Source: Gammaproteobacteria bacterium (GTDB lineage Bacteria > Pseudomonadota > Gammaproteobacteria > Pseudomonadales > Azotimanducaceae). Taken from it: DNA of 64,000 nt. The notes beneath the pieces were generated by a model. It was not told the DNA's origin. It worked only from the letters and a program-made list of their open reading frames with translations, and made no database searches. Location of the stretch: positions 1 to 64,000 of the forward strand of contig SMWF01000019.1 in assembly GCA_004357385.1 (NCBI GenBank), read 5' to 3'. How positions within the stretch are numbered: the first letter of the stretch is position 1; each line of letters opens with the position of its first letter. Below are positions 1-64,000 of the stretch, in pieces. A program made the position numbers and the translations under genes.

Positions 1-2
1 CA

Positions 3-479
3 CTAGCCCAGGTTGCGCAGCGCCTCTGCGACCCCGGGCGGAACGAACTTGGAAACGTCGCCGCCCAGCTTGGCGATTTCCCGGACCAGGGTGGAGGAGA
101 TGAAGGAACACTCCTTGGAGGGCAGCAGAAACACATACTCGATGCTCGGGTCCAGCGCGTTGTTCATCTCTGCCATCTGAAACTCATATTCGAAGTCTTG
201 CAGGGTACGCAAACCACGCAGAATGAAGCGAGTGTTCTTGCCACGTACGTAGTCCACCAGGAGCCCGTGGAAGCTCTCCACTTCGACGCGATCCCCAAAA
301 TCGAGCAGCGACGCGCGGCAGAGCTCGATGCGGTCCTGTATATCGCGGGAGGGACTCTTCTGCTCCGAGGTGCCGATCGCCAGGGTCACCCGGTCGAACA
401 GAGTCAGGGCGCGTTTCACGAGGTCGATGTGACCATTGGTGATCGGGTTGAAGGTCCCTGGATATACCACGTTATTCAT
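3..479 (-). CDS. coaD: Phosphopantetheine adenylyltransferase
   Basis: CoaD transfers AMP from ATP to 4'-phosphopantetheine to give dephospho-CoA, the next-to-last step of coenzyme A synthesis in the cytosol. The 158-residue protein has the usual family length. It shows the nucleotidyltransferase T/HxGH signature as NGH at residues 15-17, the RGLRT substrate loop at 88-92 and ISSTLVR at 127-133. It starts with ATG and lies 61 bases downstream of rsmD on the same strand, a common rsmD-coaD pairing, so the two are probably cotranscribed. Nothing about it looks odd. Confidence 0.97.
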   Translation of the reverse strand: MNNVVYPGTFNPITNGHIDLVKRALTLFDRVTLAIGTSEQKSPSRDIQDRIELCRASLLDFGDRVEVESFHGLLVDYVRGKNTRFILRGLRTLQDFEYEFQMAEMNNALDPSIEYVFLLPSKECSFISSTLVREIAKLGGDVSKFVPPGVAEALRNLG

Positions 480-540
480 TATTGTCCGTCCCCTGACCCC
501 CCAAAAAGAGGCGCGATGGTAGCAAAAAATGGGCCTCAGC

Positions 541-1092
541 TTAAACGGCGTTGAGCTCCATCAACAGCAATTGCGCATCGCCGGCACGGGTTCGCTTCAG
601 CACTCGCCAGGGCCCGGTGGGTGGAGCCCCGCGGGCGGGCAGATCGACGGCCAGCAGGGCACCGGGAGCAAGCAACTCGTTCTCCAGCAGTATCCGAAGC
701 ACCGGGACCAGCTGGTGGCTTCGGTAGGGGGGGTCCAGAAACACCAGGTCCCAGGTCTGGTGCTGACGGCGCAGCCACGGCACCGCCGCGCTGTGCACGA
801 GCGTGCTGCCGACGGTAGCGCCGAGACGCGCCTGGCTGGCGGTCAGTGATCTCACGACCGACGGATCGCGCTCGACGAAGGTGGTGTGTTGCGCTCCCCG
901 GGACAGGGCTTCGAATCCCAGCGCACCGGACCCGGCGAACAGATCGAGACAGCGCGCCTCCACGACGTCGTGGATCAGCCAGTTGAACAAGGTTTCCCGG
1001 ACCCGGTCGGGGGTTGGGCGTAGACCGGTCCGGTTCGGGAAGGCGAGCTTCCGTCGTTTCCACTTACCACCGATAATGCGAACTTCGTTCAC
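541..1092 (-). CDS. rsmD: 16S rRNA (guanine966-N2)-methyltransferase
   Basis: RsmD methylates N2 of G966 in 16S rRNA using S-adenosylmethionine. The 183-residue product from the GTG at 1092 starts with VNEVRIIGGKWKRRKL, where family members start; an in-frame extension upstream to 1335 runs antisense to ftsY and is not believable. The SAM-binding motif DLFAGSG is at residues 50-56 and the catalytic DPPY at 120-123. The start codon sits only five bases from the proposed start of the divergent ftsY, so each promoter must lie inside the other gene or ftsY must start further in. Confidence 0.93.
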   Translation of the reverse strand: MNEVRIIGGKWKRRKLAFPNRTGLRPTPDRVRETLFNWLIHDVVEARCLDLFAGSGALGFEALSRGAQHTTFVERDPSVVRSLTASQARLGATVGSTLVHSAAVPWLRRQHQTWDLVFLDPPYRSHQLVPVLRILLENELLAPGALLAVDLPARGAPPTGPWRVLKRTRAGDAQLLLMELNAV

Positions 1093-1097
1093 GAAGG

Positions 1098-2105
1098 ATG
1101 CCCACGCGCGTCCAGCGACAGATGGTGGGACAAATCGAAGCAAAAGGCGAAGCAAACGAAGGTGGCGGCGGGCTCTGGCACCGATTGCGTGGGGGGCTGG
1201 CGAAGACCCGCAGCCAGTTGGCCGAGGGAGTCGGCGCGCTGTTGCTGGGGAAAAAGGAAATTGACGACGCGGCGCTCGAACAGCTCGAGACCGCGTTGCT
1301 GCTGACCGACGTTGGCGTGGACGCCACCCAGGCAATCATGGAATCGCTCGCCGGCCGGGTCAGGCGCAAACAACTCAACGATACACAGGCTCTGTATGCG
1401 GCCTTGCGGTCCGAGTTGACGGCGCTGCTCGAACCGATCACGGGCCGGCTTTGTGTCGATCCTGACAAGCGTCCCTTTGTAATATTGCTTGTTGGCGTGA
1501 ATGGCGTGGGCAAGACCACCACCATTGGCAAGCTGGCACGGCGCTTCAAGGCTGATGGCCACCAGGTGATGCTTGCCGCCGGAGATACCTTCCGGGCCGC
1601 GGCGGTGGAGCAACTCAGCGCCTGGGGCGAAGCCAACGACGTCCCGGTAATCGCTCAGCATCAGGGGGCGGATAGCGCCTCGGTGGTGTTCGATGCGGTC
1701 CAGTCGGGGGCAGCCCGCGGCATCGACGTGGTGCTCGTGGACACGGCGGGACGATTGCAGACGAAAACCAACCTGATGGACGAACTGCGCAAGATAAAGC
1801 GGGTCGTGGGGCGACTCGACGCGGCGGCGCCACACGAAGTGCTGCTCGTGCTCGATGCCGGGGTTGGCCAGAATGCATTGTCGCAGGTTGCGCAATTCGA
1901 TGCCGCGGTAGGGCTCACCGGGTTGATTATTACCAAGCTCGACGGCAGTGCCAGGGCCGGCATTTTGTTTGCGATCGCCCGCCAGTTCGATATTCCGGTC
2001 TATTTCGTGGGGGTGGGCGAGCAGCTGGAAGATTTACAGCCCTTTGATGCGAATCATTTCGTTGCCGCGCTCCTGGACCAGGAACCGGATGCGCAAGGGT
2101 CCTAG
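1098..2105 (+). CDS. ftsY: Signal recognition particle receptor FtsY
   Basis: FtsY is the membrane-associated GTPase that docks the SRP (Ffh/4.5S RNA) with ribosomes making inner-membrane proteins. The 335-residue protein carries the N helical bundle (about 40-115) and the G domain: P-loop GVNGVGKTT at 133-141, DTAGR at 215-219, DAGVGQN at 253-259 and TKLDG at 279-283. The acidic N-terminal A domain is very short. Two G-domain loops differ from the usual pattern: DAGVGQN where DA(S/T)TGQN is usual, and DGSARAG where DG(T/S)AKGG is usual. ATG 1098 is used; ATG 1122 is an alternative that would leave room for a promoter. It heads ftsY-ftsE-ftsX. Confidence 0.96.
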   Translation: MPTRVQRQMVGQIEAKGEANEGGGGLWHRLRGGLAKTRSQLAEGVGALLLGKKEIDDAALEQLETALLLTDVGVDATQAIMESLAGRVRRKQLNDTQALYAALRSELTALLEPITGRLCVDPDKRPFVILLVGVNGVGKTTTIGKLARRFKADGHQVMLAAGDTFRAAAVEQLSAWGEANDVPVIAQHQGADSASVVFDAVQSGAARGIDVVLVDTAGRLQTKTNLMDELRKIKRVVGRLDAAAPHEVLLVLDAGVGQNALSQVAQFDAAVGLTGLIITKLDGSARAGILFAIARQFDIPVYFVGVGEQLEDLQPFDANHFVAALLDQEPDAQGS

Positions 2106-2135
2106 CTGACACGACAGCGCGAACCGGAAAAGATC

Positions 2136-2810
2136 ATTAGCCACATCGAATTCCACAACGTCAGCAAACGCTTCGAAAACGGCACCGAGGCGTTGCACGA
2201 TGTATCGGTAGCCTTCGACGAGGGCTCGATGACCTTTCTGACGGGCCACTCCGGGGCGGGCAAGAGCACTTTTCTCAAGCTGTTGCTGCGCCTGGACCGG
2301 CCCTCGCGCGGGCAGATTCTGGTCAACGAAGTGAATATCGGGCAGCTACCCGAGTCCCGTCTGCCACGATACCGGCAGCAGATCGGTGCCGTGTTCCAGG
2401 ACCATCATCTGCTCGGCCATCGCAGCGTATTCGACAACGTGGCGCTGCCCTTACGGGTCGCGGGCATGCGTGAGCGTGAAGCGGGCCGGCGGGTGCGCGC
2501 AGCGTTGTCGGCAGTTTCGCTGCTGGAGAAGGAGCGGCTGTTTCCGGGACATCTCTCGACAGGAGAACAGCAGCGGGTTGGCATTGCGCGGGCGGTCGTC
2601 AATCGGCCCAGGATCCTGCTCGCAGATGAACCGACGGGAAATCTGGACCCGGAATTGTCACGGGACATCATGGATCTGTTTCGACAATTTCACCGGGTGG
2701 GAACCACCGTGATCATCGCCAGTCATGATCAGGCACTCATCGAGTCGATGGGGGTTCGCATCGTGGTTCTGACCCATGGCAAACTGGGGAGTGTTGATGG
2801 CCAACCGTGA
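2136..2810 (+). CDS. ftsE: Cell division ATP-binding protein FtsE (non-canonical start)
   Basis: FtsE is the ABC ATPase that with FtsX controls periplasmic amidase activation at the septum. Homology to the FtsE N-terminus ([10 protein letters not shown], then ALHDVSV) begins upstream of the first in-frame TTG at 2193; a TTG start would delete the first beta strand and give only 205 residues. Between the ftsY stop (2103-2105) and this homology no ATG, GTG or TTG is in frame. Candidates are ATT 2136, ATC 2133 and CTG 2106. A purine-rich GGAAAAG at 2126-2132 lies just before ATC/ATT. From ATT the protein has 224 residues, the family length. Walker [10 protein letters not shown] is at 37-45 and Walker [12 protein letters not shown] is present; the signature reads LSTGE (2553-2567) instead of LSGGE. 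Confidence 0.9.
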
Positions 2811-3750
2811 CCCCTGGGACCGCCATCGTTGGCGGGGAATCGGCGCCTGGTGGCGAGACCACCGGCGCATCGCCCTGGACAGTGCTGCGTTCGTCAGTGC
2901 GCGCCTGGGGACCAGCGCTCTGGTCTGGTTGCTGATCGGCATCGCCCTGGCGTTGCCCGCCGGGTTGTACCTGGTGCGGGCGAATCTCAGCCTCATGGCC
3001 GATCAGTGGCAGGGGCGGCCGGGCATCTCGGTGTACTTCCGCCCGGGGGCCGAACCCGCTCTCGGGGTCGAACTGCAAGCCGAACTGGAGGCGCGTGCTG
3101 AGGTCGAATCGGTTCGTCTCATCTCGGCGGAGCGCGCCCTGGAGGAATTCCAGGCGTTTGCCGGCGTCGAGGATGCGCTTGCGCTGCTGGAAGTAAATCC
3201 GCTGCCGATGTCCCTGGGCGTGGTGCTCGTCGATGACGTGGAAGCGGCAGAGTTCGATCTGCTGGCGGCCCAGCTGGCCGAACGATCTGGTGTGACAGAC
3301 GTAGTGGTCGAACGGACCTGGCTCGAGCGTGTCGATGCGATGAACGCGGTCCTCGGCCGCCTTGCGGCGGTACTGACGGTGTTGTTCTCGTGTGGGGCTG
3401 TGCTGGTGACAGCCACATCGGCGCGGTTGGCGATCGAGACGCGGTTGGACGAATTGCGGGTGATGAAGCTGGTAGGTGCGACCAACGCGTATATCCGCCG
3501 GCCCTTCCTGTACCTGGGCCTGCTTTATGGTTTAGGCGGGGGCCTGCTCGCTGCCATGCTGATCAGTGCGGTGCTGGTGGTGTTGGAAACACCCCTGGCG
3601 ACGCTGTTTGGGAGCTACGGCGGGCACCTCGAGTCGGGCGGCTTCGATCTGACCTTTTTCGTCGGCCTGCTGGTCGTAGGAGGATTACTGGGTGTCGGCG
3701 GCGCGATGCTGGCCGCGCATCAGCGGCTGGCGCACCTGGAGGTCATCTAG
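2797..3750 (+). CDS. ftsX: Cell division protein FtsX
   Basis: FtsX is the four-helix membrane partner of FtsE that transmits ATPase state to periplasmic peptidoglycan hydrolase activators. The protein has a cytoplasmic basic N-terminus, a first membrane helix (SALVWLLIGIALALPAG), a periplasmic domain of roughly 110 residues and three C-terminal membrane helices. ATG 2797 is chosen because GGGGAGTG lies a few bases upstream; this gives 317 residues and a 14-base overlap with ftsE. An earlier in-frame start at 2776 would add seven residues. The overlap implies translational coupling with ftsE. Confidence 0.95.
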   Translation: MANRDPWDRHRWRGIGAWWRDHRRIALDSAAFVSARLGTSALVWLLIGIALALPAGLYLVRANLSLMADQWQGRPGISVYFRPGAEPALGVELQAELEARAEVESVRLISAERALEEFQAFAGVEDALALLEVNPLPMSLGVVLVDDVEAAEFDLLAAQLAERSGVTDVVVERTWLERVDAMNAVLGRLAAVLTVLFSCGAVLVTATSARLAIETRLDELRVMKLVGATNAYIRRPFLYLGLLYGLGGGLLAAMLISAVLVVLETPLATLFGSYGGHLESGGFDLTFFVGLLVVGGLLGVGGAMLAAHQRLAHLEVI

Positions 3751-3864
3751 TGCGGCGCAATAACAGACCGATGTAGCATTAGTGGTGCATTGGTGCACCG
3801 AATCGGTCAGCTTCTGCGACCCGCGTCGCAACTTTGGGCCTCTACATTTGAACTGTGATGGTCA

Positions 3865-3891
3865 TTAGCACTCTAACCCAGGGAGTGCTAG
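3865..3891. promoter_or_regulatory. CIRCE operator (HrcA site) upstream of rpoH
   Basis: TTAGCACTC (3865-3873), nine spacer bases and GAGTGCTAG (3883-3891) match the CIRCE consensus TTAGCACTC-N9-GAGTGCTAA at 17 of 18 arm positions with exact spacing. CIRCE is bound by the heat-shock repressor HrcA. It ends 30 bases before the rpoH start. A possible -10 TAGAAT (3889-3894) overlaps its right arm and a possible TTGAAC -35 (3848-3853) lies to its left, so bound HrcA would block transcription. Which promoter is real is inference; no hrcA gene is in this window. Confidence 0.93.
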
Positions 3892-3921
3892 AATTTCGAC
3901 TATGTTACCGGAGGTATCAAA

Positions 3922-4773
3922 ATGACGACCAGTCTGTTGTCTATGGATAGCTTATCGCCAGGGCGCGATCTGGACGGCTATGTGCGTACGGTAAGCGCGT
4001 TCCCGATCCTTAGCGCTGACGACGAGAAAGCACTGACGGAACGTCTCTACTACGATAACGACGTCGACGCTGCACGGCAGCTGGTGCTGCACCATCTGCG
4101 GTTTGTCGTCCACCTGGCGCGCTCCTATTCAGGATACGGGCTTGCTCAGGGTGATCTGATTCAGGAAGGAAACGTTGGCCTGATGAAGGCGGTCAAACGC
4201 TTCAATCCCGAGTTCGGGGTGCGCCTGGTGTCGTTCGCGGTACACTGGATCAAAGCGGAGATGCATGAATTCATCCTGCGTAACTGGCGCATCGTCAAGA
4301 TCGCGACCACCAAGGCTCAGCGCAAACTGTTTTTCAAGCTACGCAGCAACAAGAAGCGTCTCGGCTGGTTGACGGGTGAAGAGGCCAGGGCCGTGGCCTC
4401 GGACCTGGGCGTCGAGCCGTCGGTGGTCACTCAGATGGAAGGGCGGCTGGCTGCCCGCGACATGGCGTTTGACGGCTATTCGGACGACGAGGCCGAAAAC
4501 TGGGGCGCGCCGGCTCAATTTCTCAGCCGCGAAGGCGCGGATCCCGCCGAACTGGTGGCTGCCGAGGAATGGCGCGACAGCTCGACCAAAGCCCTTGCCG
4601 ACAGCATGGCCCTGCTTGACGAGCGCAGTCAGGACATCGTACGCAGCCGCTGGTTGGGCGAAGAGAAAGCGACGCTGCATCAACTGGCTGGAAAATATGG
4701 TGTCTCGGCAGAGCGTATTCGTCAGCTGGAGAAGAGCGCGATGAAGAAACTCAAGGCCGTCTTGGAAGCCTGA
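3922..4773 (+). CDS. rpoH: RNA polymerase heat-shock sigma factor sigma-32
   Basis: RpoH directs RNA polymerase to heat-shock promoters. The 283-residue protein has the usual length, with region 2 ([17 protein letters not shown], then [20 protein letters not shown]), the family-diagnostic RpoH box around QRKLFFKLR, and region 4.2 ([20 protein letters not shown]). A strong ribosome site GGAGG (3910-3914) lies seven bases before ATG 3922. The gene follows ftsX as in many gammaproteobacteria. A CIRCE operator upstream suggests repression by HrcA in addition to the usual post-transcriptional control. A seven-codon ATG frame at 3902 stops across the rpoH start codon. Confidence 0.98.
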
Positions 4774-4875
4774 CTCCATCTTCAGTATCGTATGACCCAC
4801 GGGGATTTCACCCGGCATTTCTCCTGACGCGGAGCGGGACGAAGTGCCGGTGGCTGCGCATTGGGATTAAGCGAA

Positions 4876-5277
4876 ATGACGCAAGGCCGTTGGTTTGTCA
4901 CGCTCGGTGCGGTCAGCGGCGCACTGGCCGTCATCGCGGGCGCATCTGGCGCCCATGGCCTTTCGGACATTATTGAGCGCGATTCATTGCAGGTGTTCCG
5001 AACTGCGAGCAACTATCAGCTGATCCACAGCCTGGTGCTGTGCCTCATCGGCGTCTGGCTGGATGTACCGAATGGGAGCGCGTCAGGACGCCTATGGTTG
5101 CGCTGGGCGGGCTGGTTGGTGCTCATTGGAATCATTGGTTTTTCAGGAAGCCTGTACCTGCTTGCGTTCCTGGGAGGAGGAAGCGGGACGGGATGGGTCG
5201 GCCCGCTGACACCCATTGGTGGACTGTGCTTGATCGTCGGCTGGCTCGCCCTGGCGCGCGCCGCCACCCGCAAGTGA
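4876..5277 (+). CDS. DUF423 family small membrane protein (YgdD-like)
   Basis: A 133-residue integral membrane protein of the DUF423/TMEM256 family, function unknown. It shows the family pattern: an N-terminal helix with GASGAHGL, then ASNYQLIHSLVL, and two further hydrophobic helices rich in Gly and Leu. ATG 4876 is preferred over an in-frame TTG at 4861 because homologs begin close to the first helix. Its stop codon overlaps the GTG start of trmB (GTGA at 5274-5277), so the pair is probably translationally coupled. Confidence 0.88.
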   Translation: MTQGRWFVTLGAVSGALAVIAGASGAHGLSDIIERDSLQVFRTASNYQLIHSLVLCLIGVWLDVPNGSASGRLWLRWAGWLVLIGIIGFSGSLYLLAFLGGGSGTGWVGPLTPIGGLCLIVGWLALARAATRK

Positions 5278-5939
5278 CGGTCCGCGATCGGCCGTATCTG
5301 CGCCGCCGCGGGCGCACGACCGCGTCTCAGGCGCGCGCCTTGGCATCGCTGGCCCCAGCCTACTGCCTGGCCCCGAAACAACTGGCGGACCCGAACCAGG
5401 CATTCGGCCGGCCGGCACCGTTGGTGGTCGAAATCGGCTTTGGAATGGGTCATGCTTTGCTCGCGCTGGCTGCGTCGAACCCTGCGTGGAACTGTCTGGG
5501 CATAGACGTGTACCGGCCAGGAATCGGCGCCCTGTTGAACGGTTGCAAGGAGCGGAATCTCGACAACGTCCACGTTGCGGAAGGGGACGCGCGGGAATTG
5601 CTGACACGCCTGCCACAAGGGTCGGTGCATCGATTTTGCGTGTACTTCCCGGATCCCTGGCCGAAGCGGCGCCACCACAAACGGCGTCTGCTGAACGATG
5701 CGTTCGCGGCGCTGCTCGCGTCGAGGCTGGAATCCGGTGGGCTCATTCAGGCGGCGACTGACTGGCAATCCTACGCGGCGCAGATGCTGAAGGTGCTGGA
5801 GGATGTTGCCGAATTGCGCAATGTACACGGCGCGCACCATTATGCCCCGCGCAACGAAAACCGGCCGGTCACTCGCTTCGAAGCACGCGGTCAAAAAATG
5901 GGTCACGCGGTCTATGATCTCGAGTTCGAACGTGCCTGA
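5274..5939 (+). CDS. trmB: tRNA (guanine-N7-)-methyltransferase
   Basis: TrmB forms m7G46 in the variable loop of tRNAs with S-adenosylmethionine. From GTG 5274 the product has 221 residues. The SAM-binding motif VEIGFGMGH, the acidic loop EGDAREL and the family signature FPDPWPKRRHHKRRL are all present. The long open frame upstream (to 5040) lies out of frame over the DUF423 gene and is not part of the protein. It converges on hemW with 18 bases between the stop codons and no visible hairpin. Confidence 0.95.
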   Translation: MTVRDRPYLRRRGRTTASQARALASLAPAYCLAPKQLADPNQAFGRPAPLVVEIGFGMGHALLALAASNPAWNCLGIDVYRPGIGALLNGCKERNLDNVHVAEGDARELLTRLPQGSVHRFCVYFPDPWPKRRHHKRRLLNDAFAALLASRLESGGLIQAATDWQSYAAQMLKVLEDVAELRNVHGAHHYAPRNENRPVTRFEARGQKMGHAVYDLEFERA

Positions 5940-5957
5940 TCCTCGCAAACCTCCTCG

Positions 5958-7091
5958 TCACGCGAAGAAGGCCACCACTGAATCCAGAAACCGGAACCCG
6001 CGATCGGTAAGCGCCAATCGTGAGGGATGCATCAGCGCATCGGCCCGCAGCCCGCCCAGTACGTCGGCAATGTGCTTCAGAGGAAGCCCGGTGCGTTGTT
6101 CGAACAGGGGCTCGGGTACCCCACGGGTAAGGCGCAGCACGTTCATCATGAACTCCACAGGACGTTGCGGGTCCTCGATCTCGAGGGTTTTGCAGATGCG
6201 GCGCGGGTCGCCGCTCAGGTACAGACGGGGTTGGCTGGGCTTGGTGGTGCGTTGAATCGAATTTCGGCGCGTGTTGCTCTGTTTACCATGCGCGCCAGCG
6301 CCAATGCCAAGATAGTCTCCAAATTGCCAGTAGTTGACGTTGTGCTGGCATTGCTGCCCGTTACGGGCGAACGCGGAGACCTCGTAGCGATCGTATCCGG
6401 CGTCCTCGAGCAGACTGAACCCCCGTGCCTCGATCGCGGCGAGCACCTCATCGACGGGCAGAATTGGCGGTTGTCGGGCAAACACGGTTTTGGGTTCGAT
6501 GGTCAGCTGGTACCAGGAGATGTGATCCGGTTCCAACGCCAGCGCCGCGCCCAGGTCCGCCAGCGCGTCATCGACACTCTGGTCGGGCAAGCCGTGCATC
6601 AGGTCGAGATTCAGTCGCTCGAAGCCGGCGCTGCGCGCCACCGCCACGGCCCGGTGAATGTCGTCCGGATCGTGAATTCTGCCGAGCCGGGCGAGCTTGT
6701 CCGCCTGAAACGACTGGGCGCCAATCGACAGCCGGTTGACGCCCGCGTCGCGGTACTGGGCGAAGTGCTCCGCATCGACGGTTCCCGGGTTGGCCTCCAG
6801 GGTGACCTCGAGATTCTCGTCCAGTTCCACGATAGCTCGGATGCCGTCCAACAACCGGCGAACTCCTTCGCCGGAACACAGGCTCGGCGTGCCGCCACCG
6901 ATGAAAATGCTCGAAACCCGGGAGTCTTCGGTGACCCCGGGGTCGAAACGCAGGTCCTCGAGCAGCTGCCCGATGTACGCTGCTTCAGGAATTTCGCCGG
7001 TGACGGGGTGTGAGTTGAAGTCGCAGTACGGACACTTGCGGATACACCAGGGAAAGTGCACGTAGAGGCCCAGGGGCGGTGCCTGCATCAC
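5958..7091 (-). CDS. hemW: Heme chaperone HemW (radical SAM)
   Basis: HemW belongs to the coproporphyrinogen-oxidase-like radical SAM family and acts as a heme-binding chaperone rather than as HemN. The 377-residue protein has the CxxxCxxC cluster ligands at C16, C20 and C23 (CIRKCPYC) followed by FNSH, and a FIGGGTPSL glycine motif. It is the last gene of the minus-strand operon yggS-proC-yggT-metX-metW-DUF4426-rdgB-hemW, two bases after rdgB. The rdgB-hemW pair is conserved in many proteobacteria. Confidence 0.94.
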   Translation of the reverse strand: MMQAPPLGLYVHFPWCIRKCPYCDFNSHPVTGEIPEAAYIGQLLEDLRFDPGVTEDSRVSSIFIGGGTPSLCSGEGVRRLLDGIRAIVELDENLEVTLEANPGTVDAEHFAQYRDAGVNRLSIGAQSFQADKLARLGRIHDPDDIHRAVAVARSAGFERLNLDLMHGLPDQSVDDALADLGAALALEPDHISWYQLTIEPKTVFARQPPILPVDEVLAAIEARGFSLLEDAGYDRYEVSAFARNGQQCQHNVNYWQFGDYLGIGAGAHGKQSNTRRNSIQRTTKPSQPRLYLSGDPRRICKTLEIEDPQRPVEFMMNVLRLTRGVPEPLFEQRTGLPLKHIADVLGGLRADALMHPSRLALTDRGFRFLDSVVAFFA

Positions 7092-7093
7092 AG

Positions 7094-7717
7094 TTACGAC
7101 CCGTAGCGCCCGCCGCGGGCGTCCAGGTACTGCGCAACGAGTGAACGGGCGGCGCGGGCGCGATGGCTGTGCTGGCGCTTATCCGCGTCGCTGAGTTCGG
7201 CGGCGGTGCAACGCAGCTCCGGAATGAGGAAGTGCGGATCGTAGCCGAAGCCGCCCACCCCGCGGGGTTCGGGGACGATCTCGCCGTGCCAGTCGCCGTG
7301 CGCAACCAGCGGGGTGGGGTCGTTCGGGGAATGTAGATAGACCAGAACGCAGCAGAACATCGCGCGATGCGGCGGCGGGTACCCGGCCAGCGCCTCAACC
7401 AACTGAACGTTGTTCTCGGCGTCGCTGGCCGTCTCGCCCGCGAAGCGGGCGGAGTAGATGCCCGGCGCACCGCCGAGCGCCTCGACCACCAGCCCGGAAT
7501 CGTCACCGATCGCGGGGTGACCGCTGCGTTCGGCGGCGTGGCGCGCTTTGGTCAGGGCATTTTCCAGAAACGTTGGCGCGTTCTCAGCGGCGGGTTCGAT
7601 ACCGATTTCCGCCTGGTTCAACAGCGCCACGTCCCAGGGTTCGAACAGCGCGCGCAGCTCCGCCAGCTTGCCCTGATTGTTGCTGGCGAGGACTATCCGG
7701 TGGGGTTCGACCGGCAC
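7094..7717 (-). CDS. rdgB: XTP/dITP pyrophosphatase
   Basis: RdgB hydrolyses deaminated purine triphosphates (dITP, XTP) to monophosphates and so keeps them out of DNA. The 207-residue protein opens with the family motif VLASNNQGKLAEL and has the catalytic GDDSGLVVEAL, SARFAG and GFGYDPHF motifs. Translation starts at GTG 7717, two bases after the upstream DUF4426 gene, and ends two bases before hemW, which shows a tightly packed operon. Confidence 0.96.
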   Translation of the reverse strand: MPVEPHRIVLASNNQGKLAELRALFEPWDVALLNQAEIGIEPAAENAPTFLENALTKARHAAERSGHPAIGDDSGLVVEALGGAPGIYSARFAGETASDAENNVQLVEALAGYPPPHRAMFCCVLVYLHSPNDPTPLVAHGDWHGEIVPEPRGVGGFGYDPHFLIPELRCTAAELSDADKRQHSHRARAARSLVAQYLDARGGRYGS

Positions 7718-7719
7718 CC

Positions 7720-8145
7720 TCAGTCCCAGTAAAGCTGTTGCTCGATGTGCAACGTTCCGCCACCCTCGTCCGGCGTGGTCACGTCGATATCGAAGCGCAG
7801 CAGTTCCGCGTCCGTATAGCGAAAACTCGCGATGTAGTAAATGGCGGACCCGTCGCGCAGTTCTTCGAAGGAGAGCTGGATGCGTTGGCCCAGCAGGTTG
7901 GTCATGACGCCGTGCAGCTTTGCAGTGCGTGGCGTGCCGGGCCCGGACAGCACCGTCACGTTGACCAGGCCGCGATCCCGCGCGCGGACGATGTCGTAGC
8001 GCGCGGCCACTTCCGGCTCCAGGAACGTACTGGCGATCAGCACGTAGTGCACTTCCAGAGTGCCGAAGCTGACGCTTTGCTCGCTGCGGGCGAGGCCAGG
8101 CAGCAATACCAGTAGCAGAATGAGTGTGGCCGCGGGTGTTTTCAC
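7720..8145 (-). CDS. DUF4426 periplasmic protein
   Basis: A 141-residue protein of the DUF4426 family, function unknown. A signal peptide ([23 protein letters not shown]) predicts export to the periplasm; no lipobox is present, and the mature part is beta-rich. It lies between metW and rdgB, the same position as in Pseudomonas. Its start overlaps the metW stop by four bases (ATGA). Confidence 0.88.
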   Translation of the reverse strand: MKTPAATLILLLVLLPGLARSEQSVSFGTLEVHYVLIASTFLEPEVAARYDIVRARDRGLVNVTVLSGPGTPRTAKLHGVMTNLLGQRIQLSFEELRDGSAIYYIASFRYTDAELLRFDIDVTTPDEGGGTLHIEQQLYWD

Positions 8146-8738
8146 TGGCCGCGGCCCAGGCGGTAATACGCGATCGTACCGAACAGATTCGGCAGCAGGT
8201 TAATCAGCGGCCCTGGTCGATAGGACGTATCCGAGACGAATCGTTCAATGATTTCCAGTTCCTTCGCCCGACACAAGCGCTCAAAGTCCGCAAAGGTGCA
8301 CAGGTGGATATTGGGCGTGTCGTACCATCGGTGGGGCAGGTGTTTGGCAATGGGCATTGCGCCACGTGTCGCGAGATATGTCCGACAACGCCAGTGCCCG
8401 AAATTTGGAAAGGTGACAATGCACTGCTCGCCGACGCGCAGCATCTCGTCGAGCAGAGCGTCCGGCTGGCGGACGGCCTGCAGCGTTTCTGCCATCACCA
8501 CCAGATCGAAACTGTTGTCGGCGAAATTACCCAGTCCCTGATCGAGATCCTGTTCGATCACGTTGACCCCCCGCTGGATGCAACGGGTGATCATGCTCGG
8601 ATCGATCTCCAGGCCATAGCCGTTGACTTGCTTGTGGAGCTGCAGGTAGTGCAATAGTTCGCCGTCCCCACAGCCGAGATCGAGCACCCGCGCGCCCGGC
8701 CTTACCAGATCGGCGATGATCTGCAGGTCCTGCCTCAT
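8142..8738 (-). CDS. metW: Methionine biosynthesis protein MetW
   Basis: MetW is a methyltransferase-fold protein (198 residues) required together with MetX for homoserine acylation in several bacteria. The SAM-type motif [12 protein letters not shown] lies near residues 19-30, and [10 protein letters not shown] is the typical family block. ATG 8738 overlaps the metX stop by four bases (ATGA); the longer in-frame extension to 8924 lies inside metX in another frame and is rejected. The coupling to metX matches the known functional partnership. Confidence 0.94.
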
Positions 8739-9883
8739 CGCGGCGCATCCACTTCGCTCGCGACACGCTGCAGGTAGGTGGTGAGGACGTCGAAGTAGCG
8801 CTGCACGGGTAGCAGAAACGCATCGTGACCATGGGGGCAGTCGATGATGGTGCTGATCACGTTGCGCCGCGCCGCGACCAGCGCGTTGACGATTTCCTGG
8901 GAACGGGCCGGTGGGAAGCGCCAATCGCTGGTGAACGAAGTGACCAGAAAGTTGCAGCGGGTCTCGCTCAGTGCCGCGACGAGATCGTCGCCGAACTTGC
9001 GGGCCGGATCAAAGTAGTCCAGTGCCCGGGTCATCAGCAGGTAGGTATTTGCGTCGAAACTCTGCGAAAAGGATCGCCCCTGGTGATGCAGATAGCTCTC
9101 GACCTGGAACTCCACGTCGCGTCCGAGCGCAATATCGCCGGACTTCAGCTCGCGGCCGAATTTGTCGCGCATCCCATCGTCGGACTGGTAGGTGACATGG
9201 CCGACCATCCGGGCCAGCATCAAGCCCCGGTCTGGGTTGACGCCCTCGTCCAGATAGTTGCCGTCGTGAAACTCCCGATCGGAAACGATCGCCTGACGGG
9301 CGATTTCGTTGAACGCGATGTTTTGCGCGGAAAGCTTCGGCGCACAGGCGATCAGCACGGCATGCCGTAGCCGGTCGGGGAAGTCGATTGCCCACTGCAA
9401 CGCCTGCATGCCTCCCAGGCTGCCGCCGATGATCGCGGCCCACACCTCGATACCCAGTTGATCGGAGAATCGCGCCTGGCTGGCAACCCAGTCTGTAACG
9501 GTCACTCTGGGGAAGGTCGGCCCAAACGGCCGGCCGGTGTTCGGATCGATGCTACGCGGCCCGGTGCTGCCGTGACAGCCGCCGAGGTTGTTCAAGCTGA
9601 CGACGTAGAAGCGGTTCGTGTCGATGGGTTTCCCCGGGCCGATGCAGGTTTCCCACCAGCCGGGCTTGCGGTCTTCGACACTGTGATACCCGGCGGCGTG
9701 ATGATGTCCGGACAGCGCATGGCAGATGAGCACGGCATTGGTGCGTGCTTCGTTCAGCTCCCCGTACGTTTCATAGACCAGTTCGTGGGATGGCAACACT
9801 GCACCACATTGCAGCACGAGCGGATCATCGAAGCGCGTGCGTTGCGGGGTGACGATGCCAACGGAGTCCTCAGGTATCGACAT
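8735..9883 (-). CDS. metX: Homoserine O-acyltransferase MetX
   Basis: MetX acylates homoserine in the first committed step of methionine synthesis. The 382-residue alpha/beta hydrolase fold has the nucleophile motif GGSLGGMQ and C-terminal Asp and His regions ([16 protein letters not shown]). Whether the donor is acetyl-CoA or succinyl-CoA cannot be read safely; MetX enzymes paired with MetW in Pseudomonas are succinyltransferases, which makes that the better guess. It follows yggT after 11 bases in the eight-gene operon. Confidence 0.95.
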
Positions 9884-9894
9884 CGAATGCTAGC

Positions 9895-10458
9895 TCACGT
9901 CCAGCTCAGCAACGCCGCAAACAGTTCGGGCAGCAGAAAATCACGGGCAAGGATCAGCGCCATGAAGACCAGGATGGGTGAAAAGTCGAGACCACCGAGC
10001 GATGGAACAAGCCGGCGCGCGGGCGCGAGAATGGGCTCCGTGACCTGGCGCAGTAGAACCGTGCCGGGATGATAGGTAGCGGGCGCGAGAAAGCTCAGCA
10101 CGATGACGAAGATCAGTGCGAACCAGTAGATGGTCAGAAGCAGGCTCAAGACATCGAACAGTCCGCGAACCAACAGATAGAGAATGCCCGGCATAGTGCC
10201 TGAATCCAGTGTAAACAGGACTGCAAAGGCGATCACCTTGATGAGCCAGGCGACCAGCAGCGAGGCCACGTCCAGATTGCGATAGCCCGGGATGAGTGCG
10301 CGTAGCGGTTTCAGCACCGGGTCGGTCGCTTTGACTATTCCCTGGGATATCGGATTGTAAAAGTCGGCTCTGCAGATCTGCAGGATCAATCGCGCGAGGA
10401 ACAGAAAGCACACGATATCGAAAATCGTGTCGATGATGAAAATCAGCGCGTTGTTCAT
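9895..10458 (-). CDS. yggT: YggT family integral membrane protein
   Basis: A 187-residue inner-membrane protein with two tandem YGGT repeats. Each repeat has a hydrophobic helix followed by a block like ILQICRADFYNPISQGIVKATDPVLKP or FLAPATYHPGTVLLRQVTEPILAPARRLVPSLGGLD. The exact role is unknown; the family is linked to membrane and ion-stress functions. Its start overlaps the proC stop (ATGA), the standard yggS-proC-yggT order. Confidence 0.92.
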   Translation of the reverse strand: MNNALIFIIDTIFDIVCFLFLARLILQICRADFYNPISQGIVKATDPVLKPLRALIPGYRNLDVASLLVAWLIKVIAFAVLFTLDSGTMPGILYLLVRGLFDVLSLLLTIYWFALIFVIVLSFLAPATYHPGTVLLRQVTEPILAPARRLVPSLGGLDFSPILVFMALILARDFLLPELFAALLSWT

Positions 10459-11312
10459 TCCATTTTTTTCCTTCTTGTGGTTGCAGCAGGTTGCGGCGAG
10501 CCCAACTCGACGGCCAATTCCTGCGAGCGCCGGGCCGCGGCGACCAGCGCGTCGCGAATCGTAGCAGCGAGACCGTTCGATTCGAAGATGTTCAGCGCCG
10601 CTTCGGTGGTTCCGCCGGGTGAAGTGACATTGCGGCGCAGCTGCGCAGGCGTCGCATCACTTTGTATCGCCATCAATGCCGCGCCTCTGGCCGTTTGCAG
10701 AGTCAGCCGGCGTGCGGTCTCGGGATCCAGTCCGAGATCGATGCCGGCGGCGATCATCGCCTCCATGAGATAGAAGAAGTAGGCGGGACCGCTACCCGAT
10801 ACTGCGGTCACCGCGTCGATTTCGGCTTCCGTATCTACCCAGACCACGTCACCCACGGCTTCGGCAATTCCGGTCGCGTACGCCCGCTGTTGCGGCGTAA
10901 CGTATTCGTTAGCGAACATTGCTGCCATACCCGCGCCGAACAATGCTGGCGTGTTGGGCATGCAGCGCACCACACCCAGTGGTGCGCCAGCCCAACGGGT
11001 TATCGCACCGACGGGTACGCCGGCCGCGATCGACAGGAGCAGTTGGGCGGCATTCAGTCTGTCGGCGAGGTCTGCGACCACCGTGCGCACTACCTGAGGC
11101 TTTACCGCCAGTACCACCACCGCTGCGTCCGCGACAGCTTTCGCATTGTCCTGGGTTGTCATGATGCCAAGCTCACCGACCCGAGTGAGTTGTGCCGGAT
11201 CGGGATCGGCTGCCGTGATGGAGTCGGGTGTGCGCCCGGTTGCCAGCAGACCGCCGATCAGGCTGGTGGCCATGTTGCCTGCGCCGATGAAGGCGATTCG
11301 ATCCTGTGACAC
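10455..11312 (-). CDS. proC: Pyrroline-5-carboxylate reductase
   Basis: ProC reduces 1-pyrroline-5-carboxylate to proline with NAD(P)H. The 285-residue protein has the N-terminal Rossmann motif FIGAGNMATSLIGGLL, the VLAVKPQ block and the C-terminal signature from VSGSGPAYFFYLMEAM through VTSPGGTTEAAL. It starts two bases after yggS and overlaps yggT by four bases, so all three are probably made from one transcript. Confidence 0.97.
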   Translation of the reverse strand: MSQDRIAFIGAGNMATSLIGGLLATGRTPDSITAADPDPAQLTRVGELGIMTTQDNAKAVADAAVVVLAVKPQVVRTVVADLADRLNAAQLLLSIAAGVPVGAITRWAGAPLGVVRCMPNTPALFGAGMAAMFANEYVTPQQRAYATGIAEAVGDVVWVDTEAEIDAVTAVSGSGPAYFFYLMEAMIAAGIDLGLDPETARRLTLQTARGAALMAIQSDATPAQLRRNVTSPGGTTEAALNIFESNGLAATIRDALVAAARRSQELAVELGSPQPAATTRRKKME

Positions 11313-11314
11313 GG

Positions 11315-12004
11315 CTAGCTCCTTCTTGGTCCGAACAGGGCGGTGCCGATGCGCACCAGCGTCGCGCCGTGGCTGATCGCGATCTCGAAATCCGCACTCA
11401 TCCCCATCGACAGAGTATCCCAGTGTTCCCCGCCCACCGATCTACATTCATCGAAAAGTGCCCGAAGCTGGCCGAACGGCTTGCCCGCGTCGCTGCCGGG
11501 ACCGACGGGTTTGGGAATTGCCATCAGCCCGCGCCATCGGACGCGCGGTAAGGGTATTACGGCGTGCAGCAATTCTGCCAGAGCCTCAGGCGCGATGCCT
11601 GCTTTCTGTGGCTCGGCGTCCAGGTTCACCTGGATCAGCAGGTTCAGTGGGGCTTGCTCAGTTGGACGCGCATCGGAAAGCCGTTGCGCGATTTTCTTCC
11701 GGTGGACGGTATGCACCCAATCGAAGTGATTCGCGATTGCCCGTGTTTTGTTCGACTGGAGGGCCCCGATGAAGTGCCAGCAGATGTCGAGATCAGCCAG
11801 AACCTCTAGTTTGGGCGCCGTCTCCTGGAGATAGTTTTCCCCGAAGTCGTGCACCCCGGCCTTGTACAGCGACCGAATCTCGGTTGCGGTGCGCGTCTTC
11901 GATACCGCGATCAGACGAATATCGGACGCGTCTCGACCCGCACCCGCTGCTGCCGCACGGACTCGTGCGGTAACGACTGACAACTGCTTACTGATCTGGT
12001 CCAT
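11315..12004 (-). CDS. yggS: Pyridoxal phosphate homeostasis protein YggS
   Basis: YggS/PLPBP is a PLP-binding, non-enzymatic alanine-racemase-fold protein that buffers vitamin B6 pools. The 229-residue protein carries the PLP-lysine motif LIAVSKTRTATEI, then HDFGENYLQE and a C-terminal SMGMSADFEIAISHGATLVRIGTALFG. It is the first gene of the operon running to hemW and is divergent from pilT, as in Pseudomonas. A short inverted repeat lies in its leader at 12023-12038. Confidence 0.95.
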   Translation of the reverse strand: MDQISKQLSVVTARVRAAAAGAGRDASDIRLIAVSKTRTATEIRSLYKAGVHDFGENYLQETAPKLEVLADLDICWHFIGALQSNKTRAIANHFDWVHTVHRKKIAQRLSDARPTEQAPLNLLIQVNLDAEPQKAGIAPEALAELLHAVIPLPRVRWRGLMAIPKPVGPGSDAGKPFGQLRALFDECRSVGGEHWDTLSMGMSADFEIAISHGATLVRIGTALFGPRRS

Positions 12005-12022
12005 GTTTTGTGTGCTAACCCT

Positions 12023-12038
12023 GTCGCAGTTTTGCGAC
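12023..12038. promoter_or_regulatory. Inverted repeat in the yggS/pilT divergent region
   Basis: GTCGCA (12023-12028), GTTT and TGCGAC (12033-12038) form a perfect six-base inverted repeat between the divergent yggS and pilT genes, 19 bases upstream of the yggS start. It could be an operator or a small leader hairpin. No known consensus was recognised. The 133-base divergent gap must also hold both promoters; a TATA-rich patch at 12090-12099 is the likeliest -10 region, but no convincing -35 was found. Confidence 0.3.
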
Positions 12039-12137
12039 GTAGGCTACTCTGGGCGTGGTTCAACCATGGTCTAAGTCAGGTATTGCGCATACTATAGATC
12101 GACCCGCAACGGACTGGGCAAGCAGAAAAGGATTGCT

Positions 12138-13172
12138 ATGGACATTACCGAGCTACTTGCGTTCAGTGCGAAGCAAGGCGCGTCGGACCTCCACCTCTCT
12201 GCCGGACTTCCCCCGATGATTCGGGTCGACGGAGACGTGCGTAGGATCAATCTGCCACCCCTCGAGCACAGCGAAGTGCATTCGTTGATCTACGAGATCA
12301 TGAATGACAAGCAGCGCAAGGACTACGAGGAATTTCTGGAAACGGACTTCTCCTTCGAGGTGCCTGGTGTTGCTCGGTTTCGCGTCAACGCATTCAACCA
12401 GAACCGCGGCGCGGGTGCGGTATTTCGAACCATTCCGTCCAAGGTGCTCACCATGGAGGACCTCGGCCTTGGCCAGGTCTTCAAAGACATCTCGATGGTG
12501 CCGCGTGGTCTTGTTCTGGTAACGGGCCCGACCGGCTCCGGCAAAAGTACCACCATGGCGGCGATGGTCGATTTCATCAACGACAATCGCTACCAGCATA
12601 TCCTCACCATTGAGGACCCGATTGAATTCGTTCACGAGAGCAAGAAGTGTCTCGTCAACCAACGTGAAGTGCACCGGGATACCCACGGCTTCAACGAAGC
12701 GCTGCGGGTCGCATTGCGAGAGGACCCCGACATCATTCTCATCGGCGAGATGCGCGACCTCGAAACCATCCGTCTCGCGCTAACCGCGGCGGAAACAGGC
12801 CACCTGGTGTTCGGTACGCTGCATACGACCTCCGCATCGAAGACGGTCGACCGGATCATCGACGTGTTCCCGGCCGCAGAAAAAGAGATGTGTCGCTCGA
12901 TGCTTTCCGAGTCGCTCCAGGCGGTGATCGCGCAAACGCTGTTGAAACGGGTCAACGGAGGACGGGTCCCCGCTTTCGAAATCATGATTGGCACGCCTGC
13001 CATCCGAAATCTGATTCGTGAAGGCAAGGTTGCGCAGATGTATTCCGCCATTCAGACCGGCGCCAAGGTGGGCATGCAGACCCTCGATCAGTGCCTCGAG
13101 GAGTTGGTCGCAAAGCGCACCATTACGAGAGAAATCGCACGAGAAAAGGCAAAAATGCCGGAGAATTTTTAA
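12138..13172 (+). CDS. pilT: Twitching motility retraction ATPase PilT
   Basis: PilT is the hexameric ATPase that depolymerises type IV pili and powers retraction. The 344-residue protein has the N-terminal block (SDLHLSAGLPP), Walker A GPTGSGKSTT, the Asp box (ILTIEDPIEFVH), Walker B DPDIILIGEMRD, the His box ETGHLVFGTLHT and the retraction-specific C-terminal helix region (AIRNLIREGKVAQMYSAIQTG). ATG 12138 follows a weak GGA-type ribosome site. It is followed after 28 bases by pilU, with a nonamer repeat in the gap. Confidence 0.98.
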   Translation: MDITELLAFSAKQGASDLHLSAGLPPMIRVDGDVRRINLPPLEHSEVHSLIYEIMNDKQRKDYEEFLETDFSFEVPGVARFRVNAFNQNRGAGAVFRTIPSKVLTMEDLGLGQVFKDISMVPRGLVLVTGPTGSGKSTTMAAMVDFINDNRYQHILTIEDPIEFVHESKKCLVNQREVHRDTHGFNEALRVALREDPDIILIGEMRDLETIRLALTAAETGHLVFGTLHTTSASKTVDRIIDVFPAAEKEMCRSMLSESLQAVIAQTLLKRVNGGRVPAFEIMIGTPAIRNLIREGKVAQMYSAIQTGAKVGMQTLDQCLEELVAKRTITREIAREKAKMPENF

Positions 13173-13173
13173 C

Positions 13174-13198
13174 GGTCCCGAAGGTCCCGAAGGTCCCG
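13174..13198. repeat. Tandem nonamer repeat between pilT and pilU
   Basis: GGTCCCGAA at 13174-13182 and 13183-13191 plus a partial third unit GGTCCCG (13192-13198) fill the pilT-pilU gap. On the other strand the unit is GGGACCTTC. The same 9-mer, with one variable base, recurs in tandem inside chpA (22017-22043) and gcvPB (45543-45578), so it looks like a dispersed short repeat family. The array stands where the pilU ribosome site would be expected, and no clear Shine-Dalgarno remains. Confidence 0.85.
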
Positions 13199-13200
13199 CT

Positions 13201-14340
13201 ATGGAATTCGACAAACTTTTGAAACTGGTGGTGGAGAAAGGCGCCTCCGACCTGTTCATCACCGCTGCGCGACCGCCGTCGATGAAGATCAACGGTAAGA
13301 TTTTTGCCGTGTCGAAAAACGCACTCTCTCCGGAGCAGGCGCGGGAGCTCGTGCTGGGGACCATGAACAAAGAACAACAGGACACGTTCAAGGCCGAGCA
13401 CGAGTGCAATTTTGCGATCAACAGGCGCGGTCTCGGCCGGTTCCGCGTCAGCGCGTTTTATCAGCGCAATCTCATTGGCATGGTGTTGCGTCGGATAGAA
13501 GCGAATATCCCCAAAATCGCCGAGCTGGGCCTGCCGCCGATCGTCGAAGAACTGGCCATGACGAAACGAGGACTGATCATTTTCGTCGGCGCGACTGGTA
13601 CCGGTAAATCCACGTCACTTGCTGCCATGATTGGCCACCGCAACCTGAACTCCAGCGGCCACATCATCAGCATCGAAGACCCGATCGAGTACGTGCATCA
13701 GCACGAAGGTTGTATCGTTACGCAGCGTGAAGTCGGCGTGGATACTGAAAGCTTCGACGTCGCACTGAGGAACACCCTGCGTCAGGCGCCGGATGTCATC
13801 ATGATCGGTGAGGTGCGGACGCGGGAAACAATGGAACATTCGGTTACGTTTGCTGAAACGGGGCACCTGTGCCTGTGTACGTTGCACGCTAACAATGCCA
13901 ACCAGGCGCTCGATCGGATCATTCACTTCTTTCCCAGCGATCGCCATGATCAGATCTGGATGGATCTATCGCTCAATCTCAAGGCGATCGTCGCTCAGCA
14001 GCTGGTCCCCACGGTGGACGGCCAAGGCCGCCGCGCCGCGATCGAGGTATTGATCAACACGCCGCTGATGTCTGACCATATCCGCAAAGGGGAAGTCCAC
14101 CTGCTGAAAGACTTGATGAGCAAATCGACCGAGCAGGGGATGCAGACCTTCGACCAGGCTTTGTATCGGTTGTACACAGCGGGCGAGGTGACCTACGACG
14201 CCGCGTTGGCACACGCTGACTCGCCGAACGATCTGCGGTTGATGATCAAACTGGGTACCGACGCCAGTGAAGATCCTATGGCGGGCGTCGACGGCCTTAC
14301 GCTCGAAGAGTCCGAAACCGCTTCCAGTTATCGGCGTTGA
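13201..14340 (+). CDS. pilU: PilT-like retraction ATPase PilU
   Basis: PilU is the PilT paralog that boosts pilus retraction force together with PilT. From ATG 13201 the 379-residue protein begins MEFDKLLKLVVEKGASDLF as in homologs; an in-frame extension back into pilT is not coding. It has Walker A GATGTGKSTS, EDPIEYVHQHEG, Walker B DVIMIGEVRTRE and the His box ETGHLCLCTLHANN. It ends by overlapping the convergent ruvX by 13 bases. Confidence 0.97.
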   Translation: MEFDKLLKLVVEKGASDLFITAARPPSMKINGKIFAVSKNALSPEQARELVLGTMNKEQQDTFKAEHECNFAINRRGLGRFRVSAFYQRNLIGMVLRRIEANIPKIAELGLPPIVEELAMTKRGLIIFVGATGTGKSTSLAAMIGHRNLNSSGHIISIEDPIEYVHQHEGCIVTQREVGVDTESFDVALRNTLRQAPDVIMIGEVRTRETMEHSVTFAETGHLCLCTLHANNANQALDRIIHFFPSDRHDQIWMDLSLNLKAIVAQQLVPTVDGQGRRAAIEVLINTPLMSDHIRKGEVHLLKDLMSKSTEQGMQTFDQALYRLYTAGEVTYDAALAHADSPNDLRLMIKLGTDASEDPMAGVDGLTLEESETASSYRR

Positions 14341-14729
14341 TTTGCCGGATCCTCGAGCCATGCCTCGAGGATCAACTGAGCCGCAATCGCGTGGCGCAGG
14401 TCCGGATCGTCTGACCTCGAACGCGCATCCTGACTGGTAAGTCTTTCGTCACGCATCTCCACCGGCAACTTGTAACGTGCATTCAAACGGTTGGCGAAGC
14501 GTTGCGCCCGTTTCGCCATTTCGCTTGGCGTGTCGTCCATGTTCAGCGGCAAACCGACGATCAATCGCTCCGGTTGCCATTCACGAACCAACGCGTCACA
14601 CGCCACCCAGTCGGGGCGACCATCGGTGGCGCCAAACGTGGTCACCGGCCTGGCCGAACGGGTAATCGTTTGGCCGACTGCAACGCCGATGTGTTTCAGT
14701 CCGAAGTCGAGGCCGAGCAGGGTTGCCAT
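14328..14729 (-). CDS. ruvX: Holliday junction resolvase-like / pre-16S rRNA nuclease RuvX (YqgF)
   Basis: YqgF is an RNase H-fold nuclease implicated in 5' processing of 16S rRNA and once proposed as a Holliday resolvase. The 133-residue protein starts MATLLGLDFGLKHIGVAVG, with the catalytic Asp in GLDFG, the second acidic motif in MRDERLTS and D(x)LRHAIAAQLILEAWL at the end. ATG 14729 fits homologs; the extended frame to 14795 runs toward yqgE. It follows yqgE by 19 bases, the usual pair. Confidence 0.94.
   Translation of the reverse strand: MATLLGLDFGLKHIGVAVGQTITRSARPVTTFGATDGRPDWVACDALVREWQPERLIVGLPLNMDDTPSEMAKRAQRFANRLNARYKLPVEMRDERLTSQDARSRSDDPDLRHAIAAQLILEAWLEDPANQRR
14348..14373. 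terminator. Perfect 10-bp hairpin at the pilU/ruvX convergent ends
   Basis: GATCCTCGAG (14348-14357), six loop bases and CTCGAGGATC (14364-14373) form a perfect 10-bp stem starting seven bases after the pilU stop. It lies within the last codons of ruvX, where it encodes the ILEAWLED segment. It has no T-run, so it is at best a factor-dependent terminator or a 3'-end stabiliser of the pilTU message; it may also be a by-product of the LE-x-x-LE coding pattern. Confidence 0.35.
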
Positions 14730-14748
14730 GGCGTGATTGCGGGCCCCG

Positions 14749-15312
14749 TCAGGCGTGACCGGCGTGATGTCCCATGAGGCGGAAGTCGATGCCAAGGCTG
14801 GCCGCGGCTTTATCGATGCGCTCCTCGATGGGGGTATCGAACAGCACCTCTGCGTTTGCCGGACAGGTCAGCCAGGCATTGTCGGCCACTTCCTGTTCCA
14901 GCTGGCCGGGTCCCCAGCCGGCGTGGCCGAGCGCCAGCAGAAACCGCCCGGGGCCACATCCAGCGCCGATGCTCCGCAGCGACTCCAGGGTGCTGCTCAG
15001 CATTAATCCATTGCCCAACGCAAAGCTGGCGGCATCGTGGCTGTCGTCGCTATGCAGAATCATGCCTCGCTCGGTCTGCACCGGACCGCCCATCAATACC
15101 GGTACGTCGAGCCCCGCGACGGTATCGATGCCGAGATGTTCGAGTAGGCTGGCGACGGTAATCTCCAGGGGACGATTGATCATCAAACCCATGGCGCCGT
15201 CTTCGTTGTGCTCGCAGATGTAGGTGATCGTGTTGGCGAAAAAATCACCGAGCAGCCCCGGCATCGCCAGCAGAAACTGATGTTTCAAGCAGGTATCCAT
15301 CGCCATGCACAC
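14749..15312 (-). CDS. yqgE: UPF0301 protein YqgE (AlgH family)
   Basis: A 187-residue UPF0301/AlgH family protein of unknown biochemical role, usually next to ruvX. It shows the family blocks FLLAMPGLLGDFF, YICEHNEDGAMGLMINRPLEI, PVLMGGPVQTERGMILH and LLALGHAGWGPGQLEQE. Start ATG 15312 is used; in-frame ATGs at residues 3 and 5 are alternatives. An 81-base gap upstream separates it from the TonB-like gene, and no hairpin was seen there. Confidence 0.93.
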   Translation of the reverse strand: MCMAMDTCLKHQFLLAMPGLLGDFFANTITYICEHNEDGAMGLMINRPLEITVASLLEHLGIDTVAGLDVPVLMGGPVQTERGMILHSDDSHDAASFALGNGLMLSSTLESLRSIGAGCGPGRFLLALGHAGWGPGQLEQEVADNAWLTCPANAEVLFDTPIEERIDKAAASLGIDFRLMGHHAGHA

Positions 15313-15393
15313 ATCATATCCCGGGGCCGGGGCTACGTCGCCCTTCGGCAGACTCCGGTAGCAATGGGATGCGCCAGGTCGCGTCGGTCGTGT

Positions 15394-16263
15394 TCAGGAG
15401 GACGAGGTATAACGGTTCTTTCGAAACTGCCAGGTACGGATGATCTCCAACACGTCGGTATTTTTGCGCATCTCTGGCGGAAACGGAGCGAACGGCGCGG
15501 CCAGCTGAACAATGCGCACCGCGGCGTCGTCGAGGATCGCGTATCCGGATGAATCCAGCACGCGAACCTCCTTCAGGTCGCCGTCGGGCGTGATCGCAAC
15601 CAGCAGGCGCAGGCTACCGTAGAGTCGGTCGCGGCGGGCCGCCGCGGGATAGTTGAGGTTGCCTACCGCTTCGACTTTGCGGCGCCAGGACTGCAAGTAG
15701 TAAGCATCGACGGTGCGTCTGGCGGACACGCTTGTCAGTCGGCGTACGCGTGGCCCGCGAGCCTCGGTCTGATACTGATTCTCGATCTGTGCGTCGAGGG
15801 TGGCAATCTCCTTGGCAAGGTCGAGATACCGCTGGTACGGCGTGTGGGCCGTGTCCACTGGGCTCTCAGGGGCCGGTGTTTCAGTGTTGACCTGCTGCTC
15901 CGCCGCCGCGACGGTAGTTAGTGTCGCCTGGCTGACCGCGCGCTCGGTGGCTTCCAATGACGGAAGATCGCGGGCGGCGATTTCGCGGACCACCGCCGAG
16001 GAAAAATCGGCGCTGCGGGTAGTGGTGGTTTCCTTGATCTCGGTCGCGTCGCCGCTGCCAAGCTGGTCCGACTGGGCGATGAAATCAGCATCTTCGGGCG
16101 CGTGGGCATCTCGGTGTTGCGCCAACGTGACTTCGATGGTTGGGGAGGACGTCGTCTGGGCGGTCCAGACGAAGCCAAGTCCGAGAATCAGTGCCGCATG
16201 CATCGCCAACGCCAGAAACAGCGTAAAGGAGAGCCGGTCCTTCGGCGTGATTGCGGCGTCCAT
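15394..16263 (-). CDS. TonB-like energy transducer (TonB3 type)
   Basis: A 289-residue protein with a short cytoplasmic N-terminus, one membrane anchor (about residues 11-33, LSFTLFLALAMHAALILGLGFVW), a long charged periplasmic linker and a C-terminal TonB domain (YPAAARRDRLYGSLRLLVAITPDGDL, then VRIVQLAAPFAPFPP). The linker lacks the Pro-Glu/Pro-Lys repeats of classical TonB. No exbB or exbD is nearby. The place, between gshB and yqgE and beside pilG, matches tonB3 of Pseudomonas aeruginosa, which is needed for twitching motility. Its ATG overlaps the gshB stop by one base. Confidence 0.88.
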   Translation of the reverse strand: MDAAITPKDRLSFTLFLALAMHAALILGLGFVWTAQTTSSPTIEVTLAQHRDAHAPEDADFIAQSDQLGSGDATEIKETTTTRSADFSSAVVREIAARDLPSLEATERAVSQATLTTVAAAEQQVNTETPAPESPVDTAHTPYQRYLDLAKEIATLDAQIENQYQTEARGPRVRRLTSVSARRTVDAYYLQSWRRKVEAVGNLNYPAAARRDRLYGSLRLLVAITPDGDLKEVRVLDSSGYAILDDAAVRIVQLAAPFAPFPPEMRKNTDVLEIIRTWQFRKNRYTSSS

Positions 16264-17249
16264 CAGCCCGGGGTCGATAGTTGCATGGCCACGGTATCGA
16301 GCAGTCTAGCGGCGATGTCGAGGGAAAACTGCGCATCGAGTTCCCGAATGCAGGTTGGACAGGTCACATTGACTTCGGTCAGGTAGTCACCAATCACATC
16401 GATGCCGACGAAGGTCAGGCCACGCGACTTCAGCTCGGGTCCCACCCGTTCCGCGATCCAGCGGTCGCGGTCGGTCAGTGGCCGGCCCTCGCCAGTGCCG
16501 CCAGCGGCGAGGTTGGCGCGCGCTTCCCCCGCCATGGGGATTCGGGCCAGGGCGTAGTCCACCGGTTCGCCATCGATCATGAGAATACGTTTGTCGCCGT
16601 CGCTGATCTCAGGCAGAAACTTCTGAGCCATGATCTGTTCCTGCCCGTGCCGGGTCAGCGTCTCCAGGATTACCGAGAGATTTGGATCGTCCCGTTTGAC
16701 CCTGAATACCGAACTGCCGCCCATTCCGTCCAGCGGTTTGACCACCATGTCGCCGTGCTCGGCTTGAAACTCCCGGATCAGATCCGCGCGTCGAGTCACC
16801 AGCAGGGGCGGACAGCAGTCGGGGAAAGCGGTCGCGAAATATTTCTCGTTACAGTCTCTGATGCTGGCCGGCCGGTTGACCACCAATGCCCCGTCCTGCT
16901 GCGCGCGCTCGAGCAGGTAGGTCGAGTAGATGTACTCCATATTGAAGGGGGGATCCTTGCGCATGAATATCACGTCGAAGGATCCCAGAGGGCTCGGTTC
17001 CTCCGCGCCAAGGTCGTACCAGGCACGGCCCTCGACGGCCGCCGGATCGAGAGCCTCGGCGAACGCTGGATCGAGATCGAGGCGGCGCCCGTAACCCCAC
17101 ACTTTGGCATCGTGATGGGCGAGGTCCTGCTGTTGCAGATAGGTCACTTCCCAGCCGCGTGCCTGGGCGGCACGGATCATCGCCAGCGTGCTGTCCTTTT
17201 TCAGGTTGATCCGGTCCAGCGGATCCATGACGAATGCGATTCGGGTCAT
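16263..17249 (-). CDS. gshB: Glutathione synthetase
   Basis: GshB joins gamma-glutamylcysteine and glycine with ATP to make glutathione. The 328-residue ATP-grasp enzyme shows FVMDPLDRINLKKDST at the N-terminus, VVKPLDGMGGSSVFR in the central ATP-grasp part, and ICDG-region equivalents RIPMAGEARANLAAGGTGEGRPLT and GIDVIGDYLTEVNVTCPT. It diverges from pilG and is upstream of the TonB-like gene, which it touches. Confidence 0.97.
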   Translation of the reverse strand: MTRIAFVMDPLDRINLKKDSTLAMIRAAQARGWEVTYLQQQDLAHHDAKVWGYGRRLDLDPAFAEALDPAAVEGRAWYDLGAEEPSPLGSFDVIFMRKDPPFNMEYIYSTYLLERAQQDGALVVNRPASIRDCNEKYFATAFPDCCPPLLVTRRADLIREFQAEHGDMVVKPLDGMGGSSVFRVKRDDPNLSVILETLTRHGQEQIMAQKFLPEISDGDKRILMIDGEPVDYALARIPMAGEARANLAAGGTGEGRPLTDRDRWIAERVGPELKSRGLTFVGIDVIGDYLTEVNVTCPTCIRELDAQFSLDIAARLLDTVAMQLSTPG

Positions 17250-17428
17250 CGCGAGAAAGTGCTGTCAGGGTGACGTTAAACTACCGATATGTGCGCTGTT
17301 CGGCAAGGATAATGCGACAGAATTCCCTTTACTGTCGGCAACTTATGGATTGACCCCAGAATACGTGTTACAAACGCTCGCGTCTGTCCAGCTGGTGGAC
17401 TTTCCGGCCGCAATCCAAGGATCGAGCA
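17250..17428. promoter_or_regulatory. Divergent gshB/pilG control region
   Basis: This 179-base non-coding gap must hold the gshB and pilG promoters. It is clearly more AT-rich than the surrounding genes. Candidate elements on the plus strand are GATAAT near 17310 and TTGACC near 17351, but neither has a well-spaced partner, so no promoter is asserted. No inverted repeat of note was found. Confidence 0.45.
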
Positions 17429-17809
17429 ATGGAAGAGGAACTTCAGGGCGTCAAGGTTTTGGTCATCGACGACTCTAAAACCATTCGCCGCAGCGCGGAA
17501 AATCTGCTGTCTAAAGCGGGCTGTGATGTCATCACGGCGACCGATGGATTCGACGCGCTCGCCAAGATCGCCGATTCGCATCCCGAGATTATCTTCGTCG
17601 ACATCATGATGCCACGACTGGACGGCTACCAGACCTGTGCATTGATCAAGAACAACAGTGAATTCAAAGCGACTCCGGTCGTCATGTTGTCCAGCAAGGA
17701 CGGCCTGTTCGACAAAGCCAAGGGTCGGATCGTCGGGTCCGATCGCTACATCACCAAGCCGTTCAGCCGAGAAGAGTTGCTGGGCACCATTCGAACGCTG
17801 GTAAGTTGA
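17429..17809 (+). CDS. pilG: Twitching motility response regulator PilG
   Basis: PilG is the single-domain CheY-like regulator that signals pilus extension and cAMP output in the Pil-Chp pathway. The 126-residue receiver has the acidic pair in VLVIDDSK, phospho-acceptor D58 in FVDIMMPRLDG and the conserved Lys in ITKPF. It has no output domain. It opens the chemosensory operon pilG-pilH-pilI-pilJ-chpA-chpC, with pilH 38 bases downstream. Confidence 0.96.
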   Translation: MEEELQGVKVLVIDDSKTIRRSAENLLSKAGCDVITATDGFDALAKIADSHPEIIFVDIMMPRLDGYQTCALIKNNSEFKATPVVMLSSKDGLFDKAKGRIVGSDRYITKPFSREELLGTIRTLVS

Positions 17810-17847
17810 TCAGGCGTTGTCACTTAAGCGCGATGCAGGCATGACTG

Positions 17848-18210
17848 ATGGCACGAATTCTCGTAGTTGACGACTCCCCGAGTGAGATTCACCAGTTCGT
17901 GAATTTCCTCGCCAAGCATGGTCACCAGGTATTGACCGCGGAATCCGGCGCGGACGGGATCGATCTGGCAAACGAGGAGCAACCCGACGTAATCCTGATG
18001 GACGTTGTCATGCCTGGCCTGAACGGATTTCAGGCGACCCGCCAGCTGACCCGTGCCAGTCAGACCCGGCACATCCCTGTGATCATCGTTTCATCTAAGA
18101 ATCAGGATACCGATCGCGTCTGGGGACAACGCCAGGGTGCGTGCGGATATCTCACCAAACCGGTCGATGAGCGAACGCTCATCAGCGCCGTCAATGGTGC
18201 CCTTGCCTAG
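17848..18210 (+). CDS. pilH: Twitching motility response regulator PilH
   Basis: PilH is the second single-domain receiver of the Pil-Chp system, thought to favour retraction or act as a phosphate sink. The 120-residue protein has VVDDSPSE, phospho-acceptor D52 in LMDVVMPGLNG and the Lys in YLTKPVD, and QRQGACGYL just before it as in other PilH proteins. It is nine bases before pilI. Confidence 0.95.
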   Translation: MARILVVDDSPSEIHQFVNFLAKHGHQVLTAESGADGIDLANEEQPDVILMDVVMPGLNGFQATRQLTRASQTRHIPVIIVSSKNQDTDRVWGQRQGACGYLTKPVDERTLISAVNGALA

Positions 18211-18219
18211 GAGTGCACG

Positions 18220-18756
18220 ATGGCGGCCAACGGCGTACTGGACATACTGCGAGATATCGAAACGGACACGTTGCGCAATGCGGCCCCACTGCCGCTGAAA
18301 CGTGACACCCGCCCGGAGTGGCAGGGACTCGGCTTTCAGATCTCGGGGGTTCGTCTGGTCGCGCCACTTTCAGAGGTCAGTGAAATTCTTACCCCGCCGC
18401 GCGTCACCGCGCTGCCGCGGGTGAAGGACTGGATGCTGGGCATCGCCAATGTGCGCGGCCGGTTGATTCCGGTCATCGACTTGCATCGCTTCATGGGGAT
18501 CGCGACCACGGTACCTCGAACCCAGTGGCGAGTGCTGGTGGTGGAGCAGGGCGAAACAATCGCCGGATTGCTGGTTGAGCAGTCGCTCGGAATGCAGCAT
18601 TTTCTCGATGACAGTTTCGAAGAAGGCCAGCCGGAAGGGCTGGACGCGATACATCCCTACATCCAGGGTGCGTATCGACACGGTGGTCGCGTGTTTTACG
18701 TGGTCAGTCTCACGTCTCTGATCAGGGACGAAAAGTTCAACGACGTAGCGAGTTAA
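18220..18756 (+). CDS. pilI: CheW-like adaptor PilI
   Basis: PilI couples the chemoreceptor PilJ to the kinase ChpA. The 178-residue protein is a single CheW domain: [46 protein letters not shown] and a C-terminal VVSLTSLI. It lies between pilH and pilJ, 16 bases before pilJ. Confidence 0.95.
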
Positions 18757-18772
18757 ACGTGGGTTTTCAGGT

Positions 18773-20005
18773 ATGAAGACGAAAAAAGTTTCAGGAAGTC
18801 CCTTATTGAGCGCGCTGACGCTCTTGCTGTTGGTCACCTTGGGAGCGATGGGCTACACAATCGTAACCGATGACCAGCCGATTATGGGTAACTACGGGTT
18901 GATGCTCGCCGTTGGCGGTATCGTGCTGGTGGCGATAATCTCGATGTTGCTGGTCCGGGATGCGCGCAAGCGTCTGGGGGAACAGGCCGACCAGAACGAA
19001 CGCAACCAGGCGGCGATTCTACAATTGCTGGACGAGATCGCTGAGTTGGCCGAAGGCGATCTGACGGTCCATGCGTCGGTGACGGAGAATTTCACCGGCG
19101 CGATTGCCGATTCGATCAATTTCGCGATCGACCAAATGCGTGGGCTGGTCTCGAACATCAACCGGATTTCGCTGCGGGTTTCGAAGGCGGCCGAAGAAAC
19201 GCAAGCGGCGGCGGGCAGCCTCGCCGGCGCCTCCGAAAGTCAGGCGCGGGAAATCAGCGCAGCCTCGGCGGCGATTAGCGAGATGGCTATATCGATCGAT
19301 CAGGTGTCGTCGAATGCCGCCGAATCCGCCTCGGTGGCGGAGCGGGCAGTCGCCATTGCCAACAAGGGTTCGGAAGTGGTGCAAGCGACGATCACCGGTA
19401 TGGACAACATTCGAGGTCAAATCCAGGAAACCTCGAAACGGATCAAGCGCCTCGGCGAGTCGAGCCAGGAGATTGGGGACATCGTTTCTCTGATCAACGA
19501 CATTGCCGATCAGACCAACATCCTGTCTCTTAACGCGGCGATTCAGGCCTCCATGGCCGGCGATGCGGGCCGGGGTTTTGCGGTGGTTGCGGATGAGGTC
19601 CAGCGACTCGCGGAGCGTTCGTCTGCTGCGACCAAGCAGATAGCGGCGCTGGTCAAGACGATTCAGACCGATACCAACGAGGCGGTGATTTCCATGGAGA
19701 CCACCACGGCGGAAGTAGTCAACGGTGCCAAGCGCGCCCAGGACGCAGGGGTTTCGCTGGAGGAAATTGAGAACGTTTCGACCTCTCTTGCGGAGTTGAT
19801 CCAGAACATTTCGAATGCCGCGCGCCAACAAGCCGCGTCGGCGGGCCACGTGTCGAACACCATGAACGTGATTCAGGAGATTGCGGGTCAGACTACGCAG
19901 AGCACGGAGGCGACTGCGAAATCGATCGCCGAACTCGCGGAAATGTCCAATGAGATGCGGGTGTCGGTCGAAGGATTTACGCTGCCTGGCGAAAATACCG
20001 CCTAA
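18773..20005 (+). CDS. pilJ: Chemoreceptor PilJ, short form without periplasmic domain
   Basis: PilJ is the methyl-accepting receptor of the Pil-Chp system. Here it has only 410 residues against roughly 680 in Pseudomonas. Two membrane helices (about 10-32 and 40-62) are separated by only about eight residues (TDDQPIM), so the two periplasmic PilJ sensor modules that contact pilin are absent. After the second helix come a HAMP-like linker, a long coiled coil and the conserved signalling tip [23 protein letters not shown] / [18 protein letters not shown]. It can still join PilI and ChpA but must sense inside the membrane or cytoplasm. Confidence 0.93.
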
Positions 20006-20076
20006 CGGCTTCGCGCGGGGCGGCCGGAGACGCTGCTTTATCGCGCACGGTTGTTGAGCGCCGAACGGGACTACTG

Positions 20077-23000
20077 ATGACAGCAGGCCGAGAACACTTC
20101 GCCCTCGACTGGCTCAAAGATGAGCTCGACGAAACGCTGAAGGTTGCGCGCCTGGCGCTGGAATCCTATTCGGAGTCCGGGCAGGACGCGACGCGAATGC
20201 GCAATTGTCTGACGGCGCTACATCAAGTTCACGGCACGCTGCTGATGCTCGAATTGACGGGTGTGACGGTGCTGTCTGACGAACTCGAGCAGCTTGCCCA
20301 GGCGATGCATGATGGGACGGTCGTTGATCTGGACGCCGCGCAGCAACTGCTGATGCAGGGAATCCTGCAACTGCCCGCGCATCTGGAGGAAATTCAGAGA
20401 GGCCTGCCGGATACACGTCGCGCCGTATTGGTACTCGCCAACGACATTCGTCTGGCGCGTGGCGAACGGGGTTTTTCCGATGCGGCGGGTTTGACGCCGA
20501 CCGAACTGCTGCGACCGGCTGATAGTAAATCTCTGGACCGGTTCGATGAAATCGACGGGGCCGATAAGGCGCGGAAGATTCGCGGCGCCTTCCAGCAGGT
20601 CCTGCTTTCGTTGCTCAAAGGCCGGGGTCGGGACGACGCTGCTGCGGTGTTGTCCAAGGTGGCGGTCGGATTAGAACGGATCTGCGAAGGCGCACCTATT
20701 GTGGTGCTGTGGCGGGCGTTGGGCGCGTACCTTGGCAGCGTGGCAGCCGCCGGTGACGCGTTGAGTGGCGATGTTGTGAAAGTACTTCGCCGGGTTGATG
20801 CCGAAATCAAGAACCTGGCGACCATCGGCAGAGAAGCGCTCCTGCAACCGGTCAACACGGCGCTGGTCGGGGTGCTGGTGGACGCTGCCATTCAACGGGG
20901 CGCCGAGAACGTCGAGCTCAGGCAGATCGCCGACGCGCTGGCGCTGGAAGCAGGGTCCCAGACGGCGGCGATTTCCGGTCGCGAAGCAATGCAACACGCC
21001 GCCAGCGCGTTGCGGGAAGATCTGGCAGCGATCAAGGATCAGTTGGACATGTTCGTACGCTCGGACGAGCGCACGGCGGATGGATTCAAACAGCTTGCCA
21101 CGCCCCTCAGGCAGATCGGTAGTACGCTGTCGATACTGGGATTTGAAAGCTCGCGTGAAATTCTTTCGGACCAGGTTTCGGCATTGAACGCGGCATTGGA
21201 AACCGGTGTTGTCGACGATGCGGTGTTGATGGGTATTGCCGGAGCGCTGATTCAGGTCGATGAGAACCTTGCCGCGCTTGGACGTTCGCGCACCTCGACG
21301 CTCGCGGGAACGAGTGAAGCCGCGGCGATCATTTCGGATGCCCAGGTCGCAGTGCTCAACGAAGCGCGCAACGGCCTGGATGAAACCAAGCATGCGGTGG
21401 TCGACTACATCACCGCGCAATGGGATGTCAGCCGGTTGGAGGCGATTCCCGATTTGCTCAACGCGGTAAAGGGAGCGCTGGCCATCGTGCCCCTGGCAAT
21501 GCCGGCAGTGCTCCTGGGACAGTGCGCGGATTACGTCAGAAATCATTTGCTGCGTGGCGAGAAACCCGATTGGCAGGCCCTGGATCATTTTGCCGACGCG
21601 ATCAGTGGGGTTGACTACTTCCTCGAGCGCCTGATCGCGGAAGGCGCGCCCCCGGGCGATGAGATTCTGGTGGTTGTGCAGCGCAGCCTCGCGGCGCTTG
21701 GCGTTGCGGGGTTAGACCCGGACGAGGTCACCGCCGAACCGGTACTCATGGAAGCTGTCACCGAGACTGCCGAGGCCGAGAATGAAGCCGCCCGCGATGA
21801 ACGCGCCCGCGATGAACCCGCGCGCGATGAAGCTGCCCGCGATGGACCCGCCGAGGATCCATCTGCGAGCCCGGACAGTGAGTTTTCACTGGAGCTGCTC
21901 GATGAGCCCGAACCAGAACCACCCACAGCTCAGGAGGGTGGAGCGCGTGTAGAAGAAGCAGACGTAGCACCGGATGCGGTGGAGCACGTCCAGGTGGATG
22001 CGCCCGTTGCCGCGACGGGACCATCGGGACCATCGGATCCATCGGAGCTAGCCCTCGAGCCGATGGATGAACAACCCGTTGGCGCGATGGCGGACGATGA
22101 GGAGCCATCTCCGATCGTCGAGGCGGTGGAGTTCAGTCGCGAGGAGCATGAGTTCGACGCCCTCGCCGAGTCAACTGCACCAGAGTCTCCTGCCGGCGAC
22201 GAGGACGCCGACGCCGTGGATGGCGAGGCGCCGCTCGAACAACCGGTGCCCCTGGCACCGGTGGCAGAGGAACCCGCTGACGTAACCGATGAAGAATTCG
22301 ACGAGGAGATCGTTGAAATCTTCGCCGAGGAAGTGACCGAGGTGCTCGCGTCGGTCGATGACTGGTTGCCGCAGTGGGCCGACGGGTATTCAAACGAGGA
22401 GGCGTTGACCGAGACCCGGCGCGCGTTCCACACGCTCAAAGGCAGCGGTCGAATGGTGGGCGCGGAGGTGATCGGCAAGCTGGCCTGGTCGATCGAGAAC
22501 ATGCTCAACCGGGTCATGGACGGCACCATCGAGCCCCACGAACAGGTGGTATCGCTGATTGGTGAAGCGAGCCGCCTGATCCCGTCGCTTAGCGAAGCGT
22601 TTCGTGCGCGGCAGCCGGTTGAAGAAGAATCCATTGCCGCAATCGTGGGGAGAGCCGATGTGCTCTCCTCGGGCGGGCGTATCGAGGAGCTTGATGCTCC
22701 GGTCGAGATTCCGGACGAAGCGGAAGTCGAAGCTGATTTCGAATCCGGGCCAGACATGGAAGCGCAGCAGATATCGACCGTTGGAACGTCGCAAGAGCCG
22801 GACTTGCATGAGCCGGAAGTCGACGTGCCGGAAACGGTAGCCGTCGATGAACCGGAGACTCTTGCCGACAGCGCTAAAGACCCCAAGGTGATGGCGCTCT
22901 TCGAGGAAGAGGCGAATCGTCAACTCGAAATTCTGGAGAGCCGGTTCAACAGCGAGGACGACATCGCCGAACTCGAACTCGACGAGGCGGTTATGCGTGC

Positions 23001-26000
23001 GCTGCATACCCTTCGCGGCAGCGCCGCGATGGCTGGCATCGACGGCGTTGCAGGGGTTGCCACCCCACTGTACGAAGTGGCGACAGCGTTCAGGGATACG
23101 ATGCAGACAATCACCCCGGACCTGTTCGATTTCCTCCAGCAAGGCGTGTTCGCCTTGCGCCGTAGCCTTGATGCGCTGGGCGCCGGGAACGAGCCGGATG
23201 AAGACCAGTCGTTGTTTGAATCCGAGGCACGGCGAATTATCGCGGAGCTGGGTGCCGATCACGCATCAGGACTCAGCTCTCTGTTGCAGCTCGACGGCAC
23301 CTCGGTCCTGGTCGGTGCGAGCGATCAGCTGATCGATTGGCGCCAAAGTGGCTCTCCTTCCGATGGTCTGGTGGATGTGGTGGCGGCGCTCCACGAGGTT
23401 CGGAACGAATGCCAGAGCCGGGGCATGGACGGGGTAGCGGATCTCTGCGACGGTCTGATTGAAAGCTACGAACATTTCGAAGCCGTCCCGCCTTCAGCGG
23501 CCGCGTTCGAGTCGTTGGACGAAGGTCACGAACTGCTGCTGGAGGTGTTCGATCGCATCGCGGCGGATCAGGAACCGCCCGATATGACCCCTGGGGTTGG
23601 CAAGCTGGCAGCGGCCAGGTTGGAAGCGCCCGAAACCTTATCAGCGCCGCCTAAGGCGGACCCGGAGTTGGGCAGCGCGGAAGTATTCAAATTCCCGACC
23701 GTGGACACCAAAGCCCCGACGGATGGCGGGCCGGATTTGCCCGGGCCTGAGCTGCAGGCGCAGCCCGAGGAAACGCCCCCCGACCAAGCGGGGCCCGCGG
23801 CGGAACAACGGAACGTGGCACGGCGCACGCTCCAGCTGCCCGATGATGTCGATGAGGAAATTCTGGAGATCTTCTTCGAGGAGGCGGATGAGCTTCTCGA
23901 ATCCATCGATCACGGTGTTCATGAATGGATCGACGCGCGTGACAATCGCGTGTACTTGGAAAACCTTCTGCGAGACCTGCATACGCTGAAAGGCGGCGCC
24001 AGGCTTGCCGGACTGATGGAGCTTGGCGACGAAACTCATGCCCTGGAGTCCCACCTGGTGGCGGTGCAGAACGAAGAAGCCGCTCCGGACGATGAGTTTT
24101 TCAGCGACCTGCAACGACGCCACGATGAACTTGCCACGACCGTGTTGCTGCTCAAGGCGGCCGCACAGGGTGAGGAAATAGATCCGGAGAGCGTGCCGGC
24201 CGGGGTGGATGCCCCCGTCGAGAGTCAGCTCCCTGACGATGAGCCCGCGGAAGCCAATGCGGAACCCGAGGTGGCTGCGGCCAAAGACCTCGAGGTCGCT
24301 ACGGCCGAAGAACCGATCGTACCGGTAGAGCCTGCGGAGCTGCAGACTGCAGAAGTGGCGCCGTTGGACCTGGAAACGGAACCGGAAACCGAGTCCCAGG
24401 CCCAGACGCCGGCGCGGGCGAGCGAGCCACGCGAGATGGTCCGGGTTTCGGCGACCCTGCTCGAAGAATTGGTCAATCTGGCCGGCGAAAACAGTATCGT
24501 TCGATCGCGAATAGAACAGGTTATCAACGATTTCTCCGGGTCCCTGGAAGAAATGGAAACCACCATCGAACGGGTTCGCGAGCAGCTCCGGCGCCTGGAG
24601 ATCGAGACTGAAGCGCAGGTGTTGTTCCGCCACGCACGCGGCGATGGGCCTGTCTATGATGAGTTCGATCCGTTGGAAATGGATCGTTACTCCCAGCTGC
24701 AGCAGGTGTCCAAAAGCCTGTCGGAAACCGCCTCCGACATGTTGGAATTGAAGGAAACCCTGGCGAACAAGGTGCGCGAGTCCGAAACGCTGCTCATTCA
24801 GCAGGCACGGGTCAACACGGAACTTCAGGAAGGCCTCATGCGTACCCGCATGGTGCCCTTCAGCCGATTGCTGCCGCGCTTGCGCAGAATCGTAAGACAG
24901 GTGGCCCGCGACCTTGGCAAGCAGGTCGAATTCCACGCCTTTAACGCCGAGGGCGAGTTAGACCGCAATGTGCTCGAACGCATGGTTCCAGCGCTGGAAC
25001 ACATGCTGCGCAACTCGGTCGATCACGGGATCGAGATGCCCAACGTGCGCTCCAACTTCGGCAAGCCCGAGTTGGGCCGGATCGATCTGCGTCTGTCACG
25101 TGAGGCCGGCGATGTCGTCATTGAGATCACCGACGATGGCGCCGGTATCGACGTCGAAACCGTGCGCGCCAAAGCGATTGAACGGGGCTTGATGTCCGCG
25201 GACGCCTGGATGGCGGACGACGACATTCTGCAGTTCGTGCTGGCGCCCGGATTTACCACGGCAAAGGAGGTCACCCAGATATCCGGTCGAGGCGTTGGCA
25301 TGGACGTGGTACACAGCGCCGTCAAAGAGCTCGGCGGCAGCATCGACATCATGTCGATGCCGGGCAAAGGCACGCGCTTTACGGTACGCCTGCCGTTTAC
25401 GGTTTCCGTCAGCCGAGCGCTGATGGTGTCGGTGGGCGACGATATGTATGCGGTGCCGTTGAACAACATCGAAGGTATCGTTCGGGTCGCTACGCGAGAG
25501 CTCGCTGAGCTGTCCGACCCAAAAGGTATGGGTTTCGAATACGCGGGCGTGCCCTACCGGGTGCGCTATCTGGGGAGCTACATCGGGCGCGAATACGTGC
25601 CGCGTCCCGATCAGACGTCGGTGCCGATGGTACTGTTCCGTTCCGGAGACCAGGCGCTGGCGGTACATGTCGACAGCGTGCAGGGCAGCCGGGAGATCGT
25701 GGTGAAGAGTCTCGGGCCGCAATTTGCTGGTGTCGGTGGAATCTCGGGCGCAACGATTCTCGGCGATGGCAGTGTGGTGGTGATCCTCGATCTCATCACG
25801 TTGATTCGCGCGGACACGGGAGCCAGCACGCAGGTGCGGTCGGAACGACCGCAGTACGCGAGCGATCCAGCTCGGCCGAAATGCGTAATGGTGGTGGACG
25901 ACTCCGTCACCGTTCGCAAAGTAACGTCGCGTCTGCTCGAACGACAGGGCATGGAAGTGATCGTAGCCAAGGACGGGGTAGAAGCGATGGCGCTGCTGCA

Positions 26001-26241
26001 GGAACGACGCCCGGACATCATTCTTCTCGACATCGAAATGCCACGGATGGATGGCTTCGAGGTGGCCCGCCAGGTGCGTCACGATCAGGGGTTCGCAGAG
26101 CTGCCGATCGTCATAATCAGCTCGCGGACAGGCAGCAAGCATCAGGAGCGCGCCACCGAGCTTGGTGTCAATCGATTCCTTGGCAAACCGTTCCAGGAGA
26201 GCGAGTTACTCGCGATCATCGACGAGCTGGTGGAAATATGA
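20077..26241 (+). CDS. chpA: ChpA hybrid histidine kinase of the pilus chemosensory system
   Basis: ChpA is the CheA-type kinase that phosphorylates PilG and PilH. The 2054-residue protein has, in order: a degenerate N-terminal Hpt (LHQVHGTL around 48-55); a long helical region; an acidic linker with 15-bp repeats (about 570-595) and a GPS repeat (about 647-656); three good Hpt domains with phospho-His H785 (HTLKGSG), H977 (HTLRGSA) and H1302 (HTLKGGAR); dimerisation and ATPase domains (about 1450-1770; HMLRNSVDHGIE, DDGAGID, GRGVGMDVV); a CheW-like domain; and a receiver with phospho-acceptor D1985. Pseudomonas ChpA is longer with more Xpt domains. No pilK precedes it. Confidence 0.97.
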   Translation: MTAGREHFALDWLKDELDETLKVARLALESYSESGQDATRMRNCLTALHQVHGTLLMLELTGVTVLSDELEQLAQAMHDGTVVDLDAAQQLLMQGILQLPAHLEEIQRGLPDTRRAVLVLANDIRLARGERGFSDAAGLTPTELLRPADSKSLDRFDEIDGADKARKIRGAFQQVLLSLLKGRGRDDAAAVLSKVAVGLERICEGAPIVVLWRALGAYLGSVAAAGDALSGDVVKVLRRVDAEIKNLATIGREALLQPVNTALVGVLVDAAIQRGAENVELRQIADALALEAGSQTAAISGREAMQHAASALREDLAAIKDQLDMFVRSDERTADGFKQLATPLRQIGSTLSILGFESSREILSDQVSALNAALETGVVDDAVLMGIAGALIQVDENLAALGRSRTSTLAGTSEAAAIISDAQVAVLNEARNGLDETKHAVVDYITAQWDVSRLEAIPDLLNAVKGALAIVPLAMPAVLLGQCADYVRNHLLRGEKPDWQALDHFADAISGVDYFLERLIAEGAPPGDEILVVVQRSLAALGVAGLDPDEVTAEPVLMEAVTETAEAENEAARDERARDEPARDEAARDGPAEDPSASPDSEFSLELLDEPEPEPPTAQEGGARVEEADVAPDAVEHVQVDAPVAATGPSGPSDPSELALEPMDEQPVGAMADDEEPSPIVEAVEFSREEHEFDALAESTAPESPAGDEDADAVDGEAPLEQPVPLAPVAEEPADVTDEEFDEEIVEIFAEEVTEVLASVDDWLPQWADGYSNEEALTETRRAFHTLKGSGRMVGAEVIGKLAWSIENMLNRVMDGTIEPHEQVVSLIGEASRLIPSLSEAFRARQPVEEESIAAIVGRADVLSSGGRIEELDAPVEIPDEAEVEADFESGPDMEAQQISTVGTSQEPDLHEPEVDVPETVAVDEPETLADSAKDPKVMALFEEEANRQLEILESRFNSEDDIAELELDEAVMRALHTLRGSAAMAGIDGVAGVATPLYEVATAFRDTMQTITPDLFDFLQQGVFALRRSLDALGAGNEPDEDQSLFESEARRIIAELGADHASGLSSLLQLDGTSVLVGASDQLIDWRQSGSPSDGLVDVVAALHEVRNECQSRGMDGVADLCDGLIESYEHFEAVPPSAAAFESLDEGHELLLEVFDRIAADQEPPDMTPGVGKLAAARLEAPETLSAPPKADPELGSAEVFKFPTVDTKAPTDGGPDLPGPELQAQPEETPPDQAGPAAEQRNVARRTLQLPDDVDEEILEIFFEEADELLESIDHGVHEWIDARDNRVYLENLLRDLHTLKGGARLAGLMELGDETHALESHLVAVQNEEAAPDDEFFSDLQRRHDELATTVLLLKAAAQGEEIDPESVPAGVDAPVESQLPDDEPAEANAEPEVAAAKDLEVATAEEPIVPVEPAELQTAEVAPLDLETEPETESQAQTPARASEPREMVRVSATLLEELVNLAGENSIVRSRIEQVINDFSGSLEEMETTIERVREQLRRLEIETEAQVLFRHARGDGPVYDEFDPLEMDRYSQLQQVSKSLSETASDMLELKETLANKVRESETLLIQQARVNTELQEGLMRTRMVPFSRLLPRLRRIVRQVARDLGKQVEFHAFNAEGELDRNVLERMVPALEHMLRNSVDHGIEMPNVRSNFGKPELGRIDLRLSREAGDVVIEITDDGAGIDVETVRAKAIERGLMSADAWMADDDILQFVLAPGFTTAKEVTQISGRGVGMDVVHSAVKELGGSIDIMSMPGKGTRFTVRLPFTVSVSRALMVSVGDDMYAVPLNNIEGIVRVATRELAELSDPKGMGFEYAGVPYRVRYLGSYIGREYVPRPDQTSVPMVLFRSGDQALAVHVDSVQGSREIVVKSLGPQFAGVGGISGATILGDGSVVVILDLITLIRADTGASTQVRSERPQYASDPARPKCVMVVDDSVTVRKVTSRLLERQGMEVIVAKDGVEAMALLQERRPDIILLDIEMPRMDGFEVARQVRHDQGFAELPIVIISSRTGSKHQERATELGVNRFLGKPFQESELLAIIDELVEI
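21784..21858 (+). repeat. Five 15-bp tandem repeats in the chpA linker
   Basis: Five units of 15 bases (21784-21798, 21799-21813, 21814-21828, 21829-21843, 21844-21858) follow the pattern GAAnCnGCCCGCGAT, the last one diverged. They encode E-x-A-R-D pentapeptides in the acidic linker between the N-terminal region and the first canonical Hpt. Because the unit is a multiple of three, copy changes would keep the frame and only alter linker length. Confidence 0.9.
22017..22043 (+). repeat. Nonamer repeat (GGGACCATC) in the chpA linker
   Basis: GGGACCATC occurs at 22017-22025 and 22026-22034, followed by GGATCCATC at 22035-22043. They encode Gly-Pro-Ser, Gly-Pro-Ser, Asp-Pro-Ser in the kinase linker. 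The unit differs by one base from the reverse complement of the pilT-pilU repeat at 13174, so both probably belong to the same dispersed repeat family. Confidence 0.85.
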
Positions 26242-26274
26242 ATTGCCGATCCATGACGATCAGGATCGTATGAG

Positions 26275-26763
26275 ATGGCGGCCGTGGCGATAAATGACTC
26301 GACGGAACTGGCCTGTGTACTGATCCCGCTTGGGACGACGCAGCTATTGTTGCCCAACGTCTCGATTGCGGAGATCATTCCCTGGCGCCGGCTCAAGGCA
26401 TGGGAAGCGTCGCCGGATTGGTGCATCGGCCTGGTGGGCTGGCGCGGCGAGGCGGTGCCGGTGTTGGAATTCGAGGCGCTCGGCAACTCGGTCGAGGCGC
26501 GTGCCGAACGCGGCCGTTGCCTGGTGATCATGAACCGGGCACGATCCAGCGTGGGACGTCCGTTCTACGCACTGGTGTCCACGGGCCTGCCGCGTCTGGT
26601 GCACCTCACCGCCGCTGACATGGAAAGCCACCCGATCCAACTGGGTGATGCGGAAGTCGCCTCGGTCTTGGTCGGAACGGAACCGGCTATCGTGCCGAAC
26701 CTGAGCTTTATCGAGGAACGGCTCTCCGGGCTACCGGAAGCCAGCCTTCGCGCTGAGGGTTGA
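26275..26763 (+). CDS. chpC: CheW-like protein ChpC
   Basis: A 162-residue CheW-domain protein (CVLIPLGTTQLLLPNVSIAEIIPW, WCIGLVGWRGEAVPVLEFEAL) at the end of the Pil-Chp operon, 33 bases after chpA. It fits ChpC, the second adaptor of the Pseudomonas cluster, proposed to link other receptors to ChpA. The methylesterase gene chpB, which lies between chpA and chpC in Pseudomonas, is missing. It converges on rsmE. Confidence 0.88.
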   Translation: MAAVAINDSTELACVLIPLGTTQLLLPNVSIAEIIPWRRLKAWEASPDWCIGLVGWRGEAVPVLEFEALGNSVEARAERGRCLVIMNRARSSVGRPFYALVSTGLPRLVHLTAADMESHPIQLGDAEVASVLVGTEPAIVPNLSFIEERLSGLPEASLRAEG

Positions 26764-26802
26764 AGGTCCGCCGAAGGCTCGCTAATGGCGCCCGCCCGCA
26801 CA

Positions 26803-27531
26803 TCAGGGCGCGGCCCACCGCCACCCGTGACGAACGATGGTCAACGCCGCCTGGGGTGCGGTGTCGGCTCGCAGTACCAACTCGCCGATCCCGGCCGCAA
26901 TTGCCCCGTGTGCCGCGGCGATGCGAAGTTCGAGCTCGCTGAACCCCCCTTCCGGACCAATGATCAACGCCGTATCCGCGGGAGCGGCGGGGCCGGTAAG
27001 GATTGGAGCGCCGGGCTGCAGAATGTAACAGCTCACGTCCTCGAAACCGGGCCACAACTCCTCCAAGGTTGTTGGCACATGCAACGCCGGTGGCCGCAGC
27101 CGGCCGCACTGCTCGCAGGCGGATTGCAGCACGCCGCGCCAATGCTCGAGGCGCGACGCCATGCGATCGGGGCGGACCCGGGCTTCGGTACGCTCGGTCT
27201 GCAGTAGCCAGATGTCCGTGGCGCCGAGTTCTGTCGCCTTCTGCAGCACGTAATCCTGTCGTTCGCGCTTCAATAACGCCTGGGCCAGATGCAGTCTGCA
27301 TAAAGGGGCGGCTTCGGCGAGTTGCCGTGAGTAGATCATCAGCCGACAGCTGCGTGAATCGGCTTGTTCGATGCGCGCGGACCAGGCCGAACCGTCCCCG
27401 TTGAACACCGATACGGCTGCGTCTGCCCGCAACCGGAGCACCCGGCACAGATAGTGAGAACGCTCGGCATTGAGGGTCAACGGCTCTTGTTCGGCGAACT
27501 CCACGTCGACGAACAGTCGCGGTGCGGCCAC
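26803..27531 (-). CDS. rsmE: 16S rRNA (uracil1498-N3)-methyltransferase
   Basis: RsmE methylates U1498 of 16S rRNA. The 242-residue SPOUT-family protein has the N-terminal PUA-like part (RLFVDVEFAEQEPLTLNAERSHYLCRVLRL), QKATELGATDIWLLQTERTEAR, and the knot motif LIIGPEGGFSELEL with LGELVLRADTA-type ending (IGELVLRADTAPQAAL). GTG 27531 shares one base with the metF stop (TAGTG); the longer upstream frame lies in metF. It forms metK-metF-rsmE. Confidence 0.93.
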   Translation of the reverse strand: MAAPRLFVDVEFAEQEPLTLNAERSHYLCRVLRLRADAAVSVFNGDGSAWSARIEQADSRSCRLMIYSRQLAEAAPLCRLHLAQALLKRERQDYVLQKATELGATDIWLLQTERTEARVRPDRMASRLEHWRGVLQSACEQCGRLRPPALHVPTTLEELWPGFEDVSCYILQPGAPILTGPAAPADTALIIGPEGGFSELELRIAAAHGAIAAGIGELVLRADTAPQAALTIVRHGWRWAAP

Positions 27532-28358
27532 TAGTCGGCCAGATTGTCTAGAACCGCCTGGCTCGGCCGCGCGCGATTGAGGGTGTAGAAGTGCAGACCT
27601 GGCGCGCCGCCAGCGAGTAGCCGGCGGCACAGGTCGGTGACGACCTCCGTGCCAAACTGCGTCAGCGATTCGGGGTCGTCCTGGTGGGACTCGAGTCTGA
27701 GGCGGATCCAGCGGGGGATCTCGGCGCCGCAGTTGTCGGAGAACTTGACCAGATTGGCGAAGTTGGTAATCGGCATGATGCCCGGCACGATAGGGACGTC
27801 GATGCCGCGGGCTCGGCAGCGATCGACAAAGTCGAAGTAGGCATCCGCGTTGAAGAAGTACTGTGTGATCGCGCTGTTGGCGCCGGCGGAAACTTTGGCG
27901 TGGAAGAAGTCCAGGTCCGCGTCGGGTGACGGGGCGTCCGGATGAGCCTCGGGGTAGGCGGCCACTTCGATGTGAAACGCGTTCCCGCTGTGACTTCGAA
28001 TCAGCTCCACCAGCTCGGCGGCATACCGGACGTTTCGTCGGCTGCCCATTCCCGAGGGGACGTCGCCGCGCAGCGCGACGATTCGGTTGATGCCCAGGTC
28101 TCGATAGCGGTCGAGCAGCTTGCGCAGGGTGTCGTGGTCATCGTTGCCGATCGACAGGTGCGGCGCCACCGGCATTGCATCCGCGGCGATCGCGGCAACC
28201 GCGTCGAAGGTTCTATCCCGGGTCGAACCCCCTGCTCCATAAGTTACCGAATAGAACTCGGGCGCGTAGGCGGTCAGCCGGCCTCGGGTGCGCTCGAGGC
28301 TCCTCCGGCCCTGCTCAGTGTTGGCGGGGAAGAACTCGAAGCTCAACCGCTGGATCAT
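27531..28358 (-). CDS. metF: 5,10-Methylenetetrahydrofolate reductase
   Basis: MetF makes 5-methyl-tetrahydrofolate for methionine synthesis using FAD and NADH. The 275-residue protein shows SFEFFPANTEQG, EFYSVTYGAGGSTRD, IVALRGDVP and the GANSAITQYFFNADAYFDFVDRC block, and VPIVPGIMPITNFANL, all family hallmarks. It follows metK by 12 bases; ahcY, which often sits between these genes, is not here. Confidence 0.97.
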   Translation of the reverse strand: MIQRLSFEFFPANTEQGRRSLERTRGRLTAYAPEFYSVTYGAGGSTRDRTFDAVAAIAADAMPVAPHLSIGNDDHDTLRKLLDRYRDLGINRIVALRGDVPSGMGSRRNVRYAAELVELIRSHSGNAFHIEVAAYPEAHPDAPSPDADLDFFHAKVSAGANSAITQYFFNADAYFDFVDRCRARGIDVPIVPGIMPITNFANLVKFSDNCGAEIPRWIRLRLESHQDDPESLTQFGTEVVTDLCRRLLAGGAPGLHFYTLNRARPSQAVLDNLAD

Positions 28359-28370
28359 CGGCCAGTGCCG

Positions 28371-29528
<1,158 letters not shown>

Positions 29529-29679
29529 AAATCCGGTCCCCTCGGAGTCGGTAGGTCATCGGTGGGTCAGAGGCGGGGGCATTTTACTGGTTTAGTAGTA
29601 CCGAATTGCAACAAAATTGCGTTGCCGGTGTGAAGTAACGACAATAGCGCCCCCTCGTCGGACCAATGTCAACAACACG

Positions 29680-31677
29680 ATGCCTTCCCCAACGGAACGA
29701 GCTAACGCCATCCGGGCGCTGGCAATGGATGCGGTTCAGCGCGCGAAATCCGGACACCCCGGCGCGCCCATGGGGCTGGCCGACATTGCCGAAGTCCTCT
29801 GGCGCGAGATGCTGCGCCACAACCCCAACAACCCGAACTGGCCCAACCGGGACCGCTTTGTGTTGTCCAACGGGCACGCGTCGTTGTTGCTGTATTCGGT
29901 GCTGCACCTGAGTGGCTACCCGGTGAGCATCGAAGATCTGAAGAATTTCCGACAGCTCGGCGCACCCACGGCTGGCCACCCCGAGTACGGTGAATGCCCG
30001 GGGGTCGAGACAACCACCGGGCCGCTGGGACAGGGCCTCGCCAATGCTGTCGGCATGGCGTTGGCAGAACGTCAGCTTGCCGCGACGTTCAATAGAGACG
30101 GCCATCCGATCATCGATCATCGCACCTGGGTGGTGGTCGGAGATGGTTGTCTCATGGAGGGCGTCTCCCACGAGGTTGCGTCGCTGGCAGGGACCCTGAA
30201 GCTCGGCAAGCTGATCTGTGTGTATGACGACAACGGTATCTCGATCGATGGCGAGACCAAGGACTGGTTCACCGAGGACGTTCCGGCGCGCTTCGAAGCC
30301 TACGGTTGGCGGGTGATTCGAGACGTCGACGGGCACGACCCCGAGGAGGTGCGGCGGGCCCTGCAGGATGCGTGCGCGGATGAATCGCGGCCGACGCTGG
30401 TCTGCGCCCGAACCATTATCGGGTTCGGGGCCCCAACCAAACAGGGTACGGCAGGCGCTCACGGTTCGCCGCTCGGCGAGACCGAAATCGCCGACGCGCG
30501 GCGGGTACTGAATTGGGGCTACGAGCCCTTCGAGATTCCACCGGAGATCTATGCCGAATGGGATTGCCGCGAGTCCGGCGCCGCACGTGAGGCGCAATGG
30601 CAGGTCGCGTTGGATGCCTATCGCAAGGCGTATCCGGAGCTTGCCGCCGAGCTCGAACGGCGTCTTAGCGGTGAGCTGCCCATGGGTTGGGCGGAGGATC
30701 TGGAGCAATATGCGCTCGCCGCCCAGGCCCAGAACGATGACCTGGCGACGCGCAACTCCTCACAACGTTGTTTGAGCTTGATCGCAGCGCGTATGCCGGA
30801 GTTGTTCGGCGGATCGGCGGATCTCACCGGATCCAACGGCACGCGGTTCGATGGCGCGATCAACGCCGCGAACGACGATGCCGGAAATTACCTCAGTTAT
30901 GGAGTGCGTGAGTTCGGGATGTCGGCGATCTGCAATGGCATCGCATTGCACGGCGGGCTCATACCCTACTCGGGTACGTTTCTGGTGTTTATGGAATACG
31001 CGCGCAACGCCCTGCGACTGGCGGCGCTCATGGGCATTCGCAACGTGTTCGTGTACACCCACGACTCGGTCGGGCTCGGTGAAGACGGCCCGACACACCA
31101 ACCGGTGGAGCAGCTTGCGAACCTGCGCGCAACGCCCAACCTCTCCACCTGGCGCCCGTGCGATACCGTCGAGACTGCGTTTGCGTGGCGCGCCGCGTTG
31201 GCCCGCAAGGACGGCCCGAGCGCCTTGATTCTGACCCGCCAGAAAATCCGTGCCCAGAGCCGCGACCCGGCGACGTTTGCCGAGGTAGCGCGCGGTGGCT
31301 ATGTCCTGGTGCGCGAGCAGGGCGATCTCGATGCCATCGTCATCGCCACGGGCTCGGAGGTGGAGTTGGCGGTCGACGCAAGTGATCAGTTACGCGCCGA
31401 GGGAATCGACGTCCGGGTGGTATCGATGCCGTCGGTGGACACTTTCCTGGCGCAGAGCGAGGACTATCGGCAATCCGTGTTGCCGGATTCGGTGCGCGCC
31501 CGGGTCGCGGTCGAAGCGGGCCATCCTGACGCGTGGCATCGTTTTGTGGGCTTGGATGGCGCGGTGGTCGGGATCGCAAGATTCGGCACGTCGGCGCCCG
31601 GCGCTGAAGCGATGAGCGCCATGGGGATGGATAGCAACGCGGTAGTCGAGGCGGTACGCCGGGTAACCGCGGCATAG
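29680..31677 (+). CDS. tkt: Transketolase
   Basis: Transketolase moves two-carbon units in the pentose phosphate and Calvin-type cycles with thiamine diphosphate. The 665-residue protein shows [40 protein letters not shown], the ThDP motif [32 protein letters not shown], and [23 protein letters not shown] 29680 begins [14 protein letters not shown], where homologs begin; an upstream frame to 29617 is less likely. It is five bases before pgk; the gap gene often found between them is absent. Confidence 0.96.
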
Positions 31678-31682
31678 CGCCG

Positions 31683-32858
31683 ATGAGTATCCTGAAGATG
31701 GAGGATCTCGATCTCGCGGGTCGGCGTGTGCTGATCCGCGAGGACCTCAACGTTCCCGTCAAAGGGGGCGTCGTTGTCAGCGACGCGCGCATTCGCGCCG
31801 CGTTGCCGACGCTTCAGGCGGCACTCGGCGCGGGTGCCGCGGTGCTGCTCATGTCACACCTGGGGCGCCCCGACGAAGGTCAGAGTCCGCTGACCCAGCC
31901 GGAATTTTCGATGGCTCCCGTCGCGGCGCGGCTGAGCGAGCTGCTCGGACGTGCGGTGCCCCTGGCCGATTCCTGGCTGGACGGCGTGGAGGTGACGCCC
32001 GGACAGCTGGTGTTGGTGGAAAACGTCCGTTTTCAGCAAGGCGAGAAAGCCAACGACGAAGCCCTGGCAAGACGCATGGCAGCGCTCTGTGACATATACG
32101 TAATGGATGCATTTGCGACCGCGCACCGAGCGCAGGCGTCCACTTGTGGAGTGGCCCGGTATGCGCAGTGCGCTTGTGCCGGACCACTGCTGCTGGCCGA
32201 ACTCGATGCCCTGGAGCGGGCCCTGGCGAATCCTGCCCGGCCGCTGATTGCGGTGGTTGGCGGTTCGAAGGTCTCGACCAAGCTCGAGGTGCTTGATCGG
32301 CTTGCGGAGATCGCCGACGGCATCATCGTGGGCGGCGGCATCGCCAATACATTTATCGCGGCGGCTGGATTCGAGGTGGGACGCTCGCTGCATGAAGCGG
32401 ATCTGCTGGATGCTGCGCGGCGTATTGCAGGCAAGGTCGAAATCCCTCTGCCGGTGGATGTGATGACGGCCCAGCGGCTTGACGAATCGAGCCTCGCGGT
32501 GCTGCGCCTGGTCGACGAGGTACCGGTCGATGAGATGATTCTGGACATCGGCCCGCGTAGTGCCGCTTCCTTTGCGGACCTTCTCAAGAGCGCGGGTACC
32601 GTGCTGTGGAACGGGCCGTGCGGCGTGTTCGAAATCGATCAGTTCGGCGAGGGCACCCGGGTGCTGGCTGAAGCGATTGCTGCGAGTGACTGCTTTTCAA
32701 TTGCCGGAGGCGGCGATACGCTTGCTGCGATCGACAAGTACGGGGTTCGGGATGGGATTTCCTACATCTCTACCGGTGGAGGCGCGTTCCTGGAGTTCGT
32801 GGAGGGCAGGAAGTTGCCCGCCGTAGCCATCCTGGAACAGCGCGCTTCTGGTCCGTGA
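31683..32858 (+). CDS. pgk: Phosphoglycerate kinase
   Basis: Pgk interconverts 1,3-bisphosphoglycerate and 3-phosphoglycerate with ADP/ATP. The 391-residue protein has [58 protein letters not shown] and the C-terminal GGGDTLAAI with STGGGAFLE. It is five bases after tkt and its stop lies just before the hydrolase gene. Confidence 0.97.
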
Positions 32859-32866
32859 AGAGCCCG

Positions 32867-33814
32867 ATGAGCTTCGATGCTGAAGCGGTACGCGCGTCTC
32901 TGCGCCCACTGGTGCCAAACGAAGCTACGGTCTTCACCGCGGACGAAGAGCGCTATCTGCGTTTCTACGGCATCCACTACAGCGAAGGGATTGCCGACCT
33001 GCGACACAGCCTCGGCGTGGTCGAAACCCCGACGCACAGCATCTCGGTGCACCACTGGCGACCCTTGGATGCCACAGGCACGGCGGTGGTATTGCATGGT
33101 TACTACGACCATGTCGGACTGTACGGGCACCTCATCCGTTATCTGCTTGGCCGCGGCCTCGCGGTAGTGAGCTTCGATCTACCCGGACACGGTTTGTCGA
33201 GCGGCGCGGTGGCATCCATCGAAACCTTCGATCACTACGTTAGTGCGTTCGATGCATGTCTGGATGTGCTCGGCAGCCATCTCGATCAGCCGTGGGATCT
33301 GTTCGGTCAAAGCATGGGTGGTGCGATCGCCATGGAGTGGCTGCTCGGCCGGGGGCTGACAATCAGCAACTCGCCATTCAAGCATGTGGTGCTGCTGGCG
33401 CCGCTGGTTCGTCCGGCGTCCTGGCAGCTGGTGCGGCTCTACTACTACCTGGCCCGGCGGTTCGTCAAGGAGCGACCGCGAACGTTCGCTGCCAATGCGG
33501 AAAATCCGGAGTTCATCGCATTTCTGCGGGATGAGGACGTGCTTCAGGCGCGGACGTTGCCGGTGCAATGGGTGACCGCGATGATTGGCTGGATGAAGCG
33601 CTTCGAAACCTATCCTGGGACCGATATCGCGCCGCTGGTGGTGCAGGGTCAGTCGGACCGCACGGTGGACTGGAAGTACAACATGAGAATTCTGGAGCGC
33701 CTGTTCGAACCCGATGTGCTGTACATTCCTGAAGCGCGTCACCACCTGGTCAACGAGTCCGCGCCGATCCGCGCACGGATGTTTGCCGCGATCGATGCCG
33801 AGCTGGAACGCTAG
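32867..33814 (+). CDS. Alpha/beta hydrolase, lysophospholipase-like
   Basis: A 315-residue alpha/beta hydrolase of the PldB/monoglyceride-lipase type. The nucleophile elbow is FGQSMGGA, the oxyanion HG motif is in VVLHGYYDHVGLYG, and the C-terminal VVQGQSDRTVDW and PEARHHLVNE supply the Asp and His. No signal peptide. ATG 32867 has GAAGAG just upstream; a GTG at 32855 overlapping the pgk stop is an alternative. The substrate is not known. Confidence 0.85.
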   Translation: MSFDAEAVRASLRPLVPNEATVFTADEERYLRFYGIHYSEGIADLRHSLGVVETPTHSISVHHWRPLDATGTAVVLHGYYDHVGLYGHLIRYLLGRGLAVVSFDLPGHGLSSGAVASIETFDHYVSAFDACLDVLGSHLDQPWDLFGQSMGGAIAMEWLLGRGLTISNSPFKHVVLLAPLVRPASWQLVRLYYYLARRFVKERPRTFAANAENPEFIAFLRDEDVLQARTLPVQWVTAMIGWMKRFETYPGTDIAPLVVQGQSDRTVDWKYNMRILERLFEPDVLYIPEARHHLVNESAPIRARMFAAIDAELER

Positions 33815-33835
33815 TGTAGTGCGCCAGCGGTGACG

Positions 33836-35215
33836 ATGATTGATGCACTGAATGAGATTTTCTCGGCCGCGCGGGTCCGGACGGATGCGGAGTCACTGAC
33901 TGCCTGGGGCCGTGACTGGACCCGCAGCGTGGCCCCTGCGCCCGCCGCGGTGGTCTTTCCCGAACAAGCCAGCGAAGTCGTCGCGTTGGTGCGACTTGCC
34001 AATCGGCGTGGATTCAAACTGGTTCCCTCGGGGGGCAGGACCGGGCTGTCGGGCGGCGCGGTTGCCAGCGCCGGAGAGATCGTGGTTTCTTTCGACAGGA
34101 TGAACCGGATCGTTGGGTTCAACGCCACGGACCGGATTGTGCGCTGTCAGGCGGGCGTCGTGACTCGAGTGTTGCAGGAATTCGCGGCAGATCAGGGGCT
34201 GTATTATCCGGTCGACTTCGCGTCGTCGGGCAGCAGCCAGATTGGCGGCAATATCGCCACCAACGCCGGTGGGATCCGGGTGATCCGCCACGGCTTGACG
34301 CGCGACTGGGTTGTTGGGCTTACCGTGGTGACCGGCAGCGGTGAGCTCGTCGAGTGCAATCATGGGCTTACGAAGAACGCCACGGGCTACGATTTTCGAC
34401 ATCTGATGATCGGCTCGGAGGGAACCCTGGGACTGATCCTTGAAGCCGAGATGCGGCTGGCGGCGCCGCCCGAGCCACAGACGGTAATGGTTCTTGGGAT
34501 CAATCGGTTCGGCGATATCCTCGAAGTGCTGGCGTGCTTTCAGGCGGCTCTGTCGCTGTCGGCGTTCGAGTTCTTCTCTGAGCTCGCCTTGACCAAGGTG
34601 CTCGAGCATCGGCAATTGCGGCGACCCTTCGCGAGGGCGGCACCGTTCTATGCCTTGCTGGAATTCGATCAGGGCGAGACCGAACAGGCGACTGCCGCGT
34701 TCGAAGCATGCCTTGCCCAGAACTGGGTAGAAGACGGTGTGCTGAGTCAAAGCGAATCCCAGGCGCGCGATCTCTGGCAGCTGCGTGAAGGCATCTCGGA
34801 GAGCATCGCGCCATTTACGCCATACAAGAATGACGTTTCCGTAAAGGTTTCCCAGGTGCCGCAGTTCCTCGTCGAAGTGGAGGCCGTGGTCAGCAGCCGC
34901 TATCCGGACCTGGAGGTGTGCTGGTATGGGCACATTGGCGACGGCAATCTGCATCTGAACATCCTGAAGCCGGACGCGTTGGATGTGAGTACGTTCTACG
35001 AACGCTGCCATCGCATCAGCCCACAGATCTTCGAGGTGGTCGAACGCCATTCCGGTAGCATTTCCGCCGAACACGGGGTCGGGCTGTTGAAGCGTGACTT
35101 TCTTGGCTACAGCCGAACGCGCGTGGAGCGCCGGCTGATGCGCCAGCTCAAAGCGGTGTTCGACCCTAATCAGGTGTTGAATCCAGGCAAGCTGCTGGTT
35201 GCGGACTCAGGTTAA
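33836..35215 (+). CDS. FAD-linked oxidase, D-2-hydroxyacid dehydrogenase type
   Basis: A roughly 460-residue flavoprotein of the GlcD/D-lactate dehydrogenase family. The PCMH-type FAD-binding part shows VVFPEQASEVVALVRLA, PSGGRTGLSGGAV and GGNIATNAGGIRVIRHG, with HLMIGSEGTLGLI. The C-terminal part has HIGDGNLHLNIL and SISAEHGVGLLKR, typical of D-2-hydroxyglutarate and D-lactate dehydrogenases. The exact substrate cannot be told. GTG 33830 is an alternative start. It ends in a 9-base convergent overlap with rpiA. Confidence 0.88.
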   Translation: MIDALNEIFSAARVRTDAESLTAWGRDWTRSVAPAPAAVVFPEQASEVVALVRLANRRGFKLVPSGGRTGLSGGAVASAGEIVVSFDRMNRIVGFNATDRIVRCQAGVVTRVLQEFAADQGLYYPVDFASSGSSQIGGNIATNAGGIRVIRHGLTRDWVVGLTVVTGSGELVECNHGLTKNATGYDFRHLMIGSEGTLGLILEAEMRLAAPPEPQTVMVLGINRFGDILEVLACFQAALSLSAFEFFSELALTKVLEHRQLRRPFARAAPFYALLEFDQGETEQATAAFEACLAQNWVEDGVLSQSESQARDLWQLREGISESIAPFTPYKNDVSVKVSQVPQFLVEVEAVVSSRYPDLEVCWYGHIGDGNLHLNILKPDALDVSTFYERCHRISPQIFEVVERHSGSISAEHGVGLLKRDFLGYSRTRVERRLMRQLKAVFDPNQVLNPGKLLVADSG

Positions 35216-35875
35216 CCAGCGCGTACCCTCTGGGCCCGCGACGATCACGCGGTCGGCGGCCTGCGCGGCGAAAATCCCGTTGCACACGGTGCCGACGACG
35301 TTGTTGAGGTCGGTCTCCATGCGCGCCGGGTCGGTCAGCTTCAGCCCGTACACATCCAGGATCAGATTGCCGTTGTCGGTAACGAAATCCTCGCGCAGGA
35401 CCGGCGTGCCGCCGGCGGCGACGATCGCTCTACCCACCAGACCCCGCGCCATCGGGATCACTTCCACCGGCACCGCAAACGTGCCCAGCACGTCGACGAC
35501 CTTGGTGTGATCGACGATGCAGATGAACTCGTCCGCTGAGGCGGCGCAGATTTTCTCCCGCGTCAGCGCGCCACCGCCACCTTTGATGAGCCGCCGCTGC
35601 GGATCAACCTCATCGGCGCCGTCGATGTAGACGGCTATCGACGCGGCGGCATTCAAGTCGATGACGGCTATGCCGTGTTGACGCAAGCGGGCGGCCGACG
35701 CATCCGAACTCGCTACGGCCGCGTCGAAAACGCCCCGATGTTCGGCCAGTAGATCGATGAAGCAATTCGCGGTAGAACCGGTACCGATGCCGATGATGCC
35801 GTCGCGGCCCAACTTCGGGAGGACCTCCTCCAGTGCCGCCTTTGCCGCCGTACGTTTCAGGTCGTCGCTGCTCAT
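35207..35875 (-). CDS. rpiA: Ribose-5-phosphate isomerase A
   Basis: RpiA interconverts ribose 5-phosphate and ribulose 5-phosphate. The 222-residue protein has GIIGIGTGSTANCFI, the catalytic YIDGADEVDPQRRLIKGGGGALTREKI and DNGNLILDVYGL. ATG 35875 begins MSSDDLKRTAAKAAL as in homologs; the long upstream frame is antisense to ilvA. It diverges from ilvA, the same arrangement as in Pseudomonas. Confidence 0.96.
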   Translation of the reverse strand: MSSDDLKRTAAKAALEEVLPKLGRDGIIGIGTGSTANCFIDLLAEHRGVFDAAVASSDASAARLRQHGIAVIDLNAAASIAVYIDGADEVDPQRRLIKGGGGALTREKICAASADEFICIVDHTKVVDVLGTFAVPVEVIPMARGLVGRAIVAAGGTPVLREDFVTDNGNLILDVYGLKLTDPARMETDLNNVVGTVCNGIFAAQAADRVIVAGPEGTRWLT

Positions 35876-35950
35876 GCCAAGACGCAGACCCACTCGCCAT
35901 ACGTACCGCCCGCCATTAGTATGTCGCCGCCCCCGCAAACTGGTCTGCCC

Positions 35951-37468
35951 ATGCTGGAACGATACGTGAAGAAAATCCTCGCGTCGCGGGTGTACGACGT
36001 TGCCGTGGAGACACCCCTGGACGAGGTACCGAACCTGTCGCGGCGCCTGGGGAACCGGGTGTATCTGAAGCGCGAGGATCTGCAGCCGGTATTCTCGTTC
36101 AAGATCCGTGGGTCCTACAACAAGATGGCACAACTGACGGATGCGGAGCGGGCCCGCGGCGTCGTCGCAGCATCCGCGGGCAACCATGCCCAGGGTGTTG
36201 CCCTGGCGGCCCGGGAACTGGGAATCGCCGCACACATCGTCATGGGGCGCAACTCCCCGGAGATCAAGATCAGTGCGGTGAAAAATCTGGGCGCACGGGT
36301 CCTGTTGCGTGGCGATAGCTATGACGAAGCCGCAGTCTACGCCCAGCAACTGGTGCAGCAGCACGATTACGTATTCGTCCATCCCTATGACGATCCCGAT
36401 GTGATTGCCGGCCAGGGGACGATCGGAATGGAGATCATCAACCAGCATGGCGGTGCGATTCACGCGATCTTTGTGCCGGTGGGCGGTGGCGGGCTCATCG
36501 CGGGCATCGCCGCGTACGTGAAATATCTGCGCCCGGAGATTCGGATAATTGGCGTGGAGGCGGAAGGGTCTGCGTGTCTGACCGCTGCGCGGGCCGCCAA
36601 CAGGCGTGTTAAGTTGCGTTACGATAGCCTGGATCTGTTCGCCGACGGAGTGTCAGTGGCGCAGGTGGGCAAGGAACCGTTCAAAATCGCACGCCGTTGG
36701 GTCGACGACGTCATTACGGCCAGCACCGATGAAATCTGCGGTGCGATCAAGGACATTTTCGACGATACCCGCAGCATTGCAGAACCGGCGGGAGCGTTGG
36801 CGGTCGCCGGATTGAAAAAGTACGTGGCGCTCAGCGGGGTGAGCGGCGAGGACTTGATCGCCATCGATAGCGGCGCCAATGTCAACTTCGACAGGCTGCG
36901 ACACATTTCTGAACGGGCGGAGCTTGGTGAGAAACGCGAAGCGATCCTGGGTGTGACTATTCCCGAGCGGCCGGGGAGCTTCAGACGATTCTGCCGCCTG
37001 TTGGGTAAACGTAACATCACCGAGTTCAACTACCGCTATGCGGACTCTGCCGCGGCCCAGGTCTACGTGGGCGTTCAGGTCGCGTCCGAAGAGGACCGGA
37101 CCCCGCTGATCGACGGGCTACGCAAGTCCGGCTACGAGGTCCAGGACATGACCGACAACGAGGTCGCTAAGCTGCACGTGCGGCATATGGTGGGCGGACG
37201 GGGCGACGGTGATCGGGAGGAGATTCTGTATCGCTTCGAATTTCCCGAGCGGCCGGGCGCGCTGCTGAAATTTCTTGGCGGTCTGGGGTCGAAATGGAAC
37301 ATTACGATGTTCCACTACCGCAATCACGGTGCGGCCTGGGGCCGAGTCCTGGCCGGCTTCCAGGCGTCCCGTGGCGATCGTCGAGCGTTGTCGGGGTTCC
37401 TCGACCAGATCGGCTATCGCTATTGGGAAGAGAGCGAGAACCCGGCGTATCGGATGTTTCTGCGATAG
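35951..37468 (+). CDS. ilvA: Threonine ammonia-lyase, biosynthetic
   Basis: IlvA deaminates threonine to 2-oxobutanoate, the first step of isoleucine synthesis, and is inhibited by isoleucine. The product (505 residues from ATG 35951) has the PLP lysine in PVFSFKIRGSYNK, GGGGLIAGIA and a C-terminal pair of ACT-like regulatory domains (IPERPGSFRRFCRLLG; FPERPGALLKFLGGLG). ATG 35921 would add ten residues; 35951 matches the Pseudomonas start MLExYVKKIL. It converges on def across the 22-bp repeats. Confidence 0.95.
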   Translation: MLERYVKKILASRVYDVAVETPLDEVPNLSRRLGNRVYLKREDLQPVFSFKIRGSYNKMAQLTDAERARGVVAASAGNHAQGVALAARELGIAAHIVMGRNSPEIKISAVKNLGARVLLRGDSYDEAAVYAQQLVQQHDYVFVHPYDDPDVIAGQGTIGMEIINQHGGAIHAIFVPVGGGGLIAGIAAYVKYLRPEIRIIGVEAEGSACLTAARAANRRVKLRYDSLDLFADGVSVAQVGKEPFKIARRWVDDVITASTDEICGAIKDIFDDTRSIAEPAGALAVAGLKKYVALSGVSGEDLIAIDSGANVNFDRLRHISERAELGEKREAILGVTIPERPGSFRRFCRLLGKRNITEFNYRYADSAAAQVYVGVQVASEEDRTPLIDGLRKSGYEVQDMTDNEVAKLHVRHMVGGRGDGDREEILYRFEFPERPGALLKFLGGLGSKWNITMFHYRNHGAAWGRVLAGFQASRGDRRALSGFLDQIGYRYWEESENPAYRMFLR

Positions 37469-37475
37469 CCTTTCA

Positions 37476-37562
37476 CTAAGCCGCCGCGGGCGCTTGACTA
37501 AGCTGCCGCGGGCGCCTTACTAAGCCGCTGCGGACTGTTTCTAAATCGCCGCGGGCACTTCG
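37476..37562. repeat. Four 22-bp tandem repeats spanning the def stop codon
   Basis: Four copies lie at 37476-37497, 37498-37519, 37520-37540 (21 bases) and 37541-37562. The core on the plus strand is CTAAGCCGCCGCGGGCGCTT. The fourth copy contains the last codons and the TAG stop of def on the minus strand, so the three others are duplicates of the def 3' end placed between def and the convergent ilvA. Each copy carries TTAG on the minus strand and a CCGCGG-like palindromic core. Confidence 0.9.
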
Positions 37563-38101
37563 CCGCCGTGGTCGGGCGGGTAACGAGCAAATTCCTGTTC
37601 GAACACCAACCGGGTGGCGTCTGTCATCCGGTCGATGAACAGATGCCCGTCGAGGTGATCGAACTCGTGCTGGAACACGGTCGCTAGAAAGCCCTGCGGT
37701 TCGATGCGTTGCGCTCGGCCGTCGAGGTCGGTGTAGTTGACGCGGATGTGTTGTGGGCGCTCGACCCAGCCGAGCAGCCCCGGTATCGATAGACAGCCTT
37801 CCCAATAGCCAGCTCGGGTATCGTCCAGCACCGTAATTTCCGGATTGGCGAAGACGGTCAGTGGCACTGCCTCGAGCTCGCCGTAGCGTGTTGGGCCGCC
37901 GGGGATCTCGATGATTGCGAGTCTGATCGATTCGTTGATCTGCGGCGCGGCGAGGCCGATGCCGCCGTAATCATGCAGCGTATCCAACATGTCGTCGATC
38001 AAAACGCGAGTCGCTGGTGCGCCTAGTTCTTCGATGGTCAGTTCGCGGGCGCGTTGGCGCAGTGTGGGATGGCCCATGCGAATGATTCTACGTACCGCCA
38101 T
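37541..38101 (-). CDS. def: Peptide deformylase
   Basis: Def removes the formyl group from the N-terminal methionine of new proteins. The 186-residue metalloenzyme has GIGLAAPQ (47-54), EGCLSIPG and QHEFDHLDG, with the cluster of two His and one Cys metal ligands. Usual partners fmt and rsmB are not adjacent. The C-terminal extension GGEVPAAI and its stop form one unit of a tandem repeat that continues three more times downstream. It follows fau by 12 bases. Confidence 0.96.
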   Translation of the reverse strand: MAVRRIIRMGHPTLRQRARELTIEELGAPATRVLIDDMLDTLHDYGGIGLAAPQINESIRLAIIEIPGGPTRYGELEAVPLTVFANPEITVLDDTRAGYWEGCLSIPGLLGWVERPQHIRVNYTDLDGRAQRIEPQGFLATVFQHEFDHLDGHLFIDRMTDATRLVFEQEFARYPPDHGGEVPAAI

Positions 38102-38113
38102 CTGCTTGCACCA

Positions 38114-38758
38114 TTAGCCGCGTTGGGAGAAGCGCCGCGCGCGGGCGCTGAAACCTGTTAGCCCGGATTCCGTGACTGCGGCGTCCAGAGGAACGTCCCA
38201 CGATTCGCGTGGCAAAGAGTCGACCTGCTGCAAGGCGTGGGCGAGGCCTACCACCAGCGGTTTGCGGCCGCGGGGCGTCAGAAATCGGTCATAGTAGCCG
38301 CCGCCCATTCCCAGCCGATGCCCGAGGTTGTCGAAGGCAACCAGTGGCGCGAACACGATGTCGATCGCAAGCCGAGGGATGTAGATTGCGGTCAACGGGT
38401 CCGGTTCTGGGATGCCGTACCGATTCATGAGCAACGGCGTGGTCGCGGTCACGCGATAGAAATCCATGGTGCCGGCTCGATCGACTACGGGCAGGGCGAC
38501 GACTCTGCCCGTGGCCAGCAGGTGATCGATTATCGGCGCGGTGTCGAGTTCGCCGTCGGCTGCGCTGTAGATCGCGATGGTCCGGCCGGCGAGCAGAGTT
38601 CCGCTGGCGATGAGGTGACGGTTGACGGTTCGCGCGTGCGCCTGCTGCAGCGCCACGCTGAGCTTGCCGCGCTGGCGGCGCAGTGCGTCCCGCAGCGCTC
38701 GCCGCGAGGGTCGCCGCGCGGTGGGTCGGGGGCTTGGGGTGCTGGAGTTCGATGACAT
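38114..38758 (-). CDS. fau: 5-Formyltetrahydrofolate cyclo-ligase
   Basis: Fau (YgfA) converts 5-formyl-THF to 5,10-methenyl-THF with ATP. The 214-residue protein from ATG 38758 has ALRDALRRQR near the start, IAIYSAADGELDT, and the family signature LGMGGGYYDRFL. It lies nine bases after the predicted 3' end of 6S RNA, the classical ssrS-fau linkage, and is likely made from the 6S read-through transcript. The longer frame to 38869 runs through 6S RNA and is rejected. Confidence 0.93.
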   Translation of the reverse strand: MSSNSSTPSPRPTARRPSRRALRDALRRQRGKLSVALQQAHARTVNRHLIASGTLLAGRTIAIYSAADGELDTAPIIDHLLATGRVVALPVVDRAGTMDFYRVTATTPLLMNRYGIPEPDPLTAIYIPRLAIDIVFAPLVAFDNLGHRLGMGGGYYDRFLTPRGRKPLVVGLAHALQQVDSLPRESWDVPLDAAVTESGLTGFSARARRFSQRG

Positions 38759-38767
38759 GTATCGATT

Positions 38768-38949
38768 GCCTCCCGGAGATGCCGCTGTACAGGTTGGCCC
38801 TGAACCGTATTGGCTCAAGGCGGAGACTCGGGCAGCGACAAAGGCGTCCCGCAAACGGCGGGCATGCACACAGGCGAAGTCGCCGAAATCCCCTGTAGTT
38901 TCTCTAACGGCTCAAGGACGACACCAGACTGGCGAGCATCCCAGGAGAC
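38768..38949 (-). ncRNA. ssrS: 6S RNA
   Basis: 6S RNA binds sigma-70 RNA polymerase in stationary phase by mimicking an open promoter. It is placed in the zapA-fau gap, its standard site. On the minus strand the 3' half reads like known 6S: the CCUUGAGCCAAUACGGUUCAGGG hairpin area, then ACAGCGGCAUCUCCGGGAGG, which pairs with CUCCUGGGAUGC near the 5' end. CCUUGAGCCGUUA near the 5' end matches CCUGAGCCGAUA of E. coli. A -10 box TATACT lies at 38956-38961, giving a start near 38949 and about 182 nt. Exact ends are inferred. Confidence 0.9.
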
Positions 38950-39057
38950 GCTGGCAGTATAGCCGAAACGAGCCTCGGCACACGCCATTGACGCCGATCT
39001 GTGATCGAGTTATAGAAACGTATTCCTTTGCGCCGCAGCCTACTCTGGCTGGCCGGT

Positions 39058-39348
39058 TCAGGCATCATCGTCCAGCGCATCGTTGAGTCTTTGAGCGAGT
39101 GCACTGATGCGGCCCGACGCGTTCGCGGTGTCCTCGCGCAGGCGCAGAAAATCGTGGGCAATGTTCAGTGCGGCCATCACGGCCATGCGGTCGAGGCCCA
39201 ATACATTTCCGCCTTCGCGAATCTCCCGCATCTGCGCGTCCAGGTGTTTCGCGGAAGCCGTCAGTCCATCGACCTCGTCGGGCGGGCAGCTTACCTGATA
39301 CTCCTTGTCGAGGATGCGGACACTGATGGTCGAGGGCGACTCGCTCAC
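39058..39348 (-). CDS. zapA: Cell division protein ZapA
   Basis: ZapA binds and bundles FtsZ filaments at midcell. The 96-residue protein has the family N-terminal part VSVRILDKEYQVSCPP (as ISVRILDKEYQ), LDAQMREIREGGNVLGLDRMAVMAALNIAHDFL and a C-terminal coiled coil. Its start overlaps the upstream coiled-coil gene by four bases. The 300 bases after its stop hold 6S RNA. Confidence 0.95.
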   Translation of the reverse strand: MSESPSTISVRILDKEYQVSCPPDEVDGLTASAKHLDAQMREIREGGNVLGLDRMAVMAALNIAHDFLRLREDTANASGRISALAQRLNDALDDDA

Positions 39349-39554
39349 GAGTCCTGCTCGAGGGACTTCAGGCGGCTGATCATCGATTCGACTTTGCTCT
39401 TTGCGAGCTCGTTATGCTCAATCAGCTTGGCACGTTCGGTGGTCCAGGAGCTTTGAACCTGACGCAGGGCGTGGTTCTCTCGCGACAAGAGTTCGCACCG
39501 GTCGAAGAGCTCTCCGAGCCGGCGTTCCAGAACATCGAGGTCGCTGGCGTTCAT
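39345..39554 (-). CDS. TIGR02449 family coiled-coil protein
   Basis: A 69-residue protein that is almost entirely a predicted coiled coil (LERRLGELFDRCELLSRENHALRQVQSSWTTERAKLI). This small family sits directly upstream of zapA in Pseudomonas and relatives, and a ZapB-like role in division has been suggested by the context only. Its stop overlaps the zapA start (ATGA), so it is coupled to zapA. Function is not established. Confidence 0.85.
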   Translation of the reverse strand: MNASDLDVLERRLGELFDRCELLSRENHALRQVQSSWTTERAKLIEHNELAKSKVESMISRLKSLEQDS

Positions 39555-39585
39555 AGCACTTTCTTGTTCACCAAAACCATTCTCC

Positions 39586-39615
39586 AGCGTAGCCCGTGCG
39601 CCGCGGAAGTGTCAA
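39586..39615 (-). promoter_or_regulatory. Sigma-70 promoter for the TIGR02449-zapA operon
   Basis: On the minus strand TTGACA (39610-39615), 18 spacer bases and TACGCT (39586-39591) form a good -35/-10 pair 31 bases upstream of the start at 39554. It would drive the coiled-coil gene and zapA, and possibly read into ssrS-fau-def. Confidence 0.6.
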
Positions 39616-39652
39616 CGCGAAGTCGGCGGGTCTGAGCACTGGGTAGCATGGT

Positions 39653-40027
39653 TTGGTGTTAGCATTGGCGCCGCATTCCGGGACCGTTGCAGGAACGTTG
39701 GGCGAGCTTGAAGACACCGTCTGGGAGTTTCCGGTTGGGACGTCCACTTCCCATCTGCACGGCTGTGTTTGCGGAATGTCGTGCGCAAACACGCTATCCG
39801 ATCAGGAAGCTTTTCTGCGCACCCTGGTTGATCGGTTGGAGCCGCTGCTCGGCGAAGACGATACCCCCTTGACAGATCGGTTGGCGGATTTGGCGGAATG
39901 GTATGGCGGCTGTCTGCTCGGTTTCGGGGTTGCCGCCCCAGCCGATGGGCTGACCCGGACGGGGCGGGAGATGTTGCACTCGGAACAGCAGACAAAGGGC
40001 ACGGGAGCAGACGATGGCAATCGCTGA
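39653..40027 (+). CDS. Shortened UPF0149 (YgfB-like) protein
   Basis: A 124-residue relative of YgfB, whose family members are usually about 190 residues. It keeps the N-terminal HLHGCVCGMSCA block and the central DDTPLTDRLADLAEWYGGCLLGFGV block, but the stretch between them is about 40 residues shorter than in E. coli, and the C-terminal part (ALL/EYVRVGA region) is missing; after GREMLH the frame runs only 16 more residues. The start is TTG 39653 or GTG 39656. It lies in the normal place, upstream of and overlapping pepP. It could be a decaying or a minimal version. Confidence 0.65.
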   Translation: MVLALAPHSGTVAGTLGELEDTVWEFPVGTSTSHLHGCVCGMSCANTLSDQEAFLRTLVDRLEPLLGEDDTPLTDRLADLAEWYGGCLLGFGVAAPADGLTRTGREMLHSEQQTKGTGADDGNR

Positions 40028-41321
40028 ACATCGCCGTCGTCGGGAGCGTCTGATGCGAATGATGGAACCCGGGTCCATCGCGGTACTGCCCGCTGCCGAA
40101 GAAACGATGCGCAATCGTGACACCGCACATCTGTTCCGGCAGGACAGCGACTTTTACTACCTGACGGGGTTCGAAGAGCCGGGCGCGTTGCTGGTGCTTG
40201 CGCCGGGACGTGCGCACGGCGAGGTCATTCTGTTCTGCCAGGAGCGCGACCCCGTTTTCGAGCGCTGGAATGGCGAGCGCGTCGGTCCGGACCGGGCCCA
40301 GCAGGTGCTGGCCGTTGATGACGCGTTCCCGATGGGCGACGTCGAAGATATCCTGCCCGGGTTGCTGGAGGGGCGCGAGCGGATTTACGTGACCCTGGGC
40401 GAGCACCCGGCCTTCGATGCCGATCTGCTGGGTTGGGTCAAAGGCATTCGCGCACGGGAAGCCAGCGGGGCGCGGCCGCCGGGAGAGTTCGTGGCACTGC
40501 GGCATCTGCTCCACGATCTGCGGCTGGTCAAGTCGGCGGCAGAGCTGAAGCTGATGCGCAAGGCGGCCGGCATCACGGTCGGTGCCCACCTGAGGGCGAT
40601 GCGAACAACCAAGCCCGGCCTGACTGAGGCGCATATCGAGGCGGAAATCATCCATGAATTCATGCGCAACGGTGCGCGGTTTCCGGCATATCCATGCATC
40701 GTGGGTGCCGGCGCCAATGCTTGCATCATGCACTACGTGCGCAATGACGCGACCATGAAAGATGGCGATCTGGTGCTCGTCGATGCCGGTTGCGAGTATC
40801 AGTACTACGCCTCGGATGTAACCAGGACGTTCCCGATCAACGGGCGCTTCACCGGCGAGCAACGCGCTGTTTATGAAATCGTGCTCGCGGCGCAGGCCGC
40901 GGCGATTAAGGCGGCTCAGCCAGGCGCTCATTTCAATGTGCCCCACGAGATGGCGATCGACGTGATGGTCGATGGTTTGCTGAATGAAGGCCTGCTGAAC
41001 GGCGACAAAGCGGAAATAATCGAAGCGGGGACCTATCAGCAGTTCTGTGTGCACAAGACCTCGCACTGGCTTGGGATCGATGTGCACGATGTGGGTGACT
41101 ATCGGGTCGACGGCACCTGGCGGGCGCTGGAGCCGGGCATGGTGATCACCGTGGAGCCGGGTATCTATATCGCAAAAGATGAACCCGATGCGCCCCAGCG
41201 ATTCCGGGGCATGGGCATACGGATTGAAGACGATGTGTTGATCACCAAGACGGGCAACGAGGTGTTGACTGCGGCGGCGCCAAAGCAAATTGACACCATC
41301 GAGGCGGCTATGCATGGCTGA
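40014..41321 (+). CDS. pepP: Xaa-Pro aminopeptidase P
   Basis: PepP cleaves N-terminal residues that precede proline, using two Mn ions. The 435-residue protein has an N-terminal aminopeptidase P domain (RQDSDFYYLTGFEEPGALLVLAPG) and a creatinase fold with the metal ligands in VLVDAGCEYQYYASDVTRTFPING, HKTSHWLGIDVHDVG, TVEPGIYI and GIRIEDDVLIT. ATG 40014 overlaps the short ygfB; the stop overlaps the hydroxylase start. Confidence 0.97.
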   Translation: MAIAEHRRRRERLMRMMEPGSIAVLPAAEETMRNRDTAHLFRQDSDFYYLTGFEEPGALLVLAPGRAHGEVILFCQERDPVFERWNGERVGPDRAQQVLAVDDAFPMGDVEDILPGLLEGRERIYVTLGEHPAFDADLLGWVKGIRAREASGARPPGEFVALRHLLHDLRLVKSAAELKLMRKAAGITVGAHLRAMRTTKPGLTEAHIEAEIIHEFMRNGARFPAYPCIVGAGANACIMHYVRNDATMKDGDLVLVDAGCEYQYYASDVTRTFPINGRFTGEQRAVYEIVLAAQAAAIKAAQPGAHFNVPHEMAIDVMVDGLLNEGLLNGDKAEIIEAGTYQQFCVHKTSHWLGIDVHDVGDYRVDGTWRALEPGMVITVEPGIYIAKDEPDAPQRFRGMGIRIEDDVLITKTGNEVLTAAAPKQIDTIEAAMHG

Positions 41322-42507
41322 CTTCGATGTGGTCGTCGCCGGCGCTGGGTTGGTCGGTGCCACGGCGGCCCTCGTTCTGGCCGATCTGGGCCTACGCGTT
41401 CTCGTGGTGGAACCAAGTGTGCCGGAGCGCAACCCCGGCCCTTCCGGTTTCGAAGCCCGGACCCTTGCTCTGAATCCAGCGTCCCGTGCGCTGCTGGAAC
41501 CCCACGCAAGCTGGGCGGACTTCGCGCCCCACCCGTTTCATGCGATTCGAGTCTGGGAAGACACCGGCACCCGGTCGATCTCCTTCAAAGCGGAGGAAGT
41601 CGGGCGTACGGAATTAGGTTGGATCGTGGAGGCGGCACGCGCCTCGGTGGCGCTGTGGCGTGATCTCGATTCGGCGGACGGGATATCGGTTCTCGTGGGG
41701 GAAAAGATCGGCAGACTCGAGGTCCGGGCGGATGACTTGAGCCTCCATGTTGGCGCTGATTCCATCAGCGCACGCCTGTTGATTGGTGCGGACGGGGCGC
41801 AGTCGGGGATAAGGACTTTGCTCGGGGTCGCGACGCAAACCCTCGAAACCCCTCACGCCGCTCTGGCCGCGGTGGTCGGGACGCAATACGACAGTGCCGG
41901 GGTCGCCTATCAGCGATTCCTGGAGGATGGGCCGGTTGCGCTGCTGCCGTTGCCGGGCGGTGACGCCGGCGGGTACAGCTCGGTGGTCTGGTCCCAACCC
42001 AGGGATGAGGCCCGCCGGCGCCTCGGACTGACCGATGCGGAGTTTGCCCTGGAACTCGAGCAGGCGACGGAAGGCGTCCTTGGCGCAATCGGCTCCGTGG
42101 ATCGCCGGGTGGTGTTCGACCTGGACCAGCGGGTCGCGGAGACGTTCCATCCCAACCAACGGGTGCTGCTGCTGGGTGACGCTGCCAGAGTGCTTCACCC
42201 CCTCGCCGGTCAGGGTGTGAATATCGGTCTGGAGGATGTTGCGGACATGCTGGGCGTCGCTACTCGGCATTGCGCGGCGACCGACTTCGATCCCGGCGCT
42301 CCGGGAATCTGGCGCGGCTACGCGCGGCGCCGGCGGGCAAAGGCGCTGTTGCTGGTCCGGCTCATGGACGGATTCCGGCTCGGCTATTCACTGGACGACC
42401 CGATGCTGCGATTGTTGCGTAACGTGGCGGTCCAGGCCTTGGATCACAGCGGATTCGTCAAGGCCGGTCTGATACGCGAAGCGTTGGGCATCGGGCTCTC
42501 GGCATGA
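41314..42507 (+). CDS. ubiH: UbiH/UbiI-type ubiquinone biosynthesis hydroxylase
   Basis: A 397-residue FAD monooxygenase of the UbiH/UbiF/UbiI/COQ6 family that hydroxylates the ubiquinone ring. It has the N-terminal FAD motif VVVAGAGLVGATAALVLADLGLRVLVVEP, the middle LLIGADGAQSGIR (DG motif) and VLLLGDAARVLHPLAGQGVNIGLEDV. ATG 41314 overlaps the pepP stop. In many gammaproteobacteria two paralogs (ubiH and ubiI/visC) stand here; only one does in this window, so whether it is UbiH or UbiI is uncertain. Confidence 0.85.
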   Translation: MADFDVVVAGAGLVGATAALVLADLGLRVLVVEPSVPERNPGPSGFEARTLALNPASRALLEPHASWADFAPHPFHAIRVWEDTGTRSISFKAEEVGRTELGWIVEAARASVALWRDLDSADGISVLVGEKIGRLEVRADDLSLHVGADSISARLLIGADGAQSGIRTLLGVATQTLETPHAALAAVVGTQYDSAGVAYQRFLEDGPVALLPLPGGDAGGYSSVVWSQPRDEARRRLGLTDAEFALELEQATEGVLGAIGSVDRRVVFDLDQRVAETFHPNQRVLLLGDAARVLHPLAGQGVNIGLEDVADMLGVATRHCAATDFDPGAPGIWRGYARRRRAKALLLVRLMDGFRLGYSLDDPMLRLLRNVAVQALDHSGFVKAGLIREALGIGLSA

Positions 42508-42568
42508 CAGCGTGTGGCTGGGTAGAATGCGCGCTCGCTCGGATTCTGGACGCGTAACGGGCCAACCC

Positions 42569-43642
42569 ATGGGCAACCGCACACCCCTGTTTGATGCGCA
42601 TCGCGCGGCAGGCGCGAAGATAGTCGATTTTGGTGGCTGGGACATGCCGCTGCACTATGGGTCGCAACTCGAAGAACACCATGCGGTACGTCGCGACGCG
42701 GGCGTATTCGACGTATCGCACATGACCGTCATCGATGTGTCCGGTCCCGCCGCCGTGTCGTTTTTGCGTCACTGTCTGGCCAACGACGTTGCCCGGCTCG
42801 ACGAGAAGGGGCGGGCGCTGTACGCGGTCCTGCTGAATGCGTCGGCGGGAATCGTCGACGACCTGATCGTCTATCGGCGCAATGGCGATTTCCGCCTGGT
42901 GGTCAATGCCGGAACGCGCGAGGCGGTGCTGGCGAATATCAATTCCCACGCCGCGGCCTTCGATGTGTCGGTGGTACATCGGGGAGAGCTTGCGATGCTC
43001 GCGGTCCAGGGACCGGGCGCGGTGGAGCGGGTCGTCGGAATCTGCGGACTCACGGGGATCGACGCGCTGGCGCCGTTCAGCATGCTGGAGCGCGATGACT
43101 GGATGATTGCCAGGACCGGCTATACCGGCGAAGACGGTGTAGAGCTGATCTTGCCGGACGATGCAATTGCGGGCGTGTGGAGCGATCTCTTGGCAGCCGG
43201 CGTCGCTCCCGCCGGATTGGCGGCGCGCGACACATTGCGGCTGGAGGCCGGGCTCAATCTGTACGGGCAGGACATGGATGCGAAGACTCACCCGTTGGAG
43301 GCGAACCTCGGCTGGACCATCGCCTGGCGACCGGAAACGCGGGATTTCGTCGGCCGCGAAGCGCTCACCGCGATCCGTGAAGCAGGCAGCCGGTGGAAAC
43401 TGACAGGGGTCGTGCTGGAAGGCCGGGGCATCATGCGCCACGGCTATCGGGTGATTACCGAAGCCGGTGAGGGAACCGTCACCAGCGGTATATTTTCGCC
43501 AACGTTGGGTTACAGTGTCGCGCTGGCGCGTGTTCCGAGGGCTGCCGCCGGCGCTTGCGAAGTCGAAATCCGAGGCAAACACTGGTCCGCGCGGCTGGTC
43601 CGTCCGCCGTTCGTGCGCCACGGCGTTCGGGTGCACAAGTGA
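42569..43642 (+). CDS. gcvT: Glycine cleavage system T protein (aminomethyltransferase)
   Basis: GcvT transfers the methylene group from H-protein to tetrahydrofolate and releases ammonia. The 357-residue protein begins [33 protein letters not shown] as in homologs; an upstream frame to 42512 is not needed. It has [23 protein letters not shown] and [19 protein letters not shown]. The 61-base gap after the hydroxylase is too short for a glycine riboswitch. It leads gcvT-gcvH-gcvPA-gcvPB. Confidence 0.96.
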
Positions 43643-43685
43643 CGCTCGTGGGCCGAACCACGTCGCGCACTTCAGGAGTCGATCG

Positions 43686-44081
43686 ATGAGTGAGTTTCCA
43701 GCCGAACTGAGATACGCGCCGAGCCACGAATGGGCGCGTGTCGAGGACGAGGGCGTGGTTGCCGTGGGCATCTCGGATCATGCACAGGATGCGCTGGGCG
43801 ACGTGGTCTACGTTGAGCTTCCCGAGGTTGGGCAGGACGTGGAGGCTGGCGAGGAGGCCGCGGTGGTGGAGTCCGTCAAAGCCGCGTCGGATATCTACGC
43901 GCCGGTCTCGGGAACCATCGTGGCAGTGAACACGCTGCTCGAAGATGCGCCTGAAACGGTCAATCAGGATCCCTACGGCGATGGTTGGTTCTTCAGGATA
44001 CAGTCGCGCGACGACGCCGAACTCGACGCGTTGCTCGATGCGCAGACCTATGCCGAACACTGCGAATCGGAATCGCCTTGA
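43686..44081 (+). CDS. gcvH: Glycine cleavage system H protein
   Basis: GcvH carries the lipoyl arm that shuttles the aminomethyl group between P and T proteins. The 131-residue protein has [35 protein letters not shown] and the lipoylated Lys in [18 protein letters not shown] 43686 is preceded by AGGAG near 43673. The longer in-frame extension upstream lies in gcvT in another frame. Confidence 0.97.
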
Positions 44082-44113
44082 CCGGGCGCAACAGCCGGGA
44101 TCGCTGAACACGC

Positions 44114-45484
44114 ATGCCATTCATTCCCCACACGGCGGCCGAAGTGGACGCCATGCTCGATGCGATTGGAGCTGAGTCCATCGAGCAACTGTTCGATGAA
44201 ATTCCATCCCAATTGCGTGCGGGGGAACTGCGTACGGTGCCCGAAGCGCGTAGCGAAATGGCCATGCTGCGGCTCATGGGCGAGCGCGCCCGGAAGGATC
44301 AGCTTCAGCTCTGCTTTCTCGGGGCGGGTTGCTACGATCACCACATTCCGAGCGCTGTCTGGGACATCACCCAGCGCGGTGAGTTTCTCACCGCCTACAC
44401 GCCGTACCAGGCCGAAGCGAGCCAGGGCACGCTGCAAGTGATTTACGAATACCAAAGCATGATGACCGCGCTGACGGCGCTCGACGTGTCCAATGCGTCG
44501 GTCTACGACGGCGCCAGCGGGCTTGCCGAAGCGGTCCTGATGGCGGTGCGCGCCAACCGGAAGAACAAGTCGCGCAGGGTGCTCATGGCCGAGACCGTCC
44601 ACCCGCTGTACCGGCAGACCGTTGCCACGATCGTGCGCAATCAGGGCATTGCTCTGGACAGTTTGCCGATGACCGCCAGCGGCGTGGTGGATCCGGCCGC
44701 GCTGAACGGTCATGCCGAGCCGCCGGTGGCGCTCGTGGTGCAACAGCCCAACTTCTTCGGGTTGCTGGAACAGGTCGATGAATTAACGGACTGGGCTGCG
44801 GCTCATGACGTGCTGGTCATCGCGGTGGTCAATCCGACCTCGCTGGCAATTCTCAAACCGCCCGGCCAGTGGGGTGAGGGCGGTGCCGACATCGCCTGCG
44901 GTGATGGCCAGCCCCTCGGCATTCCGATGGCATCGGGTGGACCGTCCTTCGGTTTCATTTGCTGTCGGCAGGCGTTCGTGCGACAGCTGCCGGGTCGAAT
45001 CATCGGCCGTACGGAGGATCTGGATGGCCGCACCGGTTTCACCCTCACCCTGCAAGCACGGGAACAGCACATCCGCCGCGCCAAGGCGACCTCCAACATC
45101 TGTACCAACCAGGGGCTGCTGGTGACTGCGGGTACCATTTATCTCAGCTTGCTCGGCCCGGCGGGGCTCGAAGGGGTCGCCGGTCAATGTCACCGGCGTA
45201 CCGCCCAACTGGCGAGTGCCGCCGTGACGCTGCCGGGTGTCACGGAACGCTTCGCGGGCCCGTTTTTTCACGAGCGGGTGCTCGCGTTGCCCTGCGAGGC
45301 GGAACCCGTCGCCGAGAAGCTCGCAGCTCGCGGGATTCTCGCCGGCCTGCCGCTGGGTGATTACTTTCCCGAATTGTCGCGATGTCTGTTGGTTTGCGGT
45401 ACCGAGAAGCACAGCGACGAAGACATCGAGCGCTACGTGACGGAACTCGGAGCAGCCCTGTCTTCGACGGAGGCGGTGGCATGA
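44114..45484 (+). CDS. gcvPA: Glycine dehydrogenase subunit 1 (P protein, N-terminal half)
   Basis: GcvPA is the N-terminal half of the split glycine decarboxylase; with GcvPB it decarboxylates glycine and loads H-protein. The 456-residue protein has [43 protein letters not shown] and [12 protein letters not shown]. It overlaps gcvPB by four bases (ATGA). Split P protein contrasts with the single-chain GcvP of Pseudomonas and E. coli. Confidence 0.96.
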
Positions 45485-46977
45485 ACCGCGACACCAGAAC
45501 CATCTTCGAGCTGTCCAGGCCCGGACGAATGGCGACGGCTCAGGTCCCGAAGGTCCCGAAGGCCCCGAAGGCCCCGGCGGCGGTCGAGATGGCCGATATC
45601 CCGGTCAACCTGCGCCGCCCGTCGCGCCCCGGCTTGCCGGAAGTGTCGGAACTGCAGGTTGTGCGCCACTACACCAACCTGTCGCGCAAGAATTTCTCCA
45701 TCGAGAATCAATTCTACCCGCTGGGTTCCTGCACCATGAAGTACAACCCTCGCGGTACTCACCATGCGGCCGCGCAGCCCGGTTTCCCCGGCCGGCACCC
45801 GCTGGCGCCCGCGGCGCACAGCCAGGGCTTTCTCGAGTGTCTGTTCGATCTGCAGGAGATTCTCAAGGACGTTACCGGCATGACCGGCGTGTCGCTGACC
45901 CCCATGGCGGGGGCCCAGGGGGAGTTCGCCGGGGTTGCGATGATCCGTGCCTATCATGAGGCCCGCGGCGATGCGGCCCGCTCGGAAATTCTGATCCCCA
46001 ACGCCGCCCATGGCACCAATCCGGCGACCGCGGTGATGTGTGGGTATGGCGTGCGCGAGGTGCCGTTAACCCCTGACGGCGACGTCGATCTGGACGCCTT
46101 GAAGGCCAGCGTCGGACCACAGACCGCGGGACTGATGATGACCAATCCGTCGACTTGTGGAGTGTTCGACCGGCGCATCGAGGGAATCGCGGCAACGGTT
46201 CACGATGCGGGCGGTCTGCTTTATTACGACGGCGCCAACCTGAATGCGATTCTCGGCAAGGTGAAACCCGGCGACATGGGCTTCGATGTCCTGCACATGA
46301 ACCTGCACAAGACCTTCGCCACACCCCACGGCGGCGGCGGTCCCGGGTCGGGACCGGTGGGAGTGAATGATAAGCTTGCGCCCTATCTCCCCGTGCCGAT
46401 GGTCGGCCGGGATGACGCGGGGGGATTTCGCTGGCTGACCCAGCAGGATGTGCCGGGCAGCATCGGCCGGTTGTCGGCATTCATGGGCAACGCGGGCATC
46501 CTGTTGCGGGCCTTCGCGTATGCACTGATGCTGGGCCGCGAGGGCATGCACCGGGTCGGCGAATTTGCGACGTTGAACGCGAATTACATGGCGGCCCGTC
46601 TGGCGGAGCACGGCTTTGCGCTGGCCTATCCGCAGCGCCGCGCCAGTCACGAATTCGTGATCACCTTCGCAGAACAGGCCAAGACCCTCGGTGTGTCCGC
46701 GATGGACATCGCCAAACGGCTGCTGGACTACGGCTTTCATTCGCCCACCACCTATTTTCCGTTGCTGGTGCCCGAATGCTTTCTGATCGAGCCGACCGAA
46801 ACGGAAACCAAGGAGGAGCTTGACGCGTTCATCGAAGCGCTGGTGGCCATCCTGCGGGAGGCGGAGTCAGACCCGGAACTCGTCCTCAGCGCACCGCAGA
46901 GTCTGCCGGTGAAACGGCTCGACGACGTAAAGGCCGCCCGAGAACTGGACCTGGCATACCGCCCCCCAGGGGAATAA
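45481..46977 (+). CDS. gcvPB: Glycine dehydrogenase subunit 2 (P protein, C-terminal half)
   Basis: GcvPB holds the pyridoxal phosphate site of the split glycine decarboxylase. The 498-residue protein has [13 protein letters not shown], the PLP-Lys in [20 protein letters not shown] and the C-terminal [13 protein letters not shown]. Residues about 22-32 ([11 protein letters not shown]) come from four tandem 9-bp repeats at 45543-45578 and are not a usual part of this family; they lengthen a linker between IFELSRPGR and ADIPVNL. Confidence 0.96.
45543..45578 (+). repeat. Four nonamer repeats in the gcvPB N-terminus
   Basis: GGTCCCGAA (45543-45551), GGTCCCGAA (45552-45560), GGCCCCGAA (45561-45569) and GGCCCCGGC (45570-45578) are in tandem and, read in the gcvPB frame, give [11 protein letters not shown]. 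The first two units are identical to the pilT-pilU repeat at 13174. Sharing one exact 9-mer array in two unrelated genes argues for a dispersed repeat family. Confidence 0.88.
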
Positions 46978-47047
46978 GGCCGAAACTTGAACCCAACTGC
47001 CCGCGGCGGTCCGTCGAGCCTCGGACGTGGCCCCAGGGAAGAGCTGC

Positions 47048-49120
47048 TCAGTCGATGGCGGCCTGCAGGTCCTCCAGCGTGTCTATGGGTAGCGAACAGC
47101 TCAGTCCTCGACACACGAAGGCGGTGGTTCGGTTGCGGGTCTCGGTGCTGACGAGCGACGGCAGGTAGCTGGGTATCGCGCGCGCCTCGTAGGGGATCAG
47201 ATAGCTCTGGCGCCACGGAGTGAATCCTTCACGGCACTTGGCGAGCCACGCTGCGGCGTCCTGGACCGGGCCTCTGACGATCACTAGTTCGGGTTCGTAG
47301 ACGAAACTCTCCAACGCATCGAGCAGGGTGCAATGGGCTGCCGGGTGGCGCTCCAGCGCGGAACGGGTAAAGGCCAGGGTGGCGCTCGCCGCGTCCAGAT
47401 AGCGGCTTTCGCCGAGCAGGTGACCCAGCTGAATCAGGGCCCGGGCCATGGTGCCGTTGCCCGGCGGAATAGCGTCGTCGGTGGTGGGTTTCGGCCGGTA
47501 AATCAGCTGCTCGTGGTCGTGCGCGGTGAAGAAGAACCCGCCGGCTTCCTCGTCATAGAAGTGTTCGAGTGTCGCGTCGATCAGCTCCAGCAGCCATTCG
47601 AAATCGCTGTCGCGCCAGCGCGCGGCCAACAGCACCAGCAAGGCCTCGATCAGGTTCGCATGATCGTCCAGGTAGCCCGGGTGGCCTGAACGACCATTGC
47701 ACCAACTTGCCGTCAATCGTCCGGAAGCCCACAGCTCACTGCGGATGAAGTCGGCGGCCCGCTCGGCCGAGTCGATCCAGGACTGTTCGCCTAGCACCTG
47801 GCCGGCCCTGGCCATTCCCTTGATTGCCAGGCCGTTCCAGGAGGTCAGCACTTTGTTGTCCGTTGCCGGGCGGATCCGCTGCTGGCGCGCGTCCAGCATC
47901 TTTGCCCGGGCTGACGCGAGCAACGCGTCCGCGACGGGACGTTCCAGGCTGAGTCGGTGTACCACCGAGGGCCAGGCGTCATAGCGGTGCAGGTTCCAGC
48001 GTCCCTCGAAGTTGGCCGGTTTGTCGAGCCCGTAGAGGGTTTCGATGACCAGATGCTCCTCCTGCGACAGCAGTTTCCTGACCTCGTCGCGGCGCCACAG
48101 GTAGTACTTGCCTTCCTCGCCCTCCGAGTCGGCATCCATGGCCGCGTAGTAGCCGCCGGCCTCGTCCTGCATCTCGCGGATCAACCAGCCTGCGGTATCA
48201 CGGACCGCCTGTTCGAATAGCAGATCCGGGCTGACGGCGAGTGCATCAGCGTACAACGACAGTAGCAACCCGTTGTCATAGAGCATTTTCTCGAAGTGGG
48301 GAACCATCCACCGGGCGTCGGTCGCGTAGCGGCAGAAACCACCGCCGAGATGGTCGAAGATGCCACCGCGCGCCATGCGCGTGAGGGTCGTCATCACCAT
48401 GTCCAGACCGACCCGATCATGATCGCCGGCGCGCGCCCGATAGGCCCAATGTCGCAATAGTCGTCCCGTGGTCATGGGCATCGGAAACTTGGGCGCCGGG
48501 CTGAATCCGCCGTTCTGGTCGTCGTACTGGTTTGCCAGTGCCTCGCGGGCGCCGTCCAGCACTGCGGGGTCATCGAGTTGCTGCGGGTCCGCGCTGGTCG
48601 GGTTGAGCGCCGTCAGCAGCTCGGCGAGTTTGCCGGTCTGTTGGTTCAGCTCATCGCGCTGTTCGGAGTGCGCGCGTGAAATCCGCAACAGCAGGTCGCC
48701 GAAGCCCGGTAGCTGGTAGCGGGGGCGTTTGGGAAAGTAGGTGCCGCCGAAGAACGGGATCAGCGTGTTGGCGTCCAGAAACATGGTCAATGGCCACCCG
48801 CCGGTCTGTTGCGTGAGGATCTGATGTGCCAACTGGTAGATTTTGTCCAGGTCGGGGCGCTCTTCACGGTCGACCTTGATATTGATGAAGTGTTCGTTCA
48901 TCAGCGCGGCGATGGCGTCGTCCTCGAAGGACTCGTGGGCCATGACGTGGCACCAGTGGCACGCGGAATACCCTATCGACAACAGGATCGGCTTGTCCTG
49001 AGCTTGCGCTTCCGCAAGCGCTTCGGGCCCCCAGGGGTACCAGTCGACCGGGTTGGACGCATGCGCCTTGAGATAAGGACTGGTCTCGTCGTCGAGTCGA
49101 TTTTGCCCTTCCGGCATCAT
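47048..49120 (-). CDS. DUF255 thioredoxin-domain protein (YyaL/spermatogenesis-associated 20 type)
   Basis: A 690-residue cytosolic protein with an N-terminal thioredoxin-like DUF255 domain ([19 protein letters not shown], CxxC in [14 protein letters not shown], and [13 protein letters not shown]) and a long alpha/alpha toroid that resembles N-acylglucosamine 2-epimerases. Function is unknown. ATG 49120 begins [14 protein letters not shown]; the longer frame to 49324 overlaps the divergent rppH and is rejected. It is not in an operon with the gcv genes, from which it is 70 bases away on the other strand. Confidence 0.9.
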
Positions 49121-49196
49121 GTTGGTCCGATATGAATGTAGCCATGATAGCCTTCGCTTGCGGAGAACGTGATGGGGAACCCGTGATGGGACGGCA

Positions 49197-49688
49197 ATGA
49201 GCGTGGTCGATGCGGACGGTTTCAGACCGAATGTCGGCATAGTGGTGGCCAACGACTGTGGCCAGGTGCTGTGGGCGCGCCGTATCGGCCAGGACGCGTG
49301 GCAGTTCCCCCAGGGTGGAATCAACGATCAGGAGAGTGCCGAAGAGGCTTTGTACCGCGAGCTCAACGAAGAGGTTGGGCTGGACCCCGAGGCGGTGGAG
49401 ATCCTCGCCTGTACCAGCGGCTGGCTGCGCTACCGGTTACCGAAACGCCTGCGCCGGTCCAATTCGAGCCCGGAATTTCTCGGTCAGAAGCAAAAGTGGT
49501 TCCTGCTGCGCATGCTGGGTCGTGATGAGGACGTCTGTGTGCACCGCGGTGACAAGCCGGAGTTCGATCATTGGCGTTGGGTCAGCTACTGGTATCCCGT
49601 GGGTCAAGTGGTGGCGTTCAAACGGGACGTCTATCGGCGGGCGCTCCGGGAGCTCGCACCACGGCTGGTGGTCCGCGAACCCGGCTGA
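49197..49688 (+). CDS. rppH: RNA pyrophosphohydrolase
   Basis: RppH removes pyrophosphate from mRNA 5' ends and starts RNase E decay. The 163-residue Nudix protein begins [13 protein letters not shown] and has the Nudix box ([22 protein letters not shown]) and [12 protein letters not shown]. It lies 15 bases before ptsP, the conserved rppH-ptsP pair. Confidence 0.96.
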
Positions 49689-49703
49689 GCCGCGGGATGA
49701 GTC

Positions 49704-51989
49704 ATGCTCGAAACGCTGCGTAACATTGTCCAGGACGTAAACGCCGCCCCCGACTTCCAGCGTAGGTTGGACATCATCGTGAGTCGGGTCAAGGAAGCGA
49801 TGGGCACCGAGGTGTGTTCCATCTATCTGATGAACCCGGCGCGTACGCACTACATGTTCGTTGCCACGGAGGGGCTCAACATCGAGGCCGTAGGAAACGT
49901 CCGACTGGCGATCGACGAAGGGCTCGTCGGAGTGGTTGGACGGCGTGCTGAACCCATCAATCTAGAAGACGCGACCACGCATTCGCAGTTCCACTACCTG
50001 CCCGAAATCGGTGAAGAAAGATTCCATGCGTTCCTCGGCGTGCCGATCATCCATCACCGCCGCAACCTGGGCGTGATGGTGGTTCAGCAGAGCGAGAGTC
50101 GTCGTTTCGACGAGAGCGAAGAGGCCTTTCTGGTGACGCTGTCGGCGCAACTGGCCGGCATTATCGCGCATGCCGAGGCGACCGGTGAGATTGCCCATCT
50201 TGGCCAGGATGACCACGAACTGCGTGATCTTCGCTTCGTTGGGGTGCCGGGTGCGCCGGGCATCGTGGTGGGCGACGCGGTGGTGGTTCAACCGACTGCC
50301 GATCTGAATGCCGTTCCGGATCGCGAAGTCGAAAACGTGATGGTTGAGCTTGCGGTGTTTGATCGCGCGATCAACGCGATTCGTACGCAAATCAGGCAGA
50401 TCGGGGAGCAACTCGCGACAAGCCTGCCGCCCCAGGAGCTGGCGCTGTTCGACGCGTATCTGCACATGCTCGACGATGACGCCCTCGCCGGCGACGTCCG
50501 GGACGAGATCCGCAAGGGTCAGTGGTCCCAGGGGGCGCTACGTCACGTGATTCAGGAGCATGTGCGTAATTTCGAACGGATGGAAGATTCGTACATCCGT
50601 GAGCGCGCCGCCGACGTTCGCGAGCTCGGCCAGCGTGTGCTGGCCAATCTGCAGGACATACGCCAGAAGAAGACCCACTTCCCGGAAAACACCATTCTGG
50701 TAGCCCAGGAGGTCACGCCGGCCATGATGTCGGAGATCCCAACGGAGCGTTTGAAGGGGATCGTGTCCATGCAGGGAACTGGAAACTCGCATGTTGCGAT
50801 CCTGGCGCGCGCACTGGACATTCCGACCGTGATGGGTGCGGTCGATCTGCCGCTGTTTTCTGTGGAGAACCGGACTCTGATCGTCGATGGATACTTCGGT
50901 CAGACTTTTCTGAATCCGACCCCGAAGCTGCTGGATCACTATGCGTCGCTCATGGCGGAGGAGCGGGAGTTCGCGCAGGAGTTGGAAGAATTCAAGGACC
51001 TGCCGAGCGTCACCACGGACGGCCATGAGGTGGTCCTGTGGGTGAACATCGGTCTGATTGGCGATGTCTCGCGCGCGCTCGATCGCGGCGCCCAAGGGAT
51101 TGGGCTTTTTCGTACCGAGGTGCCATTCCAGACGCTGGACCGGTTCCCCACAGAAGAGGAGCAACGCGTTATCTACCGGGAGCACATGGAAGCCTTCAGC
51201 CCGCTGCCGGTCACCATGCGCACCCTGGACATCGGCGGTGACAAGCCGCTGCCGTACTTTGAGATCCAGGAAGACAACCCGTTTCTAGGCTGGCGTGGAA
51301 TTCGCGTCACCCTCGACCACCCGGAGATCTTCATGGCCCAGGTGCGCGCAATGATCAAGGCGAACGCGGGTCTCGAGGGCGAACTGCGCATCATGCTGCC
51401 GATGATCTCCAACGTCGGCGAGGTGGATGAGGCGAAGGTGCTGGTGAACCGCGCCTACACGGAAGTGGTCGAGGAGGGAGTCGTAGTCGACCGACCGCAG
51501 ATCGGCGTGATGATCGAGGTGCCTGCCGCCGTGTACCAGGCCCGGGAGCTGGCGAAGCGGGTCGATTTCCTCGCCGTGGGTTCCAACGACCTGACGCAAT
51601 ACATGCTCGCCGTTGATCGCAACAACCCGCGCGTCGCCGAGCTTTACAACGAGACCCACCCTGCAGTGCTCCATGCGCTTAGAGAAGTGGTTGTCGCCGG
51701 CCACGCGGAAGACAAAATTGTGGGCATTTGCGGAGAGCTGGCGGGCACTCCGCACGGTGCGGTGTTGTGTATTGCCATGGGTTTCGACATCCTGTCGATG
51801 AGTTCGCCCAGCCTGCTCAAAGTCAAGTGGGTGGTTCGGAACATCTCCCGGATGACGGCCATGCGGATGCTCGTGAAGGTGCTGAAAATGCACACAGCGG
51901 ACGAGATTAACGATTTCATGCACCGTTCACTGATCGAAGCGGGCCTCGGGCGGGTGATTCCGAGTTACCGGGGGCCTGACGCCGTGTGA
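49704..51989 (+). CDS. ptsP: PTS-Ntr phosphotransferase EI (PtsP)
   Basis: PtsP passes phosphate from PEP to NPr (PtsO) in the nitrogen PTS that controls metabolism and potassium. The 761-residue protein has an N-terminal GAF domain (about 1-165), an EI N-terminal HPr-binding part, the phospho-His site GTGNSHVAILARALDIPTVMG and the PEP-binding barrel with DIGGDKPLPYF, NPFLGWRGIR, GVMIEVPAA, GSNDLTQYMLAVDRNN and the Cys loop GICGELAG. It converges on the NRDE gene with 16 bases between. Confidence 0.97.
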   Translation: MLETLRNIVQDVNAAPDFQRRLDIIVSRVKEAMGTEVCSIYLMNPARTHYMFVATEGLNIEAVGNVRLAIDEGLVGVVGRRAEPINLEDATTHSQFHYLPEIGEERFHAFLGVPIIHHRRNLGVMVVQQSESRRFDESEEAFLVTLSAQLAGIIAHAEATGEIAHLGQDDHELRDLRFVGVPGAPGIVVGDAVVVQPTADLNAVPDREVENVMVELAVFDRAINAIRTQIRQIGEQLATSLPPQELALFDAYLHMLDDDALAGDVRDEIRKGQWSQGALRHVIQEHVRNFERMEDSYIRERAADVRELGQRVLANLQDIRQKKTHFPENTILVAQEVTPAMMSEIPTERLKGIVSMQGTGNSHVAILARALDIPTVMGAVDLPLFSVENRTLIVDGYFGQTFLNPTPKLLDHYASLMAEEREFAQELEEFKDLPSVTTDGHEVVLWVNIGLIGDVSRALDRGAQGIGLFRTEVPFQTLDRFPTEEEQRVIYREHMEAFSPLPVTMRTLDIGGDKPLPYFEIQEDNPFLGWRGIRVTLDHPEIFMAQVRAMIKANAGLEGELRIMLPMISNVGEVDEAKVLVNRAYTEVVEEGVVVDRPQIGVMIEVPAAVYQARELAKRVDFLAVGSNDLTQYMLAVDRNNPRVAELYNETHPAVLHALREVVVAGHAEDKIVGICGELAGTPHGAVLCIAMGFDILSMSSPSLLKVKWVVRNISRMTAMRMLVKVLKMHTADEINDFMHRSLIEAGLGRVIPSYRGPDAV

Positions 51990-52005
51990 ATGCCCAGCTT
52001 GAGGG

Positions 52006-52773
52006 TCAGCGGGATACTTTGTCGATGGCGAAGGTTGAATCGAAGCGCTCGCCCGGCAGGCCGTGTGCGTTGAAATTCTGCTCGGTGAACCGAACCTGGT
52101 CGTGCGTGAGCACGAGCGCTGTGCTGGCCCGGGTGCCGTACCTGTCGCTGGCGATGAAGCATGGCGCCGCGCGACGTTCGAACTCGATTTCGTTGCCGCG
52201 CTTGGGGAGGTGTTCGTCGGCGGGGACGCATCGGTCGCCGAGTAGCTCCAGCAATGCGTCCTGTTCGGGTATGTCGTGACCGCCGGCGAGATCGGCCAGG
52301 GCGTTGCGGCCGAGCAGCACCTTGGGCCAATCGCAGTTCAGCTCCACGTTTGCCAGGCCGTGTATGCCGGGTTCGACCCGATGGGTTTCAGCGCGGTTGG
52401 ACACGCAGACCAGCTCGGTGCCGTCGAACAGCAACAGGCTGAAGCCGCGATAGCGGCTGCCGGTGATGGTTCGCGCGTAGTCCATGGCCGAGCTATCCGC
52501 GTGCAGGAATCCCGCAGTGAGTTCACCGCGTGATCCGGGTGGCAACTGGGCGGGCGGCTCCTCGGCGAAGTTCGTGACGGCGGCGAACCGCCCACGCACG
52601 TCGACCCCCAACCAGGTACCGCCGGCCTGCAGATCGCGCCCCGCGAGGATCGTTGGTGAAGTGGGCCAGAATCGTGCGGCTTCGGTCGGGCGCGCGTAGA
52701 ATTCGTCGCGGTTGGCCGCAACGATCAGCAGCGCGTCGGCTCGAACTCGATAGGCAAACAGGATCAAACACAT
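52006..52773 (-). CDS. NRDE family protein
   Basis: A 255-residue member of the NRDE (TANGO2-like) family, an N-terminal-nucleophile-type fold of unknown reaction. The family signature is visible as MCLILFAYRV then AANRDEFYARP, LAGRDLQAGGTWLGVD and VTNF. It has no signal peptide. It diverges from lgt (56 bases) and converges on ptsP. Confidence 0.9.
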   Translation of the reverse strand: MCLILFAYRVRADALLIVAANRDEFYARPTEAARFWPTSPTILAGRDLQAGGTWLGVDVRGRFAAVTNFAEEPPAQLPPGSRGELTAGFLHADSSAMDYARTITGSRYRGFSLLLFDGTELVCVSNRAETHRVEPGIHGLANVELNCDWPKVLLGRNALADLAGGHDIPEQDALLELLGDRCVPADEHLPKRGNEIEFERRAAPCFIASDRYGTRASTALVLTHDQVRFTEQNFNAHGLPGERFDSTFAIDKVSR

Positions 52774-52828
52774 AGGGATTGCTGGGGCGCTGCAAATCGG
52801 CGGCCGATTCTAGCAGCGCGGAGCGTTT

Positions 52829-53656
52829 ATGCACTACCCCACCATCGATCCGATCATATTCTCCTTTGGGCCCGTTGCCATTCGCTGGTATGGCCTTGCC
52901 TATCTGGCGGCGTTCGGGTGTGCCTGGTGGCTTGGGCAGCGCCGAGCCGACCCTGCAGGCTGGACGCATCAACAGGTTTCGGACCTGGTGTTTTACGGTG
53001 CGCTTGGCGCGGTCCTGGGCGGACGGGTCGGTTACGTGCTGTTCTATGGTTTCGAGCGGCTATTGACGGACCCGCTGTGGTTGATTCGGTTCTGGGATGG
53101 CGGTATGTCGTTCCATGGCGGGCTGTTGGGCGCGCTGGCGGCATTGTGGTGGTTTGGCCGTGCGTCTGGCCGCGGCTTTTTTCAGATGACAGACTTCGCT
53201 GCGCCACTGGTGCCGACGGGTCTCGGCTTCGGCCGGCTTGGCAACTTTGCCAACATGGAACTGCCCGGTCGGGCCACGGATTCGATATTCGGAATGATCT
53301 ACCCATGCGGAGCTGACACGATCCGGCGCATCGACCCGCTCTGCACGGGCCAATGGGAGGAGTTCGCGCGGCACCCATCGCCGCTGTATCAGGCGTTCGC
53401 AGAGGGCCTCGTCTTGTTCCTGATTGTCTGGTTGTACACGGCGAAGCCGCGGCCGACGGGTGGTGCGTCGGGGGTGTTCCTCGTCGGCTATGGATGCATG
53501 CGCTTCAGCACCGAATTTGCGCGCGAGCCCGACGCCCATCTCGGTTTCATCGCCTTCGACTGGCTCACGATGGGGCAGCTGTTGTCGCTCCCCATGGTGG
53601 CATTTGGTATCTTCCTCATCTGGTGGGCGAGCACTCGGATGGCTGAGAAATCATGA
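52829..53656 (+). CDS. lgt: Prolipoprotein diacylglyceryl transferase
   Basis: Lgt attaches diacylglycerol to the Cys of the lipobox, the first step of lipoprotein maturation in the inner membrane. The 275-residue polytopic protein has [32 protein letters not shown], and the signature [17 protein letters not shown]. The motif has NxE as NME where NGE is usual. Its stop overlaps the thyA start (ATGA). Confidence 0.96.
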
Positions 53657-54462
53657 AGCAATATCTCGATCTGATGCGTCGCGTTCGTGGCACGGGCGTG
53701 TTCAGGGATGATCGCACGGGCACCGGAACCTACAGTGTGTTCGGCCACCAGATGCGCTTCGATCTGCGCGACACGTTCCCGCTGGTGACCACTAAGAAGG
53801 TGTTCATGAAAGGCATCATCCACGAGTTGTTGTGGTTCCTTAAGGGCAGCACCAACATCCGGTACCTGCAGGAACATGGGGTGCGGATCTGGGATGAGTG
53901 GGCCGATGAAAACGGCGAGCTCGGGCCGGTGTACGGCTCACAGTGGCGCAGCTGGCCGACGGCCGACGGCCGAACGATCGACCAGATTTCGCGGGTGGTC
54001 GAGGACATCAAACGCACCCCGGATTCGCGTCGGCTGATCGTCAGCGCCTGGAATGTCGCTGAGGTGGACGATATGGCGTTGCCACCGTGTCATACACTGT
54101 TTCAGTTTTACGTGGCGCCCGCTGCGGAGGGCCCCAGACAGCTCTCCTGTCAGCTCTACCAGCGCAGCGCCGATGTCTTTCTGGGTGTACCGTTCAACAT
54201 CGCCTCTTATGCGCTGTTGACGCTGATGATCGCGCAGGTCACGGGATTGCAGCCGGGCGAGTTCGTCCACACCCTGGGGGATGCACACCTGTACGCAAAT
54301 CATCTCGATCAGGCGGACGAACAGCTGGCGCGCCTGCCAATGCCACTGCCCAGGATGCAGCTGCGCGAAGGCGTGACCGACCTGTCGGATTTCCAATACG
54401 CTGATTTCCAACTCGAGAACTACCGCAGCCATCCGCCCATCAAAGCGCCTATAGCGGTCTGA
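53653..54462 (+). CDS. thyA: Thymidylate synthase
   Basis: ThyA makes dTMP from dUMP with methylene-THF as donor and reductant. The 269-residue protein has [23 protein letters not shown], the nucleophile Cys in [13 protein letters not shown] and [25 protein letters not shown]. It overlaps lgt by four bases and folA by one (TGATG), so lgt-thyA-folA is a coupled operon and the dihydrofolate produced is handed to FolA. Confidence 0.98.
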
Positions 54463-54968
54463 TGCGCCTGGCGCTGATCTGGGCGATGTCCCGCAATCGG
54501 GTCATTGGAGCGGGTGGCGGGTTACCCTGGCGCCTGCCGGACGAGATGCGTCACTTTCAGCGAACCACGCGAGACAAGCCGGTAATTATGGGTCGACGGA
54601 CGTTTGCCACCATGGCGGAGCCGTTGCCACGGCGCAGCAACATCGTCTTGACCCGGTCGCCCGACTTTTCGCATGCCGGGGTTGAGGTGGTCCACGATTT
54701 GGCGGGCGCGCTGGCGGTTGCTTCGAAGATCTGTGCCAGGGACAACTGTGATGAAGCGGTGGTCATTGGCGGTGCCGAGGTGTACGCGCTTGCGCTGCCG
54801 GTGGCGGACCGCCTCTATCAGACTGTCATCGACGCGGAATTCGAGGGCGACGTGTACTTCCCGGAGTACCCCGAGGACGATTGGCTGGAACTCGAACGGC
54901 ATCCGCACCCCGTGGATGAGCGGCATCCGTACCGCTACACGACTCACGTGCTGGAGCGGGCAGTTTGA
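54462..54968 (+). CDS. folA: Dihydrofolate reductase
   Basis: FolA regenerates tetrahydrofolate after thymidylate synthesis and is the trimethoprim target. The 168-residue protein has IWAMSRNRVIGAGGGLPWRLPDEMRHF, the catalytic Asp in LPDEM, MGRRTFATM and VIGGAEVYALAL. It follows thyA directly. Its stop overlaps the TTG start proposed for the downstream peptidase. Confidence 0.97.
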   Translation: MRLALIWAMSRNRVIGAGGGLPWRLPDEMRHFQRTTRDKPVIMGRRTFATMAEPLPRRSNIVLTRSPDFSHAGVEVVHDLAGALAVASKICARDNCDEAVVIGGAEVYALALPVADRLYQTVIDAEFEGDVYFPEYPEDDWLELERHPHPVDERHPYRYTTHVLERAV

Positions 54969-56938
54969 GGAACATTCGGGGGTTCGAGCGTTGTGCCGCG
55001 ATACGCCGCAGTGCCGGGCTGATCGCGGCGCTGTTGCTAGCCGGTTGTGCTGCGCAGCCGTCCCACGAGCAGCGTGGCAGTCTGCGCATTGAAGGCGCAG
55101 GCCAGCCTAACGCCCAGCGCCAGGCTGCGCTGAAGGCCTACCAGGACGTACGTGGCGCCCGATTCCGGGGTTGGTTGAACGAATCTGCGTTGGTCGCAAC
55201 CCGCTTCGGTGAGCTCACGCAGCTGCACCGCGTCGCACGACCGCTGGGCATGCGCGAACAGCTCACGTTCGGCGCGCAGCCCGCCAGCCTGGCGTGGCCG
55301 CCACCGGTGGCAGATGCGCAGGGCTTTGTGTTTGCCAGCGATGTGGGTGGGTCAGAGAACTATCAGCTGTTCTGGTTCGATCTGGCCAGTGGCGCGGCGA
55401 CGCTGCTCACGAATGGACGTTCGAGGTACACCGGGGTGCGCTGGTCGCGCAGTGGCGCGTTGTATGCCTACAGCACGACAGAGCGCAACGGGCGCAGCTG
55501 GGATATCCATGTGCGCGCGCCCGGGGGCGCTCCTCGTGTTGCCCTGGAAACTGACGACGTCGGCTGGTACGTCCAGGACATCGCGCCGGGCGATGAGCGG
55601 CTGCTGCTCAGCCGCTACGTGTCGATCGGGGAGACCTATCTCTACGAGTTGAGCCTCACTGGCGGAGGATTGCGCGCGCTGCTCGATACCCACTCGAAAA
55701 TCGGTATTGGGGATGCGCGGTACGCGCGTGACGGTGCGGCGGTGTACTTCAGTTCCGATCTGGGGGGCGAGTTTCGTCGTGTGCAGCGGCTGGATCTCGC
55801 CACTGGTCGGATCGAGGCGTTGACCGACGCGATCCCCTGGGACGTTGAAGCGTTTGCGGTTGCACCGGATGGTGGGACTCTGGCGCTGGTCGTCAATGAA
55901 CGTGGTTTGAGCCGGCTTGCGCTGTTAACCCTGCCGGAACGTCGGCTGCTGGCACTGCCGGAACTGCCGGTGGGTGTCATCTCAGGCCTGGCGTTCAGTT
56001 CCGCCGGCGACCGGCTGGGATTCACGCTGAGTGGCCCGCAGACGCCTTCGGATGCGTTCAGTGTGGATCTCTCGACCCGCAAACTGCGTCGTTGGACGCG
56101 CAGCGAGATGGGCGGGATCGAGGCGGACAGTCTGGTGGTGCCCGAGCCGTTCGAGTTCGACACGTTCGACCTGGGCAGGGATGGATCCGTGCGTCGCGTA
56201 CCCGCGTTTGCCTACCGCGCGGCCGGCCCCGGGCCGCATCCCGTCGTGATAAACATTCATGGTGGACCGGAAAGTCAGCACCGGCCGAGGTTCCGGCACT
56301 TTACCCAGTATCTGGTCGCCGAACTGGGAATCACGGTGATCGCACCCAACGTGCGCGGCTCATTCGGCTACGGCAAGCACTACCTCGGTCTGGACGACGG
56401 ATTCGCTCGGGAGGATTCAGTGCGCGACATCGGCGCGCTGCTCGACTGGATCGCCGGGCAGGAGGATCTGGACGTCCAGCGGGTCGCCGTGCTTGGCGGT
56501 TCTTACGGTGGCTACATGAGCCTCGCGAGCATGGTCCACTATCCCGACCGGCTGCGGGCCGGGGTCGACCTGTTCGGGATCTCCAACTTCGTCACCTTTC
56601 TCGAGGGAACGAAAGCCTACCGGCGCGACTTGCGCCGGCGTGAGTACGGCGACGAACGCGACCCCGAGATGCGTAGTTTTCAGGAGCGCATCGCGCCCCT
56701 GAACCAGGTGGACCGGATCGCCGGTCCGTTGCTCATCTACCAGGGCCTGAACGACCCGCGCGTGCCTGCCGGCGAAAGCGAGCAGATGGTAGCGGCGCTG
56801 CGCGCACGCGGGATACCGGTGTGGTACATCGTCGCCGCGGATGAGGGGCATGGCATGCGGCGTCGCTCCACCCGTGACTACGTCTACTCGGCCACCGCGG
56901 AGTTTCTCGCGCGGTACCTGCTGGATGAGCCCGAGTGA
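54965..56938 (+). CDS. S9 family prolyl oligopeptidase-like lipoprotein
   Basis: A 657-residue serine peptidase of the S9 family with a lipoprotein signal peptide: lipobox LLAGC with the lipidated Cys at residue 28. A beta-propeller (about 60-390) precedes the hydrolase domain with GGSYGGYMS (Ser), LNDPRVP (Asp) and DEGHGM (His). It would sit in the periplasm, anchored to a membrane. The only start near folA is TTG 54965, which overlaps its stop. Peptide substrates are unknown. Confidence 0.88.
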   Translation: MRNIRGFERCAAIRRSAGLIAALLLAGCAAQPSHEQRGSLRIEGAGQPNAQRQAALKAYQDVRGARFRGWLNESALVATRFGELTQLHRVARPLGMREQLTFGAQPASLAWPPPVADAQGFVFASDVGGSENYQLFWFDLASGAATLLTNGRSRYTGVRWSRSGALYAYSTTERNGRSWDIHVRAPGGAPRVALETDDVGWYVQDIAPGDERLLLSRYVSIGETYLYELSLTGGGLRALLDTHSKIGIGDARYARDGAAVYFSSDLGGEFRRVQRLDLATGRIEALTDAIPWDVEAFAVAPDGGTLALVVNERGLSRLALLTLPERRLLALPELPVGVISGLAFSSAGDRLGFTLSGPQTPSDAFSVDLSTRKLRRWTRSEMGGIEADSLVVPEPFEFDTFDLGRDGSVRRVPAFAYRAAGPGPHPVVINIHGGPESQHRPRFRHFTQYLVAELGITVIAPNVRGSFGYGKHYLGLDDGFAREDSVRDIGALLDWIAGQEDLDVQRVAVLGGSYGGYMSLASMVHYPDRLRAGVDLFGISNFVTFLEGTKAYRRDLRRREYGDERDPEMRSFQERIAPLNQVDRIAGPLLIYQGLNDPRVPAGESEQMVAALRARGIPVWYIVAADEGHGMRRRSTRDYVYSATAEFLARYLLDEPE

Positions 56939-57987
56939 GTCCGGTCCGGCTCGCGTTGTGTGTCAATCCGATGTCGGGCCGCGACGTTCGTCGGTTGGCG
57001 GCGCGGGCGTCGAACATGACCCATGAAGCGAAGCGTGACATGGTGGCCCGGGTCGCCGCGGGTGCGGAGGCGGTTGGCGTCACCGACCTCTACATCAGCC
57101 GGGAACCCTTCCGAATTGCATCACTCGCGCTGCAACACATGGGGCTCGATCTCCGGGTTCACGTGGTCGATACTGAGATCAGCAATGATGCCCGGGACAC
57201 GGAACGGGCGCTGCACGCATTCATCGAAGCCGGTTGCACCACCGTTGTCACGCTCGGCGGTGACGGCACCAACCGGGCGCTGGTCCGAGCCCATTCGGAC
57301 CTCCAACTGGTGCCGTTATCGACCGGGACGAACAATGTTTTCCCGACCCTGATCGAACCGACCATCGCCGGCATGGTGGCCGGTATGGCGGCGGCGGGTC
57401 GGCTATCCGAGGGCGAGTTCGCCGCCAGGTGCAAAGTCCTGCGCGTCAGACTCTCGAACTCGGCTACCGCGTCTGTCCCGGACGAGGCACGGGACACGGG
57501 CGAGGAAGAGGTGCAGCGGGAGGTGGTCGAAGACGTGGGTCTGATCGACGCGGTACAGCTGCGCGATGATCACATCGGTAACCTGTTGCCCTTCGACGCG
57601 CAGCGCATCGAACGGATTCTGCTGACCCGCGCTGAGCCCGACGCAATCGGCATGTCGCCGATCGGTGGCTTCGTCGACGTCGTCGATGCGGCGGACGACT
57701 GCGGTCTGCTCGTCGAGATGGGCCCCGGGCAGAAGTTTCTAGCACCGCTCTCGCCGGGGTTGTTCCGGGAGGTGTCGGTGCGCGAGGTCACCCGCATCCC
57801 GTTCGGGGTGCCGGTCACGTTCAGTGGCCCCGGGGTACTGGCCCTGGACGGTGATCGTGACTACAAATTAGGCGCCACGCGCAGCGCCACCATCACCATT
57901 GCGCGCGACGGCCCGCAGGTGTTCGACGTGGCCGCCGCAATGCGTCACGCGGTACGCCACGGTATGATCGGCCCGCCATCGCGCTGA
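56935..57987 (+). CDS. ATP-NAD kinase-like protein of the AcoX family
   Basis: A 350-residue protein with the NAD-kinase/diacylglycerol-kinase fold: CVNPMSG at the N-terminus, the GGDGTNR phosphate loop and PLSTGTNNVF. It resembles AcoX, which accompanies acetoin operons and has no settled function. The true NAD kinase NadK is a different group. It overlaps the peptidase stop by four bases (GTGA) and is nine bases before fabV. Confidence 0.75.
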   Translation: MSPVRLALCVNPMSGRDVRRLAARASNMTHEAKRDMVARVAAGAEAVGVTDLYISREPFRIASLALQHMGLDLRVHVVDTEISNDARDTERALHAFIEAGCTTVVTLGGDGTNRALVRAHSDLQLVPLSTGTNNVFPTLIEPTIAGMVAGMAAAGRLSEGEFAARCKVLRVRLSNSATASVPDEARDTGEEEVQREVVEDVGLIDAVQLRDDHIGNLLPFDAQRIERILLTRAEPDAIGMSPIGGFVDVVDAADDCGLLVEMGPGQKFLAPLSPGLFREVSVREVTRIPFGVPVTFSGPGVLALDGDRDYKLGATRSATITIARDGPQVFDVAAAMRHAVRHGMIGPPSR

Positions 57988-57996
57988 GCCAGCTTT

Positions 57997-59178
57997 ATGA
58001 TCATCAAACCCCGCATTCGCGGTTTCATCTGCACCACTGCGCATCCGTTGGGGTGCGCCGCCAATGTCGATGCGCAGATCGGCTATGTGACCGGTCAGGT
58101 GGGAATCGCCGATGGCCCCAAGCGGGTTCTGGTCCTCGGGGCCTCCGGGGGTTATGGGTTGGCGTCGCGCATCGTCGCGGCGTTCGGTTGCGGCGCGTCG
58201 ACGTTGGGTGTGTCCTTCGAACGGCCACCCCGGGACAGCCGCACGGCTACTGCGGGTTGGTACAACAATCACGCGTTTCAGGCGCGTGCGACGGCCCAGG
58301 GGTTGTACGCGAAAACGCTTGATGGGGACGCTTTTTCCGACGAATTGAAACAGCAGGTGATCGACGCGATCGCCGCGGATCTCGGGCAGATCGACCTGCT
58401 CGTCTACAGCCTCGCCTCACCGGTTCGCCAGCACCCGCGGACCGGTGAACTGCATCGCTCGGTCATCAAGCCGTTAGGCGAAACCTTTCACGTGAAGACG
58501 TTGAACGTGGACAAGGGGATCGTCCATGAGGTCGACCTCGAGCCTGCGGACAAAGCCGAAACCGAGGCTACGGTGGCAGTCATGGGGGGTGAGGACTGGG
58601 AGTACTGGATCAACGCGCTGGCCGAAGCGGGTTCGCTTGCCAATGGCTTTCGTACCGTGTCGTACACCTATATCGGTAGCGAGCTGACCTGGCCGATTTA
58701 CTGGCACGCCACTCTGGGCAAAGCCAAGGAAGACCTGGATCGTGCGGCGGCCGCGATCTCGGCGCGCTTGGGCGATGTCGATGGCACCGCACAGGTGACG
58801 GTCCTCAAGGCGGTCGTCACCCAGGCGAGTTCGGCGATTCCGGTGGTACCGCTGTACAACACGCTGCTGTTTGCCGTCATGAAGGACCAGGGCAGTCACG
58901 AAGGCTGTATCGAACATGTCTACCGGCTTTTTGTCTCGGGCCTGTACGGCGCATCGTCCGAGATCGACGACGTGGGCCGATTGCGGCTGGATGGTTGGGA
59001 ACTCGCGTCCGTGGTGCAGGACGAAGTGCTGCGGCGCTGGTCGGTGGTGTGCACTGAAAACCTTGAAGAACTGGGTGATCTCGAAGGATTTCGCGCCGAT
59101 TTTCTGAGGTTGTTCGGGTTCGGCATGGAAGGGGTCGATTACACCGCGGACCTGGATCCGATGTCTTCCGAATTGTAG
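57997..59178 (+). CDS. fabV: Enoyl-ACP/CoA reductase FabV
   Basis: FabV reduces trans-2-enoyl-ACP with NADH in fatty acid synthesis and is insensitive to triclosan, unlike FabI. The 393-residue protein begins IIKPRIRGFICTTAHPLGC and has GASGGYGLASRI for NADH. The FabV-type catalytic Y-x8-K is present in IYWHATLGKAKEDL. No fabI is in the window. It is nine bases after the AcoX-like gene. Confidence 0.95.
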   Translation: MIIKPRIRGFICTTAHPLGCAANVDAQIGYVTGQVGIADGPKRVLVLGASGGYGLASRIVAAFGCGASTLGVSFERPPRDSRTATAGWYNNHAFQARATAQGLYAKTLDGDAFSDELKQQVIDAIAADLGQIDLLVYSLASPVRQHPRTGELHRSVIKPLGETFHVKTLNVDKGIVHEVDLEPADKAETEATVAVMGGEDWEYWINALAEAGSLANGFRTVSYTYIGSELTWPIYWHATLGKAKEDLDRAAAAISARLGDVDGTAQVTVLKAVVTQASSAIPVVPLYNTLLFAVMKDQGSHEGCIEHVYRLFVSGLYGASSEIDDVGRLRLDGWELASVVQDEVLRRWSVVCTENLEELGDLEGFRADFLRLFGFGMEGVDYTADLDPMSSEL

Positions 59179-59223
59179 CGTCAGCGCCTGCGGCGTACTG
59201 CCCGGCGGGCTAATCGCTGCTTT

Positions 59224-60522
59224 ATGGCCACCCGGAATTTCCGCGATGGTCTGCCCATGGCGGGACATGAATCCGCGCAACACCATTGGCTGAAGGTAAT
59301 CAGCGCGCGCTTCCGCCTGGGTGGCTGTGCCGGCGCAGTGCTGATCACGCTGGCACTGCTGCCGGATGCCCAGGCGCGAACCGGGGCCGCAATTGCGGTC
59401 GCGTACTTGCTGGCCGCACCCTGGGTCTTCTCTCGGATTGACAGGGCACTTGGAATCGGCGCGCGTGCCGGAACCCTCGAGTGCCTGCTGACGGCATGGG
59501 TGCTGGGCTGGTGCGGCCTGCCACTGGCACAGGTCATTGCGATTGGCGGGTTGCTCCTGATCGGCTTGACCGCGCGGGATGGCCCCCGTGCGGTGGTCAT
59601 CGCGATGCTTTCGGTCGTTGCCGGCTGGGGTTGTGGCCGGCTGCTGTCGGATCTGCCACAGCTGGCACCGGGACATGGGCTGGGCACGCTGAGCGTGCTG
59701 CTTACGTTGAGTTTCTGCGCTCCGATCGCGGCCATGGCGCATCTGGCGATCTTGCGTCAGCGGCGGGCCAGGGCGGTATTGCAGACCCGGGTCGAGGGCT
59801 TGGGGGAAGTGGCGGAGGTGTTGGCGGCGTATCTGCCCGACAGGTTGCGTGTGCGATTGTTCGGGCACGAGTTGGAACCCACCCTGGAACGGCGCTGGGT
59901 AACCGTCTGCTTTATCGATCTGGTCGGGTTTACTGCCCTCGCGGATCGCATTGCTCCGGAAAGCGTGATTGATCTGTTGCAGGATTTTACCGCGGCGATG
60001 CTTCGCCTCAGCGACCGGCATGACGCGGTGTTGGATAAGTTTCTGGGTGATGGCATGTTGTTGTTCTTCACCGCCGATGGCCTTGAACAGCGCGCGGCGC
60101 AGGCCCGGGCCTGCATCGCGTTGCTCGACGACCTGCACCCAGCTATCGAGGATCTTGAAACGCGTTGGCAGGCGCGTGGCATGCGCATGTCACTGGGCGT
60201 CAGTTGCGGGGTTGCGTCGGGCTACTGCAGCGTGGGTGACATCGGCAACGCCGCCCGGCGGCACTACACGGTGGTGGGCGGACCGGTAAATCTCGCGAGC
60301 CGCCTGCAACAGCTCGCGGAACGCGATGATGCGTATCTGGATGGCGCGACCGCGAGCCTCGCCGCGGAGCCACGGCTGCGCGACGCCGGCCAATGCCCGA
60401 TCAGGGGTCTGTCCGACCGGGTGGCGGTGTTCGTCCTGTGCTTGCGCGAGCGAGCGGCCGATGTCACGTCGGTGGCCGCTTCCGCTGCGACCTCCGGGTC
60501 TGATAAGGTGCGCCGGGTTTGA
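59224..60522 (+). CDS. Membrane-bound class III adenylate cyclase
   Basis: A 432-residue protein with an N-terminal membrane domain of about six hydrophobic segments (residues about 30-180, MASE2-like) and a C-terminal class III nucleotide cyclase domain. The metal-binding Asp residues are in CFIDLVGFTALADR and DKFLGDGMLLFF. This is the layout of CyaB of Pseudomonas aeruginosa, whose cAMP output is driven by Pil-Chp. Adenylate rather than guanylate specificity is inferred. ATG 59257 is an alternative start. Confidence 0.87.
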   Translation: MATRNFRDGLPMAGHESAQHHWLKVISARFRLGGCAGAVLITLALLPDAQARTGAAIAVAYLLAAPWVFSRIDRALGIGARAGTLECLLTAWVLGWCGLPLAQVIAIGGLLLIGLTARDGPRAVVIAMLSVVAGWGCGRLLSDLPQLAPGHGLGTLSVLLTLSFCAPIAAMAHLAILRQRRARAVLQTRVEGLGEVAEVLAAYLPDRLRVRLFGHELEPTLERRWVTVCFIDLVGFTALADRIAPESVIDLLQDFTAAMLRLSDRHDAVLDKFLGDGMLLFFTADGLEQRAAQARACIALLDDLHPAIEDLETRWQARGMRMSLGVSCGVASGYCSVGDIGNAARRHYTVVGGPVNLASRLQQLAERDDAYLDGATASLAAEPRLRDAGQCPIRGLSDRVAVFVLCLRERAADVTSVAASAATSGSDKVRRV

Positions 60523-60584
60523 ACCCACCGAGGCAGGCTTGCGATGGTTGATCGGAGCTTCGCTGGCTGTCCAACGGACCCGAC

Positions 60585-61616
60585 GTGAGCGAACAGATCT
60601 CCGTATTTTTAAGAGCCTGTCGCGGCGAACCGGTGCCGCACACGCCGATCTGGCTGAACCGCCAGGCCGGCCGGTACATGCGTGAGTATCACGAGGTGAA
60701 AGGTGACCTGCCGAGCCTCGCGTTCTTCAAGGATCCGGAACGCGCTGCGCGCGTGACGCTCGATGCCCAGCGAATTCTAGGGGTCGATGCCGCCATTCTG
60801 TTTGCGGACCTGCTGCCGATTCTGGAGCCCATGGGGATGTCGCTGGATTACCTTCCCGGGACTGGGCCGGTGTTTGAACGGCCGCTGCGTAACGCCGCGG
60901 ACATCGATGCCCTGCGCGTGGTTGTGGCCGAACAGGACACCGCGTACATCGGCGACACTGTCGCCCGAATCCTGGACGATCTCCCCACCGATATTGCGCT
61001 GATCGGATTCGCTGGTGCACCGTTCACCCTCGCGTCGTACGCGGTCGAAGGCCGTGGCTCGCGCAACTACGTGTGGGTGAAGAAACTCATGTACGAACAG
61101 CCCGAGCTGTGGGATCGGCTGATGCAGAAACTGGTCGACAGCGTCGCCAGCTACGTCGCACTGCAGATCGCCGCAGGGGTGCACGCCGTCCAGCTGTTCG
61201 ACAGCTGGGTGGGCTGCCTGTCGCGGGCGGACTACCTTCGCTACGTCGCTGGGCACACCCGCAACCTGATGGCGAAGATCCGCGGCACGGTGCCGATCAT
61301 CTACTTTGCAGCGGGCAATGGGCACCTGCTTCGGGACATGTTCGCAACCGGGCCCGACGTGATGGCGCTGGATTGGCGCACTCCGCTGCGCGAGACCTGG
61401 GACGAACTCGGTGTCACGGCCGTGCAGGGTAATCTGGACCCGATCGTGTTGTGTGCCGATCGCGCCACCGTGGCGGAACAGGCCAGCGCGATTCTGACGG
61501 AGGTCGGTGGACGGGACGGCCACATCTTCAATCTCGGCCATGGGATCATCCCGGAAACTCCCGTGGACAATGTGAAGTTTCTGGTCGATTTCGTGCACGA
61601 GCAATCGGCGCGCTGA
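60585..61616 (+). CDS. hemE: Uroporphyrinogen decarboxylase, atypical type
   Basis: HemE decarboxylates uroporphyrinogen III to coproporphyrinogen III. The 343-residue protein starts with GTG 60585 and keeps the catalytic N-terminal RQAGRYM and the Asp in LFADLL. Many blocks (GFAGAPFTLASYAVEGRGSRNY, QLFDSWVGCLSRADY, AVQGNLDP, FNLGHGIIPETPV) look like HemE of Planctomycetes, Acidobacteria or myxobacteria rather than enteric or pseudomonad HemE, which reads GFSGSPWTLATYMVEG and FDTWGG. It ends 41 bases from the convergent ilvD. Confidence 0.92.
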   Translation: MSEQISVFLRACRGEPVPHTPIWLNRQAGRYMREYHEVKGDLPSLAFFKDPERAARVTLDAQRILGVDAAILFADLLPILEPMGMSLDYLPGTGPVFERPLRNAADIDALRVVVAEQDTAYIGDTVARILDDLPTDIALIGFAGAPFTLASYAVEGRGSRNYVWVKKLMYEQPELWDRLMQKLVDSVASYVALQIAAGVHAVQLFDSWVGCLSRADYLRYVAGHTRNLMAKIRGTVPIIYFAAGNGHLLRDMFATGPDVMALDWRTPLRETWDELGVTAVQGNLDPIVLCADRATVAEQASAILTEVGGRDGHIFNLGHGIIPETPVDNVKFLVDFVHEQSAR

Positions 61617-61657
61617 TTCCACATCTCTACGTTGGGGGGAGTCTTCGGGCTCGCGCC

Positions 61658-63349
61658 TTACGGTGGGGTGGTTATGGCGCCGGTGCTTGCGGAGCTGACC
61701 AGATGGGCGTATTTGGCCAGTGCGCCGCGCGTGGCATACGGCTCGGGTGGGGTCCAGCCCTTCCGGCGTGACGCAAGGGTTGCGTCGTCCACCAGCAGAT
61801 TGATCTCCCGCGTTTCGGCGTCGACGGTGATCTGATCGCCGTCCTCGACGAAGGCCAGCGGGCCACCGACGAACGCCTCGGGGGTGATGTGGCCGATCAG
61901 GAAGCCGTGGGAACCGCCGGAGAAGCGGCCGTCGGTAATCAGCGCGACGTCCTGTGAAAGCCCCTGGCCGTTGATCGCGGAGGTCGGGCTCAGCATTTCG
62001 CGCATGCCCGGACCCCCCTGGGGGCCTTCGTAACGAACCACCACGACGTCGCCGGCTTTGATCAACCCGTCGAGAATGGCCTTCATCGCGGCTTCCTCTC
62101 CGTGAAACACGCGTGCGGTACCGGTGAAGCGCGAACCTTCGTGTCCGGTGATCTTTGCCACTGCACCGTCCGGCGCCAGATTACCGTAGAGGACCACCAG
62201 GTGGCTGTCCGGCTTTATCGGATTATCGAAAGGTCGGATGATCTGCTGTCCGTCCGGGTAATCTTCCACCTCGGCCAGGTTCTCAGCCATGGTTCGGCCG
62301 GTTACCGTCAGACAATCACCATGCAGCAGCTTTGCGTCCAGCAGACGCTTCATCAGCGGCTGGATGCCGCCGATCGCAATAAGCTCGGACATGCTGTATT
62401 TACCTGCTGGACGCATGTCGGCCAGTACCGGTACGCGTGCACCAATTCGGGTGAAGTCGTCCAGTTCCAGGGAGACATTGGCTTCGTGAGCGATGGCCAG
62501 CAGGTGCAGCACCGCGTTGGTCGACCCTTCCAGTGCAATTGCGACGGTGATCGCGTTCTCGAACGCTTCAGTGCTGAGAATGTCGGATGGCTTGATGCCG
62601 CGTTCGATGAGGTTCATGACGGCGGCGCCGGCGTTGTAGCTGTCGTTGCGCTTGTGTTCGGAAACCGCCTCCTGGGCAGAGCTGTTGGGCAGCGACAGAC
62701 CCAAGGCTTCGATCGCCGACGCCATGGTATTGGCGGTGTACATCCCGCTGCAGGAACCTGGCCCCGGAATCGCGGTGGTTTCGACGTTTTTCAGTTCGAG
62801 ATCGGAAACCCTGCCGGCCGCATGACCGCCGACGGCTTCGAACACGGAAATGATATCCAGCTTGTCGGGCCCCCCGGGTTGTATGGTGCCCCCGTAGACG
62901 AATACGCTCGGCCGATCCAGTCGTGCGATGGCCATGGCGCACGCAGGCATATTCTTGTCGCAGCCGCCGATCGCAACGAATCCGTCGAAGCCCTGGGCGC
63001 CGACCACGGTCTCAATGGAGTCCGCGATGACTTCGCGGGAGACCAGCGAATAGCGCATGCCCGGCGTGCCCATCGAGATGCCGTCCGACACCGTGATCGT
63101 GTTGAACAGAACGCTCTTGGCGCCGGCCTCATCCGCGCCCATCGCTGCGGCCTCGGCCAGGGCGTCGATGTGCATATTGCAAGGCGTGACCATGTTCCAG
63201 GTCGAGGCGATGCCGACCTGCGGCTTGCTGAAGTCCGCGTCCGTGAACCCCACCGCGCGCAGCATGGCACGGCTCGGTGCCTGGTCGACACCGTCGACGA
63301 CGATCGAGGAGTAGGGACGTCTTCTGTCGGGCCCTCTTTCATTAGTCAT
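61658..63349 (-). CDS. ilvD: Dihydroxy-acid dehydratase
   Basis: IlvD makes the 2-oxo acids of valine and isoleucine from dihydroxy acids with an Fe-S cluster. The 563-residue protein is the short type (probably [2Fe-2S]), not the 616-residue E. coli [4Fe-4S] type. It has [40 protein letters not shown] and the C-terminal [19 protein letters not shown]. Its start lies within the last codons of argA (8-base overlap). Confidence 0.96.
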
Positions 63350-64000
63350 GGGGGTTGGTCAGCCTTTTCAATACAATGTGTGAACCGCGTTGGTGATTGT
63401 AGATCTGTTGCTGGGATTTCGGCAGATCGGTGATGTCAGCGTCGTTGAAACCCCGCTCGAGGAACCACTCGCGGGCTTGCGTGGTCAAGGCAAACAGGGT
63501 GCCTATGCCAGCGCCACGAACCTGGCTCTCCGCCTTGTGCAGCAGCCGGTCGCCGAGGGATCTGTCGGTGGCGTGACTGTCGCGATACGCTGGGTGGGTC
63601 GCCAGACATGCAAGTTCGGCCATGTTGTCCGCCGCGTATGGATACACTGCACAGCAGCCGATGATGATGCCGTCGAGCTCCGCGACTAGAAAGCGATCGA
63701 TCTCCTGCTCAAGCCGCTCGCGGGGTCGTTTCACCAGCGCGCCTTCGACTTCGATCGGGCGAATCAACTCTGCAATCCCGGCAACGTCGTCGATGCCGGC
63801 GGGACGGATGTGGCGGAACTCCTGTTCGCTGACCTGCGTGCCGGAACCCGCTGCCGTGAACAACTCTTCGAGCAACGCGCCATCGTCCGCATAGGAGACC
63901 AGATGGGCCCGATCCACGCCGGCGCGTACGGTGCGCAGCAGTTCGGTTAGCCGCATTCGCGTCACGGGGTTGAGCTCGGTCTCGCTCAGCAGGGCCTCCA
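63342..64000 (-). CDS. argA: N-acetylglutamate synthase (C-terminal part, cut by window edge)
   Basis: ArgA makes N-acetylglutamate, the first step of arginine synthesis. Only the last 219 codons are in the window; the frame stays open to base 64000, so the N-terminal amino-acid-kinase part is outside. The visible part is the GNAT acetyltransferase domain ([24 protein letters not shown]-like [60 protein letters not shown]). A GTG at 63965 could be misread as its start. It overlaps ilvD. Confidence 0.92.

Follow-up and report, generated by a model that had tools for sequence, protein, structure and literature searches.

GGTYCCGAA, a dispersed and mostly genic 9-bp tandem repeat in a gammaproteobacterial genome, with a copy in the pilT-pilU gap

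Dispersed tandem repeats built from a single unit are known in bacteria (STRR, TAACTGA and GGGAATC repeats). The STRR heptamers of heterocystous cyanobacteria are short tandemly repeated repetitive sequences that occur dispersed through a single lineage, and REPIN/RAYT systems consist of short palindromic repeats, tied to a Y1 transposase, which spread to dispersed sites of a genome. The TAACTGA direct repeats of marine Beggiatoaceae have a 7-mer unit that carries a stop in each of the three forward frames; they are dispersed over one genome in tandem sets of 2-6 (169 sets, mostly intergenic) and are common to distant lineages; they are often found beside a start codon or at the end of a protein, the abundance of the single unit is no predictor of the repeats, similar units seldom repeat, and the mechanism of spread is unknown (PMC4679880). 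The GGGAATC/GGGGAYT heptamers of Xanthomonas and Nostoc are lineage-enriched, dispersed and tandem, with length variation, and are G-rich, quadruplex-forming and, in Xanthomonas, ~90% intergenic (PMC4692102, where Calothrix heptanucleotides are also cited).

We analysed a repeat with the unit GGTYCCGAA, one array of which (GGTCCCGAAGGTCCCGAAGGTCCCG, its GGTCCCGAA units 100% matched) lies between pilT and pilU in the window, a 64,000-nt stretch of a gammaproteobacterial genome (Table 1). It is a sequence-specific, frame-independent tandem family of 11-12 arrays, absent from the orthologous sites examined. With occupation of many unrelated sites above controls, tandem occurrence beyond its single-unit abundance and an apparent restriction to one lineage, it is a lineage-specific dispersed repeat of the TAACTGA/STRR kind, with a new unit and habitat (a stop-free 9-mer, mostly genic). 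The closest precedent is the TAACTGA family, with which it shares a single short dispersed tandem unit, discord between single and tandem abundance and tolerance at protein ends, but from which it differs as a stop-free 9-mer whose sets, roughly twelve in one genome, mostly lie within genes or abut them. The GGGAATC/GGGGAYT heptamers come second: they too are lineage-enriched dispersed tandem units, but GGG is absent from the GGTYCCGAA strand and is present on the opposite one only when Y is C, and the repeat does not qualify as a quadruplex former by the criterion of runs of at least 3 G in at least 4 tandem units. Scatter in one lineage is common to STRR, which differ in unit length, host group and coding location, whereas REPIN/RAYT are set apart by a unit that, on direct reading, is not palindromic here and by the lack of a Y1_Tnp match in this genome. 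A search of the literature gave no direct precedent for 9-mer families in bacteria.

Table 1. Arrays, associated genes and array hosts (coordinates in the window)
Feature	Coordinates	Strand	Remarks
Array (GGTCCCGAA)2.8	13174..13198	+	Fills the pilT-pilU gap
pilT (retraction ATPase)	12138..13172	+	ORF upstream of the array; also matched by the PilU search (38% identity)
pilU	13201..14340	+	Start conserved among relatives (ATGGAATTCGACAAA)
Variant array, unit GGTCCCGAT, 3.3 copies	22016..22045	-	chpA interdomain linker; membership uncertain
chpA-type hybrid chemotaxis kinase (Hpt, CheW, HATPase, response regulator)	20077..26241	+	
Array (GGYCCCGAA)3.9 in gcvPB	45542..45576	+	11 residues of the N-terminal linker
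gcvPB (glycine dehydrogenase subunit 2)	45481..46977	+	Name from the original prediction and from position 3' of a related subunit gene
Array host, type II secretion protein I			Leader, upstream of its methylation motif
Array host, DUF6502 protein			C-terminal tail
Array host, HU protein			Tail
Array host, MFS transporter			N-terminus
Array host, GcvPB			N-terminal linker
Array host, DUF3014			Loop
Array host, alpha/beta hydrolase			Internal segment
Array host, VWA/CoxE protein			Linker before the VWA/CoxE domain
Array host, two ABC exporter genes			Their junction
Array host, CDGSH protein gene			Gap after the gene
Array host, C87 ORF			No Pfam match; uncertain

The original prediction had placed a 9-bp tandem repeat between pilT and pilU, with recurrences in gcvPB and chpA and a degraded pair at 26763-26783, and had held this to be more than chance. 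The first array is present with 2.8 perfect units, and the recurrence in gcvPB holds, two copies of GGTCCCGAA being followed there by GGCCCCGAA. In chpA there is indeed a tandem 9-bp array, but its unit differs from the family unit by one base, and its membership is doubtful because dimers of the wider class, including the chpA variant, occur in relatives too. The degraded pair dissolves into two GAAGG words at another spacing, with no 9-bp tandem. The departure from chance was borne out both genome-wide and in the window, where GGGACCWTC was found 6 times versus 1.5 expected, a count reached in 0 of 100 shuffles. Among other features of the window, the chpA linker region carries a second tandem array (21782-21852, 15-bp unit ATGAACCCGCCCGCG, 4.7 copies) near the 9-bp variant, a 22-bp tandem repeat (37475-37533, 2.7 copies) begins just past an ORF ending at 37468, and an Rfam scan of the window gave 6S RNA (SsrS; 38766-38950, minus strand, 80.5 bits) and nothing else.

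We searched the whole assembly (3.47 Mb, 142 contigs, ~93% complete) with the unit pattern and, as control, with the same pattern letter-reversed (AAGCCCTGG for GGTCCCGAA). The 18-bp dimer with at most 2 mismatches gave 29 matches at 14 places versus 3 for the reversed pattern, and the GGTYCCGAA dimer with at most one mismatch gave 24 versus 0. The dimer matches fall into 11 loci (C28, C65 twice, C84, C87, C115, C121, C127, C129, C133 and C140), with a degenerate twelfth on C84, so that the further copies expected by the original prediction do exist, as 11-12 separate arrays of ~2-5 units (2-4 in most). The single 9-mer, by contrast, is near chance (111 occurrences, arrays counted in, versus 89 for the reversed word); since it is hardly enriched, the tandem state is what is special. 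In 0.8 Mb there were 24 perfect 9-bp duplications, of which 10 were of GGTCCCGAA or GGTTCCGAA, the only recurrent unit, and the rest were mostly one-offs; this sample came from contigs known to carry arrays, and the comparison of 24 with 6 duplications is inflated by that choice and unfit as a rate. An unbiased duplicate scan covered 1.16 Mb of stretches, and relatives and other stretches of the source genome had assorted 9-bp duplications at similar density without a recurring unit. That the family is a product of chance or of assembly is hardly credible: perfect 9-bp duplications of assorted units are common in this bacterial family (~28-40 per Mb), but these are different units, against one unit at a dozen loci and 0-3 in reversed controls, and the arrays sit on separate contigs, inside conserved genes that run on without a break. 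Plain slippage does not account for the amplification of one 9-mer at a dozen sites over others of equal single-copy abundance. Elsewhere in the source genome, a perfect array of an unrelated 9-mer (GACGAACCC, ~5 copies) occurs at L044:11505-11548.

In a search for the GGTYCCGAA dimer in 57 relatives, 36 of them from the same family as the source genome, only two carried a match, each a single one with one mismatch. Among ~85,000 species, a scan that may omit records of the source genome itself, three exact units were found in 13 unrelated records with one array apiece, and no second genome had two such loci. Within the collections searched, the family is private to the source lineage, and only GGTYCCGAA with its close transitions is specific. 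The broader GGNYCCGRN was rejected as family unit, given that relatives show a background of GGA, GGC and GAC forms, and dimers of the generic form CCGNAGG show no enrichment in relatives, their matches in the source genome being nearly all the unit itself. A viral origin was also set aside: five viral contigs had one array each, and three of the five give the same protein stretch as prokaryote matches.

The arrays lie on both strands and in at least four reading frames (GPE, VPK, FGT and SGP), mostly at gene edges and in surface linkers, and the majority are inside or overlap coding sequence, unlike those of typical, predominantly intergenic families. The host genes are unrelated and have no common protein family. 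In the type II secretion protein I (L001:1466-1580), the array makes up much of the leader before GFTLIELL, a part expected to be cleaved in maturation. By direct reading, GGTYCCGAA is stop-free in all six frames, and its 9 bp equal three codons, keeping the frame; this is a simple reason for its genic life, and the arrays can persist in genes because each unit adds three codons and no stop.

In line with the original prediction, orthologous sites are empty in relatives, with no array in the pilT-pilU gap, GcvPB linker, DUF3014 loop or MFS N-terminus, the proteins compared being roughly 45-84% identical. Between pilT and pilU, relatives have anywhere between 10 and more than 100 nt, unrelated in sequence; the GcvPB segment from AQ to DIP has 17 residues in the source genome versus ~8-14 in most relatives; the DUF3014 loop exceeds that of most relatives by 6-7 residues; and the MFS N-terminus before WPF varies in every relative and has the repeat in none. 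Possible seeds stand at two of these sites, CAGGTNCCN (AQVP) in the GcvPB orthologs of two relatives and, in loops of DUF3014 orthologs, GAAGG or E-G. These data bear on a shared coding need, in which Gly-Pro-Glu or Val-Pro-Lys linkers would be under protein selection. Several copies do lie in linkers, some reading GPE or VPK, and where an unrelated record has an isolated array, it falls in a long open frame that reads GPE, GSE, VPK or FGT there. However, the frames include antisense ones, some copies are intergenic, and at the corresponding positions relatives have sequences that differ in both letters and length. Coding need is refuted as sole cause by the diversity of frames together with the pilT-pilU copy, leaving the original prediction standing on this point, and we hold the explanation to be very improbable.

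With fair but by no means full confidence, we favour a lineage-private dispersed short tandem repeat whose arrays were seeded at various places in the genome, lengthened through slippage by 9 bp, filtered by selection and tolerated because the unit is three codons long and stop-free. To seed an array, a short stretch would be copied during replication or repair, probably at a site that already had a partial unit such as GAAGG or AGGTCCCG; arrays would then grow or shrink in 9-bp units by slippage, and selection would clear them from structured domains. A mini-hairpin, CC-GAA-GG, was considered as the driver of slippage and rejected: in nearest-neighbour DNA folding the unit is no more structured than its shuffles, and the reversed-letter control folds equally. 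As the rule for extending arrays let only unit positions 3 and 4 vary, invariance at the other positions is not evidence.

Mobile insertion, in which a preformed array is copied by an enzyme or from a template, in the manner of a tiny mobile element or of repeats being added to broken ends, is in our view unlikely. That one specific unit fills a dozen unrelated sites, while its single copies are about as frequent as chance predicts, fits array copying better than independent slippage, and the GGTCCC and GGTTCC sub-types each recur at several loci. On the other hand, flank sharing is not above control (12 shared 8-mers versus 12.5), arrays start and end in varied phases within unrelated flanks rather than at fixed junctions, inverted repeats were not seen in them by eye, and the ~93% complete assembly has no match to Y1 transposase (Y1_Tnp) or reverse transcriptase (RVT_1), the two domains sought; moreover, the partial seeds at two orthologous sites fit growth in place. 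Of the 'small mobile or slippage-spread repeat' first proposed, one family in unrelated places is upheld, while mobility finds no support in shared flanks, fixed junctions or these domains. A distinctly improbable further reading is that a templated repeat-adding process, active in this lineage, writes the 9-mer where DNA is broken or its synthesis has stalled; the arrays would then be repair scars with an outcome like that of eukaryote interstitial telomeric repeats. The family is small, comes from a single lineage in the data searched and lies mainly in genes that have orthologs, and its insertions are therefore datable and its empty sites readable in principle; large intergenic families seldom allow either.

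Between pilT and pilU, the first base of the array is 1 nt past the pilT stop and the last is 2 nt short of the pilU ATG (13201). The original prediction had the array replacing the expected ribosome site of pilU, which proved not to be so: the array itself brings its final GAAGG (13189-13193) to 7 nt ahead of the ATG, which we take to be a workable Shine-Dalgarno position, and this last GAAGG could act as the pilU ribosome site. The GAAGG-ATG spacing is kept on gain or loss of units as long as at least two remain. The array may possibly tune PilU, and at this site it is probably neutral or mildly useful. It is improbable, to our mind, that the family as a whole consists of regulatory sites that bind protein or act as elements of translation start, a role already suggested for TAACTGA repeats. 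Such a role would agree with the prevalence of gene edges and with the GAAGG words before pilU and ~11 nt before the start of the C121 exporter gene, but arrays also lie deep in coding sequence (DUF3014 loop, alpha/beta hydrolase, VWA protein), their orientation is mixed, the downstream genes share no theme, and folding found no unusual structure in the pilU leader. Within 26763-26785 of the window, a GAAGG also stands 7 nt before an ATG (at 26785), a spacing identical to that of pilU.
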